A DNA stretch of 64,000 nucleotides from Paramacrobiotus metropolitanus (Eukaryota > Tardigrada > Eutardigrada > Parachela > Macrobiotidae), in assembly GCF_019649055.1 (NCBI RefSeq), contig NW_026570221.1, positions 3,162,001 to 3,226,000 of the forward strand, written 5' to 3'. Every line of letters begins with the position of its first letter. The stretch's first letter is position 1. The notes beneath the pieces are model-generated. The model was not told the DNA's origin and ran no database searches. It was given only the letters and a program-made list of their open reading frames with translations. Both the position numbers and the translations under genes were made by a program. This document shows, piece after piece, positions 1 to 64,000 of the stretch.

Positions 1-80
1 GTAGCAAATGGCCGGCGCAAAAGACACCGCCGTTTGCTATTGTTTTACTCCTGTCTTGTATAAAGTGGTACAAAGGCATA
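1..80. repeat. Left edge of duplicated segment (copy 1)
   Basis: The first 80 bases closely match 5735-5815: both share the run ttgctattgttttactc and a following block ending in gtggtacaaa or gtgatacaaa. It is the first of several matched blocks in the same order: 1-80 with 5735-5815, about 1010-1400 with 7030-7860, and 3226-4525 with 8050-9395. Together they indicate one old segmental duplication with later insertions and deletions. Confidence 0.7.
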
Positions 81-244
81 CCTGACAGAAATTGCCAGAA
101 TGTGCTTATTGAGTTATAATTAATTCCATTCACTGGCGTACCGTATGATTATACTACATTGGACTGACTCGGAATTGTTAATGAACTTTACAAAATTAAA
201 CCAGCGCTGCCGCTCTGGGCATGACAGTTCTATGTATTATGAAA

Positions 245-358
245 CTTTGCCATCCTTGTCCATGGACGTTGGCGACTCGCCGGATGCTGTAAAGTTATAA
301 TTATGAGATCCCGCTGCACTATGCCGGTTTCTATCTTGTCAAGAAGACAACTGATTGG
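245..358 (-). pseudogene. P2X receptor exon relic (TM2-proximal exon)
   Basis: Read on the minus strand, this stretch aligns over about 110 bases with exon 8 of the intact P2X gene at 10172-10331. The match starts at the acceptor (cag, then ttgtcttcttgacaagatag against tcgtattactggcaagataa) and runs through the codons for the RDLIK lysine motif to the GKFSF region. The frame is lost after RDLI by small indels, so it cannot encode a channel. With the second relic at 1810-1890, in the right order for a minus-strand gene, it marks a third, dead P2X copy beside two live ones. No exon 7 relic is visible between them. Confidence 0.65.
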
Positions 359-1009
359 CAGACACAAAATACACCAAGTAAGTACAGTACATGTATATCC
401 TTTACAAGCTATGTTTAACTCATATAATTTATAGAAGCACCGGAAGAACGAATTCTTTAATAAATTATATCAGCACTGACCACGGACGAACTAGTTGATA
501 GTGTAATTACTTAGTTAATAAAATTATTTAGTTAATAAGAGTTAATTTAGCTGACCATCGTAGGATATAAAGGGAAAGTTACTGCGATTTGTTTTTCTGA
601 ACACTTCAATGAAAGTTTGGAACACCCTCTGACCTTTGTATTTACTACTGGGCTGGAAATTTCTAGTCTACCGTATTTTCCATGAATTACTGCAGAAAGT
701 GTTAGTGTGCCATTGATTGTCTTTCATCGTCCAAATATTATTAAAACTTCTGCTATCTCATTGCATCGTAATGGAATTTTGGTGAAATTGCTCTTAATTG
801 CCTAACTGCAATGAATAGCTTTTAAAACTTTTATTAATATTTTTAATCGGTTTTTGATTCCCCATACTCTGCAGATAAGTTATAGTCATATTTTTCCGTA
901 AACAGTGTTTCGATATTTTGTTATCATTTTCTCCAGTCTTTTTTTAAATGCCTACGTCTTTGGTATCACTCGGATAATATGGTAAGTCAAAGCTAGCCCT
1001 AATAAGCAA
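359..1009. other. No gene seen
   Basis: AT-rich sequence with no supported exon. It probably corresponds to intron remains of the P2X relic, but nothing here can be aligned by eye to the intact genes. Confidence 0.4.
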
Positions 1010-1450
1010 TTTCGAATCGCGACATTTGGCTTGTAATATTTTTTGTCTATCCCATTTTTTTTTAATTTTCTAAAGTTTCACAGTTTGCCGCTTTTGTTTT
1101 AATCTATACGCTTAAATTCGATCTACATTATGCCGTCGGCAATAAGAATGTACAGCCTCGCCGGTTACTAGTACCAAAACTGAAAATTCGCATAACAAAA
1201 AGCCGAAAAAACCCGGCATACCAGGAGGAAAGTCGTATGTCGCCGGATTGGGGGTCCGGTGATATCTGCAGAATGCTTTTCTTCTGTTGTTGTCTCGTCA
1301 GAATCTTTGCGACTCTCCGTACATGCGATCTGCATCGGCTTCTTCTACAAAACGCAAAAATACGTGGCACAAGAAAGGGAGGCAGGGAGAGCCTCCGCCG
1401 TGACTCTCCTCCGGTTCCCACGGTCTCAGGACCACACTGCTTACTCAAAT
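1010..1450. repeat. Duplicated non-coding block (copy 1)
   Basis: Two parts match 7030-7145 and 7650-7860. Shared landmarks are gatttcgaa, ccatttttttt and gccgctttt in the first part, and aacaaaaagccgaaaaa, gatatctgcagaatgctttt and cttctacaa in the second. The open frames here (106 and 82 codons) are not preserved in the second copy, so I treat the block as non-coding. Confidence 0.6.
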
Positions 1451-1809
1451 CTCATTTAGATTTGCTCAGGTCAGATGTACACTAATGATACATTATTTGG
1501 CTATTCTTTAAACCAAAACCCGTGTGATTCTAAAATCAATGGAATTTTTAAACAAGTTTAATGACGACAGAGTCCGTTGTCGCTAGGCGAAAAGTTACTT
1601 GCTTATCGCCGAAGCTGTTAGTTTACAAACTCATGTGTCTCGTAAACTATAGTTTGCGCTTTGGCAGAAATCAATTGAACTTACAGAGTAAGTACAGTAA
1701 AAATAATGTGCATTCAGACAAAATACGTGAGGATAAAGAATCAGGGCAGAAAAATCTACAATAAATTTTTGAAAAATTAAACATTTGGCGGGAACACTCA
1801 CTGTACATT

Positions 1810-1890
1810 TCATTTGTTAGCGGGACAATATTATCCGCCATGTGGAAAATGTATAAAATTAAACAGTACGGATCAGTCGATGGGTGATAA
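1810..1890 (-). pseudogene. P2X receptor exon relic (exon 6 type)
   Basis: The plus-strand text around caatattatccgccatgtgg, then cagtacggatcagtcgatgggtg, matches the complement of exon 6 of the intact P2X gene (about 11020-11090: caataatatccgccatgtag, then cagtacggatccgtctgcggg). The exon encodes the conserved Cys-Arg-Tyr...Cys-Pro-Ile-Phe region. An insertion in the middle and in-frame stops show it is dead. Confidence 0.6.
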
Positions 1891-2297
1891 AAATTGCAAC
1901 ATTTTCTGCTATTTCAGCGACTGGAAGCAACAACAAAAAAATGCTGAACCGAGTACAAAAGACAGTGTCCGCAAACGGTATTGTATGGAGTGAAAGGTTG
2001 TGAACGGTGTGGCCACCATATAATCTTTAGTCCGTGGTTGTAATGCTCAGTACCGCATTTCACTTTCCGCAAAGGTTGAGTGTCGTAATAAAGTTTTTCT
2101 TATCAAGTCACAAAACATTTAAACTATTTACCGTATGTTTCATTTGAAATTTTAATTGTTAGTTTACAGATAGATGATCCTTTTACGAATTTATTTATTT
2201 TGCATCATCTACATGTTTATGATGCTATCGATGCGAAGCAAAATAATTTACCCATGTCTAAATTAAGTTACGTACTATATATTAACTACCAAGGACG
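1891..2297. other. No gene seen
   Basis: AT-rich, without exons or repeats that I can support. Confidence 0.4.
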
Positions 2298-2389
2298 CGC
2301 AAAACACTACTAGGTAGTGTGTAACAAAAGAACGTCAAGGTGTTTACAAGGCATGGACAATAAGCAGGTTGCGGTATCAACGAAGGGGT

Positions 2390-3123
2390 ACGATTGACGA
2401 TAGAATTAACGACGCAGTACAATTAATGAACGTTTAAACGGCAGTACCCGTCGTTTTTAACGAAACGAAGGGGGTATCGTTTCGTTAATAACGACGTTGA
2501 AATTCAGTAATGAACGACTGGGCCCACATAGACCATTGAGCACGAGACTGCGTAGGCGAGACAATCTACCCAGTGAATTTCGGCCTGGGCATTCAATCCT
2601 GAGTTGCCCACTCGACTCGAATTTTCGAAAATCGTACAAGTCTCGACGCTTGCACTGCTGTCATTTATTTTTTTGCCAGCTACACTGAAAAGAAAATAAT
2701 TTGCTTTTTCGTAAATGTAAAAATTATTGCAAAAACTAATACTTTACTGTTGCAGAATGTGCTATAGCACCTCTGTAGCCTGTGCTGTGCATATTCACCA
2801 CCTTTCAAGTGCAACAGCGAGTCACGCATTCCAGAATGGAACGACAGTTCTTTATAACGTTTGCGCGAAAACTCAGATCGCATTTCCTTCTAACGTATTT
2901 GTACCACATAAAAACTTTGCATTTTGTTGTTTTTACGCTGGTAAACGAAATTGTTTTGATACTGGTACAAAATATTGAGCGGAGACTCTCTGATTCAATT
3001 ATAGTTCCTCACATTTATAGCAGGAGCAGTAAATTTTTTAGTTTATAACGCAACCTCCTATTCCAATCAACGGCACATTAAATTAACAACGCTAAAATCG
3101 TCGTTAATTTTGCCGTTAATCGC
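2390..3123. mobile_element. Non-autonomous element with inverted ends
   Basis: The left end (2390-2414) and the complement of the right end (3099-3123) share about 20 of 25 bases, including aattaacgacg. The element interrupts an otherwise duplicated block. It encodes nothing recognisable and carries a strong internal hairpin at 2449-2496. A MITE-like element fits, but I cannot define a target-site duplication or a superfamily. Confidence 0.45.
2449..2496. repeat. 20-bp hairpin, 8-nt loop
   Basis: Bases 2449-2468 (cgtcgtttttaacgaaacga) pair with 2477-2496, with a single mismatch, around the loop agggggta. It lies just inside the left end of the 2390-3123 element. Confidence 0.7.
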
Positions 3124-3570
3124 AAGGCCGTGCAAAACGCAACCTACTTAATGACCAATCATAACTGCACGAGAACTTTGTTTTGATTTTCTATGAACGA
3201 CCGTTACCCGGAAAACTTTCTTCTAGTGCAAAACACTACTGAGTAGGCAAAACGAAAGGCAATAAGTTGCAAAAAGAACCTCAAGGTGTTTACATTGCAT
3301 GGAAAATGGTGACCTGCACGGATCTTAATTACACGAGAAGTTTGTTTTGACTTTTTATGAACGACCATTACTCGGAAAACCTTGCATCTAGTGCAAACAA
3401 TGCCATAACTGTTTTTCTGTTATTCGAAAGGAGAATGACACAGCATATGCCTAAACCACGGTCGGAACTGTTGATGCACGTTAGGTTGTTAGTTGTCGTG
3501 TCGAACTGTTGTGAATGGCAACCGCACGCCTGGGGCATGCTGGGCCTATTCCGCGTTGGAATCAGTTGTA

Positions 3571-3578
3571 TATATAAA
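3571..3578 (+). promoter_or_regulatory. TATA box, small secreted gene copy 1
   Basis: TATATAAA about 96 bp upstream of the start codon at 3674. The surrounding block, from about 3480 to the start codon, is conserved in copy 2, where the same box sits at 8417-8424. Confidence 0.7.
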
Positions 3579-3673
3579 GATAACTGAAGCGCTTAGTGTT
3601 GTATCAATCAACTTGAAAGAGCACTGCTTTGTATTTGCTCGATTGCCATTTAACTCATTCATCTTCCGCAACA

Positions 3674-4233
3674 ATGCTGTCCGCCAAGTTCTGCCTGGTT
3701 TTGCTCGTCTGCACGGTACGGTTTTACTTGATTGTAACTTTGGATTTCTTAACACTTCGTAATACACCGCTGCTGATTTCCGCTACGTTCTGAAACATTT
3801 ATTAAATTTTAACCGCTATTATTATCAAATCATTACCGATTTTGAACTGTTTCTGAATCGCGTGCCGACTGGATAATTTTCACCTTTTCGCTTTTTCATT
3901 TGAAATTTTCTAAATTTAATTTTTTTTAGTGCTCCATTTTTTCTAACCTGTATAACTGTGCAGATTCTTAACGACAGATCTCCGGAATAATAATTAAGGC
4001 TGAAGTAATAAAAATCCAGAACCGTTAGCAATGTATGGTAAAGCGTCCCTGTGTTGCAGATGGTGGCCGCGACGGTGTCGGCCGGAAAGGGCCAACAGGG
4101 CGCCGCGTGCACGAGCGTCACCGACTGCGATCACAAGAACGGCTTTTTTTGTAAAATCGACTCCTTCGACCACAACGGTAAAAACAGGAAAGGCCACTGC
4201 GAGGTACAGCTGGACCATCGCCCACCTCATTAG
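3674..4233 (+). CDS. Small secreted four-Cys protein, copy 1
   Basis: Two exons, 3674-3715 and 4060-4233, joined in phase 0 (donor gtacgg, acceptor tgttgcag), encode 71 residues. Residues 1 to about 22 form a signal peptide (start MLSAKFCLVLLVCT, end VSA). The mature part is about 49 residues, rich in Lys, His and Asp, with four Cys in the pattern ACTSVTDC, FFC, GHC, which would allow two disulfides. I do not recognise the family; the GxxCxxxxDC start recalls several short Cys-rich secreted folds without matching one. The exons are GC-rich against AT-rich flanks and use strongly biased codons, which suggests high expression. The gene has a TATA box and poly(A) signals at 4406-4411 and 4418-4423. 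An identical protein is made by the copy at 8520. Confidence 0.75.
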
Positions 4234-4405
4234 CAGTCCCCATACCGAACATTCCCCGATAATTCTAAGGAAAGCCCTATGGTGCCTGGATTAACTACTG
4301 GAGCATCGCTGTGCTGATATAAATCAGACCGCTTTCATTGTACAAACTTACGCTCAACACATAACCGTATTTTCCGGTATATTTTCCTTGCAATGGATTT
4401 GCTGG

Positions 4406-4423
4406 AATAAACTGACGAATAAA
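4406..4423 (+). terminator. Two poly(A) signals, copy 1
   Basis: AATAAA at 4406-4411 and again at 4418-4423, about 175-190 bp after the stop of the small secreted gene. Copy 2 has AATAAA at the corresponding place, 9284-9289. Confidence 0.6.
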
Positions 4424-4621
4424 AGTGTACGCCCTATTAAACTGAAGCAAACATATAACACCGTTATAAAATTATTTTCACCAACATACGGATTATGTTA
4501 TCACTTCATGCATATAGAGAGCGCAAAATGTTAAATTACAGTAGCTTGAGCAAGCAAGCAAAAACACCTGAGAGACTACGATTAAAGTGTGGTTCGTCCA
4601 GATACATGCCGGGGCACACTG

Positions 4622-5390
4622 AGAGGCAGCATCGTTAGTTTTCCGCAATGATGACCTTAACAAAGCCCGCCTTCTTGCTCAGTCTAAACCAGAAGCTGGC
4701 ATCTGGTTAAACGCGTTGCCCTCCGCTCATAGTGGCAACCTCGTGGACGACGACACTCTTAAAATCTCAGTTGGCCTGAGATTGGGAGTGGCGATATGCG
4801 AACCGCACGAATGTTTGAAGTGTCATAAGCACGTTGATAAGTACGGACACCACGGTCTTTCGTGCGCATTTTCCGCAGGTAGACACCCGCGACATGGCGA
4901 ACTGAACAGCATTGTGTGCCGCTCTCTAGTGTCAGCTGGAATCCCTGCGAAGCTAGAGCCCCGCGGAACGTCACATACTTCCGAACGACGCCCTGACGGC
5001 TGCACAACCTTTGCCTGGCAGAGAGGGATGTGTTTAGCGTGGGATGTCACTTGCGTGGATACTGTTGCGCCTTCCCACATTAAATCTACGGCGGCAAACG
5101 CAGGCGCAGCTGCATTGGAAGCGGAAGAAAAAAAGGCGCAGCTGTATGCGTACTTGTTCGGCAGGTATATCTTTGCTCCGATAGCTTTTGAAACAATGGG
5201 CCCTTGGGGACCGGCCGCCATCGCCATCATCAAAGAATTGGGCAAACGACTAGAACAGCAGACAGGGGAGAAGCGTTCCCATGAATTTCTACGTCAAAGA
5301 CTGTCGTTGGCGATTCAGCGGGGGAACGCGGCCTCAGTTCTGGGAACAATGGAAGGAGCAGAAAAGTTAAACGAAGTTTTAATGTTGTAA
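4622..5390 (+). mobile_element. Retroelement 3' end: zinc knuckle plus restriction-like nuclease region
   Basis: An open frame from just after a stop at about 4619 to the stop at 5388-5390 encodes the C-terminal part of a polyprotein seen in many invertebrate retroelements. The order is a lead-in with WLNALPS, a CCHC-like zinc knuckle (ECLKCHKHVD, then HHGLSC, then GRHPRH), an RPDG motif, and LAWDVTCVDT. RPD and WDvT fit a PD-(D/E)xK restriction-like endonuclease as in R2-like non-LTR elements. The tail ends in QRLSLAIQRGNAASVLGT. No reverse transcriptase precedes it, so this is a 5'-truncated insertion. It has no signal of being used by the host. A second, inverted, broken copy lies at 5989-6540. 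The exact clade is uncertain. Confidence 0.65.
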
Positions 5391-5734
5391 AATTGTGATG
5401 TTTTTTTATTATGTAACAATACGATGTACCACAGGTGAATAAAGAGAAGTATCGTTAGTTAATGTTTGATACTTGTAGACGGCTTTCGAACACTAGATAA
5501 AGTGATGCAGTCATCAGCCAAATTAAGTAGACCATGATCAAAGCGCATTTTATTTCATAGTAACCAGATCGACATGTGCTAGAGCGAATATATTATACCG
5601 TGGTAACAAGATCGAATAGAGAAAGATGAACCCTGATACGCTGCAGTAGTGGGTACTGGGTAATTAAGCCAGCGATGGCTGAGATGCAATTAATTGAATT
5701 ACCTCTGATTGGAATCCAACAGCGGTTTCCTCTA
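5391..5734. other. No gene seen
   Basis: Follows the retroelement stop. A GAATAAAG poly(A)-like signal lies near 5438. Nothing else can be supported. Confidence 0.4.
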
Positions 5735-5815
5735 GCGGCTTGCCGGCGCAAAAGATACCGGCATTTGCTATTGTTTTACTCCCCTGTTGAAGAAAGTGAT
5801 ACAAATTCAACAGTG
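5735..5815. repeat. Left edge of duplicated segment (copy 2)
   Basis: Matches bases 1-80 (see that entry). It marks the start of the second copy of the segment, which ends near 9395. Confidence 0.7.
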
Positions 5816-5988
5816 GGTTAGCGTTTGCAAACTTCATCTATTTACACGAAATCTATACATACAAACACGTGACGTCACGGCTGAACCCACGAGGCAGCGA
5901 TTCGCTTCCGCGCAAATTTCAGTTTTCATTTTAATTCTTGATAACACATGTATCAATAAAAGAAAACCAATACTAGCAAGCGAAAAAG

Positions 5989-6540
5989 CTACACTTTATA
6001 ACATCCAGATGTCATTAAGCTTTCCGCTTCACCAATTGTGCCCATAATTGACGCCGCATTGCCTCGCTGCATCTCCAATGAGAGACGCTGTCGGAGAAAT
6101 TCGTGCGAGCGTTTTTCTCCGGTGTGGTCCCGCAGGCGCTTTGCTAGATCCTTGGTGAAGGCGATAGCCGACGGACCCCACGCCCCCATTGTTTCGAAAG
6201 CTATTGGGGCGAAGATGTATCGACCATTCAGATACGAATAAAACCTGGATTTCTTTTCTTCTGCTTGGATAGCCGCCGCTCCCGCATTTGTCGAAGTACA
6301 CTTAACATGGGAAGCAGCAACAGTATCGACGCATGTGACATCCCATGCTAAGCACATTCCCCTTTTCCACGCGAAAGTTGTACAGCCGTCCGGACGTCGT
6401 TCACTCGTGTGAAAGGTGCCGCGTGGTTCAAGTTAGCCGGAATACCAGCCGCGGCGAAGGCGCGGCAACAGTGCTGTTGAGAGCACCGTGACGCGGGTGC
6501 CTACCGGCCGAGAAAGGGCATGATAGGCCGCGCAAATTAG
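5989..6540 (-). mobile_element. Inverted, frameshifted copy of the retroelement 3' end
   Basis: On the minus strand, 6357-5989 reads as the same WDVTCVDT to QRGNAAS region as the plus-strand element, with many substitutions. Upstream, up to about 6540, the zinc-knuckle segment (CPFSAGRHPRHGALNS) and HTSERRPDGCTTFAW can still be read, but in different frames. At least two frameshifts break it between NST and the RPDG motif. It sits inside copy 2 of the segmental duplication and has no counterpart at that place in copy 1, so it inserted after the duplication or was lost from copy 1. Confidence 0.65.
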
Positions 6541-7029
6541 ATGTATGCGTGTATGAAGGCGGTGTCAAAAAATTAATCCACGTAAGGCCCTTTGCGGTAA
6601 CTCATATAACGCGGTCGTAACACGACTTGACATCAAACGCACTTGAAGATATATCAGGAAGATGATTTTGCTGCACTATAGCGTTAGCAGAAAAGTTTTT
6701 TGAATCACAGTAAATTAGTTATGAATTTTCGAAATAAAAAATTTCAAGATGAAATTTGCTGAGTACTGTTCATCAAAAAGATTTGTGAAAACGCTTTTCG
6801 GTGCGGAAACACTGTAAAAACTTTTCACACATTGAAAATTCCAATACCTTTGCTATTTTATTAATTTATAGCGGAAAAAAACCATCCGGGCCGGTAAGGA
6901 AACCTATCTAGTATGTTTTTATTGTACACAAGTTTCTTACATTCATGATAGCGCCATAGTCTGATAGAGGAGACTGCATGCTCTGCAATGAGCTCCAAAC
7001 CCCAGAATGATTAGCCGCTGGGAACCCTT
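6541..7029. other. No gene seen
   Basis: AT-rich sequence between the inverted retroelement relic and the next duplicated block; no supported exon. Confidence 0.4.
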
Positions 7030-7860
7030 TAAGCGATTTCGAAGCGCGACATCCGGTCTTCTCGCTTGTAGCTCTATTTTCAGAATTCCATTTTTTTAAA
7101 TTTCTAAGCTTTTCCAATATGCCGCTTTTTGACGTTTTGACTTGATAAACTCTTCCGTATAACATCGGTAAAAGAATATATACTGACTTGCTATGCGGAA
7201 GTTGCACCGCGACAACCGCACTAGATGACCAAACCTACTCAATCGGTAGAGTGGGAATATGCTCTGGACTCCGTAAGTGGTACTACTGCCTACTCCGCTA
7301 GGTCCGAGCGGATTGCTGTGCCTAACAAAAGTTACCGAAACCGAAACACTCAGGAACTTCCCAAATGTTTAATCACCAAACTGAACGAACGAACAAACAG
7401 AACAGAACAGAACGAGATATGAACTTCCTTCTAACCTAGAGTCACACGACCTTTCAGCTAGAAACAAGCTCACAGATTTAGTTGAAGTTAGAAACTTCAG
7501 ACGGATTAGTTTAACCAGAATCATGGATGGAATTAGCGATCAAATGCGTAAGATGAGAACAGCAAGTCATACGTAACGGAACAGACAACACGTACGTAAT
7601 ACGCGGAACTACGCATAGCGCGTTAATACTCTCGCCTGTTAAAAAAATTCACGTAACAAAAAGCCGAAAAAGGCTTGCCAACCCTGAGAGAAGACGTGTG
7701 GTTCCCGTGATATTTGCATAATACTTTTTTCTGTTGTGTCGTCAAAGTCTCTGCGACTCTTCGGACATGCGAATTTTTGCATAATGGCTCCTTCTGCAAG
7801 ACGCTGAGAAGCTGCGCGTAGGAAAAGGGGGGAAGTAAGACCCTCCGACCAATTCTGCTA
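7030..7860. repeat. Duplicated non-coding block (copy 2)
   Basis: Parts 7030-7145 and 7650-7860 match 1010-1130 and 1190-1400. The intervening 500 bp (7145-7650) has no counterpart in copy 1 and is probably an insertion, though I see no inverted ends. Confidence 0.55.
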
Positions 7861-8416
7861 CATATATAACTAATATTTATGTAAAAGTTTATGCTCACTT
7901 CTGATTTGGTTTTTTTGTTTAGATATTCATTTTGTGTGCAGTTCATGTATTTTACAGCATTTGCTTGTTTACGGTTCTTTGTTACGCAGCAGAAAAAATT
8001 CATTACGCCTAAAACAGGTTGTATGATACATTATCAATCCGCACGAACACCAAAGCGCAAAACACTACTGAGTAACACAAAAAGAAGGCAAATGTGTTTA
8101 CCGCAGTTTACATAAACACGTTGCGATGCGGCGTATAGGTCGCATGGAAAAATGGTAAACATTGCACGGCAGATTTTTATTGCACGATAAATTGATTATT
8201 AATTTTTCTGAACGACCATTACCTGGAAAACCGTACATCTAGTGCAAACAAAATGTCTTAAATGTTTTTGTGTTATTTGAAATGAGAATGACACAGCATG
8301 TGCCTCAACCACGGTCGAAACTGTTGTTGCACGTTGTTGCTTGCTGTGCCGAATTGTTGTGAATGGCTAGCGCACGCCCGGGGCATGCTGGTCTATTCCG
8401 CGTTGAATAAGTTGCA

Positions 8417-8425
8417 TATATAAAG
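8417..8425 (+). promoter_or_regulatory. TATA box, small secreted gene copy 2
   Basis: TATATAAAG about 95 bp upstream of the start at 8520, in a block conserved with copy 1 (ttccgcgttg before it, aagcgcttagt after it). Confidence 0.7.
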
Positions 8426-8519
8426 ATGACCGAAGCGCTTAGTATTTTATCAATTAACTTGATACAATCATTCTTAGTATTTACTCGATTGTCGTTTAAC
8501 TCCTTCACCTTCCTCGACA

Positions 8520-9100
8520 ATGTTGTCCGCCAAGTTCTGCCTGGTTTTGCTCGTCTGCACGGTACGGTTTTACATGTCAGTGTGTGTTTAACCTTTAACA
8601 TTGAACTTGTTATAATTTCGTATTACGCCGCTGCTGATTTCCGTTACGTTCAGAAATATTTATTAAATATTACCCGCTAATAATCTCGAACCGTTGACAA
8701 TTTTGAACCGTTTTTTAATCGCGGTCCGACTGGATCATTTCCACTTTTTCGCGTTTTCATTTGAAATTTTAAAAATTTAATGTTCTTAATACTCCAGTTT
8801 TCTAAACTGTATAACTGTACAGAATGATTATTAACGGCAGATCTCAGGAATAATAATTAAAGCTGCAGTAATATAAATACAGACCAGTCACGAATGCAAT
8901 GTACGGTAAGCGTTCCTGTGTTGCAGATGGTGGCCGCGACGGTGTCGGCCGGAAAGGGCCAACAGGGCGCCGCGTGCACGAGCGTCACCGACTGCGACCA
9001 CAAGAACGGCTTTTTCTGTAAAATCGACTCCTTCGACCACAACGGTAAAAACAGGAAAGGCCACTGCGAGGTGCAGCTGGACCATCGCCCACCTCATTAG
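8520..9100 (+). CDS. Small secreted four-Cys protein, copy 2
   Basis: Exons 8520-8561 and 8927-9100, same splice positions and phase as the gene at 3674. The 71-residue product is identical to that of copy 1 at every residue. The two coding sequences differ at four positions by my count (second codon, one Asp, one Phe and one Val codon), all silent, whereas the intron and flanks have clearly more substitutions and indels. That contrast points to strong selection on the protein, or to gene conversion limited to the exons. Signal peptide, four mature Cys and codon use are as described for copy 1. A poly(A) signal lies at 9284-9289. Function unknown. Confidence 0.75.
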
Positions 9101-9283
9101 CAGCCCCACTAGGAACATTCCCCGATTATTCCAATGAAAGCCCTATTGTGCTTTGATCAGCTACCGGTGCATCGCTCTGCTGATGTAAATCAGACCGCTT
9201 TCATTGTACAAACTTATGCTGATCAAGTAACCGCTGTTTTCCGATAAATTCTTATGCAGTCGATTTGTTGGAATACGCTGACC

Positions 9284-9289
9284 AATAAA
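9284..9289 (+). terminator. Poly(A) signal, copy 2
   Basis: AATAAA about 185 bp after the stop codon of the second small secreted gene, at the place where copy 1 also has one. Confidence 0.6.
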
Positions 9290-9395
9290 GTGGACTTCAG
9301 CTGTTAAAGCCGAACCAAACGTAACATTGCAAAAAAATTACTTTTCACCAAGATACGGAAACCTGTCATCACTTATACCCTATAGAAAGCACGAC

Positions 9396-9685
9396 TACCT
9401 AAATAAATCAGCTTAAGCAAGTAAAAAAAAAACTGGGATTGCGGCTTGTTATCCGTCGCCACGATTCTGTTAATTTAATTGCACTAATTTTCCCAAATTT
9501 TATCTGTTTTCGAAAAGAACGTAACCGTAATCCAAAATGGTGCTCGCAAAATCTGCAACAGACATTCCAAAACATTATAATATGTATCATACAAAATCTA
9601 TTTTGAAATATTTAGAAATAATAATACAATTATCCAGTGTAATATTACGTTATCAACAGTTTCATACAGGAGACGCGGTATCATT
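9396..9685. other. Spacer with convergent genes
   Basis: About 290 bp between the end of the duplicated segment (+) and the stop of the P2X gene (-). AT-rich, no exon seen. Confidence 0.4.
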
Positions 9686-12600
9686 TTATATCCAGCGCTG
9701 CCGCCGATCATCCGGCGTCCAACGCACTATATGATTACGGGGTAGCGACCCTGCCGAGCGACTCAGCGGACGGTGATCCCCCAGGTCAAAGGTCACCACC
9801 CTTTGTTGCGGCAAGGACGAGGTGGAGCGGCGTAACGCGGAGGGATGTATTCGGTGGTCGTCCATGTAGGAGAAACTCGTCTCCCGTAGACTACTGCTCG
9901 TGCCGTAGCGACGGGACAAAAGGGGCGTGACCACCGTCGATGGCTACAAATGACCCCGTTTTCACATTGCTGAACAGGTTTGTAGTAACCACGCTTACAG
10001 CAGCAGATTCGTCATCCTCGATCAGCGATTCCGAACGATTCCGCTCAAATTCTTTGTGCTTTTTCGCCACAAAATTGATTAGGATGAAATCACAGATCAT
10101 GCTGGCCTGCAAAAAATTAAGGCGCCTTTGTATCGATTGTTTAAGATATAACGGATTTTATAATTCCTTACAATTTCCAACAGGCCGAGCGTGGCGCCCA
10201 GTGTGTAGACGGTTTTCACGAAGGAGAATTTGCCGGCTTGGCCATGTACGTTGAAGACCAGCAGAATGCCGTACAGTTTGATGAGATCACGCCGCATTAT
10301 GCCGGTTTTATCTTGCCAGTAATACGACTGTCTGCAGCGTAAAGAAGATGAATCATTAGTACTTATACTGCTTTAAAGAGACTGGGAAAAAGCCAAATTA
10401 CCAATTTTTTATGCCCAGGAAAAGCTAAATTAGATTTACAAACTTTGACAAAAAATTAAGAGCGATTATTAAGAAAAGCAAAAAAAAATAATTAACCGCT
10501 TAACTGAATTAAAAACAGCAAAAACCAAACGAATACGTAAATTAAAAGAATTAAAAGCAGCACTTATTTACAAATATTTAATAACGAAGAATAAGCGAAA
10601 TTGTTATATTAGAAATCCATTACCACTTGTAGCACTTGACCTGCAAGCTGAACCTGTTAACTAAAATAAGAAAAATTTAAAAACGAACAAACACTAGCGT
10701 AAACACGTAGGTATTTAACTGAAATTTATATTATGAATAATTCTAACAATCTTTTTATAAAACCTCTAAAATATACCGGAAATTCCATCCCGGTGCTATT
10801 AGATCGCTAGCATTATCCAGCCGATGGAAGGAATACACCGGCAGACACTGGTCCAAATCATAGTCCAGATCGCAGTCCCAGTCGATGCGGATGGAAATAA
10901 TCCCGCCCTGCCAGTACGCGTAATTAAAAAGAATTCTCCGCTTCATTTAAGCCGCCCGGCCGTAATCGGCCGTTTGTCGGCCTGCATACCAGCACGGCCA
11001 TCTGGGAATGGCTCTCATTAGCCAGGGCAATAATATCCGCCATGTAGAAAATGGGACAGTACGGATCCGTCTGCGGGTGGTAGCGACAGTTTAGCTCGCT
11101 CAGGTTCTGCGGCACGATGTTCTGCCTAAGAAAACGCCGAACCGGCACGCGCGCGATCATTTATAATTTGTTGTGCTTGGCGGACATTGGCATTTGGTAG
11201 GGTAAAATTACCTAACTCCATGTAGATTCATATTAGCGTGCCGAAAAGCAGAAACTCTATTCTCACAAATTGATGCAAAGATTCAGTTATTCATAGAAAA
11301 AAAGATAAAATTCGAATAAAAATGGCGCAGCAAATAAAACGTGACTGCACTTGAAATTAAAACTTCATTTGTAGCGTACAATAATAAAAATTATTTTTGT
11401 TTGATATAGTTAATTTTGTATAAGCAACTTATTGCTTTTGTCTTACAGTTTAATATATTTTGTAGGTATCACATTTAAATTTTGTTCCTTATCTTAATTT
11501 ATTTATTTCGTAGTGCTCATTTTTGTATATAAAAAGTAATTATTTATATTGTTATTTTAAATGTTTAAATTTAATTAAAAAATAATAAATTGAAACTATT
11601 TATGCTGCTTAGCTGAGGAAAATAATTATTTTAAGAATTCAGTTTTATCAGTCCGGTTTGACTGTCGAGAATCAAATGCCTGTTTGGCGGCTGTCATGAA
11701 CCCAATTCGGCCTGTCACAACAGCTAATTTTACCCGTCAAGTAGCGGATTCTCTATCTCACCGTTGCACTTGGAATTTCGGAAAGACGATATAGTTGCGG
11801 ATGCTGACCGTGACGCTCTCGAAGCCGTTGATGCGGGAGTGACTGGGAAAAACAGCGCAACGGAGTTCGTGTCAACATTCCCGGCATACCACGTCCCACT
11901 TATATTATTACAGGCGTAACAGTTTAGCGTACTGGTAATGGACATCGCGTTCCGTCGGACACCAGCCGTGCACTTCGCAGGTGGAGTTCTCCCGGTCTAG
12001 GATGTCGAAGACGCAGCGTCCGGTGCGGATCCCGTTCCCATACATGGTCGGCATGTCCGGCACGCATTCCTCGTCGTCATCGCACAGACTGCCCGGCGTT
12101 TCCACGTTCGGATCCTGAAATTATTATGTCCGCGTCAAACAGTAACCTGATATTGTATTCGTTGCTAATTCTTGGTTGCGCAACATTCCCGCTTTATGGA
12201 TAGTTTTAAATAAAATTAAATAGTAGTTTTACAGAAACTGATGCTTTGGCTGCAACGTTTTATGAATAATTTGTCTACAAAAAAATAATTTATCGGTCGC
12301 ATTATCTAATGTTTTTATGGATAACTGCATGGAAAACAATAAGCGGCAACTATTTCTTAATAATAATCATGCAAACAGTTAGAACGAAAGCTTCAGATTC
12401 ATTAACAATTTTGCGTGTTGTTTTTGATAAGGAAAAAAATAGATTTTTCAAAATATTTTACTAACTTGTGAAGACATTTGTCGCTGTAACCTGCTTATGT
12501 TGCAGCTGAAACTGATATCGGATTCAACTTAAGCGCAAAGCAGAGGGCTGTTACAGTTAACTGTTATACATCTTCCTGACTCACCTCTGGACAATTCCCA

Positions 12601-13256
12601 TGCGTCTGATTGGGTGTAAAAACGTAATTAGTCGGGACAAATACGGCGCGTGATGACTGCGGACTAAACCCGATATCGCTGCTGTCCCACATTTTATTGG
12701 CGAAATTCTCGGCTTGCAAGAAGCCTTTGGTTTTGCTGACCACACTGCTCACGGCGTCGTCCGTGTCCTGATAGGATTTCGTAAACACCACCACGTAGCT
12801 GATAACAGTTAACAGAATAAGATTAGCCAGATGCCTTAATATTAAAATGAATATAAACAGAAATACAAAATTTACGTAAAATAGCTAAAAAAACTTGTAC
12901 TAATAACTATAAAAAATATACTGATAAAATTTCTTATTATTAAATAATGAATTTTAATAGTGTAGTTTTAAACTACCAGATCAGATACACGGCGATTGCG
13001 GCTTGCGACAACCGGTACATTGTCCCGAGCCATGGACAGCGTAACGTTATAACGCGCGGGGAGTTATATCTGTAATAAGAATGCCAAAAATAATTACGTG
13101 TTTGGAGAACTAAAATAAACAATCGTAAAATCAAAATAAAAAATGCGAGTCCTAAATACAGCAGAAAGAAGGTAAATCAAACCTGGTGAAAAACGAGAAT
13201 CTCCGCTCGTTATCGTCATACTCCAGCATCGTGGCGGCATATTCCTGTATATCCAT
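9686..13256 (-). CDS. P2X receptor A (ATP-gated cation channel)
   Basis: Ten exons, all in phase: 13256-13183, 13069-12977, 12798-12585, 12114-11912, 11842-11762, 11125-10990, 10907-10777, 10331-10172, 10106-9999, 9943-9686. They encode 485 residues, within the P2X range. P2X channels are plasma-membrane trimers opened by extracellular ATP. Visible features are TM1 at about 37-61, the ATP-binding lysines in SKTKG (K78, K80), NFR at about 308-310 and RDLIKLYGI (K329), ten ectodomain Cys in family spacing, and TM2 at about 345-375. The tail is Ser/Arg-rich (401-485). The first donor (gtttga) is weak. A second in-frame ATG at 13229 has a better context. Exon 3 corresponds to two exons of the neighbouring P2X B, while B lacks A's first intron. 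The last intron is only 55 bp; without splicing it a shorter tail would result. Confidence 0.85.
10332..10776. other. Intron 7 of P2X A
   Basis: About 445 bp, very AT-rich with runs of aaaaa and aaattaaaa. No nested gene seen. Confidence 0.6.
11126..11761. other. Intron 5 of P2X A
   Basis: About 636 bp, AT-rich, no nested gene seen. Confidence 0.6.
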
Positions 13257-14453
13257 GCAGATAAGTAATTATACGATGAAAAAAGCCTTACCCAGACCGG
13301 CAAATGATTTACCCAGCTCACGCTGGAAACACGGAGACAAATTGGTCGGGCAGTTTGCCCGCTAACAGACATTAACAGACCTTGAGTGATGTGCGCTGGT
13401 GTTTTACGAGTTGAACGCTGTAATATTGTACGCGCACGTACCATTAGGGATATAGGGCAAACGACGGAAATGCGGCAGTGTTGTCAGGCGTACTCCGGCA
13501 TATTGATTGCAAGGAGGAACATAGCCAGAGGAAAAAACACTTAAGACGGCTGATAATTGACGCATGTAACCGATATATGCAGCGCAATAAAACGCGTTGA
13601 GCAATAGACCGCGGTATAATTAGGATTTTGCTGAAGTGGCTACAATTACCGTACAAACATGTCTTCCTTTCCGGTGTTACAGTGCGACGGGATAGCATGG
13701 CGGGAATTAATAAAGGTATATTCCTATATCATTATTCGTAACTGTTTTCTCTTTAAACAGGAGATATTAGTCACAATCTGGAAAACATCCAGACACGTAA
13801 AATAGGCCTTTGCGGATAAATTAAAGGACGTGTTGCCGATACACAGCACCACATTTATTTTCCCGAGCTTCTGCGCACAAAAGTCTCAATATGTACCGAT
13901 TCTCATAAAGTTTCGCACATAAGCACGCATAAATACACAGATTACCCTTCATGAAATCCTCGCTAGAGGTTTTTTATAAATTTTTAAATAACTTTTCAGC
14001 TCAAAATTAAATAATTTTACAATTCATAACCAGTAATGGAATTCTCGTGCATTTTCGCGAATTGTGTGCTAAGTACAGCCACACCATTTTAAAACGGTTG
14101 AAACCAAAGAGGTTTAGAAAACATTATTTATGTAACTCCACGACTCAGTCTTCTTAGGTAAGTTTTTTTTTAAATCTTGCAATACCCTCTTGGAAATATT
14201 TTTGCCTTCTGTAAAGATTATCACGTAATTTCTGCAGCAAAATAGTTCAAAATGGGGCGCCGATAGTAAAACGATGGTGAAATGGGCGCCTGTTGTATAC
14301 CCAGAATTAATACGTTCAGACTGCTAGCACGCACATAGAGCACTCGAAAAGCATTATCCAGTCAAAAGCTTGCTAAGGACTAAGGCTTAAAATGTGAATC
14401 GAAAGTGATTTCACTGCACCTGGTTTTCTGCTGGCTTTTCATCTGCTTTGGCA
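13257..14453. other. Upstream region of P2X A
   Basis: Should hold the P2X A promoter and any 5' UTR exon. I see no clear TATA box and no conserved coding in either strand. Confidence 0.4.
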
Positions 14454-14689
14454 ATGAAAATATTATCTGGAGTCGCCTTCTTTGTTTGTGCATTATTCTT
14501 GTTCTTTCAGATTCAAGTACGTAAGTAAACGTTGCTGAGTTGTTGAATGTATTTACGCTCCTTGTCCTTATTATCATGTCTAACAGAATTTTCTGCAACG
14601 TTTTCGTTTGGTTTTGCTTGGCAGCACCGGTTCACTTTCCTAGTTACCTTCGTTTATTGATTAAGTACTCCCGTGCCAATCAGTTTTAG
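14454..14689 (+). CDS. Possible secreted mini-peptide precursor
   Basis: An ATG at 14454 opens a strongly hydrophobic, signal-peptide-like stretch (MKILSGVAFFVCALFLFF). It runs into a consensus donor (TAC then GTAAGT, 14521). The next strong acceptor, ttttgcttggcag at 14612-14624, joins in phase to 14625-14689, giving 43 residues. The mature peptide would be about 20 residues, with basic and aromatic residues (for example FPSYLRLLIKY). This is inferred from splice signals and the signal peptide alone: no homologue, promoter or poly(A) signal is visible. A later acceptor at about 14965 could give other ends. It may be a neuropeptide or host-defence type precursor, or chance. Confidence 0.3.
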
Positions 14690-15373
14690 CTTTCCGTTCC
14701 CAACGGACCGAAATCCGTTTACTGCAACCAGCAAAGTATTTGCCGAATGAATCAGTGTGTTAGCACGCTTTTTCCGCATGGCTGGCTTCTTAATTCGGTT
14801 TTGATGTGGTTCGCGTCAGTCCTCTGTAAGATGCACTAGGACTCTACCTGTACAATACTCCATGTTATGACTGTAAGGTACAAAAGGGAGCGCTATGATG
14901 TTAACATTTAGTCAGTTATGTGTAGCGACTTACCATTAGCAGTACACTTTATATCTCTGTTCAGATCAAAATTTACCATGAGCGATCAAATCTGCTGCAA
15001 CCGCCGGAATGGACGGTATTTCCTTGTGAACAGGCGGAACTGTAATAAGATAGCAGTAGCGATAGCACCTAAACACAGTAAGCACAGTGGGTAGAAAATA
15101 AAATATCTGTGCAAATTCTACAAAGTCAGCATTACTGTTAAAAGTTTGATTACTGTAAGAAAAGCGCTACAGAACAGTCTTTGCGCATTTAGTTTTAAAA
15201 TTGCAGTAACTGTCGTTTGTGCCGATCCCAACCAATTATGATCGACTTGGTTGTTTTTTTTGACTGCCCTTTTTGTTACAACGCACGGCAGCGCTTTGCA
15301 GCAGGAGGGCAGTTAAAACAAAGAAGAGGAAGGTACAAAAACGCAGCCGGTAGGATAGGATGGTTAGGATTTG
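14690..15373. other. No gene seen
   Basis: Intergenic; no supported exon on either strand. Confidence 0.4.
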
Positions 15374-15409
15374 CATTACAGTCCTGTTAGGATTTGCAGG
15401 ACTGTAATG
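15374..15409. repeat. Perfect 13-bp hairpin
   Basis: cattacagtcctg at 15374-15386 pairs exactly with caggactgtaatg at 15397-15409 around a 10-nt loop. The phrase taggatttgca occurs twice across it. First of three hairpins in a row. Confidence 0.75.
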
Positions 15410-15473
15410 GGGTAACGTCCATGATATGTGTAATATTTTATCGCAGGCTGTTCAACGGAACCGCACAATACCG

Positions 15474-15549
15474 AGAAAACTGCCTACAGGATTGTGGAAC
15501 GTGACATTTTTCATTAATATCTCCTTCTACAATCTTGTAGGCAGTTTCT
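15474..15549. ncRNA. Precursor-miRNA-like hairpin
   Basis: About 24 pairs between 15475-15499 (gaaaactgcctacaggattg, then tggaa) and 15525-15548 (ttctacaatcttgtaggcag, then tttc), with one bulged A and two G-U pairs, around a 25-nt loop. Arm and loop sizes fit an animal miRNA precursor. The two arms could equally be the ends of a short transposable-element relic. The strand cannot be fixed. Confidence 0.35.
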
Positions 15550-15574
15550 TTGTCAGTTCAGAAACGAATCCGAA

Positions 15575-15600
15575 ATCGCTTACACGGATCTGTAAGCGAT
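15575..15600. repeat. Perfect 10-bp hairpin
   Basis: atcgcttaca (15575-15584), loop cggatc, tgtaagcgat (15591-15600). A short palindrome, aagtgt-gg-acactt, follows at about 15619-15632. Confidence 0.7.
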
Positions 15601-15675
15601 ATACAGCCCTATCGCGGCAAGTGTGGACACTTTTTTTGAAAAATCACTAAAGGGTAGCCGTAGACAAATTTATAA

Positions 15676-15992
15676 TTATTTGATTTTCATATCGTTGCTG
15701 CTTGCGTCTAGCATGTTTTGCATTTTGGTTTGCCCTGCTGAGAGCGTTTTTGAAATCACAGCGATATAAAAATGAAAACCGACCGGATTAAAAATGTGGC
15801 TTGACCTGACCCATTGGCCGTGGCTGCCATCTTCCGACTCAAAAATTTGTTTAAAAATTTCATTGATGTCGCACAGCAAAAATAATAAGTTTGGGCTGTT
15901 CCGCAACCAATGCTCTTGCGATATGTGCAGGACATCCATCGAATTCCATGAAACCTGCGTGACCTTTGCAAATTTACCTCAGGCACCGTCAA
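15676..15992 (-). other. Possible coding remnant, unrecognised
   Basis: One minus frame reads 87 residues without a stop (LRNSPNLLFLLCDINEIFKQ region), with helix-like composition. Splice sites and homologues are not evident, and the overlapping frame is also open, so it may be a decayed element or chance. Confidence 0.2.
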
Positions 15993-16084
15993 AGTCGAGG
16001 GCGACCTCCTTTACGCCTTCGCCGGACAGCCGCCGAATGTCGCAAGCAACCGTTCTTGATAAAATCTCATTCAGAAGATGTTGA

Positions 16085-17892
16085 GAAGCATTTTTAAACT
16101 TTTCGTTTACACAGTAACCCCGAGGCATCTTGTTCCAGCAAGTTTAAGCAAAAGTCTTAGCTTTTTTAGTCACCGCTTTAATGGTTTTTTCTTCCATTCG
16201 CCCGGCGCTTATACCTCCTCGCCTGTGCTCATGATATTTGTCAACACTCCAAAATAAACTAGCGTCACCCACATCTGATTCATGGAAGTTATCAGCTCGA
16301 CGTCCCCAGATCCATGTGCTAGGCAACCGCACTTCTCGGTATGTCGTTTTTAACATAAAAGCCTATGGGAGAACCACTTTGTTCCGAGATCAGCGCAAGC
16401 ACTGGTCATGTAAGACGTTTCTGACACGCGTAACGGACACCTTGTGGATCATTCAATAACTTTCAAAAACCCCACGCAAAGATCCTAAGTGGTGGTACTT
16501 CTCGAGGGGCATTCATAAGCATAAAACAAACGACCGCTACCCCCTCCCCTAAAACACCGCTCGTCTCGCTACTGGCACATCAAAAGACTTTGATTTTAAT
16601 TTTTTTTTGATCCGCAATAAAAAACTACGCTAGAATAGTGCAAAACATAAAACAAAACGACGTACGAAAATATTTCTTAATTTATTTTATGCAACTGTCC
16701 ACACTTGGCGCGTTAGAGCTGTATGCCGTAAGGGAAGCGACCCGGTACATAATACCAAATTCGTCAACTTTCCGCACTTTCTACATGGAAAGTTGTAAGC
16801 GCACATATGCCTAAAGATCGGTTTAACGAAAAACGGTTCCAGCCTTTTTGTCAAATGTTATCATGAATATTTAAACTTTCAAATTAATTTTAAATTTTGG
16901 AAAAAGGATGCAGCTTAGCAATTCGATCTAAAAACGATCTTCATACTTGCGAGCATTTATGTGCGCACCGAAGCGTCGGACTCTCAATCGCACCGCACTG
17001 GAGCATAGTAATAATATTTCCTACTGATTCACGAATTATACTACACTTTATCGAATGAAAACGATTTTGCTCTACTAATACTTATAGGCAAAGACGTTGT
17101 TCCTCAGGTAATATTACATCAAAAACTAACAGAAAAAAATTCAATCATTTGAAAGTCGATTTGTACTGGGGACGTAACACTAACGCCATTATACCGAAGT
17201 AACGTTCAGTATTCTGTGTTTCGCCAAAATAGACCGCTTTAGTTGTCGTTCTTCCAAATACCAGATACGTGTACTTACAAAAACGTGGTACTTCTGAATT
17301 TCTCTGCGTTGCAGGCATTTTCGTTCTGTTGTTTATAGTGCTCTTTACGATAAGAGAAGATGAAGTCGATTAACCGTTCGCGACAAGCGAGAATTCGTGG
17401 TACATAAGCAGTAAACTATCGAAGAAGACCACTCGAAGTTGGTCGATGATTTGACCCGTATTCCATACGAAAAATTACGAAAATTGTTTTTTTTTTATCT
17501 CTGACATTCATATGTTTTTCGTTGTCGTTTTGCTGTGAGGTACAGTGGAGTCCAGTCCAGTGATCGTAGGTAATTTATCGAAGAAAAGTGAAGCAAATGA
17601 ACGTGGCACTGCGGAATAAATGCCACTTCTGCATCCCAATATTTTTATGGCGTTCTGACCTTTGCGACCGTACTCTGTACTTGCGATTGACGGTATAGAA
17701 ATTAGTCTGTATAATATTGCGCGCACACTACAATACACGAAGACGAGATCCTAAATTTTAACAGGTCTCTTTCGACAACGATATCCATAAACTGTATTGC
17801 TACTGTCAAGCTGTAAATATGTTCCTTTTTTGGACATTGGTCTCGACAACACATCATGCTTCGTTAAGATTCGTGACAGTGGATTCGTTAAC
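16085..17892. other. No gene seen
   Basis: About 1.8 kb of intergenic sequence downstream of P2X B (-). No exon, tRNA or repeat can be supported. Confidence 0.4.
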
Positions 17893-20800
17893 TTAAACAT
17901 CATCCATCGTAACCAGCGGTGGTCCGTGCCCGTGTACCGGCGAAAACGGCGCACTGCTTCGGGGTGACCCCAGAGAGTGCGGGAGAACCGTTAAGAGGAA
18001 GTCGCTGTTGCTGCGCGACCGCGATGCACTATTGCTCATCACGCCGAGGTCCGTGGATTTTGTGCGCGAGTGCGGAGTCTATGACAATCAAAAGTCAACG
18101 GTCAATAGCGGCTATAAAAGCGTGGTTTTTTTGTTGCGCCACGGGTGCTCACCTTGGATAAGTGGTCTAGTTTGGTGAACTTTTGTTCGATAAGTTCGTC
18201 GTTTGAGCGGAGACAGTTGAGCAGAACGAACTCGCACACCACGGATGCCTGTCCGAAGGGAACGTTTTATAAATATGTACTGGGCAAATTTACATCGCTT
18301 TAGCTAGGAGGGATTACTTGCTTTCCACTTATCGATTTTAAAGAAAGAACGTATGAACAGGTTTTCCTGAATTTTTTATATTAAAGCCATTTATTCTATC
18401 AAAATTCAATTAAGAGTTTTATATTATATCATGAAGTTTTCCAAAATGAATCAATTTACATAAAAACCTTCTAGCTTTGATCTATCTGAGAAACTTCTCA
18501 CAAATTATAAAGTCATGGTTTATATGTGGATGCGGTACAAAAACAAATGCAGCTTTATTTATTCAATAGAAACGCTTTAACTAAATTATCCTAAAACATT
18601 AATTTTTTCCTTAAAAGTTTTATGTAACTTTGGAAAATATTTTTGGTGTAGTTATAAGTTGGATTTTTTTAAAAAGAAGTAATAAATAGGAGCTAGCCAG
18701 AAATCTGCTTCATACGAAGGATAAAACTGTAAGCATTGGCAAGTACACGAATTTACTACTGAAGTATACACACTGTTGGCGCAGTAAGATTAAAAACGCA
18801 TGAAATTAAATTTCATTGTGTAAGTTGAGTTAGTTCTGCTTACAATTCCCAGCAAGCCCAGCCCGGATCCCAGGTTCATGGCAAAATTCACCGGGGAAAA
18901 TTTGTAGGCGCGCCCGTTGACATTGAAGACGAAGCGGATGCCCCACAATTTCACCAAATCCCGGCGCTGTATACCGCTGGCATCATAATAATAATACGCA
19001 TGCCTGCAACAGCATTTATATTTCCAGCCGAGTTTGTAAATGTAACCGGAAACTACAGCACATGTCTGTATACATCGGATTAAATTACCGAAAATTCCAT
19101 CCTTTGGCCACTTTGTCGTCTTTATTGTCCAGACGGCGGAAGGAGTAGTGCGGCACACAGTACTCCTCATCATAATCAAAATCACAGTTCCATGAGATAT
19201 CAAACCCGATTATTCCGCCCTGGTGGAAAAAAGCGAAAAAGCGGATCATCAGTCAGTGTAGCCATGATCAGGCGGTTTTTTACACCCGGCATAAACAGTC
19301 ATCGGAAGCGCATTAAGCAGATAAATTGCCTCGGCACACTCCACATCATCGCGCTGATATCGCGGCCGTAATTGGTTTGTATCGATCGCTTGTGGGATGC
19401 CTTTTAACGGCCTAAATGCCGGCATCCGCTACGTCAATATTTGACGTAATGGATAATTAAATACCTCCCCGCTTAAATAGGATCACGGTTTAAACAGTTC
19501 AAAAAGGAAGTAAAAAGACATAAATAATCACGTTAAGAAACCAAAGGCAAAACAGACTGATTTCTTTAAAATACCACGATGTGCTTTTATTTTCATTTTA
19601 AAATGTTTTATTAAAAAAATAAATATGTTAGTTAATAATTAATTTCACCTTAAAACCTTCTTTTGTGCTCTGATTTTATTTTGATATTTATCTGTATTCG
19701 ATATAGTTTTATTTAAACAGAAGAAACATTAGTTACCTCAAACTGATTTAGTAAAGTTGCTTATATAACAAAACTAATTCAGCGCGCGCTTTCGTCCAAA
19801 TTGAACTATATAATATAGGATGTGTTGAAACAAATAATTATAGAAATTTAAACAGGTACACCCTCATAATTCTAAAGACGTGGTTAGAAGAGAAACGATT
19901 GCCGATTTGAATGAAACGTTCTGTCGGCACAACTGGGAAAATGAATTAATTTTCAAAGCAAATACTTAATTATAAAATAAAATTATTAATGGTCTAAAGT
20001 TGTGTTATGAAGGACAAATCAAATGCAAGACAGATTAAGGTGGTTAGAGATGATATTTCATTTCCGTTTTTAATTTATATTAATGTATTATTTGCTTTAT
20101 AAATCTTTTTTTGTCTCACAAATTTTTAAACACATTTTATATTTTCAATACAAGTAACTTCAAAAATGTAACGGTAAAATTGTTCAGCAGTTACAATGTC
20201 TGTTACATGACAAAATGTGTGCGTATTTAAATTCGAAAATAAATAAATTATTATCTTGCAAAAAGGGGTTCTCAACGCCGACGTATTGTCTGTCAGATTC
20301 TCTGGAAAAAACACAATACCACTTCCGCATGGCTGCCTATATTATGATGCGGCTCACTCACCCGCACCGCAATCTCCGATAAGCTGACATTGGCTTGCTG
20401 GACGATCTTGGCCACACTGAACACCGGGCACAGCGGATCGGTATGGGGATCATACCGGCACGACTGCAGATATGTCTGGTTGATGGAATCCAGGATATTC
20501 CGCCTGCTCGTCAAGCAAACCCCAACATAATAACAGTTGCCACAGTGAAACCAGATAGCCTGTAATCCGGACGGTTCACAGCACCGACCTTTTCTTATCG
20601 AACTTGGGGAAAGCCACGTGATTCTTGACGAGGACAGTGACCGTCTCGAAGCCGTGCAGAATGGCACTCCTGAGAAATGGGAAATTATTATACAGGGTAA
20701 ATTGAAATGTCAGATGCCGGGAATGAGGTCACGCCGATCGGGATCGAAATATTGCTGACTATAAATGTCGGGCAACGATTGCGTAACCGGCAATGAATGT

Positions 20801-23800
20801 TGGGATATTGCACTTTGTCGTTCATCGAACAATTTGGTTATACAGTATGACGATGATGCGCAAGAAATTGCTCAGTGCTTTAACTATTAGTTCTCAAAAT
20901 GAAAACAAAAACTTGAAATAAAGTTGTATAGTTATGTACAAATTTTTCACCTTCGTGGTTAGAACGCTTTGCTACACTATCAAGTACGTAATTTTTTAAG
21001 TGACACTGACAACCCACTAAAAATTTTCTACTCGCAGAGTGTTCTTATAATTTTTTAAGAATTTTAAGTAAACGTCTTTTGAAAATATTGCTTCTTATGG
21101 GGAAATTTTTAACTTTACATAGTTTGAAATGATCGAATTTAGACAAAAAAAGAATTTTCATAAAAATAATGTCACTCCAATCTTTTTAAAAATTGGTTAC
21201 CTGCAATTCAAATATTTTCATACAAAGTGTAAACGTTCTCTAATGTTCTAAAATAAGTTTAGCATTTGAAGAAGATAGTTTTTAAAGAAAATTTTTTTAA
21301 ACTTAAAAGCTTGTCCTCGTTGCATTTCTGGAAAGTTGATTTTCTTTGAATATCGGTTTAGTAACTCCTCTGAATATTCTTTAAATATATTTTTAAATGT
21401 TGATGGGTATCTGTAGAGAAACCTGTGGAGAAGCACTGATTTGGTTGGCTCTCCGGTTTTTATTACCAAGTAAAATTACACGGATGTGATGATCTGACTA
21501 TCGTAGTTACAAAGATGAACATCTGCGTACTTGGGCGTTTTATCAATTTCCGTCGGGCACCAGGCGTTAATCTCGCACGTCCTGACGCTGCCCTGCCACA
21601 CCACACACCGTCCGGTCTTCAGCCCGTTCCCATAGGGCGTCGGCTCATCCACGGCGCAGTCATCGTCGCTGTGACAGAGGATGCCGTCCGCGCCGACATT
21701 GGGATCCTGCAATCATATCCGCCCTGATTAACGCGTCTAGACGAATAAACATTTCGTCGCAAGGCGCAAGCCGTAGCAAAACCATCCGGAAATAAACAGA
21801 ACATGTTGACGCTACAAATTAATCGGTTTTAACAGACCAAAGCCGAACAGCTCCACAATGCTTTAGTGTTCAGAAAAAAGACATAGGAATACCTGGTTCA
21901 GCATTGAAAAGCCTGTTAATTTGCAATCCATTTCTCCGTTAAAAAATTTAAAAACGTTTAAATAATTTGCATTTATTTTAATTTTGATTTTATGAAACAC
22001 TATAAAAAAGAGACGTAAATGTCAAATTTAGAATTCAAAATTTAGCCGGTTTTGAAAGATAAAAAAAATACTACCGAACAAAAAATTTTGATTTACTTAA
22101 AAAATGCGAAAAAATGTAATTTAACGTCTCGAACCGAAAAGCGGGTTTTAAAAGGTCACTACTGTACAGCTGACTGACTGAATGTTGTTAAAAAAATAAA
22201 ATAAAACGAAAACGTTTTGAGAAAATGTCGTTTATATTTGGAATTAAGCAAAGAAATAATTTCCAATTTTTGCGATTGATACATGCAGTATGATGCATAT
22301 TCAGTTTATTTGCGAACGCATTTATACACATTACCTCTGGGCATTGTCCCTGCGTCTGATTGGCCGTGTACACCAGACTCGTGGCAATGAAAAACGCATC
22401 ACTTTCCTATCGCAGCAGAAAAACACTCACACCTCAATTGATGGAACGATCCAATTAGCTATCACATAAAAAACCGGCACATCGATCGCGCAGACCATTC
22501 GTTCCAGCGAGTTTATTATTATGGATTAAATCAACAAATTAAGGAAGTGGAAATGTTATACTGCTGAAACGGCACATCCTGTCTCCGGCGTTTTTCTATA
22601 GACGCCTAACCACAGTCCCAATCAATAGACGCTCGAGCGTCCCTGAGCGCCAAATCCCCCGATGGACGATAAACTTAATGATGGAATATTGTGGCTTAAT
22701 TCAGCGCGCATCATCTCACCATATGCCCCGCTTGTAGTCCGTCATTTTTTTGTAGAAAGAAACTTTCTCACAATTTCAACGGTCTTTTGTTGTGTGTGGG
22801 GGAGGAAAAGTACCCACGTTCGGATAATAGACACTTAGCACTTGCTTTGCGTGACTCCATTAATATCCTATCGATCGTGACGTAGGCATGGTGCAGTTTT
22901 GATAATAATTTGATATCGATCACATTAATACACCAGTATATTTAGCTGTAAAGCGAGTACATCAGGGAAAGTGTGCTTCATAAAATAATCCGAAGAAATT
23001 GTATTTTTAAAAAAATCATTACAAAGTTCCAAACGGTTGAAAAATGAAATGGCTTCTAAAATAGGGATTTATTTAACGAAGAGATGACGTGCCAAAATTT
23101 TCAAGAATTTTATAATGCACTTGTAAGTATTTCTATTTGAAAAAAATTGCAAACAACTGAAGTCGCGCTGAGGAATTAAATTTCCTGAAATTCTAAAGTC
23201 GACTTTGCAAGCCTAAATTCAGTTTTGAAATGCTTGAAAAATGCTTGTGTGCTCTGTTTTGGTCAGATATGCCTTCCTTGTACTGTGGCTTTTACAAGAA
23301 GGTTTTTAAAATCCCAAAAAAGATCCGAGGAAAGAAATAAACAGCCAATTAGATTTTGATTTATAGAATATAATTAGTAATTCATAATTATATCTGTCAT
23401 ATTCGTAACTTCCGCGGATATTTCTTATCCAAATTTAACGCAGAAGTTATACCTTTAAATCATATCACAATTGTAACAAGGACGATACGCTCTTACCTGT
23501 GGCGGGACGACAAAATCCACACCGTCCCAGACTTCCTTGCGGGTGCTGTTGGCACGATACCGGTACATCATGCCCTTGATCTTGGTCACCACGCTGCTCT
23601 GCGCCATCTCGAAGTCTTGATAGCCACGCATGTAGCAGAACACGTATCTGTTACAGAATCCACCGTTATAAGCAATAAACTCGGAAGCAAAGAAATGTTT
23701 TCTTCCTATACAAACGCTCAGCATTATGCTGAATAAATGCAGCATACTCTGGGAACTGAACGGACGGCCATAATGATGACTGTCGAATGCATAATGAATA

Positions 23801-24401
23801 AGCCGGCATAAAATATGCAAGTAAGGTTATCTGCCTGGCGTCTTGCATTATTCAGCAAAAACACAGGCATTGCGAAAATATCAATTTATTTTCCCCCGGA
23901 AAATAGCTTGAACTTCTTGAAAATAATTTTAGAATAATTAAAGGGTGCTAAAAGAAAACTTCTAAAAAAAATGTCTGCATGTTAAAACATAAATTTCCAT
24001 CTGTGATTGCGCTCAGCTGAAGATGAATGTCGATCACCGAGAATTTGTCAAAAATTGTAATTTGTCTTTCAAGTAAAAAAACAGTTTTATTCTCTTGAAA
24101 TTATGTCTAGAATAATTAGAAATTTAAGTGTTCCAAGACATTTCTAGCATTTACACAAATCTTGCCTTGTGTAAATATGACCTCAAATGTGACTGCGCTT
24201 AGTAAAGTTGTCTTAAGGCGCTGAAATTTTAATGAAGTAGTCGAAAGAATAGAAAATAACATACCCGATCAAATATCCAACAATACACATCTGGACAATC
24301 CGATAGATAACCCCCACCCGGCAGCTGCGGACGGTAACCAGCCGCGGCGTCTCGTACCTGCACCAGAACACGACACAACGGTTGGCCTTATCCTCTTCCA
24401 T
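17893..24401 (-). CDS. P2X receptor B (ATP-gated cation channel)
   Basis: Ten exons in phase: 24401-24265, 23647-23497, 22406-22335, 21706-21480, 20669-20589, 20503-20362, 19219-19089, 19003-18844, 18248-18153, 18078-17893; 460 residues. The N-terminus carries the family TPR motif (YETPR, the T-x-K/R site), then TM1 at about 33-55. ATP-site residues are TKIKG (K68, K70), NFR at about 312-314 and K332 in RDLVKLWGI. Eleven ectodomain Cys include the ten family ones plus one extra (HLC). TM2 spans about 350-375 (SGLGLLGI, then CEFVLL). The Ser-rich cytoplasmic tail (400-460) is a separate exon. Exons 5, 7 and 8 have exactly the lengths of their counterparts in P2X A (81, 131 and 160), showing tandem duplication. 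Unlike A, it has no intron before YETPR. Confidence 0.87.
18249..18843. other. Intron 8 of P2X B
   Basis: About 595 bp, AT-rich, no nested gene seen. Confidence 0.6.
19220..20361. other. Intron 6 of P2X B
   Basis: About 1.1 kb. The first part is GC-balanced and the rest AT-rich. No nested gene or inverted ends seen. Confidence 0.55.
20670..21479. other. Intron 4 of P2X B
   Basis: About 810 bp, AT-rich. The 73-codon minus frame at 21248-21469 looks like chance low-complexity (Lys/Phe-rich). Confidence 0.55.
22407..23496. other. Intron 2 of P2X B
   Basis: About 1.1 kb. P2X A has no intron at this place. No nested coding seen. Confidence 0.55.
23648..24264. other. Intron 1 of P2X B
   Basis: About 617 bp; no nested gene seen. 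The 121-codon minus frame reading through it is the exon plus unspliced intron. Confidence 0.55.
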
Positions 24402-25299
24402 CGCCAATATATATACCAACATACACGGTTTTACACGCACGCAGGCAATATTTGTCAAACTGGCAATTGACAATTGACCTACTCGAATAAGAAGGCATTG
24501 CCGCAGTCCCACAAGCGCCGACAGTGCCGGCGTTGCCGGCGATGATGTTCTATTAAATGAGGCATATATATACAGAACGAGCAACCAGCGTCAACAGAGG
24601 CAGGTGGAAACAATTCAGTTATTGGGCAAATAATCCCGAGTTTTTATGCTGAGTGGCTTAACGGACGCCCGCGCATCACTCTGCCGTTAATGCTTGGAAT
24701 AACCGTTGTGATGCGGCTGCTGTCGAATGCGCGACGTGCGAAGTGACTGTTTATCCAGTGTTGATGCGGATATCCGGTGGATGGAGCGGCAGGATGCGTG
24801 CTGGATTGTACATGGCACGTTCGGTATGGGCGTCGTTGATTCACACGATACAGGCGTCTGTCTGCATCAGTGTTGCCGTGTAATGGATGCCGGCAATGTG
24901 GTGGTAGTGGGCTTATCAATACTTCGTATCGGCAGTGTTGCTGGGAATATGGTTTATTTATGTGTGCATCGAATTTCTCGTCTGTCATTCACATACAACA
25001 TAATATAAAATATAAATTCTGTTCCGTGAAAATTTCCCGTCATAGAAAGAATTCGCAGATCGGAGAAATCTCAGACGCGTATGTTTACACCCACTTTATC
25101 CAGAAACGTAATTTCAGTGCGTTATATCGAGCTATACTCTGCAGCAGCGTTCAGAGAATGATACTAAGAGGATGTAGTCAAGAGCGGCGCTTTTTTTAGT
25201 AATCCACGGTAAAGGTGGGATTTCCTGTACAAGTTTTTGAACGATTAGGAAATCAATGCTCTTCAGTAATCGGTGGTGGTCAATAAATCCTGGGCTGAA
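24402..25299. other. Spacer between P2X B and guanylate cyclase
   Basis: Should hold the P2X B promoter (both genes are on the minus strand) and the 3' UTR of the cyclase. A TATATATA run at 24408-24415 lies about 10 bp upstream of the P2X B start, too close to be a usual TATA box. Open frames at 24644-25008 on both strands are not supported by anything else. Confidence 0.4.
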
Positions 25300-28200
25300 T
25301 CAAGGATTGCCCTCGCCACGCTCCAGCCAAAAGGTCTTCATGTTGCCCACGCCCTGCAAAAAGAGGCAGTGCCCGCTGTATCGCCTTTTTTCGACAATAT
25401 GCCCATAGCGTTTATTTATTATCGCTAAAAAGTGAAAAAATTGTCCTTTGTCCATACAAATAGCGAATGTTTTAGGCTGCAAAAGCCACACAGCTGCTCG
25501 TTATGCGACTATGTATGGAAACTGAATATGAGAACGCGCCATAGTTTTGTCGTCTTCAAAAACTACTGCGTGCTGCTTAGTGCCTACCCTCACAAAGGTC
25601 ATCCCGCGCGGTATAACGCGTAGTGTCGGCCAGTTGCCGGCGTGTCGCGCTGTAGCTCCGCCGATCTGGATCCTCCGCGTCTCGGCACTGTAGGCCAATC
25701 TCGACGCCACATTAACGGTGGTACCAAACCTGTATTTCGCTTAATCAATATTGTACATAGTACTGGTATTCGGTGTGCTTGCTGGGCAACGTACAAGCAG
25801 TATCGTGGCCTTTTATTGCCGACTACACCGGCCGCACAAGGTCCTGTGTAAAAGGTTATTATCTGGTTTCATCAAGTAAAATAATGATTAAAACGATGAA
25901 CGGTCGAGTGTTAACAAATGAAACCTGAATGCACGCCGATTTTCAGCTGTAGTCCGCTGCCGTGGTCCAGTCGCGGAATGCACAGGAAGCACTGGCGTAA
26001 ATCCAACGCTAACCGGCAGATTTCCATGGCATGCCGGTTCCCATTGGCAGTCGGCAGACCGCTCGCCGTCTATTTCGAAACAGTGTACAATGTACAGCAT
26101 CACGCTGCGCATAAAATCATAATTCAAATACATAATACTGTTGCTGTCCTTTTGCCTTCTTAGAGTTTAGTTGTCTTGAATTTCTATGCTGTAATCAAAG
26201 AAAATTAGAAACTATAACGCACCACGTAACAGTCGCTGATCGTTTCCACTTTATACGCGTCGGCATTCTTCAGGCACCCGTCAAACATGGTGAAGATAAT
26301 GTTCAGCAGATGTACAATGTCGCCGGGCGACACGTTCGCACAGAATTCCGCAAAGCCCCAGACGATGGCGAACGATACCGAAGTCCGCTGGAAGAGCTCA
26401 GCCTGCACGGGAAGCCCACAGACCAACTGCTGCACTACAACTCTAACAAAAACCCTTCACATCAGTAATGAAGAGTGATCTTCATTTCCAGTAACCGTTT
26501 TTCTGTTTTCCTGGTTCTAGCCTGGTAAGGTCGCATTTGCGGAAAGTTTTAATTTTCGGTCATGTTGTTTATTTTCAACAGTGTTAGTTTACATATTTTT
26601 TCGTTTTTGTTTTCTGAAAGTTTTTTTTATTACCTTCAGTTGTCATTTTCTTACTACGTTTTTTTCGTTTTGTTAAGTTTCGGTCGATCAAAAAGCTGAA
26701 GTAATATAACTCAGTAATAATGTTGTACGTATCAGATGCATAGAAGGGTGTATTCACTTTTACTTATTTATTTGTCTTCTTTCATTGGTTCATTTTTTTT
26801 ACTTATTCACATGTTTGTCTTCATTCATTTATTCATTTTTGACGGTTTTAATTTGTTTATTAAACGTTTGAAATTCTTAATTGTATCATGTTATTTATTT
26901 TTTTACTAAAGAAATATTTATCAAAAAATACTTAATTGTTTCGTCTCCATTGGTAGAAAAAGCACTAGTACTACCATAAAATTACCCCATTATTAAAAAA
27001 ATTTATGCTTCCTACTTTGGTAGCATTTCGCGAAGGAGCTCCATACTCAGCGCCTGCTCACGGCGCAGCTCCAGTGTCCGTTCATGCACAATCTGCTCCA
27101 ACTTCCCGTTGTACGTTTCCATCTTCTTCAGCAGTGTTTCTATCAGTTTTTCATCCTGAACCAGCGTGATATCTCTATACACGGGAACCACTTCGCCGAT
27201 CCGGGGACGTTCGCTACCGTCGACGCTCTGGCACAGCGTAGCCAGCGCCCTTAGTCTGTCCACCATCACCAACTCGGTCAGCGGCGGTTTCACATTCTGC
27301 GGAAAATCTAGCGTCCAGTGAATTAATCCACCGATTGCGTACATATCGTGGTGCGGTAATGCGTGCTTCGTTAACATCCACGAAACGCGACACAGCAACA
27401 AGTAATCAACGAGCTCCGGCGCAATAAAGCGGCTGGTCGTAGTTTCGGCCGGGGAGTGCTCGAAATTAGCTGAGTTCTTCGTAATATCGTATAACCCGCA
27501 TTCTAGCTTGAGCGTAAAATGCCGGTCAATAAAGCAAGCGTTTGGTGATAAGTAACCGTGACGGAGAAATGGCGAGGCATGGATAGCCGACACACCCTAT
27601 TTTTTAAACAGTTAAATTATAAAAAGGTTATCGATGAAAAGGTTCCTCTTGCCTTCAAAAGGTCGTACAGCAGTGTTAGCCGCAACTCGGTATCGACACT
27701 GCTTTTTTCCATGAAGAAAGCCATAGTTCCTCGCGGCATAAATTCCGTCACAAAGATCCATGATGCTTTCCCATCCAAGATACCGATCGTGCGCACCAGG
27801 TTCTCAGATTTTACCGATCGCAGCTGCAAAAAAACTTCAGGCCTATAGTCATATTTTAACATTGGACAAAACCTTTTAAGAAACCAAGCATCCGAGCGTT
27901 TACTGTATGTAACCTGATGCAAACGCTGTTGTGCAAGCGTATCGCGCGCCACCGGCCGTAAAGCGGGGATTTCTTTGACAGCCACCTGCTGACCTTTGCA
28001 AAAATATGCGCGTCGTTGGCTGGACTGCATTGTCATCAGTCCACTGCGTCCGTATTGTTCGTGCTCGGCATTCTGCAAAGAAATCATTGACTGTCAGTGC
28101 ACTATATAAAACTACTCGTTTGTAGTTTATCTTAACGGCGCCTATTCCAGCGCACCTTTACTACTTCGCTCGCTCCTAGGGGTACGAATTCCAGCGAATT

Positions 28201-31013
28201 CCACGCAACGATTTTGGAGATGGTGTGCTGCAAGATAGGCAAGCGCTTCGTTCCTCCAGAGTATGATGTGTATGTACATAAGTATTGAGAAATAAGCAAG
28301 CAGCAGAAAAGCAGCTTGCAATAAATAAGCTGATAATGAAATGCGCAGATAAGCAGATTGTAATAAATAAACAGATTTCATTTCAGTAGTGGTTATTTAT
28401 GATTTTCGTACCGTTGCGACGCCGTAGAGTTGACAAGTAACCGCAGCGCTATCCAGATGCCACCAGTTACGATTTAAGAACGCTCGTTTCCGTATCTGCC
28501 TACATCAAAAGCGTTTCTACCCCATCGCAACACCGGAGTACAGCGGACTAGAGCATAAAGCATGGAACTGTTACCAAATTCGGATAACGAGTAAAAGTAG
28601 TAATCCACCAAGAGCCAGTATGACGAGCATCAGCAGATTGCGTTTGGATTTCACTTCCTCTGCATCGCTACATTGTCAGTAAATTCAGGATAATTACAGA
28701 TGAACCCTGCTTTACCCAAACAGATGCCGGCATCTCCGGAATATCCACACGCGGGAACATTGCTTGGTGGGCGATTATCCGACATCCGCCACGTAAAGCT
28801 GCGATTAGCCACGAGCGCCATCTGCAGACCGTAATGCTTGGACACGACCTAAGCAAACGCGGTAATTTTTCCGAGGAACGGAAGGTGCTAATTTTTCATA
28901 AAGTCATAACTGAGTTTTCACCTGAAAGGATTCAGTCGAAGCATTATATGCCTTAGTGCAGTACGGCGTCCGCCGCATTCCATCGTTCCCAATATAGACC
29001 GTTGTTCCCGGAAACCGAAATGTTCGGTTGTAGAATTTTGCGGCCATCTGCTTACCCGAATACGCTCCACCGTCATTCGGCATATTTTCCAGGAAAACCT
29101 TGTCCGGAATAATATTATGTAATAATTTCTGATACTGTATATGTTTTACTCAACAACCATAGAGAATGGTCTGGACTCCAAGTGATCATTACAGCAAACA
29201 CAGCTTTTACCTGTGCTAAGGACTTCACCGCGAAATACGCGGCCATCGTCATTGGGTTTGGCTGTTTATGCAAAAAGCATCAATTAGTGATTCTTTCTGT
29301 TGAACAGTACACGGATACAAGCTTCCATCATACTTCTTCCTCTGCGTCGTAGAGAGCATTATAGCGCGCAACTCCCCGCTCCCGGATCAGCCGCATGACA
29401 GCCAGCATATCCCTGTTCGTGCCGTTTTCACAATCGCCGGTAATTTGCAACAGCGATGGGAATGCATTTCTGGCAATCTACATGCGCCGGAAAGCACAAT
29501 TAATTAACTATCACTATCCGCGTGATTACAGACAGTTAGCGTTAAGATGATGAGCGCGCATACCATGTCGTAGCCGTCGCCCAGGGTGGGCGTCAAGATG
29601 CCCCAACGACGCACGCTCCTGAACGGTTCTCCCATAATATACACCTGATAAAACAGCAAACAAAAGCTACAAGTACAACAGAAGATTGATGCAAGGGTGG
29701 ACGCATTACTTACGTACTCCGCATTAGTCATTTGCAGACGATCGGCTACAATCTGTAACAAAAAAATAATCTTTTCCCGGAGTCCCCCATAATAACAAGA
29801 TACGTGACTGTACCAAGAACATTCGGACGATTTTCGCCGGGAATAGTAAGCACACAACTGCAATTAGCAAAATATTATCAAACTGGCGAAACTAAATTAG
29901 CGAGCGGACCAAATCGATAGTGCGTACTTCGACTTATGGGTTTAACGCGCAGGAGCATTTCCTCGTAAGGAACCACACCGGTGCTGTTGGCTTGGAGAAA
30001 CAGGAAATTATACTGATTGGCTTTCCCGGGCGAAATCTGCCGGAGAATGACTTTGAGTTTCTCCTGAAACATGGCTTGTAGCGGATTCAGGACGCCGTTG
30101 CTGTCGTGCAGTACCACGATATTGGTCCAACCGAAATGGTCGAACAGCGAAACGAAGGTGGTGCTGAGGGGGACCGCGTCACCTGGCGTGAACGACACTA
30201 CGGTTGGGTACAGAAGCGGATTGTTGCCGTTCAGTGTCGTTCCCCTAAGAAAACAGAACTGGCAAGCAGGAAACCAGCTTTAGAAACGGATGTTACTTAC
30301 ACTAAGAGAATATTCCATTCACGGGCAAGGATTCGTAATTCGGCGTTTTCCTCGCAACCTATAATCAATGCAGAAAAAGAAAAATTTAAGCATGCCTCAA
30401 AATAAATTAAACATAAATTAGAATAAAATAAACAGAAAAGAAGATGAGGAGAAATAAATAAATTGTTCACAAAACTATCGAAGAATATTCAGGAAAATGG
30501 TTCTTCAAAATTCTTCCTCAATTATAGAAATAACTATTTTTCGTTGGCAGTGAAAAAACAGAAGACCGAATTTTGGTAAGTGTCAAACAAAATAAAAAAT
30601 CACGTTTACTGCCTTACTAATAATTTTTGGCGAAAACTGAAAAAAAAAGCCGTTTGGAACTTTTTAAATTGGCCTCTTTTTTCCAAAAATACGACAGCAA
30701 CAAGCTTACCGCTAAGCGACAAAACCAACGTTCCTTTTCCGCTCCATTTCGTGTAATAATATTCAGGTACCATATACCAGTTCTTAATCAGATCCTCACA
30801 GGCCACCAAATCCGTCCGCGTCAACAACACCAGCGTCATGTTAATCCGCCCGTCGGCGTTGACTTCATCGACGGCCACCTGAAAGGCCGGCGCGGTGTAT
30901 GGAATCCCGGGGAAGAAGTTCCGACTGTTGACCATAAAACTCAATATCGTTATGTTGATAGAAACATCCATGGTGAATGGAACGCTACTTCCGCAGGGAC
31001 TGCATGTGAACTG
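25300..31013 (-). CDS. Receptor guanylate cyclase, altered catalytic centre; signal exon not found
   Basis: Eighteen exons in phase: 31013-30710, 30358-30301, 30244-29947, 29752-29714, 29644-29564, 29477-29334, 29261-29211, 29134-28922, 28848-28716, 28659-28575, 28499-28412, 28072-27653, 27596-27016, 26442-26223, 26069-25925, 25843-25795, 25729-25588, 25353-25300; about 1034 residues plus a missing signal exon. Order: ANF-type ligand-binding ectodomain (1-440; TAPAFQVAVDEVN, NRTFRF), one TM (445-468), kinase-homology domain (about 500-770; VAVKEI, HGYLSPN), dimerisation coiled coil (HERTLEL to MLPK), cyclase domain (860-1034). Family members make cGMP on peptide binding. Here FSDIVGF reads FAIVWGF and GDTVN reads GTTVN, so one metal-binding Asp is lost, while KVETISDCY keeps the second. 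It may be inactive or act as a partner subunit. The donor after CTGCGC (gttaaa) is weak. Confidence 0.8.
26443..27015. other. Intron of the cyclase gene
   Basis: About 573 bp, T-rich on the plus strand with repeated ttcatt/tttattcat words. No nested gene seen. Confidence 0.55.
27597..27652 (-). other. 56-bp GC-AG intron in the cyclase gene
   Basis: The exon ending LLYDLLK is followed by GCAAGAG rather than GT, and the next exon (GVSAIH, the family GMxYLH site) begins after aaaaaatag. Joining them restores the conserved kinase-homology sequence in phase, and no GT donor does so. GC donors after AAG are a known minor class. Confidence 0.65.
28100..28390. repeat. Short degenerate repeats in a cyclase intron
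   Basis: Between 28270 and 28385 the words aataagc, gcagat/gcagaa and aataaata recur several times (aaataagcaagcagcagaaaag-type units). This gives the appearance of a spurious 79-codon frame rich in Tyr, Leu and Ala. It lies within the intron 28073-28411. Confidence 0.4.
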
Positions 31014-32821
31014 CTGCGTTTTTATCGGTCATCGTGAGATTAACAGCTGCGGCAGTATGCTTGCGTGGCAAAGCAGGAACTCCTTCCTGGAAGATAAGCC
31101 AGCAGACGCATCACTGTTGTTTCCTTGGATAATTACAGAGCACGCCAGTAAGTCTCAGAAGAGAATAATTAACTAGGGATGAGGGTGCATAAATGTCCCA
31201 GATGCCGGCATATGTAGTTAATTGATTACAGGGATTACCTCGGCATTTTCTTAAGTTCCGTTCAGCTGCATTATGCATATAGTGCATTACTGCACGGTAC
31301 AGCTAAACACACGCATCGTACTCCTCGACTGTACGCAATAACTTAGGTAGCCAGGCTTAGAATAATTATTGTGTTTATTCCTCTCATTTTGTCATGGCTG
31401 GATGTTGCGAGCATCGGATTCGCTCCTTAACCGCGTCATATTGTTGTGAAAAGGGACAACAAGCTACCGTGGAAGATGTAGGCGGGCGTTGGAAAAGTTC
31501 TATTGAGTTAAGACATGCTGCCCGCTTTCTTGATTCCATGTTCTGCTTAGTCGAGACATCCTACTGTTGTTTGAGGATTGAATGCCATCGTCCCGGTGTT
31601 GAATGCGAAACGGAGCTTTGTTTCTCTTTGCCATTCCAAAGAGGATTTCGAATAACATCGCTCACAATATTTTTCATTCAGCTAAAAGTCAACCAGTACT
31701 CAGGGAATACAGTGGAAACTATGAGAATATTCTGTACTCCCCTATCAAAGGTTTTACGTGATCAATTTTGTATCCGTATCATTACAAATTTGATTGACGG
31801 ATTCACATAAAAATGGACTGATTTTATATTGGTTGGTGGTGATGTGGTAAAATGGTCCAGCAGGTGTACACCGTACCGTCTGTAGGTCACTAAGAAATCA
31901 ACATTCCAAGTGACGTGACGTAATAGGTAAATTTTCCAATTTGGATTTGCGTTGACAATTGATGGTACGGTCAATAGCGCAGTTGCAAGCATATTCAATC
32001 TGCTTACACCGCATATATGTACTTCGATATACTTTGCATCACTAACGCTTGTGCTATAATTATGACACTGCAGAAAAGTACTCAATAGCCACATATACTG
32101 TATTTTCCTGCAAACAAAAAAGACAAATTTCGACAAGTAAATATTATAACGACTGAGACAGCCTATTCCAGAGCAAAGTACACAGTATCACGGTAAAAAA
32201 TCAGCACAGTAAAATAATGTTGGAACAAGCACGTGGGAAACGCAACAGCTAATTTTATTCTTCAGTTGCGGTTCACGTAGCAGCGCGCTGGATGCGCTAA
32301 TAATACAGGTGAGAGCATCATATGTAAAATACTGTATACCGTTCAACGATCCGTGCAACCGGCGTTTGTTTGTCGCTGGCCAGTCACCGTACAAACAGCA
32401 TGTCAATTTGTTTATTCAATTGTATACGGTTCGTGACGCTTTGTACCCTAAATTATATTTTACTGAATGAGTCCAAAGCATTGAACCGCGCAATCAGTCA
32501 AATAACGGGGCGTGTCTAGTTCCAGTGAGGTAAATAATCAGTAATCCATTTAGCTTGAAGCAAAATGTAATTTTGACACAGCCCGGATGAGCCCGGAAAG
32601 CGTACATCGTAATTAATGAAAACCGGTTGTCATTGTCCCTAAGAACCGGACATAAGAATGCGTATGCCGTTGTTTCACGCAACAAGCCGTTATATTGCCT
32701 GCAGGCGATAACTTTTCAGTATCGTGTAGCGATACATAAGCAGACAGCAGCCGGTATGATCGGCATATTGCAGTGAAAGGTGTGGTAACGTTTATCGTTG
32801 ATAGTACAGCGTCTGATCGCG
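31014..32821. other. Divergent spacer between cyclase (-) and tetraspanin (+)
   Basis: About 1.8 kb that should contain the promoters of both genes and the missing cyclase signal exon. One candidate is a minus ATG at 31992 that opens a signal-like stretch (MLATALLTVPSIVNA), with a phase-0 GTACAC donor near 31865. The 138-codon plus frame at 31394-31810 has no support. Confidence 0.35.
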
Positions 32822-35800
32822 ATGGCTGACGAGGAAACAGAAAAATTTCTGTCCGAGGACACACCAAAATTTCCCGACGAAACACTGCAATCGACAGAGG
32901 GAAAACGGGAAAAATTTCTCCGTGTATGGCGCTACGTGGCGATATGCAGCAGTTTTTTGTCGATTGGCACGTTCATCGTTGGATGTTTTATTGTGGTAAG
33001 TACCGCTGAATCTAGTGATCTGTAAAACTCTGAAGATGTACGAGTAATTCCAATAAATTTATCGATAATTTGTTAACGGATCCGCAATAATCTATTTGCA
33101 AGTTTTACGAACTCTATCTAAATTCCTGCGGGGTTCCGAGAAAAATACTTTGAAGTGAAATTATTTCTTGTCAGCGTTGCCCACCAAAGATCGACCGTCC
33201 AAATCGTTATTCATTCCAATACGGTACCAGTGTGCTGTAACAGCAAAGCTGTAAAAAGGTCGGGTTATAGTACCGAGTACCCGAAACGTTTGGTGCCAAC
33301 CGACGGGTTTTAACTTTTTTGTACATTTTAAATTTTCTGTTACAACCGATTTTGTTTGCATGAGCAGTTTTTACGGATGTACTGTACTGTATATAAACAA
33401 ATTATCTAGATGCACAAAAACATCGAAAACGAATCATTTTACGAAGCCACTGGATTAGAGTACAGTACGATGTGTATGGCCTAAGGATACGCATAGACCA
33501 ATCAATAAATGCTTTTTTCTTTATTAAGTTTGATAAATCTCAAATGAACTTACTGGAAATTTTGTGGATCCTGGTGGAGAAAAGGTTTTTATGTTTTGTT
33601 GCGTTTCGTTGTGAAGAAAAAGTTTTTTTGTTATAAACTGCGGTTGTCGGCGCTGAGAGCAGTCTGCGCCAAACCGCCATTCGCCAGCGTAAACTGGTTG
33701 TTTCAGATCGAAGTGCAGCAGTTCTACAACATTGCTTACCCGTTGGCGGCGCAGAGTGGATACACGGAGGATCTGTATGTCCGCTTCTTGGACGAATGCA
33801 GCCATATCGGATATGCACTGATTGTAGCCGGAGTAGTTAGCGTCTTCTTCGGTGTTGCCAGTTTTGTCGCTTACAAGAAGAAATTGTTGGAAACACACCC
33901 GAAGACCTGCACCCTGCTGGTGAGCATATTGCGTTCCCATCCAGCAGATTGTAAAATTGTCACCTTACATGTCGACTTTAGGCAGTCGTCTTCATCGTCG
34001 GCGTTCTTGTGGCTGAAGCAGCATGCGGCTTTTTACTCCTACAGAAGATGGATGATAAGCAGCCCTCGCGGGAGTTAGCCGCGTTAAAGGACCACTACGC
34101 ATACCAACCCACGGAACTGACCGGAGACGACGCGGTGATCATCCTACCGGCACGCTCTAACGCCACTATGGAAGCCATACCAGAGTTTACGCTACGGAAA
34201 ACCATAATTTTGAATGCTCTTCAAATGATGGTATGCAGGCATAATCCTGGCTAAATGATAAAATCATTCTGTTGTACTCTGTACATGTGTCATGTGGTCA
34301 TTCAGATATATAAGTCCAGTAAATAATTTTTTTTATATGAACCATGAACCTATCAGAAAATATTGAATTATTAAAGTATTTCGAAATATCAATAGTGTGC
34401 GTGTACAGCTGGATTGTTGTGGAACCGAATTCGGCTACGAAGACCTGTACGGTTCGTTGTACTATGGAGATACCTTCCCGTTGTTCCCGCCGCCGGTCTT
34501 CTGCTGCCGCTATAAGGATCCGGTTAGCCGCACTCTCGCGGATAGGAACTGCTATTTCGATGCATACCGCAACTCGCAATCGACCAAATTCCAGCACGTA
34601 CGTCCATGTCTTGTTGCGTTCAGCGTCTCGTTGATGATGTGCAATGCGGGAACTCTGTATACAGGGCTGCGTCAAAGCTGTCACGGAGTACCGACACACC
34701 AAATTTCCCATCATGTTAATTGTGATCTTTGGGGTGATCCTTCTGAAGGTAAGGCTAATACATTTCGATTCGGCGCGACTGCTTACCGCCACCGCATCAC
34801 GACATTCCAGCTTTAAAAAAGTTTTGGTTTGTATAGGTCATCGTGTACACGGTGAAGCTGGCAACCAAGTGGTCACTCTCCGGCAAGGTAAGGATTATTC
34901 GACAGGCAAAAACTTTGGAAATAAACTCGCATTACGCCTACAACGCAATGTCTTCTACGCCGACAGTCCTTGAACTCTTTTCTACGTATTAAATATCCGG
35001 CGTAGTGGATTGCGTGAACATAAACGCAAGTACACTGTCGCAATGTTTTACTGTAGGCTTGGTACAATGCGCAAAGGGAATGCACGAACGCCGCAAAACG
35101 TATTGCGCAGATGAATGTGGACCAGTTGTTGCTCAATACGAAAGACCGCAAGGACACACATGCCGAACTTATGGCACAACTGCAGGAAAAATGCCGAGTA
35201 CGTAATTTACCGTATTTGCGTTATCTGCGTTTTCGTGTGACTTCTGTTCGGTTTACGGTATTTGAAAGAAATGCTTATTTGACTTTTATTTGACATATTT
35301 GCTTATTATTCGGCATTACGACAGGCTCTAACCGATCGCGTGGATTTAATTGTAAAGCACCTAAAGGATCGCGACCCGGAAGAGCTGAGTAATGACTACT
35401 CGGAACTCCCGGAAGCCACGCTAGATCTCATCGACCATTCGAAACGCTGTATTGCCCGCATCGCGCAGTTGGACCTTTTCAAGGCACTGCAGTTATTTAA
35501 TTATCAGTCCTCCGAACAGCTGATCTGTGCTTTGCGGAAGATGCAGAAATGCTGTCAGCGTATTAGCAAGAGTCCGCCCACAGATGGCGTGCGTACTGTT
35601 CACTTGATGCTTTCTGTATTGTACGTTTCAAATGCCGATAAAGTTTAATTTTGCTTGCATTCCGTAGGAAGCATTTCCGCCTAAAGACATCGATCGTATT
35701 ATGAAAGGCGTCCTCTTGTCGTACAATCACTGCCGACAAGCGTCCCTGGAAGCCGCCACACTGACGACATTAGAGCGGCTATCACGCTACGCGGAGGATG

Positions 35801-38378
35801 TCGTGCAAACAGGTGGCGCTCTGCTGGACAGCTTGAATTCCGCTGCACCGGATTATGGTGCCATGCAGGAAGATGCTCAGAAATTGCAGAAAGTCGCGCA
35901 AAGAATTGGTAACGTGCCTGATAACCAATACCCTAATTGCACCTACACTTAAAACACCGAATTTACCCGCATATACAGTAGTGAGTGGTTCGTGTAAGGA
36001 ATTGGTTTAAAATCAACGCGAGTACAGCACCGTCTTCGCAAAAGGCTCATTTCATATTACTGCTGTTTACAAAGCTGCATAAAATTATTCTTAAAAAAAG
36101 GCGATACGATACGTCTTCCTATATATATGAATTATTGGGCAAAAGCTGTTAATTTGGCCAAAGGGCGCAAAGGGGTCGTTCTACCACTTGAAATGATTCA
36201 AACTTAGGCTTTAAAAAAGAATCAACACTGTTAGCACCGCCCGACATTTTATGACACATATTGGAAGTGGCCAAAATACCCGCAGCATTGCAATTTTCTT
36301 TAACAACAGCCAAGAATAACAACAACAGCAGGTCTTCATACTGCGTTAATCAGATAATACTGCTTCTTACAATGCTGTATTTCAGTTTTTAAGAAGCATC
36401 GAATTTCTGGGAGAAATGTTCATTCTGCGTTTTAATGCGATAACCAATTTGTTTGTAGGCAAATACTTCGCTACAAACACCATTATGGGTTGCGATGTCC
36501 AGTCCTGTCGTCAGGAAGAATCCCAGACCGTATTGTCCGATAAAATGTTGGACATACGAGAATCTCTGCAGAAGTTTCTGTATCACGCCGCCCAACTAAC
36601 TGTCAAGCACAGACATAAGGACCCGAAGCGGATGCTAAAACACGGAAAAGCTCTTCCTGCTGTGCAGCAGGACGTCGTGAAGGTTGTTAAAGGACTGTGG
36701 GAGGCCTTCCAGAGCAACGTGCCAGGCGTGATGGACCGCAGCGACCTGATGTTCGACGTAAACAGAATGCTTAATAAGGAATGGTCCCGCCTAACTGCCC
36801 TGGCGGACCCAGCGCGACCGTTGGCCGAGTTCTCGGTCGTTCTTTTTGACGTCTCACAGGTACAAACCAACAGAACTTCAAGAAAATTTCAGACACCAAA
36901 AAAGCTTTTTGTAATCGGAAAGCCTAACAAACCATCAGAAACTAAAAAATTTCACAAAGCGGAAAAACTTAAAAACCTTAAGAACCGTAAGAAGCACTTT
37001 GAAGAAACCTAGAGACCTGGGAATAAGAAAACCTAAAAATCTCTTACGAAATTTAAGACGTTTGGTTTTCACTGCTACAGTTCAAAACGGCTCTCGACAA
37101 CATAGCCGTTGCTGTCACCAAGGACAAGCTGGGGACCACCGGAACGCTGCACACGCTGGGGAAGTACCTCATCGAACTGGACAGCCATCGCCGCTTCCTC
37201 CAGTTGGAGACGTGCGGCTGTGCGTCCCTGGCGGTGAAGCCGGAAGATTCACGTCACTTCCTAGACTGTTTGTGGAGAATCCTCGATCAGTCGGCGTTTT
37301 TACTGGAGCAGTGCGGCTTGTTCGTCGACGCGTGTCATAAGGGCAGTGATATCAAAACAATTCGTGATGTCATTAGAGAACACACGAAAGTGATGAAAGA
37401 AGCGCAGCTGTCCGCTCTACAAGCGCTACATGAGAAACTGTTGCGGAAGAATGGCTACCGGATTATACATAAACCGGCGCAGAGAGAGGATAATGCAGCA
37501 AACCAACCAGTAAGAAAACAGCCAAATATTTTTGCGTTTACATGATTCACCTAATATGGGTTCCCATAGCGAACTGCCGCAGAAATATTCGCAAATTCTC
37601 CGTGGCACAAGATGATAAAAAAACTACCAAAAGAGGTCTTCAAACCTTACGCCAGAAACGTACGAAGCGCAAGCACTTCCGAAACAGCAAACAACAGCGC
37701 CAGAAATTCCATCACTTCGGTTGACGAAAGCGTGATCGATATAGATGAGATCACGATGCCACAGATTCGAGAGGCTTTGACGGAGGTTGACGAGACCTTG
37801 CGAAAATTTCGAGCGTCAAACGGTACGAACGTTGCACCTAGTCGAGAGTTCGCCGTTGAGCTGCTGTTGAAGGAGATTGCCACTTTCCGTGGTCATGTAA
37901 AGGAAGCGGTCGCCGCCGGGAAATCAGCGAACATGGTAGGGTTTCTTCCAGAACGTCATTAAGGGCAACGCTGCATAATAACGGGTTTTAATGTTTTCAG
38001 GATGACGTAGCGTTCTTTGGAGGGACCGGCGCGAGGCGGTTATTAACCGCGTGCCAAGAAGCCGCAGTGAATCCCCACTGGAAACCTGAAGTGCAGAAAG
38101 AGATCCTGCGATCCGGAGAGGAAGCCCTGAAGAGCTACCGATCGCTGCTTGTGTATATCGACAAAGTGGGCGATCGCAGTTATTAACTTTTCAAAATAAA
38201 TGCTTGACATACATGCGTTTTTTTGCAGCGATTCCGGAGTACGGACAACCGCGCAGATTTACAAAAAATTAGTTATTTGCATTTATCACTGGAGCAGATT
38301 CTTCAGCGCATCGAAAAAGTTCTGAGAAGCAACAGTACGGATGCCCATCCGAACAGTATCCCTAGAACGCACAAATAA
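32822..38378 (+). CDS. Tetraspanin with long cytoplasmic helical extension (probable single gene)
   Basis: Exons 32822-32995, 33707-33919, 33982-34230, 34409-34597, 34665-34748, 34837-34887 give a tetraspanin: TM1 35-58, small loop, TM2 93-115, TM3 130-151, large loop with CCG (215-217), VFCC, NC and GC, TM4 289-303. The last exon ends with a strong donor (AAG GTAAGG). The next acceptor (tactgtag, 35056) joins in phase to 35057-35197, 35325-35588, 35668-35908, 36459-36859, 37081-37509, 37570-37935, 38001-38165, 38229-38378. Total 1038 residues. Residues 321-1038 are charged and helix-like, with several Cys, no signal peptide, no TM and no family I recognise. Ordinary tetraspanin tails are about 10-20 residues. 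Alternative: two genes, the first ending at 34992 by reading through the donor, the second starting at ATG 35111. Confidence 0.7.
32996..33706. other. Intron 1 of the tetraspanin gene
   Basis: About 711 bp. No nested gene is visible; the 138-codon minus frame is a shadow of exon 2. Confidence 0.6.
35909..36458. other. Intron in the helical part
   Basis: About 550 bp, AT-rich. It is a phase-1 intron, which breaks the otherwise uniform phase-0 pattern of this gene. Confidence 0.6.
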
Positions 38379-38743
38379 AACTTATGTTTTCATATGTCCG
38401 GCCAATAATTAACTTTATGTGTGATATTGTTGACATGTGACAGAGCATCCGCAAAGCGTCGCTTAAGGGACAGTTTTTGCGCATCAGTACAAAAATCAAA
38501 ACCAGAAAAAAAACACAGAACCGTTAACTTCGTAGCTGATCATTTATCGCACCAATTAGTATGTCAAACTCTGCTGCATTTATCTATCTCTTTTCTGCAA
38601 CCGGCACATGCGTCCGGGACTCTGGTTTATGATCCGTGAGAACTGCAGCATTAGAAAGGTCATCGTGTGATGTATCCCAGTTAAATTAGTGGTTGCACGG
38701 TTCACGGCAAGACCGCAAAGGCTCCATGCGAAAAATGTTACAG
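38379..38743. other. 3' flank of the helical gene
   Basis: An AATAAA overlaps the stop codon (38374-38379). Otherwise nothing is supported before the exon relic. Confidence 0.4.
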
Positions 38744-39190
38744 TGGCTAAGGGTTCTCGCAGACTTTGCCGCAGTCATCACCAATAAGCAAAGCGAGGCT
38801 ACAAGACCTTTGTATGAGCTGGATAAGTACCTCACTGAACCAGAATGTCGTCGCCGATTTTTGCAGCTGGAAACGTGCGGCCTAACTGTGGACCTGGCTG
38901 ATGGAAGTGGCCTGTTGGATGGTTTGCGGAAGATAATCGAGTAGTCTGTGTTGCTGTTGAAGAGCTGTGGCTCGTTCATGGAAGCCTCAAATAAATGACG
39001 CAAATGTACGGATGCAAATCCAGCACGCAATCTCATCAAGGAAGGCACGACGGTGATGAAAGTACACCTAACCGCCCTTCAAGTGCTGCACGAGGAACTG
39101 CTGCAGAATCATCGCTATCGAGCTATTTCACGACTGGCACCTAACGACACGAGCGTTGCGAATCAGCCGGTTACAGAATTAATAGTTTAA
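38744..39190 (+). pseudogene. Dead duplicate of a helical-region exon
   Basis: This stretch matches the exon at 37081-37509 along its whole length: RRRFLQLETCGL against HRRFLQLETCGC, LLLKSCGSF against LLEQCGLF, TTVMKVHLTALQVLHEELL against TKVMKEAQLSALQALHEKLL, and VANQPV at the end. An acceptor-like tgttacag precedes it at the same place. In-frame stops interrupt it at 38942-38944 and near 38996, and the following exons are absent. It is a relic of a tandem duplication of this gene's 3' half, lying about 370 bp after its stop. Confidence 0.75.
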
Positions 39191-39840
39191 GTATTTCCAT
39201 CGGTTGCTAGTTTTCACCAAATAATAATAAAACTCCATGAACATAAATTACGCTATCGTTTCCTTTGATATTCCTGGGGGTTATTTTCAAGCCAACATGT
39301 TCAACTAAGTGCAATCCGCTTGCAGGCAGTGCGTATTTTAGATAATACGCATCTGATGAGAAACAAAAACAAGAATTCATCAGTAAAGTTTGATTGTAAG
39401 TTTCGTAACAGCAACTCTTAGTCATTGTTGTAATGAGGGTCTCGAATCGAGAATAACTTGTTTCTTTTGCAACTAACATGTAAGATTATGCCGGCACGTT
39501 TTCACCAAATAAAGCAAGAGTGGCTCGGATAGTTTAAAAACTGTAGCGATTCTAAAACTACGGAAAATGTTTTTACAGGTTTTCTTGCGATGCACTCAAA
39601 TAGCCGTTTTTATATAATTTTCTACATTTTTTTACACCGTGCAATATGTAATTACAACGAGCAAATGATTTAGAAGTTCAACAGATTTACGAAATTTTGA
39701 AATCATAAGTTCCTGGCCTTTGTAATTTACGAAAAACTTTCAGTCTTTATCCGTCTTGATAGCCGTAATTCATTACGGAGAAAGCATAACAAAATTAGTC
39801 TGAAGGACGCAAGCATAATTTGTTTAAAAAAGGATCAAGA
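39191..39840. other. No gene seen
   Basis: AT-rich intergenic sequence; open frames are short and unsupported. Confidence 0.4.
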
Positions 39841-39841
39841 A

Positions 39842-40206
39842 CAGAGAAAGCGCGGCCATCCAGCGCCTGGAAACACGATGATAAAACAAATTCACCTATT
39901 TGAAGTGGGCATAATATTTGTGTCGTTAGATTACGTAGGCATATTTGAAGTGCAATGTTACAAGAAACTAGCTAGAGACCAGGAAACGGTGAGCAAATTT
40001 GGGCAAAACATGCTGATTACCACTCCAGATGCATCCTTATCCAAATTTCGCGTTATACCAAAGGAAGGCGGAAACTTTACATATTTAAGCCAAGTTAAAC
40101 AGCGGAACCCACTGTCCAAATTAAAGCAGCTGCCTTAAACTATCTCTAATGACTCTGTTTCAAAAACTGTTGATACACTTTATTAGTGCTTTGTTGGTAC
40201 CGAATC
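39842..40206 (+). promoter_or_regulatory. Conserved upstream block of the Cys-rich cluster, copy 1
   Basis: The 350 bp before the start codon recur before copies 2 (46383-46736) and 3 (51530-51891). Shared words in order are gatgataaa/gatgattaag, tgaagtggrcata, atttgaagtgcaa, gttacaagaaac and catgctgattac/cttgctgattac. An open frame of 86 codons in copy 1 is broken in copies 2 and 3, so it is more likely promoter or 5' UTR than coding. No clear TATA box. Confidence 0.5.
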
Positions 40207-43200
40207 ATGTTATCGTTAACAACGCTTCTCACTGTTTTTGGTGTGGTGCCCATCGCTTTGACGGCATCAGTTTGCAGGCAGATTGGTTTCCCTCCTTCCG
40301 AATGCCCCGAAAACTCTTCTGACTTGCCAATGATGGACTACGTTTTCGAGGTAATACAAGCATAACACAATGGGGCGAATTGTTATTTCGCTTGTTGGTA
40401 TTAAACTGCACGTGTTCTGGTTCATATACTAAATAAAAAAGTACTTGACATTGAAATGCGATAATATACTTTTACTTCAAATTCTAGTACGATGTTTGTG
40501 CCTTGCAGTGCTGGGGTGATGCTCCTAATGTCACTAAATGGGAGGACCTGTATAAAAAGATAAAGGAAATTGATTCACCAAGTGCAGCAGCAACTATCAC
40601 AGACTGCAGCAGTTACCAGAACGTTACCGTAATCACCAAAAGAGTAATGAAATCTGGAAGTGCGGACATTGTGCCGGTGTACCACTTAGAATATTCTGTA
40701 AGTTTACCAAATTATATTTAACAAGCCGGGTGAGTGATCGAGCATTTAAATTGTAAAGGTGCAGGTACAGCGATATATGCGCTTAGATTGATGTCCACTG
40801 CACTTGTTGAAGGTGAATTTTTAATGCACAGCAAACCGCGGTACACCGCTTATATCGTCACTTACTATACCGGCTTTTATCTAGCCATCATCCGTCAGGC
40901 GAATAGTGTTATTCCTATCATAATCTCATTCGTGCACCTACGGCCAGCCATGGCAGATGCATATTGCGTCGTTAAAAGTGTGGCATATCGTGCCGTAGTA
41001 TAAATTCTGGCGTAGATCGTGGATTTATTTTTAAATTTTGCTGCATTTAGGTATGCTCAGTTTCTACATTGACTTGTACACTGTACAGTGCTGTCGCGCG
41101 TTATTTCAACCGCAGTACATTTTGCGTCTAACATGAATTTTCTACTGCTGCTGCTTTTGTACTTGCATAGGTTACTATGTGATCGTCCCGTCTACTGCAT
41201 TAAATTTTGTGATTCGGTGTAATCGGTTTTGCTTACTGCAGTCGTAAGTGCATAAATCACTTAGCATCACCAACCTATGCGGCATGGAGAATTCTAATGA
41301 AACGCTGAATATGGTTTAGAGATATTGTAGCAGAATTATTATATTATCGTCCTGGTTTCATAGTGCTTGCGACCCTGGGTGCCAGTGTTTGGAGCGCGAG
41401 GAACGTTCCCTGAACACTGCACACGTAAGCGGCTGGCCGTTCAGTGTACCCCTGAAGGCGGTTGCTCCTGCTGTCTGAACGACTACAGAGAAGCCTACTG
41501 CCAGTATGATACGTACCGTCTGAGCCGATTCTGGGAGTCCTGTACAGCAGTAGATACAACCAACAACGGCTTGCCGCCGCCCAGCTGGATAGCGGGTGCT
41601 ACACACTCTGATGGTGATCCTTATCGGCCCTTCCAATACGCGCTTGAAGTAAGTGGCGGTAATTACATTTCAAGCGTTGCATTTTTAAGGCTGCACATCA
41701 AACCATTTTAAGATTAAACCCATCTTAAAGGATTCGAAACGAAGGATTTATTTTCTGCAGAGTTAGTGTACTTTACATATGGGGGATTATTTGTGGGGAA
41801 ATTGATCACTTTAAGCTCCAGCTCAACCACAATGGAATAATTGTTGAAAATAACAATAATATTATGTCAGTCGTAAGTGATTTTTATTTAATTTTCTGTC
41901 AATGGCAGAAACATTATCCGGAAAAGAAAACTCAGTTTTTACTTTCGAATTTCGTTTCATGTCAAATCAGTTCGTTTAGAAATGATTTAAAAAATTTAGT
42001 TTTCTAACAGTTCTATTCAAAGTTTCAAACTACAACATTATCGTCTCCCGTGAATCCCTGACAGTAGTGCGCCAGTTAAGCTTTTTTACCATTTTTTTTA
42101 CCATTTTCTTTACAGTGTCCAGGACTTGCTTGGCCACCGCACGCCTTATTTGAAGATTTTCACAAGATATCTGACGCACAGTGCAGTCGGCTGATCTTCA
42201 ATGCAACCAGTGATGGATTCTCCCAATCGGGTGATCCGATCAATGCCAGGTTCCGAGTTCATTACACGGTAAGTTCAACTTAAGTCGGTCATTTGGATGT
42301 TCCTATGTATGTACAGGAGTGAGCGAGTTTTTTTCCGAGCAGTCATTGAAAAGGTGACTCAGTAACCAGCCTACCGTCAACGGATCTCTCTTAATTTTAT
42401 CATGCAATTGGTGTGACTGATTTCCATGAGCATAAACAATTTTTGTATTCGATCCGCTGATTGGACATACTGTATTTTGGATGATGTAAGAAAGTCGGCC
42501 TCGGGACATGCTATCAGCATCTTAGACATGCGTTGCAACTTACCATTTCTTTGAAAGATTTTAACATTTTTCGATGGGCTTCGAGATGAAGAAAAAAAAA
42601 GGAAGTGGCGGCTTTTATTTCAGATTTGTCTCGTAAATCGTAGTGTCTATTTTTTCGGAGGCGTAGCGCTGTACAGTGCGTACTTCTTAAAGCAAGATAC
42701 TGTACGTACGTATATATATATGTAAGACTAGTCTTAACATATATATTGCCTTTAGGCATGGATTCAGGTCGTTTCCTATCTTGAAAACTGTTAAGGCCGG
42801 CTCAAATTCTGACCGTAGCTGAGTATGATACCTGCTGCCTCACCACACCAGGTAGCTACATGCAGTGTCCACGCCGACAAATACGGTTCGCAAAACCACC
42901 TCATGAGGTGGAGCTGCTGCACCGTAACCAGATCTAGTTGGACTTCGAGAGTAGCCCTAAAAATGTGTAAACTTGCAATTCTGTAACACAAGACAGGCAA
43001 AAACGTAGTTCTGTTAATGTTAACACTGGACAGACAGAAATGAAATTCTGTGTTCTGTACAGAAACGCTAATGCAAGGGAGATGCATGTTATGTGGAAGA
43101 AGGCAGGGCAATGGGATTGGACATAGCTGCCTTGCTGAAACTGTGGCAAAAAAAGAGTTGAGATTTGTAAAAGAGTTAAAAATTTGCAAAAAATACTCAC

Positions 43201-45317
43201 GCCTCCGGAAGTGTCCCGACGTTTACGAGGGTCGCCACCCTCGTGTTTTCTACAAAATCTCGAGAGAGCAGATACCTGTTAGCTTATATTACAGAGTAGG
43301 TGCACGCTTAGTGTTTAATCTTATTGCTGATGTTAATTCGCCGTGTCTCGACAGGCGGGTTTCCCTGCACAAAACGTTTTCTCAGGCTAGTGAACGAGTC
43401 AATTAATCCGAATAATCGAAATATGAAATGTAAATAAAAATAAAAGAAATTGTACTATACGCTACTGTGTACTATACCATATTATATCAAATGTACTACA
43501 CTATGTGAAGTAGTCAATAACAACAATAAATAAATAAGCTTATCAATTGGCAAGTTACGGGTAGCATGACTTCTTTACTAAAAAAAATAAAGCGTTTTGG
43601 TATCGCTACCGTATCATTGCGGATTGTTCAGTCGTTCGAATTTTGCTCACGGAGCACAGCGATCCTCGTAGTAATTTCGCGTCATGAATCGAGCTATTTA
43701 AGAAGTACTGCGACACACTTGCTGGTATCATAATATTGTGGCTTAAAGCTGAAGTGATCACGTTTTTCCTTGTTTTTGTCATTCAGTGTCGCCGGCCCTG
43801 GTCGTATTGCTACGAACCACCGCGTGGGCCGGACTGCGTACCGGGAAATGGTTGCATGTGTTGCAAGACGTTATACAGCGAAGTGATGTGCCAATACGAT
43901 ATGTTCTCTCTGAGCCGATTCTGGAAGGCTTGCACACATCTGTATGCTGAAATGACCAATATGGAGCTTATCGAGATCGAGAACTCTCCAACAGCCGAGT
44001 CTTCTCGGTGGAAGTACGATTTGGATATGGAAGATGGTTATGGTGACTCAACTCACGTTTCGCGTAAGATAAATTTTCTTTTCTTGGATTAATTTATGTA
44101 ATTCAAGGCATAAATAATTATTGCCTGTTGTCATATCATACTGCAGCGGAGCCGAATGATTTGTTGTTTATACAAAGCGTTACGCTTGAGGAAGTCACAG
44201 AAACACCGTTGTTTACAATCGTTTTTCTGAGTAGACATCTATTTAAAAAACTAATTCTGCCGGGTTACGAAAATAATTTCTGGCTTAACTAAAAACTGTA
44301 TTACGTTGGTCAATTGCCTGTACAAGCTTGTCCGGTAGTTTCCTACGTAAAGGTACAGCTAGCGCGAAGTTTGCGCTTATTACGGTGGCCACTTCACTAT
44401 GTTTATCAAATTTCCTAAATGCGCTCCGCAGTCAGATTGTCGTTTACTGCACCGACCATTTTCTAGCCACCTTCCGTCAGGCAGTCACTATTCTTCTCAT
44501 ACAGTTAAATGGAGTGTACCCAGCCACCTGCCAGCCAAATGCAAGTTACGTGTTTAAACAGTGTGGCGTGGCGCGCCGTAGTGTGAAGTTTGGCGTAACA
44601 CGCAAATTTATGTAATTCACTGTATTGATTCGTCAGAAATTACCGGACAAGCTTGTACAGTGCGGAATGTTCTTTGAACATTGCACTATGAAAGGAAAAG
44701 GAATGTGATTATGTGAAGGTCAACCAGTCGGTCCGCACTAGAAGAATTCGATAATACTAATAAAAGTAGCAATCAACGGACAGGGTACAACTGGGACACA
44801 TTCGCTGCGCAAATCACCGGCTCTTGGATCGCACAGAGAAGCGCATGCTTGCGCGCTATATGTGAAAACGATTCGTCTACTAGTTCAGTTCTACTTTGCA
44901 TGTCTTTGTTTGACAGAACACCCGTATTTGGACCATGGTAATCCCAATGTGGCCATTCATCCGTGCTGCGAGCCGCCGCTGATGTTGACAGTCAAAAGGG
45001 CGGAGGGCCTGCAAAGGGTCGTCTGTGGAACCCGTCCCGAAGTGATTCTTCCGTTTAAATTAATGTGGAAGGACTGGCCACATGTCCACGTCGAATACAG
45101 GGGTGCTACTCCCGGCTGGACGGGGCCGGTCTATGGCGTCTTTGACAGATTAAATGTTTTTACGAAATACACACTGCTCCGAGGGATAACCGTACTGGAC
45201 AAGTGCTTGAACAGAACAGACCATGCCGCCGCTGTTACCATGGATCAGTGTGACCGGTGTAAAAATCTAGAGGAAGTAAAGAACCTGTGGGACTCTGGAT
45301 ACACCGTGATGGTGTAG
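40207..45317 (+). CDS. Secreted Cys-rich two-fold-repeat protein, copy 1
   Basis: Six exons: 40207-40350, 40509-40697, 41364-41648, 42116-42268, 43787-44063, 44917-45317; all in phase; 482 residues. Exon 1 encodes a signal peptide (MLSLTTLLTVFGVVPIALTA). Exons 2 and 4 are homologous to each other, with a first Cys, Trp/Phe, Lys-Ile, a mid Cys and an end like EYS/HYT. So are exons 3 and 5: C.RPW, C.CC, YxEAYCQYDxYxLSRFW or YSEVMCQYDMFSLSRFW, then CT. The protein is therefore two copies of one Cys-rich two-exon module plus a C-terminal Cys-rich domain (exon 6: IHPCCEPPL, CGTRPEV, CDRCKNLEEVKNLWDSGYTV). I know no family of this kind. N-glycosylation sites (NVT) fit secretion. No TM or anchor. 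Confidence 0.8.
40757..41020 (+). repeat. Intron-borne sequence shared with intron 5, copy a
   Basis: Intron 2 of Cys-rich copy 1 carries about 260 bp that aligns loosely with 44348-44610 in intron 5. Translations line up (IVTYYTGFYLAIIRQANSVI here, IVVYCTDHFLATFRQAVTIL there). The reading frame is open in both, and hydrophobic. It could be a duplicated mobile fragment or part of a decayed membrane-protein exon. Confidence 0.4.
42711..42746. repeat. AT-rich palindrome
   Basis: tatatatgtaagactagtct, then taacatatata: a perfect 14-bp palindrome taagactagtctta flanked by nearly matching atatatgt/aacatatat arms. Within intron 4 of Cys-rich copy 1. Confidence 0.6.
43050..43406 (+). other. Intronic open frame, unsupported
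   Basis: A 118-codon frame with a CxxC and a later H/C (GRCMLCG, GHSC) inside intron 4 of Cys-rich copy 1. There is no counterpart in copies 2 or 3 and no recognisable domain, so it is either an insertion relic or chance. Confidence 0.2.
44348..44610 (+). repeat. Intron-borne sequence shared with intron 2, copy b
   Basis: Partner of 40757-41020. Both begin with aaaggt(g)cag..gtacagc and keep an open frame for about 80 codons. Confidence 0.4.
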
Positions 45318-46382
45318 TAACTTATGCAGAAGTTCAACCAGGCATATAGCAATCGATTCTGCCCACGATAAACTCCAGCGCTGGACAGAAGCTACCTTTC
45401 ATTAAAAAAAGTTGAAGAAAAAAGAATGCCATCCGGTAGAGAAAGATATTTTTTATTCACTTGAAAATTCCCTATGCATGTATGTGATCGCAAAGTGTGG
45501 CATGCTTTTTCAATGAATATGGAAATCTGCAATCTTTTTATCGAGTTTTTGAGCTATTTTTTTCCGCAGTGATCACATTTGTTTGAAGTCGAGCTTTTGG
45601 TCATACAGAACTGCAAAGTAAACAAAGTGAATTTTTTGCCCGCACTTATCCTTTCTCATCAGCGGATTCTGCTGGCTTTACTGCGATTTTGCTACCTTAT
45701 GCATTATGCAACAAAAACCATGAAAACCATAGCCATCTTCTCATGTGCAAAGCGGTACAATTTAACGGAGAATTACAGAGAAATCTCGTCTTGGTTCCTG
45801 CTTCTTAAATCTTGCCGAATGCCGTAAACAGTACTAGTACTGTACTCCAGCTCCGATATTTTATTCGAAGAAGCCTCATGCACTGCGCGAATTTTCTGCA
45901 TGTTTGCTATTTTACATTTTCACTTCCGGCCATTCAGGGAACGGGTCGAGTCACCGTCGATTGTTTCGCATCAATTTCAGGCATTTCGTTTATTTATTAT
46001 TTGATGATTACAGGGGTACGGTCTGAACATCGTGTCGTGTAGGATGTGGCTGGACGGCAGGGACTACAGATTCGCAATCAGTTCTTCACTGAAATACAGT
46101 CAAACCGACGGAAAATATCTTTTAATATATATTCCGGTGATGCGCTAGCAGAACCGCTACCGTATAATGTTCATTGACTTTCGATACAAAGTACGAGTAT
46201 GATCTCTATTATGAACGTATGTAATTACGAGTAACAGATGATTCGGCAGTTTATAAACCAGTAATTAGACGGTCTTTACAGTTCTGGGAGAGAGACTACA
46301 GACTTCATAGCCGCAAAATAAAAAAAGACATAAATAACTATTTATAAAAACTACAAACACAAAGTTTTAAGAAAAAGAACCC
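45318..46382. other. Spacer between Cys-rich copies 1 and 2
   Basis: 3' flank of copy 1. From about 46150 it aligns with 51180 onward (the spacer between copies 2 and 3), showing that the duplication unit includes the spacer. No gene seen. Confidence 0.5.
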
Positions 46383-46736
46383 ACTGCCACAAGAAAGTGT
46401 GGGCAGCAACGGCCCGAAAATGCGATGATTAAGCAAATAAACCAACGTGAAGTGGACATACTGTTCGTGTCAGTTGTTTACATGAGAAAATTTGAAGTGC
46501 AAAGTTACAAGAAACCGGCCAGAAAGCTGGAAAAAATGAGCGGAATTTAGGCAAATCATGCTGATTACCTCTTGAAAGGCTCCCAATTCCAGATTCTCGG
46601 TACGCCTATTGCAGCCAAAGTGACTGTACCTGTATTTAAGCCAAGCCCAACGCAAACGCTGTACAAATTCAACATTGCCCGTTATTATTTTCACACAATG
46701 TTGATACGTTCTAGCATTTTGCCATGGTAGCCAATC
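46383..46736 (+). promoter_or_regulatory. Conserved upstream block, copy 2
   Basis: Second occurrence of the block at 39842-40206. It is closer to copy 3 than to copy 1 (shared gaaagtgtgggcagcaacgg and gaaaaaatgagcggaattta). Confidence 0.5.
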
Positions 46737-49700
46737 ATGTTATCGTTGACAATTCTTGTTGTTGTTTTCGGTATCGTACCCAACGCTTTAACATCTACAG
46801 TTTGCAGTAAAAAGGATTCTAAAAATTGTACCGCTAATCAATCTGACTTGCCAGAGTTCCCGCTGATGGAATATTCTTATAAGGTAATACTTTCATCAGA
46901 AGATGGGGAAAGCTTTCATTTAGTTTGTTGCGGAGTCTGTTGTTGTTGATAGTAAATAATATAATTTATGCATTAAAATAATGATTATAATTAACTTTAG
47001 CTGGAATCATAATAATTACCATGCTTGTACCTTACAGTGCCGAGCGATCCCAGTAAATGGAAATTTCAGTTTGAAAAGTTTAAGGAATTGATTGATAAAG
47101 ACTGCAGTAAGCCAAACGTTACCGTTATCACCACCAAAACAACGGATTCGGAAAGTGCGACTAACGTGACGAAGTACCAGTTAAATTACGCTGTAAGTGA
47201 CAGTAAATCCCCCTACATTAGGCTGGGGTTGTCAGTACACGTTACTACAATCACGCAGTTTTGCCGAAGAATTGTCACCATGATAATGTAATATGATCAA
47301 GTGATAGAATGATTTCCCATTGCCCGAAAATACGTTTTTAAGTGCCAAAATTTACTGTGCTTTAATTATGCCGCATAACTTGTACTCGTGGAAACTCTCC
47401 TTCATTTTTAAATCAGGCGACCGTTGTATGGGGAAAATTTCTAAGCAGGGCCTTCAGCATTTTGGCCATTACGGTGCGCTACGCCGCTTCCACCACTTGT
47501 CATTTTGATTTTTCACTTATCATAAACGTTTTTACTGAGTATAACATTTATATTTTATAGAAACAGTAAAATAAAAAATTATAAAATAAATTATTTAAAC
47601 ATAGCAAAAATTAAAGGATTTATTCATTCAAAATAAATCATTTAATTAAAAATAATAAAAATAAAATGAATTTCACTGCTTTTAAAATTTATCATTTAAA
47701 TCATTTCATCATTTCATTGCATTTCTTTTGTCGCGTTTGTTTTTCATGTTGTAATTCTGTGTTTACTATGCGTAATACGTAGAACAACGCATAATGCAAC
47801 AAACGTGTAATTAGGCTTTCTCAGTTCCACAGAAAATAATAACAGTAAAGCGGTTAGCTGTCTAATGGTTACCTGTGCTCGCTGCCTTCTTGTTTTGCCC
47901 AGCCGCCCTTGATCACAGAATGGTATCTGGTTTTCAGATTCCGGCTGTGCTGTATCGTAATTGAAATATTGCTCTGCTTCTTTCGTCCTAGCGGTCGGGC
48001 ACTATCTAAACAATCGAATCTGTGATCCGGTGCTTTCTCAATTCTGCATAACGTGAATTTTTAATCAAAACTGCATAATAACCTTGCATCCTTTACCAAA
48101 CTATACAGCTGGAACCGAAATAAAAAGCTGTTCAATTTTATCAAGTGAAGTTTTATTTTATCAAGTGAAATTATAACAGCATCGTTCTTACATTTAGCTC
48201 AAACGTTCTTTATGCGATCGTATGTAGTGTAATCGCCCCGTCGTACCGCGGGTCTCTGAGGAATGGTGCACGCGAGAGCCGGTGGCCGTTTTATGCACCC
48301 CCGAACGACACTGCTCTTGCTGCAAGAACATCTACAGAGAAGCCTACTGCCAGTATCATACGTACGCTTTGGACCGTTTCTGGGACTTGTGTATGATCAA
48401 AGATGAAACCCACAACGGCACCCCGTCAGGCCCGACACCTAGCTGGATAGCTTCTGCTACGAATTCTAGCGGGGATCCTTATCGCCAGTTCGAATACGCG
48501 CTTGAAGGTGGTGGTTGTACAGTAACTTCTAGTCAAATTTCGAAAGTTTCGCATCTATTCTCTGCTCTTTTTCAATACTGCCTACACCATTTTAATTTGG
48601 CATTCAATTTCTTCTGCATAGTGTCCGGGCTCTTCCCTCCCATCGGATGCAGTTTTTAAAGAGTTTTTAAAGGTAACTACCGGACGATGCAGTATCAGCA
48701 ACATCAAGCAAGTCGGCGATACTCCAGCTGCTCGCAAGTTTCAAGCTCGTTACCCGGTTAGTCCAAAATTTTGCTTCGTTATTCGGATATCTGTCAGTAC
48801 AAATACAAGAAAGACTGCAGTTTTGCCAGAGCGGTCTTTGAACAGTTGGCACCATTATTCAGGACAAACTCTGAAGGGATTCGTTTAAAATTTTTTTCAT
48901 GTATATGGTGTAGCTGCTTTCGATTACACAAACACGAGTGGACTAAGCGCCTGGAAATTACCGGGTGCATAGAAGTGACCTTTATTTACTAGATCCGCTG
49001 TTAAAAAATACTTCGAATGGTTTAAGTATCATGCGGCACAGTACATAGTGCCAAGTTGACCACATGTTAACAAACTCGCCATTCTGTTAAAGCTTTTCGC
49101 GCTATTTTATGATTTTTGAGATTTTAAAATTTAAAAAGAAGCACCATGACATTTAGTTTGTGCCAGATTCGGTTATTGTGTATTTTAAACAAATGTACAA
49201 AACAATGAATTCTATATACTGTACTAGTATTTAAATTCAGTGTTTCTCATCCTCCTTGTGTACCGCGCATTTGTTTAAAAGGCAGATATACCGGTACATC
49301 AAGCAAGCAATACGAGCCAAATCAAGCTTTTAATACGAGCCAAATTAAAAAAAAAAACAAAAAAAATGAATAAGTAAGAGAAATGTAGGTGGATGAACAA
49401 ATCAGTCAATATACGAGTAGAAACTAATCGGGTGACTAAAAGACTAAGTCATTCTAGCTTATAAATTAGGTTGGCGTAATGAAATGGTAGGCGCAACAGG
49501 CGCGGGATAAACTGCGCACGACCATTTCTAGGATTTGCTGCTACCCTGGCAGTTAACGTACTGCGGCTATAAAGCAAAACTAACGATGTCATTCTTTTTT
49601 TTTTGATTTCAGTGACGCCGGCCCTGGGCGTATTGTTACCGGCCGTCGCATGGACCGCACTGCGTACCGGAAAATGGATGCATGTGTTGCAGCACCCTGT

Positions 49701-50637
49701 ACAGCGAGATCATGTGCCAGTACGATATGCTCTCTTTCAGCCGTTTCTGGAACGCCTGTGCGCCTCTTTATAATGAAATGACGAAGCTGGAGACGATCGA
49801 GATCGAGAACTCTCCCAAAGACCTCTCTCCTGCGTCCGATACCTCGTGGACAGATGACGATGGCAACGCAACTCACTTTTCACGTAAGTTTCAGTTTTCT
49901 GACTGAAAATTTATTTAACAACCGGTTATATCAGACTATGAAAACGAACTCCAGCTTTATTAGTAAAATTTCGGCTTATCGGTGAGGCAGTGCGAAATAC
50001 TTTTTACATTATACAATATAAGGTAAAGCATTTTGGCAGTCAACCAGTCGGTCCGAACTCGAGAATAAAATCAACAAGCAATTTCCAACAGGGATACATT
50101 CGATGCACATAAATCGTCAGTTCTAACTCGTAAGTCCTAACAGAGAAGCGTATGCGCAGGCGTTGTGTGAAGACTATGCGCCCATTACTTCAGTCTACAG
50201 CTCTACCCTGTACATATTGTCATGTTTATTTACAGAACACCCGTACTGTGACGACGGTAAACCCAGCGTGGCCATCCATCCGTGCTGCCAGTCGCCAGTC
50301 ATGTGGACATTTGAGAAGGAGCAATGCTTGCAAAAGGTCCTCTGTGCAACCCGTCCGGAAATGATTATGCCGTTTAAGTTAATGTGGGATGTTTAAGCCA
50401 ACGGTCAGCGTCGATGTCCAGGGCGGTTTGTTCGCCTCGGCTTGGCCGGTCGTTAACGCTTGGGACAGACTCGGAGTTTGGCGAAAACACAGACTGAACA
50501 GAGGAATGACCATGCTGGATAACTGCTTGAATATAAGTGACCATTCCGGCGTTGTTTCCATGGAGCAGTGCGATCGGTGCAAAGAGCTGGGGGAAGTGAA
50601 GGACCTGTGGAACTCTGGATACACCGTAAAGGTGTAG
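46737..50637 (+). pseudogene. Cys-rich two-fold-repeat gene, copy 2 (dead)
   Basis: All six exons are recognisable at 46737-46883, 47038-47192, 48228-48506, 48622-48756, 49613-49883 and 50236-50637. Four lesions break it. Exon 2 is one base short at its start (155 nt, so out of phase). The exon 3 donor reads GAAGGTGGTGG where copies 1 and 3 have GAAGTAAGT or GAAGTAGGT. The first codon of exon 5, Cys in the other copies, is TGA. Exon 6 hits TAA at about 50394 and the rest is in another frame. Away from these points the protein sequence is well kept, including the Cys, so death is recent or some exons are still used. Signal peptide exon intact. Copies 1 and 3 on either side are intact. Confidence 0.75.
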
Positions 50638-51529
50638 CAAGTTAAGGAAATGCCACCTATAAAATGAAACTGGAGATTTTACAAAAATGCTTGTTTTTCA
50701 CCTGAACGGTTCCTTTTTGCATGTACAGTATGTGATCGCAACGTGTCGCATGTACTTTTTAAGAGATTTAAAAATATTCAAGAGTTTCTTACCGTGGCAT
50801 TCAGTTAATCTTTACTGCGAAACGATGTCGTCTTGGTACGTTTTTTCGCAACCTTGCCCACTACCGTACTCAGTACTTAACGAAAACCAGCTTCGATAAT
50901 TAAATATCGTATTACTAAATATCCTATAACTATTCGAAATTCTAATAGATTTTATTAGAAGCGTTCAAGCGGGACCGTACACTGCGCGAATGATCTGTAC
51001 GCCGGTTTTACTACACTTAAACTTCCATTTCGGGGCGGGACCCGTCGTTCTCATCGTTTTTTGGAAATGCATAGCTTCGTACTAAATATTGGTGTAAACA
51101 ATGACATGGACTGGACAAAGTGCCCTGCAGGATGTTATTGGACGGTGGTGACCAAAAAAGCAATCACCTCCTCGGTAAATCCAGTCATACCGATAGAAAA
51201 TATGTATCTGTAATCGCTTTCAGGAGACGCATTAAAAGTACAATTATTGCATGATTTTTATTGAATTTTATTTTTTTTTCATTGATTTTTATTTTTTTTA
51301 TCTGTTTTTTTTTAATTTTGTTATATCTGTGCCCGTTTTTATTACAAGGGCCAGATGATTCGGAACTGCAACCAGGTTCGTTCAACAACCGTGGAATGTC
51401 AAAACCATCCGTTTTTGGCCCTTGTAATCCATGGAAAGATTGCAGACTTCATAGACAAAAATAAAAGGGATACCAAAAATATTCATAAAGACTGTAAGCA
51501 CTAAATTTTCAAGAAAACAAAATCACCGC
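50638..51529. other. Spacer between Cys-rich copies 2 and 3
   Basis: Aligns in its second half with 46150-46382. A T-rich run occupies 51262-51320. No gene seen. Confidence 0.5.
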
Positions 51530-51891
51530 TGCGAGAAAGTGTGGGCAGCAACGGCCTGAAAATGCGACGATTAAGCAAATTAACCAACGTGAAGTGGGCA
51601 TAATATTACAGTCAGTCATTTACGTTGCATATTTGAAGTGCAACGTTACAAGAAACCAGCCAGAATGCTGGAAAAAATGAGCGGAATTTAGGAAAAACTT
51701 GCTGATTACACTCAAGAAGTCTTCCTACTTCGGTTTCGCGGTATGCCAACGTTTCCTTGATACTCGTATTTTTCATATTTAAGTCTAGCAAAACAGCAGC
51801 GCTCCGGCTATCCAAAATTAATTCAATATTGCCGGTAATTTGTTTCAACCAGTCTTGATAAGCTTCTGTCTTGCGTCGTTGGCAGCCGATC
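51530..51891 (+). promoter_or_regulatory. Conserved upstream block, copy 3
   Basis: Third occurrence of the block at 39842-40206, ending at the start codon of copy 3. Confidence 0.5.
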
Positions 51892-54800
51892 ATGTTATCG
51901 TTGACAACTCTGGTTGTAGTCTTTGGTATCGTGCCAAATGCTTTAACGACAACAGTTTGTCGTGGAATGGATTCAGTTGCTGATGACTGTGCCGATGATC
52001 CGAATGGCTTGCCGCTGATGAAATATTCTTACGAGGTAATACTGGCATCAGAAGACGCGCCAAATGTTGATTTAGTTTATAGAAAATATACTATGCATGT
52101 TGTTGGTAATAGTAAATAAAATAATCCCGGCATTAGAATTTACTTTTAACTGGCATTACAAGCATCATGATTGTACCATACAGTGCCCGAACTATCCCAC
52201 CGGATGGGAGGATCAGTTTGAGAAGATTATGCATATGTATGATTATACAAATCCAGACTGCAGCAAGTCAAATGTTACCGTAATCACCCCCACAACAGCG
52301 GATTCGGGAAGTGCCGTCCATGCAACGACGTACCTGTTAAATTACACTGTAAGTTCGCTTACATAATATATACAGTGTATGTACACTGTTCAGAGCTATC
52401 TCGCGTTCGTTAGACCGTATTATACGTCTTGCAATAGATTTACGCACAATATACAGAGGGTTGCTCCTTAGACACCGAGCGCATGTTTCAAAAGATGTTG
52501 TCTGTAGACACAAAATGTGTAGTCAGACTTTCTCAGTTCAATCCCATACCATTTTTCTGTTTTTCTGAAGCTTGCCCGGTGTCAGCTTCATTAGCTGCTA
52601 GCATAAAAAGTGCTTAAAGAATCAGACTCATAATACGGATTTAATGATGTCTAACAGTTCAGTATGCTGACTGCCTCTTGTTCTGACCAGCTGTCGTGAT
52701 CACATACGGATCGCAAATTATAAAAGCCCTTCTGGGCTGTTTCGAAAGTGGAATGTCGTTCTTCTTCTTTCGTTCTTGCGGTCGGTACTGTCTACGCATC
52801 TAAAGAACCGAGTCTTTGATCCGGTTTTTTTTTCGGTTAAGCATAACGTAAATCCAGGGTTTGTATGCTACAAAGACACCATTGAGCCAGACTGTACACA
52901 GACCACGGTAAATCTCATTATTAATGGCGGCATTAATGACCTTGCATGCTTTTAGCAAACTTCCATGCTTCTTCCTTGCATGCTAGAACTACCATGCAGA
53001 GCTGTTGAAGTCAATCAAGTAGCGGATACATACCAATACATTGCTCCAACCGCCAACGTTGCTCACCCGCTTGTTTTGGCTATGTAGTGTTATCGGCCCG
53101 TGGTGCCTTGGGTCCCTAAGGATTTGTGTACGCATAAGCCGGTGGCCGTTCGATGTACCCCCGAAAAAGACTGCACTTGCTGCAAGAACATCTACAGAGA
53201 AGCATACTGCCAGTATCATAAGTACGCTCTGAGCCGTTTCTGGGACTTTTGTACGATCAAAGATGAAACCCACAACGGCACGCCGTCAGGCCCGACACCC
53301 AGCTGGATAGCGGCTGCTACGAATTCCAGCGGGGATCCTTATCGGCCGTTCGACTACGCGCTTGAAGTAGGTGGTTGTAATTACATTTCCTAGATCTGAT
53401 ATTTACAGATTTAAATCGAGTCGTTTTATAAGTTTTGAGTTTCTCAACCGAAAAATTAAATTCTGTTCGCAAAATTATTTTCCAAGATTTTTTATGGCGA
53501 AATTGCACATCAGAGGTCGATTTACCAAAATACCACGAAACAGATTTTGAAATCAACGATACGTTAGTATCTATATTGATATCAGAAAAGTTACTGGGAA
53601 ATGAGCAATAAAAATTACGTTTTATTGTCAGATTTTGTTTCATTTCGAATTGATTTTAGTATTATCCTGTGCCAACTCCTGGTCGTTAGCACTGCTGCAC
53701 ATCTGCCGTCTCGTCTATTGCTTCATAAGTACAGAGGGTGCGGCAGCCAAATCGAAACAGCTCATTCAAAAATTCAAGTTTGACAAAAAAATTATTTGCA
53801 GTACACTGCGAAAAAAAATTTTGAAAAGTTGTTTCAGTTTGGCTGCCGCACCCTCTGTATTGTTCTTTCTGTCAATCTCATCAACTTACCTATGCTTAAA
53901 TACAATATTTCACCATTTTAATTTACAGTTATTTTCTTGTGTACAGTGTCCGGGTCCTTTCCCGCCGGAAGCTTTTTTTAACGAGTTCAACAAGATATCT
54001 GTCGGACGGTGCAGTTCGAGGAAGTTCACTGAAGTCGGCAATGCTTCGACTGCTGGCAAGTTCCAAGTTCGTTACACGGTAAGTCCAAACCATGCTCCGT
54101 TAGTCGAATATCTGTTTGTAAAAGCTAGAGTAGACAGCGTATTAGGTCGACTTTTAGCCAGAGCGACCTCTGACAAGTAGGCTTCGTTAAACAGGCCAAG
54201 GTTAAGGGGATTTCTTTTGCAATGATTCGCCTGTAATTGGTTCTGACTGCTTTCCATTAGTATACTTAATCGATTCAAAGAATCCGCTGGTAGGAAATAT
54301 TTTGAATAAATCAAGCATAGATCGGCTCGATACACTGTACCAACATACTGTATTATACGGTACATTAATTGCAACTTTGCGTTTATTACATATGGGTTTC
54401 GACTTTCGAAACTTCAAAATTTGAAAAAGAAGCACCGTGATGCTTGCCTAATTCTAGATTTAGTCAATTAGTCTTTTTCAACACTTATGGATGCATTATT
54501 TCTGTTCGGTTATATCGTCCTTTCTTAGCAGCCGTTTGTACCGCGCACATGACATGTTTTAGGCTAATGTACGAGCCGCATAATACCAGTTAGAAAGTAA
54601 AAATAAAAATTTTTGAAAAGCAAAAACAAAAAAGAAATGAATAGAAGAAATGAATGTGGTTGAATCAATAAATCCGAAAATATACGAGAAAAATATCGTA
54701 GAAACTAATCAGGCAATAAATATTCGATAAATTACTGATCGCATAATAATGAGTTAGCTGTAGGGTCGCAGACCGAATTTCGAAGCGGGCACGGCTAAAT

Positions 54801-56024
54801 GCGAAACTCTTTACTGTCTTGACTGTTACCGTACTGCAACTTTAAGTTTTGAACTGCAGCAATAGTTATTACGACGTCCGTTCTTGCTGGTTTTAGTGTC
54901 GCCGGCCCTGGGCGTATTGCTACCAGCCGTCACGCGGGCCAGACTGTGTTCCGGAAAATTCTTGCATGTGTTGCAAGACGTTATACAGCGAAGTGATGTG
55001 CCAATACGATATGCTCTCTCTGAGCCGTTTTTGGAAGACTTGTACACCTCGGTATGGTGAAATGACCAATCTGGAGTCCATTGAGATCGAGAACTCTCCT
55101 ACAGAACAATTATCTCCTTATACGTCCGATTGGTTTATGGACTATATTCGTCATGGTGACGAACCTCACGTTTCGGGTAAGATAGTGTATGTTCTCTTTC
55201 TTGAAAGAAAATGTGTGGAATTTGAAGGTATAATTTCGTACTGCCACATTCTGCGACTTTCTGCGCAGCCAAATGATTCTGTATGAACATACCATGCAAA
55301 GCGTAGGCTTTCAGGGGTCATTGGAACACTGTGGCCAAGAATCATTTTTCTGGCTGAACATTTAAAAAAAACAGCTTTGCCTGGTTACGAAAATAAACTG
55401 TGTCTTTATTAGTGAAGCTCTATTAACCTGGTTTATTCTGGGCATTATGGAATATATCTTCAACACCGCACAATGCAAGGTTATGTGAAATGTTAGGTCT
55501 GGCAGTCCGCACTTGAAAATTAAATAGCGAGATTAACAAACAGCCTGCCACAGGGACACAAACGCTGCGTGTAAACCGCTAGCTGAAAAAACGCTCATCC
55601 TCGCGCGATATGTATGACACAATCTTTTGGTACAGTTCTACATGGTAGGTCTTTGTTGACAGGTGACCCGTACGTGGACGCTGGCAAACCGGAACCAAAG
55701 TTGGTCATCCATCCGTGCTGCGAGCCGCCGCTCATGTTGACTGTCAGAAGAAGGAATGGCCTGCATAGGGTCCTCTGTGGAACCCGTCCAGAAGTGATTA
55801 TGCCGTTCAAGGTGATGTGGCATGACTGGGAAAAGGTCTATGACGTCTTTGACAGACTAACGGCTTGGACGAAATATACGCTGAACAGAGCGATGACCGT
55901 GCTGGACAACTGCCTGAACATCACAGACCATGCCGCCGTTGTTACCAAGGAGCAGTGCAGTCGGTGTAAAGAGCTAGAGGAAGTGAAGAAACTCTACTCC
56001 CTTGGATACACCGTGGTGGAGTAG
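51892..56024 (+). CDS. Secreted Cys-rich two-fold-repeat protein, copy 3
   Basis: Six exons in phase: 51892-52035, 52184-52348, 53088-53366, 53947-54078, 54897-55176, 55663-56024; 453 residues. It has the same design as copy 1: signal peptide (MLSLTTLVVVFGIVPNALT), two modules (exons 2+3 and 4+5), and the C-terminal Cys-rich domain ending GYTVVE. Exon 3 keeps CTCCKNIYREAYCQYHKYALSRFW (residues about 130-155), and exon 5 keeps SCMCC and VMCQYDMLSLSRFW. Exon 6 lacks about 15 residues present in copy 1 between MWHDW and VYDVF. Splice sites are all GT-AG. A short MITE sits in intron 3. No lesions seen; probably functional. Confidence 0.8.
53732..53857. mobile_element. 126-bp Tc1/mariner-type MITE with TA duplication
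   Basis: The left end cagagggtgcggcagccaaa (53732-53751) recurs exactly as the complement at the right end (53838-53857), and pairing continues loosely inward (gaaacag/ctgtttc type). TA flanks both sides (53730-53731 and 53858-53859), the target duplication of Tc1/mariner elements. Too short to encode a transposase. It lies in intron 3 of Cys-rich copy 3 and is absent from copies 1 and 2 there. Confidence 0.8.
54079..54896. other. Intron 4 of Cys-rich copy 3
   Basis: About 818 bp. Words near 54410-54640 match intron 4 of copy 2 (49120-49340: agaagcaccgtgatg/agaagcaccatgaca, taccgcgca). No nested gene. Confidence 0.5.
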
Positions 56025-57101
56025 AAAGTAAAGCGCAAGTTCAACCAGGCTCATAACAATGGATTCTGATCACGACAAACTCCAGCGCTGGACAAAAGCT
56101 GCCCTTTCAGTAAAAGAAGTTTAAAAAAGTTTCCATCCATTACAGAAAGATAATTTTTATACGCTTTAAAAACATTTTATGCATCTATGCGATCGCAAAA
56201 TATGGCATGCCGTTTTATTAAATACGAAAATTTGCACGCTTTTTACCAAGTCATTAAAATAATTTCTTACCGCAGTTATCAGCAGTATTTTTTGGTAGTC
56301 GAGCTTTTCGTCTACAAGAATTTCGAAGTAAATAAATTTCGTTTTCCGCACACACTGATCCCTTTTCACGGCGGATTCTGCCGGTTTCAGTTCGAGTTTG
56401 ATATATTTTTAAATTTTAGTATAAAGTGCAACTTTCAATAGCGTTTTTTTTTCTCGGTTTAATAAAACCGTTACTTTTAATGAGAATTGCAGAAAATCGA
56501 CTTGGTACTTAATTCAAGGCCTTGTCCAGTGCTGAAATCAGTAATGTGCATAGCCAGTAATGTGTATTTTGGCGACGCTGACTTTGTGAAATCAGTACAC
56601 AGGCTGAATAAAGCTATTTTCCATTTTTTACAATATCATTGCGCTGCTTTTCTGTACTTTTTATCTCAAAGACGAGCAATCAGATAGCTGGCTTGTGGAT
56701 CCGGCAAAGTTTAATTAACCCTCCAGCGGGCGGTACTCGAAGGAGTGCGAGTTTCCAATTGAAAATCACGATTTCCCGATGAAAAAATTCAATTAAGAAA
56801 GGGAATTTTTTGTGAGCTTGTGCTGACCATAGGTCAGCAGTGGTGACTATGTCGTTTGCCAACGCCAATGCCCATGGACGGTCTACAGCATAAAAATGAT
56901 TAATGTTGCAATAATTAGGCAAACAGAAATTACGTAAAAGCAATAACATCATTAAATAGCACAGAAAAAGCACTTTAAAACAGGGGTCTAGCAATGGTCA
57001 AGCATTTGACCACTGGTCAGCAAAAAATTAAAAATTACCAAAACGCGTTTTTATGAATTTTGATAACTACTACATGTTAAAAAACACAAAAACAAGCAAA
57101 G
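56025..57101. other. 3' flank of Cys-rich copy 3
   Basis: Resembles 45318-45560 at its start (aagttcaaccaggc, gataaactccagcgctggac). Then unique AT-rich sequence without supported genes. Confidence 0.45.
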
Positions 57102-57522
57102 CTAGCAATATCCTTTCTCAAAACTTTCATTACTCTCCCAAATGGCACTTTGCGCGTTTGTGTAGCCCTCTTTAAGCATTTCATCACTGCAATTGCTGCA
57201 CTTCTGGCACGTCAAGCGGCCTTGCATTTCTTGCATGGTCCGCGCATGCACTTTTTTGGGTGCGGCCGCAGGCCTGCAGTTGCCAGTATCGGAAAAGCGG
57301 CGTGGATGGTTCAGCTGTAGTGGTGATTGGCGCCAAATCACACACGCTAGCCCTTTTCCGAATGCATTGCCGGCCGAGAATGCACAAGCTGCCGGCCGCA
57401 AAGGTCGAATCGCCAATGTGCTCGTAACAGTTTGCAATCGTTGTAATCTGCAATCGCTCAATCTGGTCAAAACTCATCTGCATGTTTTTTGAAAGCCTCG
57501 CGGCGCAATCGCTCGCTTGCAC
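57102..57522 (-). other. GC-richer island with open frames, unrecognised
   Basis: Two minus frames of 112 and 122 codons overlap; one has a Cys cluster (LTCQKCSNCSDEML). The base composition is less AT-rich than the flanks. I recognise no domain and no splice pattern. It could be an exon of an unknown gene or a mobile-element fragment. Confidence 0.2.
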
Positions 57523-58547
57523 AAGCGATACATCAGAATCGTAGGTAGAAACGCGGCAGAGTGTAGTGTTGTGCAGCCACTTATCAGTGTGTCCTTGAAT
57601 ATTTTGCTATTCAGAAATGTTAACTTTTAAAGCAATGTTTGCTTTGTGGCCTACCGCCCAGGGTGTTGGTCAAAAAAGCGTTTCATGCCAGCTTGCGACA
57701 ACCGGAACCGCGTGGCGCATGTTTTGCATCCAAACCGGCGGTAACTTGATCCACTTACATAATAAAGAACAGCTGCCGAAATCGCACCCCCCTATGTATT
57801 CAAAACCCTTCATGGGCATTGGCGTTGGCAGACGACACAAGTTTTTGACGGACTGTGGTCGTCTACGGTTCAACTTGAAGAACCCATATTAGATATTTTT
57901 GAATAAAGCGCTATTAATTATACCTTGTTGATTTATCTCCGGTTTATTTGTTCATCCGGTAATTAGTTAATTAGCACGAGCTACGATAGCTTAAAAAGTT
58001 TGAAATTAGCGTTTTTGCGCACCTGTTGTTCTTAGTTGACTTTTGACACAAGTTCAAATTATGTTTATAACGCTGCTTTAAAGTCCCTTGTTGCTTATTA
58101 CATTAAGGGATAGCGAATAACTGTAGCCGATCGCTGGGGAAAAAATTCGAAACACCTTGTCGTTTCCAGACACCAATGCCCGTCAACGGGTTAACTGAGT
58201 CTGCAATAGCTACCTCAATTTTCGTTATAAGGGATATCTAACAGTCCGTCGCGAAACAATCCACTGTGAAAGTTTTCGTCTGAGACGATTTCTCGATAAA
58301 TAGGCGTACAAATACGGAGTAAGGAAGTTGGAGTGACAGGTAAATCACAATGCTATTTATAAGCCCCATTCCGCGCAACTTTGCCGCAAAGAAGCTTCTG
58401 AAAGTATGCGCCGAAAACACATGGGCACATTGCATTTACGGTAAAATTGTTTTAAGGATTAAAAAACAGAAAAAATGAGCACCTGATGTTCATTGCTGAG
58501 AGGAAAAGGAAGTACATTGCAAACAGACTTGATCAGTTTTATCCACG
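57523..58547. other. No gene seen
   Basis: Intergenic. The 91-codon plus frame at 57617-57892 has no support. Confidence 0.35.
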
Positions 58548-58881
58548 TTACACCTTCATTGTGTATCCATCATCGTACAGTCTAGCTACATCCCTCTGAG
58601 CTTTGCATCGACCGCACTGCTGACTGTCAGAAACAGTGGCATTGGTGCACTTAACCAGCCTGTGCAATGCGCGGTCCAAGGCACGCTTGGAAATTGGTGC
58701 CAGTTTGTCCCAGGCGTCTTGGTACGCCGACCAGTTTAATTTAAACGGCACATTCTGTTCTACTCGGCTTCCACATGTGACCTTTTGTAGGCATGACATC
58801 TTGTCGACAACGATCAGAACCGGGGCCACGAAGCAGGGATGGATTACCATGCTCTTTTGGCGTCGTCACAGTACGGTCGGC

Positions 58882-60515
58882 CTGTCAACAACAATCAAGC
58901 ATCAGTTAGACTGACAAAATTTTAATGCTATAAGCCGCATAATTGTTGTTTTCAGTAGTTCACCGAGAAAATCGTTTCGCCCGCCACTACTGCTTGGGCA
59001 CTTGAACACTCAGCTGGCTCAGTTTTATTCTTTCAAAGCATGCATACCTTTATGCTAGTCTGTTCAGCCCTGTTTGTGTCAGCGTTTTTAACTGTAAAAA
59101 CTTTATCTTCTTAACACTCGCACAATTTCACGTTCGATTTACGTCGGCTTTTTCTGTGCGCCGGCCAGGCAGCTCCAATCACGATCGTGCAACACGCCCA
59201 TTTCCGGCTGTGTTACGAGGCTTTTACACACTTGCGCCAAATTTAACTTAGTTACAGTGTGCCTGATCTTTGATTTTTTCATCATTTTCCTTTACTTTTG
59301 TGCGTCGCAGAGTGCAGAGTTATTAGTTCCGATATCTAGAAAATCTGGGTCGACCCATTGTAGTTTTGTAAGTTCCTAAATCTTATCATCGGTATTATGG
59401 AGCATTGATTTGCAGATCAAGATTGGAACGCTCAGCAATATCCCTTGTCATGGGCCTTGTGCCTGCGAAAAATCTCGTTTTTCGAATAATTTGTATTAAC
59501 TCGTTTCTTCAAAGTCTGCGATACCGTAGCTCAAAAACACAGCCAGCAGCGCACATCTGCAGAATCTGTGAGGAAAGATGGTCGATGTTATGTCTACTTT
59601 CCAAATGGAGTCGACTCCTGGGTAGTTAGCAGTGTTGATTTGAGCCGTCACTATGGCAAATTCGGTTTTTAGTTATGCGAGAGGGACTCGTCTCGTCTGG
59701 GAGGCCGAGGCTGCCATTTACTTTGAGGAACTGATCTCCATTACGCTATTTCCAGATAACAACAACACAACAATGTAACGAACTGCTTATCTTCTGACGT
59801 ACGGGATCGATAAACATATTCTGACGTTTCATCAGTGAGCTCTTTGGTTTCTGTATAAACCAGCAATTCAACTTGCTCTGAGGTTGTTTTAACACGGTTG
59901 TTGTTGAGGTCGACCTCAGATGCAGTGTTCACACGGCTCCTAATTAGCAAATGATGTTTTAAAATTTTAGATTATTTTTTGGAGGAAATAAAACATTATC
60001 AATAATGAAAAGCAATGAACAATATCGAATAACAGTCATGCCTCAACCACTCAAATAATCAGCTAATAAAATATTGGTAAGATCAGATTAGCGCAGTCCG
60101 CTACAAAGCCAGTCCGAGGGAGACGATAGAACCGCGGACAGAGCGATTTTTACAGTCTCCGGTGTCACAAACTTCTCTTCCCCTATCAACAACCTAATTT
60201 TCCCTAAGTGTCAAACAGTATTAAAATATGCTTAATCACAGGATCTAGCAACGTACGTTGTCCGATTTACAAACAAAAAATCTGGTCGAGCGTAAATAGG
60301 GAAAACGTGTGTCACTTCCGGTTCGGGAGTGTTCCCGTTTTGTTGGCCAACATTAACACAGTTGGTCTGTTTTCCTAAAACTTTAGCTAATTCGATAGCT
60401 TATCAAATTCTCTAGGAATACATGTAAGGCTAGGGAGCGTGGCACAACTACAGAATTTGTTCTCGGTTTTTTAAGCATTTATTGCGCCTGAGCGGCAGTA
60501 GAAATTGTGCGAGTG
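58882..60515. other. Long intron of the inverted Cys-rich relative, part 1
   Basis: About 1.6 kb; no supported nested gene. It is followed by the foldback element at 60516-61202, also inside this intron. Confidence 0.45.
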
Positions 60516-61202
60516 TTAAGGGATTTGGCCCGGTACATAGCACTAAAATCGTGTACATTTGACGGGAATATTCGCTTTCGCGCATTTGGAAACACCTTTT
60601 TGGGTTGCTTTTCGACATTGTGTAGCCAAATGATTGGTGTACATAGGCGTGAAACCCGTTTCCGCGCGCAACATCCGGCTCGGGAGTTAAAGGGTTAACA
60701 AAATTCCAAAAAGTTTAAATGCATTCAGGTGTACCAAAAGTCTCATTATGGACCGATCCCTTTCGAACTTTGCATGTAAATGCACATAACCATGAAGATC
60801 GTTTTGACAGGGATCCACTGTTCTAGCATGTTTGTCAAATTTTAAAATGAATTTCAAAAACTTTAAAATTCATTTTAAAATTCGAAAAAAATCGTAGAAG
60901 TCTGGATCCGTGTCAAAACGGTCTTCATGGTTATTGCATTTACGCGCAAAATTTTAAAGGGATCAGTCCATAATGAGATTTTTGGTACACCTGAATGCAT
61001 TTAAACTTTTTGGAATTTTGATACCCTCATAACTTCGCAACCGGATGTTGCGCGCGCAAACGGTTTTCTCACCTAGGTATACAATTCTTCTGGCTACAAA
61101 ATACTATAAAGCAATGCAAAAAAGTGTTTGCGAGCGCGTAACAGCGAAAGTTCCCCTGGATGTACACGAACTTGGCGCTATGTACCGGGCCAAATCCCTT
61201 AA
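60516..61202. mobile_element. Foldback element, about 690 bp
   Basis: Nearly the whole element is one imperfect inverted repeat. The left arm (60516-60858) begins ttaagggatttggcccggta and its complement ends the right arm at 61202. Matches continue inward through gcgcgcaacatccgg (60664, 61043), ccaaaaagtttaaatgcatt (60709, 60999) and catgaagatcgttttgaca (60793, 60915), to aaaattcattttaaaattcg at the centre near 60859. It is a long stem with almost no loop, typical of foldback or MITE elements. No open frame of note. Confidence 0.75.
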
Positions 61203-61492
61203 AGGAAGATTGGGCGGAAATTGGGTCAGCTACTGCTCATTTTGCGCACAATCTCTGTATTCGCTATATTCGGTATCCATATTCGCTCATCGTAGTGATT
61301 GCCCTCGCACTATTCTTTGATCCGGTAGAATTCGTTTTTCCGCCAATTTACGTTTAATGTCTACAGATAATCCTCTCGAGTTCGATCGACTTCCATTTTA
61401 ATATGTGCACTTTGCAGGCTCACTACGGCAAGCAAATAGAAAGGAAAACGACCCGTTGTCCACATGCTTCCGGAACAACCTGGCATTATTAC
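61203..61492. other. Intron remainder before exon 5 of the relative
   Basis: About 290 bp between the foldback element and the donor of exon 5. Weak inverted similarity to 60480-60515 suggests that the foldback arms may extend slightly further. Confidence 0.4.
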
Positions 61493-62030
61493 CTGACACG
61501 TGATTCCCGGGATTGCGATTGTCCGCGGCTTCTATAATGCGACCTTGAATTAAATCCATCACAATTTCACCTCCGTCCTCGGTTGAATCTATCTTGGTAA
61601 TTTCATCAGCAATTGGGGTACAACCATTCCAGAGGCGACTCAGGGAAACGACATCATACTGACACAAGGCTTCGCTGTATATGGATACGCAAGAATCGCA
61701 ATCATTCTCCGGTACACAGCGAAGAACAGGTGGATTCCAACTGCTCCTACTCATGGGGCGGCTACACTGAAGTCAATAGCAAGAACAATATCATACTAGA
61801 ACAGACTTTGAAGGCATTTTATTGCTTCAGGCTAAATAGGGTACAGAGAACATGGTACCAAATTCATAAAAGTCTACGAAAACTGCCTTAGCCTCAGCAA
61901 CCTTAGCAAGTATTGCCTTAGCAACCATAATTGCACTATTATTGATCTGTTAAATAGGTTTCTTAAAGGGAATAAAAATAAATCAGAAGCTCTCCGAGCA
62001 CTCCAGAATTCATGTCATACTGATGTCATG

Positions 62031-62081
62031 CCAGCCCCGGGAACCGATCACTGCGTGCGCAGCAATCGGTTCCCGGGCTGG
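62031..62081. ncRNA. 51-nt near-perfect double hairpin
   Basis: ccagccccgggaaccgat (62031-62048) pairs with atcggttcccgggctgg (62065-62081), with one extra C. The 16-nt loop itself contains ctgcg-tg-cgcag. It is GC-rich in AT-rich surroundings and lies in the intron between exons 4 and 5 of the inverted Cys-rich relative. It may be a structured RNA, a mobile-element tip or a site for a DNA-binding protein; nothing distinguishes these here. Confidence 0.4.
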
Positions 62082-62451
62082 ACGAAACAAAACGGGCAGA
62101 AAATTTGAACGAATAGCCCGTTAATTGTCCCATCGGTTAAAAACTTTGATGTTGCAGAAGCATATTTTCAGCTGCACGTACCTTGTAATGAAACTGGTAC
62201 TTGACCTTCAGCGGATCGCCAAGTTGAGCGGATCCACCGACTGTAGCGATATCTGGCACAGTACAGTGTCTGAAAAGCGGGCCCGTAAGCTTTCTGAACA
62301 TGTCGTGCGGTGGGATCGAGAAGCCAAAACACTGCACACAAAAGATTACTGTACTGTACACTCAAAATCAAGTACATAGTAGTGCACAAATACAACAAAG
62401 GAAAGTGGTGACAGTAGTACTAGTACAATACATCAAATGAAATTATTGGCC

Positions 62452-62580
62452 AAGGTCAAAAGGAGGGAGGACTTTTGAGAGGGAGGAATTTCTGCGTGGT
62501 CAAAAAGAGGGAGGAATTTTTGACGAGAGGGAGGGAGGGAGGAATTTTGATATGGTCAAAAAGGGGGAGAAATTTTTTCG
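62452..62580. repeat. Purine-rich tandem repeat
   Basis: Three units start with ggtcaaaa at 62454, 62498 and 62554, each followed by gggaggaattt-type text, with inner gggagggaggga runs. Unit length is about 44-56 bp. Confidence 0.7.
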
Positions 62581-62596
62581 AAATTCAAACGAAATA

Positions 62597-63035
62597 CTTA
62601 GGGACCTCGAACCCAGGTCTCCGAGGTCGCCACCAAGATATTCTCATTATATACACAGTTTAAAGGGCTGAGTCCAACTGAAGTAGTCCGGGACCTCGAA
62701 CCCGGGTCCCCAAAGTCGCCACCGAGATTTTCTCTTCAAGCGGGCGAGCGAAGCGAGCCCGCGTTTGTAATTCAAGACATGTCGAGGGCTCGATGAAACG
62801 GAAGCACTAGTGACCTTTAGGTCGCGACGTGACCTTTGGGTCTCCACAGATTTTCATGGTGATTCCTATACAGTTCGACATGCTGAGTCGAATTAAAGTA
62901 CTGGAGGACCATCGAAACCGGGTCCCAGATGTCGCCACCACGGTATGCAACATATATGCACTGTTTGCTTTTCGGAGTCGGACTGAAGTGCTCAGAGACC
63001 TCGGAACCGCGTCCCTCGAACCTGCAATGTTTTAA
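62597..63035. repeat. Diverged minisatellite, about 90-bp unit
   Basis: The phrase gacctcgaacccgggtcc, followed by gtcgccaccgagattttct, recurs in altered form near 62601, 62690, 62830, 62905 and 62995. Between units there is a shared atatacacagtttaaaggg / atatgcactgtttgcttttcgg stretch and ctgagtcgaactgaagt. Short minus-strand open frames here are by-products of the repeat. Confidence 0.6.
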
Positions 63036-64000
63036 CACCTCACACTAAACTTTTGGTCACCGGATGTCCAGATTTCGGGTTACAGTACCTGAATACATCT
63101 TAAAACTGAACTTCCACTTGTAAATACTTTGCATGTCATTATCTGGAATCCTCAATTTTTAAGCACCAAAATGCTTTAAACCTAAATACATAATCACGCA
63201 AAAATATTTACTCCTTAAAACTTCGCTTTTTTTATTTTTGTTAAATAAAAATAAGTTGTTTAAAATGTTAAGAAACCTAAACAACTATTAACTTAACAGT
63301 TATATTGATAACTGAATCTTCGAACACCAGAACTTCAAGGTCGGTGCATATACAACAACCAAAATAGCTAAAATTGAAGACATCTGGATAGTTCAATATA
63401 GATGCCAAAATACTTTAGATGTGTAGAGTTGTTAATGTCAAAAAGCCTAAGTTCGAAGTAAATAATAGGCCAAATCTCGATTTACCAATACATACTACCA
63501 TCTTCAAATCCATAGGTAGGCTCATTATCTTAAATTAAATCTAAGTAGCTACCAGAAATCCACTTCAACACTGGTCGGGTACAGTAGCCAAAATTCAGAA
63601 CGAATATTATCTGAGGCGTTAATTTGGTTTTCAAAAACTGCGCAAGAACACCGATATATCAGTTCCAATGAATTTATTTTCCTATAGATTTCGTATACAT
63701 CCATCCGCACAGAATGAGTTGTATAAGGATGAGAAGCGATTCGCAACAGAACTTAACTGCCAGTGTTAAGTGCTGAATGAGACGAAACTCAGTCGAACTG
63801 AAATAAATAAAAATCCTAAAATTTTTCTGGCTGCTTAATTAATTTTTATTTTAAAAATCTGAAATTTTAAAGTGTTTCGTGAATTTTGAAGCGGAAATTA
63901 GATTATTTTTCTTAACCTTTCAACTACTGCCCAAATGAAAATCATTTTAACAAAAATTCTGTTTAAAAAAATTTTATTTTCACGTTCAGTTCAAATTTAA
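63036..64000. other. No gene seen
   Basis: AT-rich to the end of the window; no exon of the inverted Cys-rich relative (exons 1-3) could be found here. Confidence 0.4.

Follow-up and report, generated by a model that had tools for sequence, protein, structure and literature searches.

Tetraspanins are generally regarded as organizers that assemble other proteins, including integrins, and talin connects integrins to actin. The locus studied here raises the question of whether one gene can join parts of both families in a single chain. Within the window, i.e., the whole stretch of 64,000 nucleotides that was analyzed, tetraspanin exons are followed at short distance by exons for a long helical protein. 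The original prediction held that both belong to one gene, whose product would be a membrane organizer with a large built-in cytoplasmic scaffold. Its gene structure, with the rod exons in phase, was reproduced exactly: the rebuilt gene has 14 exons, each of its 13 introns has GT/AG borders, and the reading frame stays open for 1038 residues, which divide into a tetraspanin part (320 residues, 32822-34887) and a helical part (718 residues, 35057-38378; Table 1).

Table 1. Features of the rebuilt gene and of a nearby rod fragment, in window positions.
Feature	Position	Strand	Remarks
Exons 1-6, tetraspanin half	32822-32995, 33707-33919, 33982-34230, 34409-34597, 34665-34748, 34837-34887	+	320 aa; four transmembrane segments (TM); introns all phase 0
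Junction intron	34888-35056	+	169 bp, phase 0, 3' of TM4; donor score 5.5, acceptor score 1.85
Exon 7, first rod exon	35057-35197	+	18 codons ahead of the first ATG (35111), conserved
Exons 8-11, talin R7-R9-like part	35325-35588, 35668-35908, 36459-36859, 37081-37509	+	matches to talin-1 fragments and, in the same order, to exons of the genome's own talin
Exons 12-14, linker and talin R12-like part	37570-37935, 38001-38165, 38229-38378	+	matches to Talin_IBS2B, talin-1 and an exon of the genome's own talin
Stop codon TAA	38376-38378	+	in exon 14
Degenerate partial copy of rod exon 11	38740-39240 (C1:3200741-3201241)	+	42% identity to rod residues 349-513; three stops

At the junction, the donor AAG/GTAAGG (exon/intron) had been called strong in the original prediction, and scoring bore this out: at 5.5 it ranks joint first among the gene's 13 donors and lies well above 3.7, the 99% quantile for random GTs of the window. 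The acceptor before 35057 lies slightly above the 90% quantile of random AGs (1.85 vs 1.6). Two other arguments for the fusion proved weaker than claimed. The two halves do match in phase; with phase 0 shared by 12 of the gene's 13 introns, however, this match means little and we dropped it as evidence. Likewise, the frame is indeed open ahead of ATG 35111, yet over 18 codons only, a TAG (35054-35056) lying within the acceptor. At the far end of the gene, the last donor (AAA/GTGGGC at 38166) is weak (score 1.4), and without this splice the protein would end at a TAA (38184-38186) in exon 13.

Read without splicing, the junction adds 34 residues to the tetraspanin and then reaches a stop at 34990-34992. 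The intron also contains two polyadenylation-like hexamers, AATAAA (34920), 70 bases ahead of this stop, and ATTAAA (34988), which overlaps it. Such a layout would suit a locus that makes both a long fusion and, by retention of the junction intron, a short tetraspanin. We regard this variant, which is compatible with the fusion, as possible but rather unlikely: hexamers of this kind are common in AT-rich DNA, and none occurs in the junction introns of the four other loci described below. The same unspliced stop, the adjacent ATTAAA and the ATG at 35111 could also mark two neighboring genes that were duplicated as a block, an ordinary tetraspanin that ends at 34992 and a rod gene with its start at 35111.

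Paralogous loci bear on this second alternative. The order of tetraspanin and rod recurs twice, at C104 plus and at C104 minus; a further locus, C164, probably shows it too. C104 minus could likewise be read as two genes, the first ATG of its first tail exon being codon 19, as in the window; its junction donor is poor (CAC/GTCAGA, score 0.3) and the unspliced reading stops after two codons. In contrast, C104 plus and C164 have no in-frame ATG in the first tail exon or in the frame back to the preceding stop. Furthermore, the 18 codons ahead of the ATG are conserved as predicted protein between the window (AWYNAQRECTNAAKRIAQ) and C104 minus (AWRYAQSICSRTAKCLAD). Eight of the 18 residues are identical, and the differences at codon positions 1, 2 and 3 number 8, 3 and 13, respectively. 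The BLOSUM score is 38, compared with a maximum of 17 in 1251 AG-anchored control windows (shuffle p 3e-5), in a test that was run after the similarity had been noticed and whose null is an unselected pair. All paralogue models come from a spliced aligner and are approximate; some borders at C104 plus and C164 were set by hand, which leaves the frame of the post-junction exon unchanged.

The closest tetraspanin relative of the window copy, at 59% identity, is a fifth locus, C97, with a different tail. Its exon 6 is 51 nt long, as in the window, and ends in a strong donor (AAG/GTGAGA); the top-scoring acceptor within the next 350 bp opens a kinase exon across the same phase-0 junction. Against the Pkinase model, the first piece of this kinase gives E 8.9e-5, under the cut-off, and the second E 1.9e-24. 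The first ATG of the kinase exon is codon 79, beyond the glycine-rich loop, so that no usable start codon is present. A reading in which the C97 tetraspanin is nested within a kinase gene was rejected, as no match to the first-kinase queries was found in the 2.1 kb that precede the tetraspanin.

A separate start ahead of 35111 would leave the missing ATGs and the conserved pre-ATG codons unexplained. The joining introns measure 169 bp in the window, 185 bp at C104 minus, 377 bp at C104 plus, 349 bp at C97 and 66 bp at C164; gaps of 66 to 377 bp could hardly accommodate both a 3' end and a promoter. Together with the startless kinase exon of C97, these observations make two block-duplicated genes very unlikely. 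Still less credible is an operon-like unit in which one pre-mRNA is cut in two and a spliced leader is added to the rod mRNA at the acceptor that precedes 35057. This arrangement would fit the closeness of the two parts and the good acceptor immediately ahead of the rod exon. Under it, however, the 18 conserved codons would go untranslated and C104 plus and C164 would lack a start codon, and the parts of the open-access trans-splicing literature examined (PMC7854359) do not report a tardigrade spliced leader. The one-gene reading is instead supported by the recurring order, by the ATGs missing at C104 plus and C164, and by the conserved pre-ATG codons.

We also considered a standalone rod gene elsewhere in the genome, using the window rod and the C104-plus rod as queries and scoring the best candidates. 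This was rejected: convincing matches occur at the window locus and C104 only, and convincing tail copies (window, C104 plus and C104 minus) lie only behind tetraspanins, bar the degenerate window fragment. At C1:3817064, a weak hit (E 0.014) lies among ORFs that by eye look retrotransposon-like, and two matches weaker still, obtained with the window rod, fell on C55 and C94 (E 0.09 and 0.8). The tail of C164 is weakly similar to the rod HMM (E 0.0016). Its spliced-profile score of 42.3 exceeds those of 12 block shuffles (31.0-38.5) and five control stretches (24.3-31.3), and its Pfam and PDB searches returned nothing talin-like; its standing as a full talin-rod member is therefore supported in part only.

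The tetraspanin half itself is well defined. It matches Pfam Tetraspanin (PF00335) with E 1.3e-14 and 54.8 bits (cut-off 32.1), and the whole protein has exactly four segments with a mean hydropathy of at least 1.6, all within its first 309 residues. C215, C216 and G217, C244 and C245, C260, and C277, which include the CCG and PVFCC motifs, are invariant in six paralogues, and the start codon at 32822 has a counterpart in C97 (MAEEES). A short cytoplasmic tail is typical of tetraspanins, though not defining; here the tail comprises 718 residues. Five plain relatives (one on C16, the others a tandem array of four on C2) have the intron inside TM4 in common with the fused genes and, judged by eye, carry a stop in exon 6 some 10-15 residues past TM4. 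As controls, we took 17 places from the 38 tetraspanin matches in the genome. A stop after TM4 was readable by eye in 11 of the 17, the tails being roughly 10-125 residues long, and the rod HMM found nothing convincing among the 868 ORFs of these places (best E 1.6), which covered 1-2 kb downstream.

In a tree of the tetraspanin region from ten loci, unrooted because it has no outgroup and with C104 minus flagged as a long branch, the five fused genes fall on one side of a branch with support 99/98. C97 stands beside the window copy with 93/94, slightly under the program's star. The simplest reading that the tree suggests is a rod-bearing ancestor followed by one swap of rod for kinase at C97.

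The helical part had been described as belonging to no recognized family, a statement that profile searches overturned. Alone, the window tail matched the Pfam model Talin_IBS2B (E 3.7e-6, 27.3 bits, barely above the 27-bit cut-off), and both of its PDB matches were to talin-1 at E 3.4e-4. The original prediction had named talin among the families worth comparing by profile. When a profile of the three paralogous tails was searched against the PDB, the best five of the eight matches at E up to 10 were talin-1 fragments in aligned order (E 1.3e-10 to 1.1e-8), which by the usual rod numbering we take to be R7-R9. The remaining three, at E 0.0089 to 0.52, comprised an unrelated protein and two designed coiled coils, the latter with E 0.0089 and 0.52. 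The same profile matched three adjoining, co-linear ORFs of the genome's own talin gene on C28, with E 1.5e-7, 0.0011 and 0.0019 among the ORFs of that gene and E 5.5e-6, 0.039 and 0.067 among 4419 ORFs from the window and fetched loci. The C-terminal part of the window tail matched talin-1 fragments (E 1.9e-4), positions 2183-2254 of full-length talin-1 (E 1.6e-3) as well as a later ORF in the genome's own talin gene (E 0.0065); this R12-like end was found in the window copy only.

These matches could in principle reflect composition, the tail being a helical bundle unrelated to talin. Helix formers make up 53% of its residues, the profile also picks up designed coiled coils, and Talin_IBS2B passes its threshold by just 0.3 bit. 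Against this, the five best PDB matches are all talin-1 in aligned order, the own talin exons are matched in the same order, and separate searches recovered two separate talin regions, which makes a chance resemblance highly improbable. We conclude from these comparisons that the predicted tail is derived from a talin rod and resembles R7-R9 and R12, yet that the protein is not a talin. No FERM model appeared among the Pfam matches up to E 10, and no actin-binding domain exceeded its Pfam cut-off in the window protein. I/LWEQ gave nothing over its cut-off; its sub-threshold match (E 0.038, 14.5 vs 27.5 bits) falls on tail residues 10-70, which is the wrong end for this domain. No vinculin-binding-site model was among the listed Pfam matches, in which single helices are easily missed.

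Taken together, a single gene encoding a membrane organizer with a large cytoplasmic scaffold is the best-supported reading of the DNA. We consider it likely that the product of the locus is a tetraspanin extended at its cytoplasmic C-terminus by a talin-rod-derived segment, so that talin-like recruitment would be hard-wired. Exon 6, which bears the stop in the five plain relatives, would here end in a phase-0 donor and be spliced to the rod. Segments of the talin rod serve as binding sites for actin, regulators and integrin tails. Both termini of tetraspanins are cytoplasmic, and from this topology the rod should lie on the cytoplasmic side of the membrane as a fixed arm. In the mechanism that we propose, the tetraspanin part would place the molecule in tetraspanin-enriched microdomains alongside adhesion receptors, and the rod is predicted to bind actin or talin partners on the cytoplasmic face. 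Covalent tethering would replace FERM-dependent recruitment, no FERM-integrin step being needed, and the arm may retain some talin-rod contacts. That the rod, in which no binding site was recognized, binds partners at all we propose only tentatively. The C97 form might work like a receptor kinase clustered through tetraspanin contacts.

On a broader scale, the phase-0 intron after TM4 may have served as a socket for cytoplasmic modules. The ancestral module would have been a talin rod, exchanged at C97 for a kinase related to the neighboring double-kinase genes, and tetraspanins, otherwise passive organizers, would thereby have become self-contained adhesion scaffolds and receptor kinases, a scenario that we favor with some reserve. 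If correct, a tetraspanin and a talin rod in one chain would represent a novel design for an adhesion or signaling receptor. Such a chain would also serve as a natural experiment on whether cytoskeletal load or talin partners can be borne directly by tetraspanin domains. The product of the C97 sister would be a receptor kinase built on a tetraspanin, and the rod and kinase forms together would show exon shuffling at one intron making new animal membrane receptors. In the parts of the open-access literature examined (including PMC9145152), no tetraspanin-talin or tetraspanin-kinase protein was found, which does not prove their absence.

The C97 kinase is similar (E 2.4e-23) to the second domain of a double-kinase gene located on the same contig. 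The double-kinase genes there differ in having two kinase domains, and no tetraspanin was noticed on inspection of their ORFs of at least 55 aa (8.5-9 kb each). With tetraspanins, the window protein shares the four TM segments, the large loop with its cysteine motifs, and the family match in Pfam; it differs in extending about 725 residues beyond TM4, where the tail is normally short. With the talin rod, it shares similarity to R7-R9 and R12 of talin-1 and co-linearity with the talin of its own genome. It differs from talin in having no recognized FERM head, R1-R6, R10-R11 or I/LWEQ, and in that its predicted rod is covalently fixed to a membrane protein.

The closest relative of the window tetraspanin, on contig C97 of the same genome, appears to be joined by splicing to a protein kinase that takes the place of the rod; the kinase exon contains no usable ATG, and the catalytic loop reads HGDLKPAN. 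Another tetraspanin, on contig C2, carries ~125 residues of open tail past its fourth transmembrane segment (TM4).

Related kinases form a very large, genome-wide family (at least 125 matches from the scoring of 110 candidates out of 781), whose members include tandem double-kinase genes, as judged by eye in the fetched stretches L008 and L009. By eye, the minus-strand ORFs upstream of the probable fusion gene resemble a receptor that pairs a ligand-binding extracellular portion with a kinase-like domain. Downstream of that gene lies a broken, partial copy of rod exon 11 with no accompanying tetraspanin; it contains three stops, and at the protein level it is 42% identical to the intact exon.

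Features in the window and in stretches fetched from the genome
Feature	Location	Strand	Basis
Tetraspanin and protein kinase, apparently one spliced unit	L003 (C97:289000-298999), 2097-6120		
Tetraspanin with open tail	L019 (C2:3662887-3664700)		
Receptor-like ORFs	window 27015-31028	-	by eye
Partial, broken rod exon 11 copy	window 38740-39240	+	similarity search
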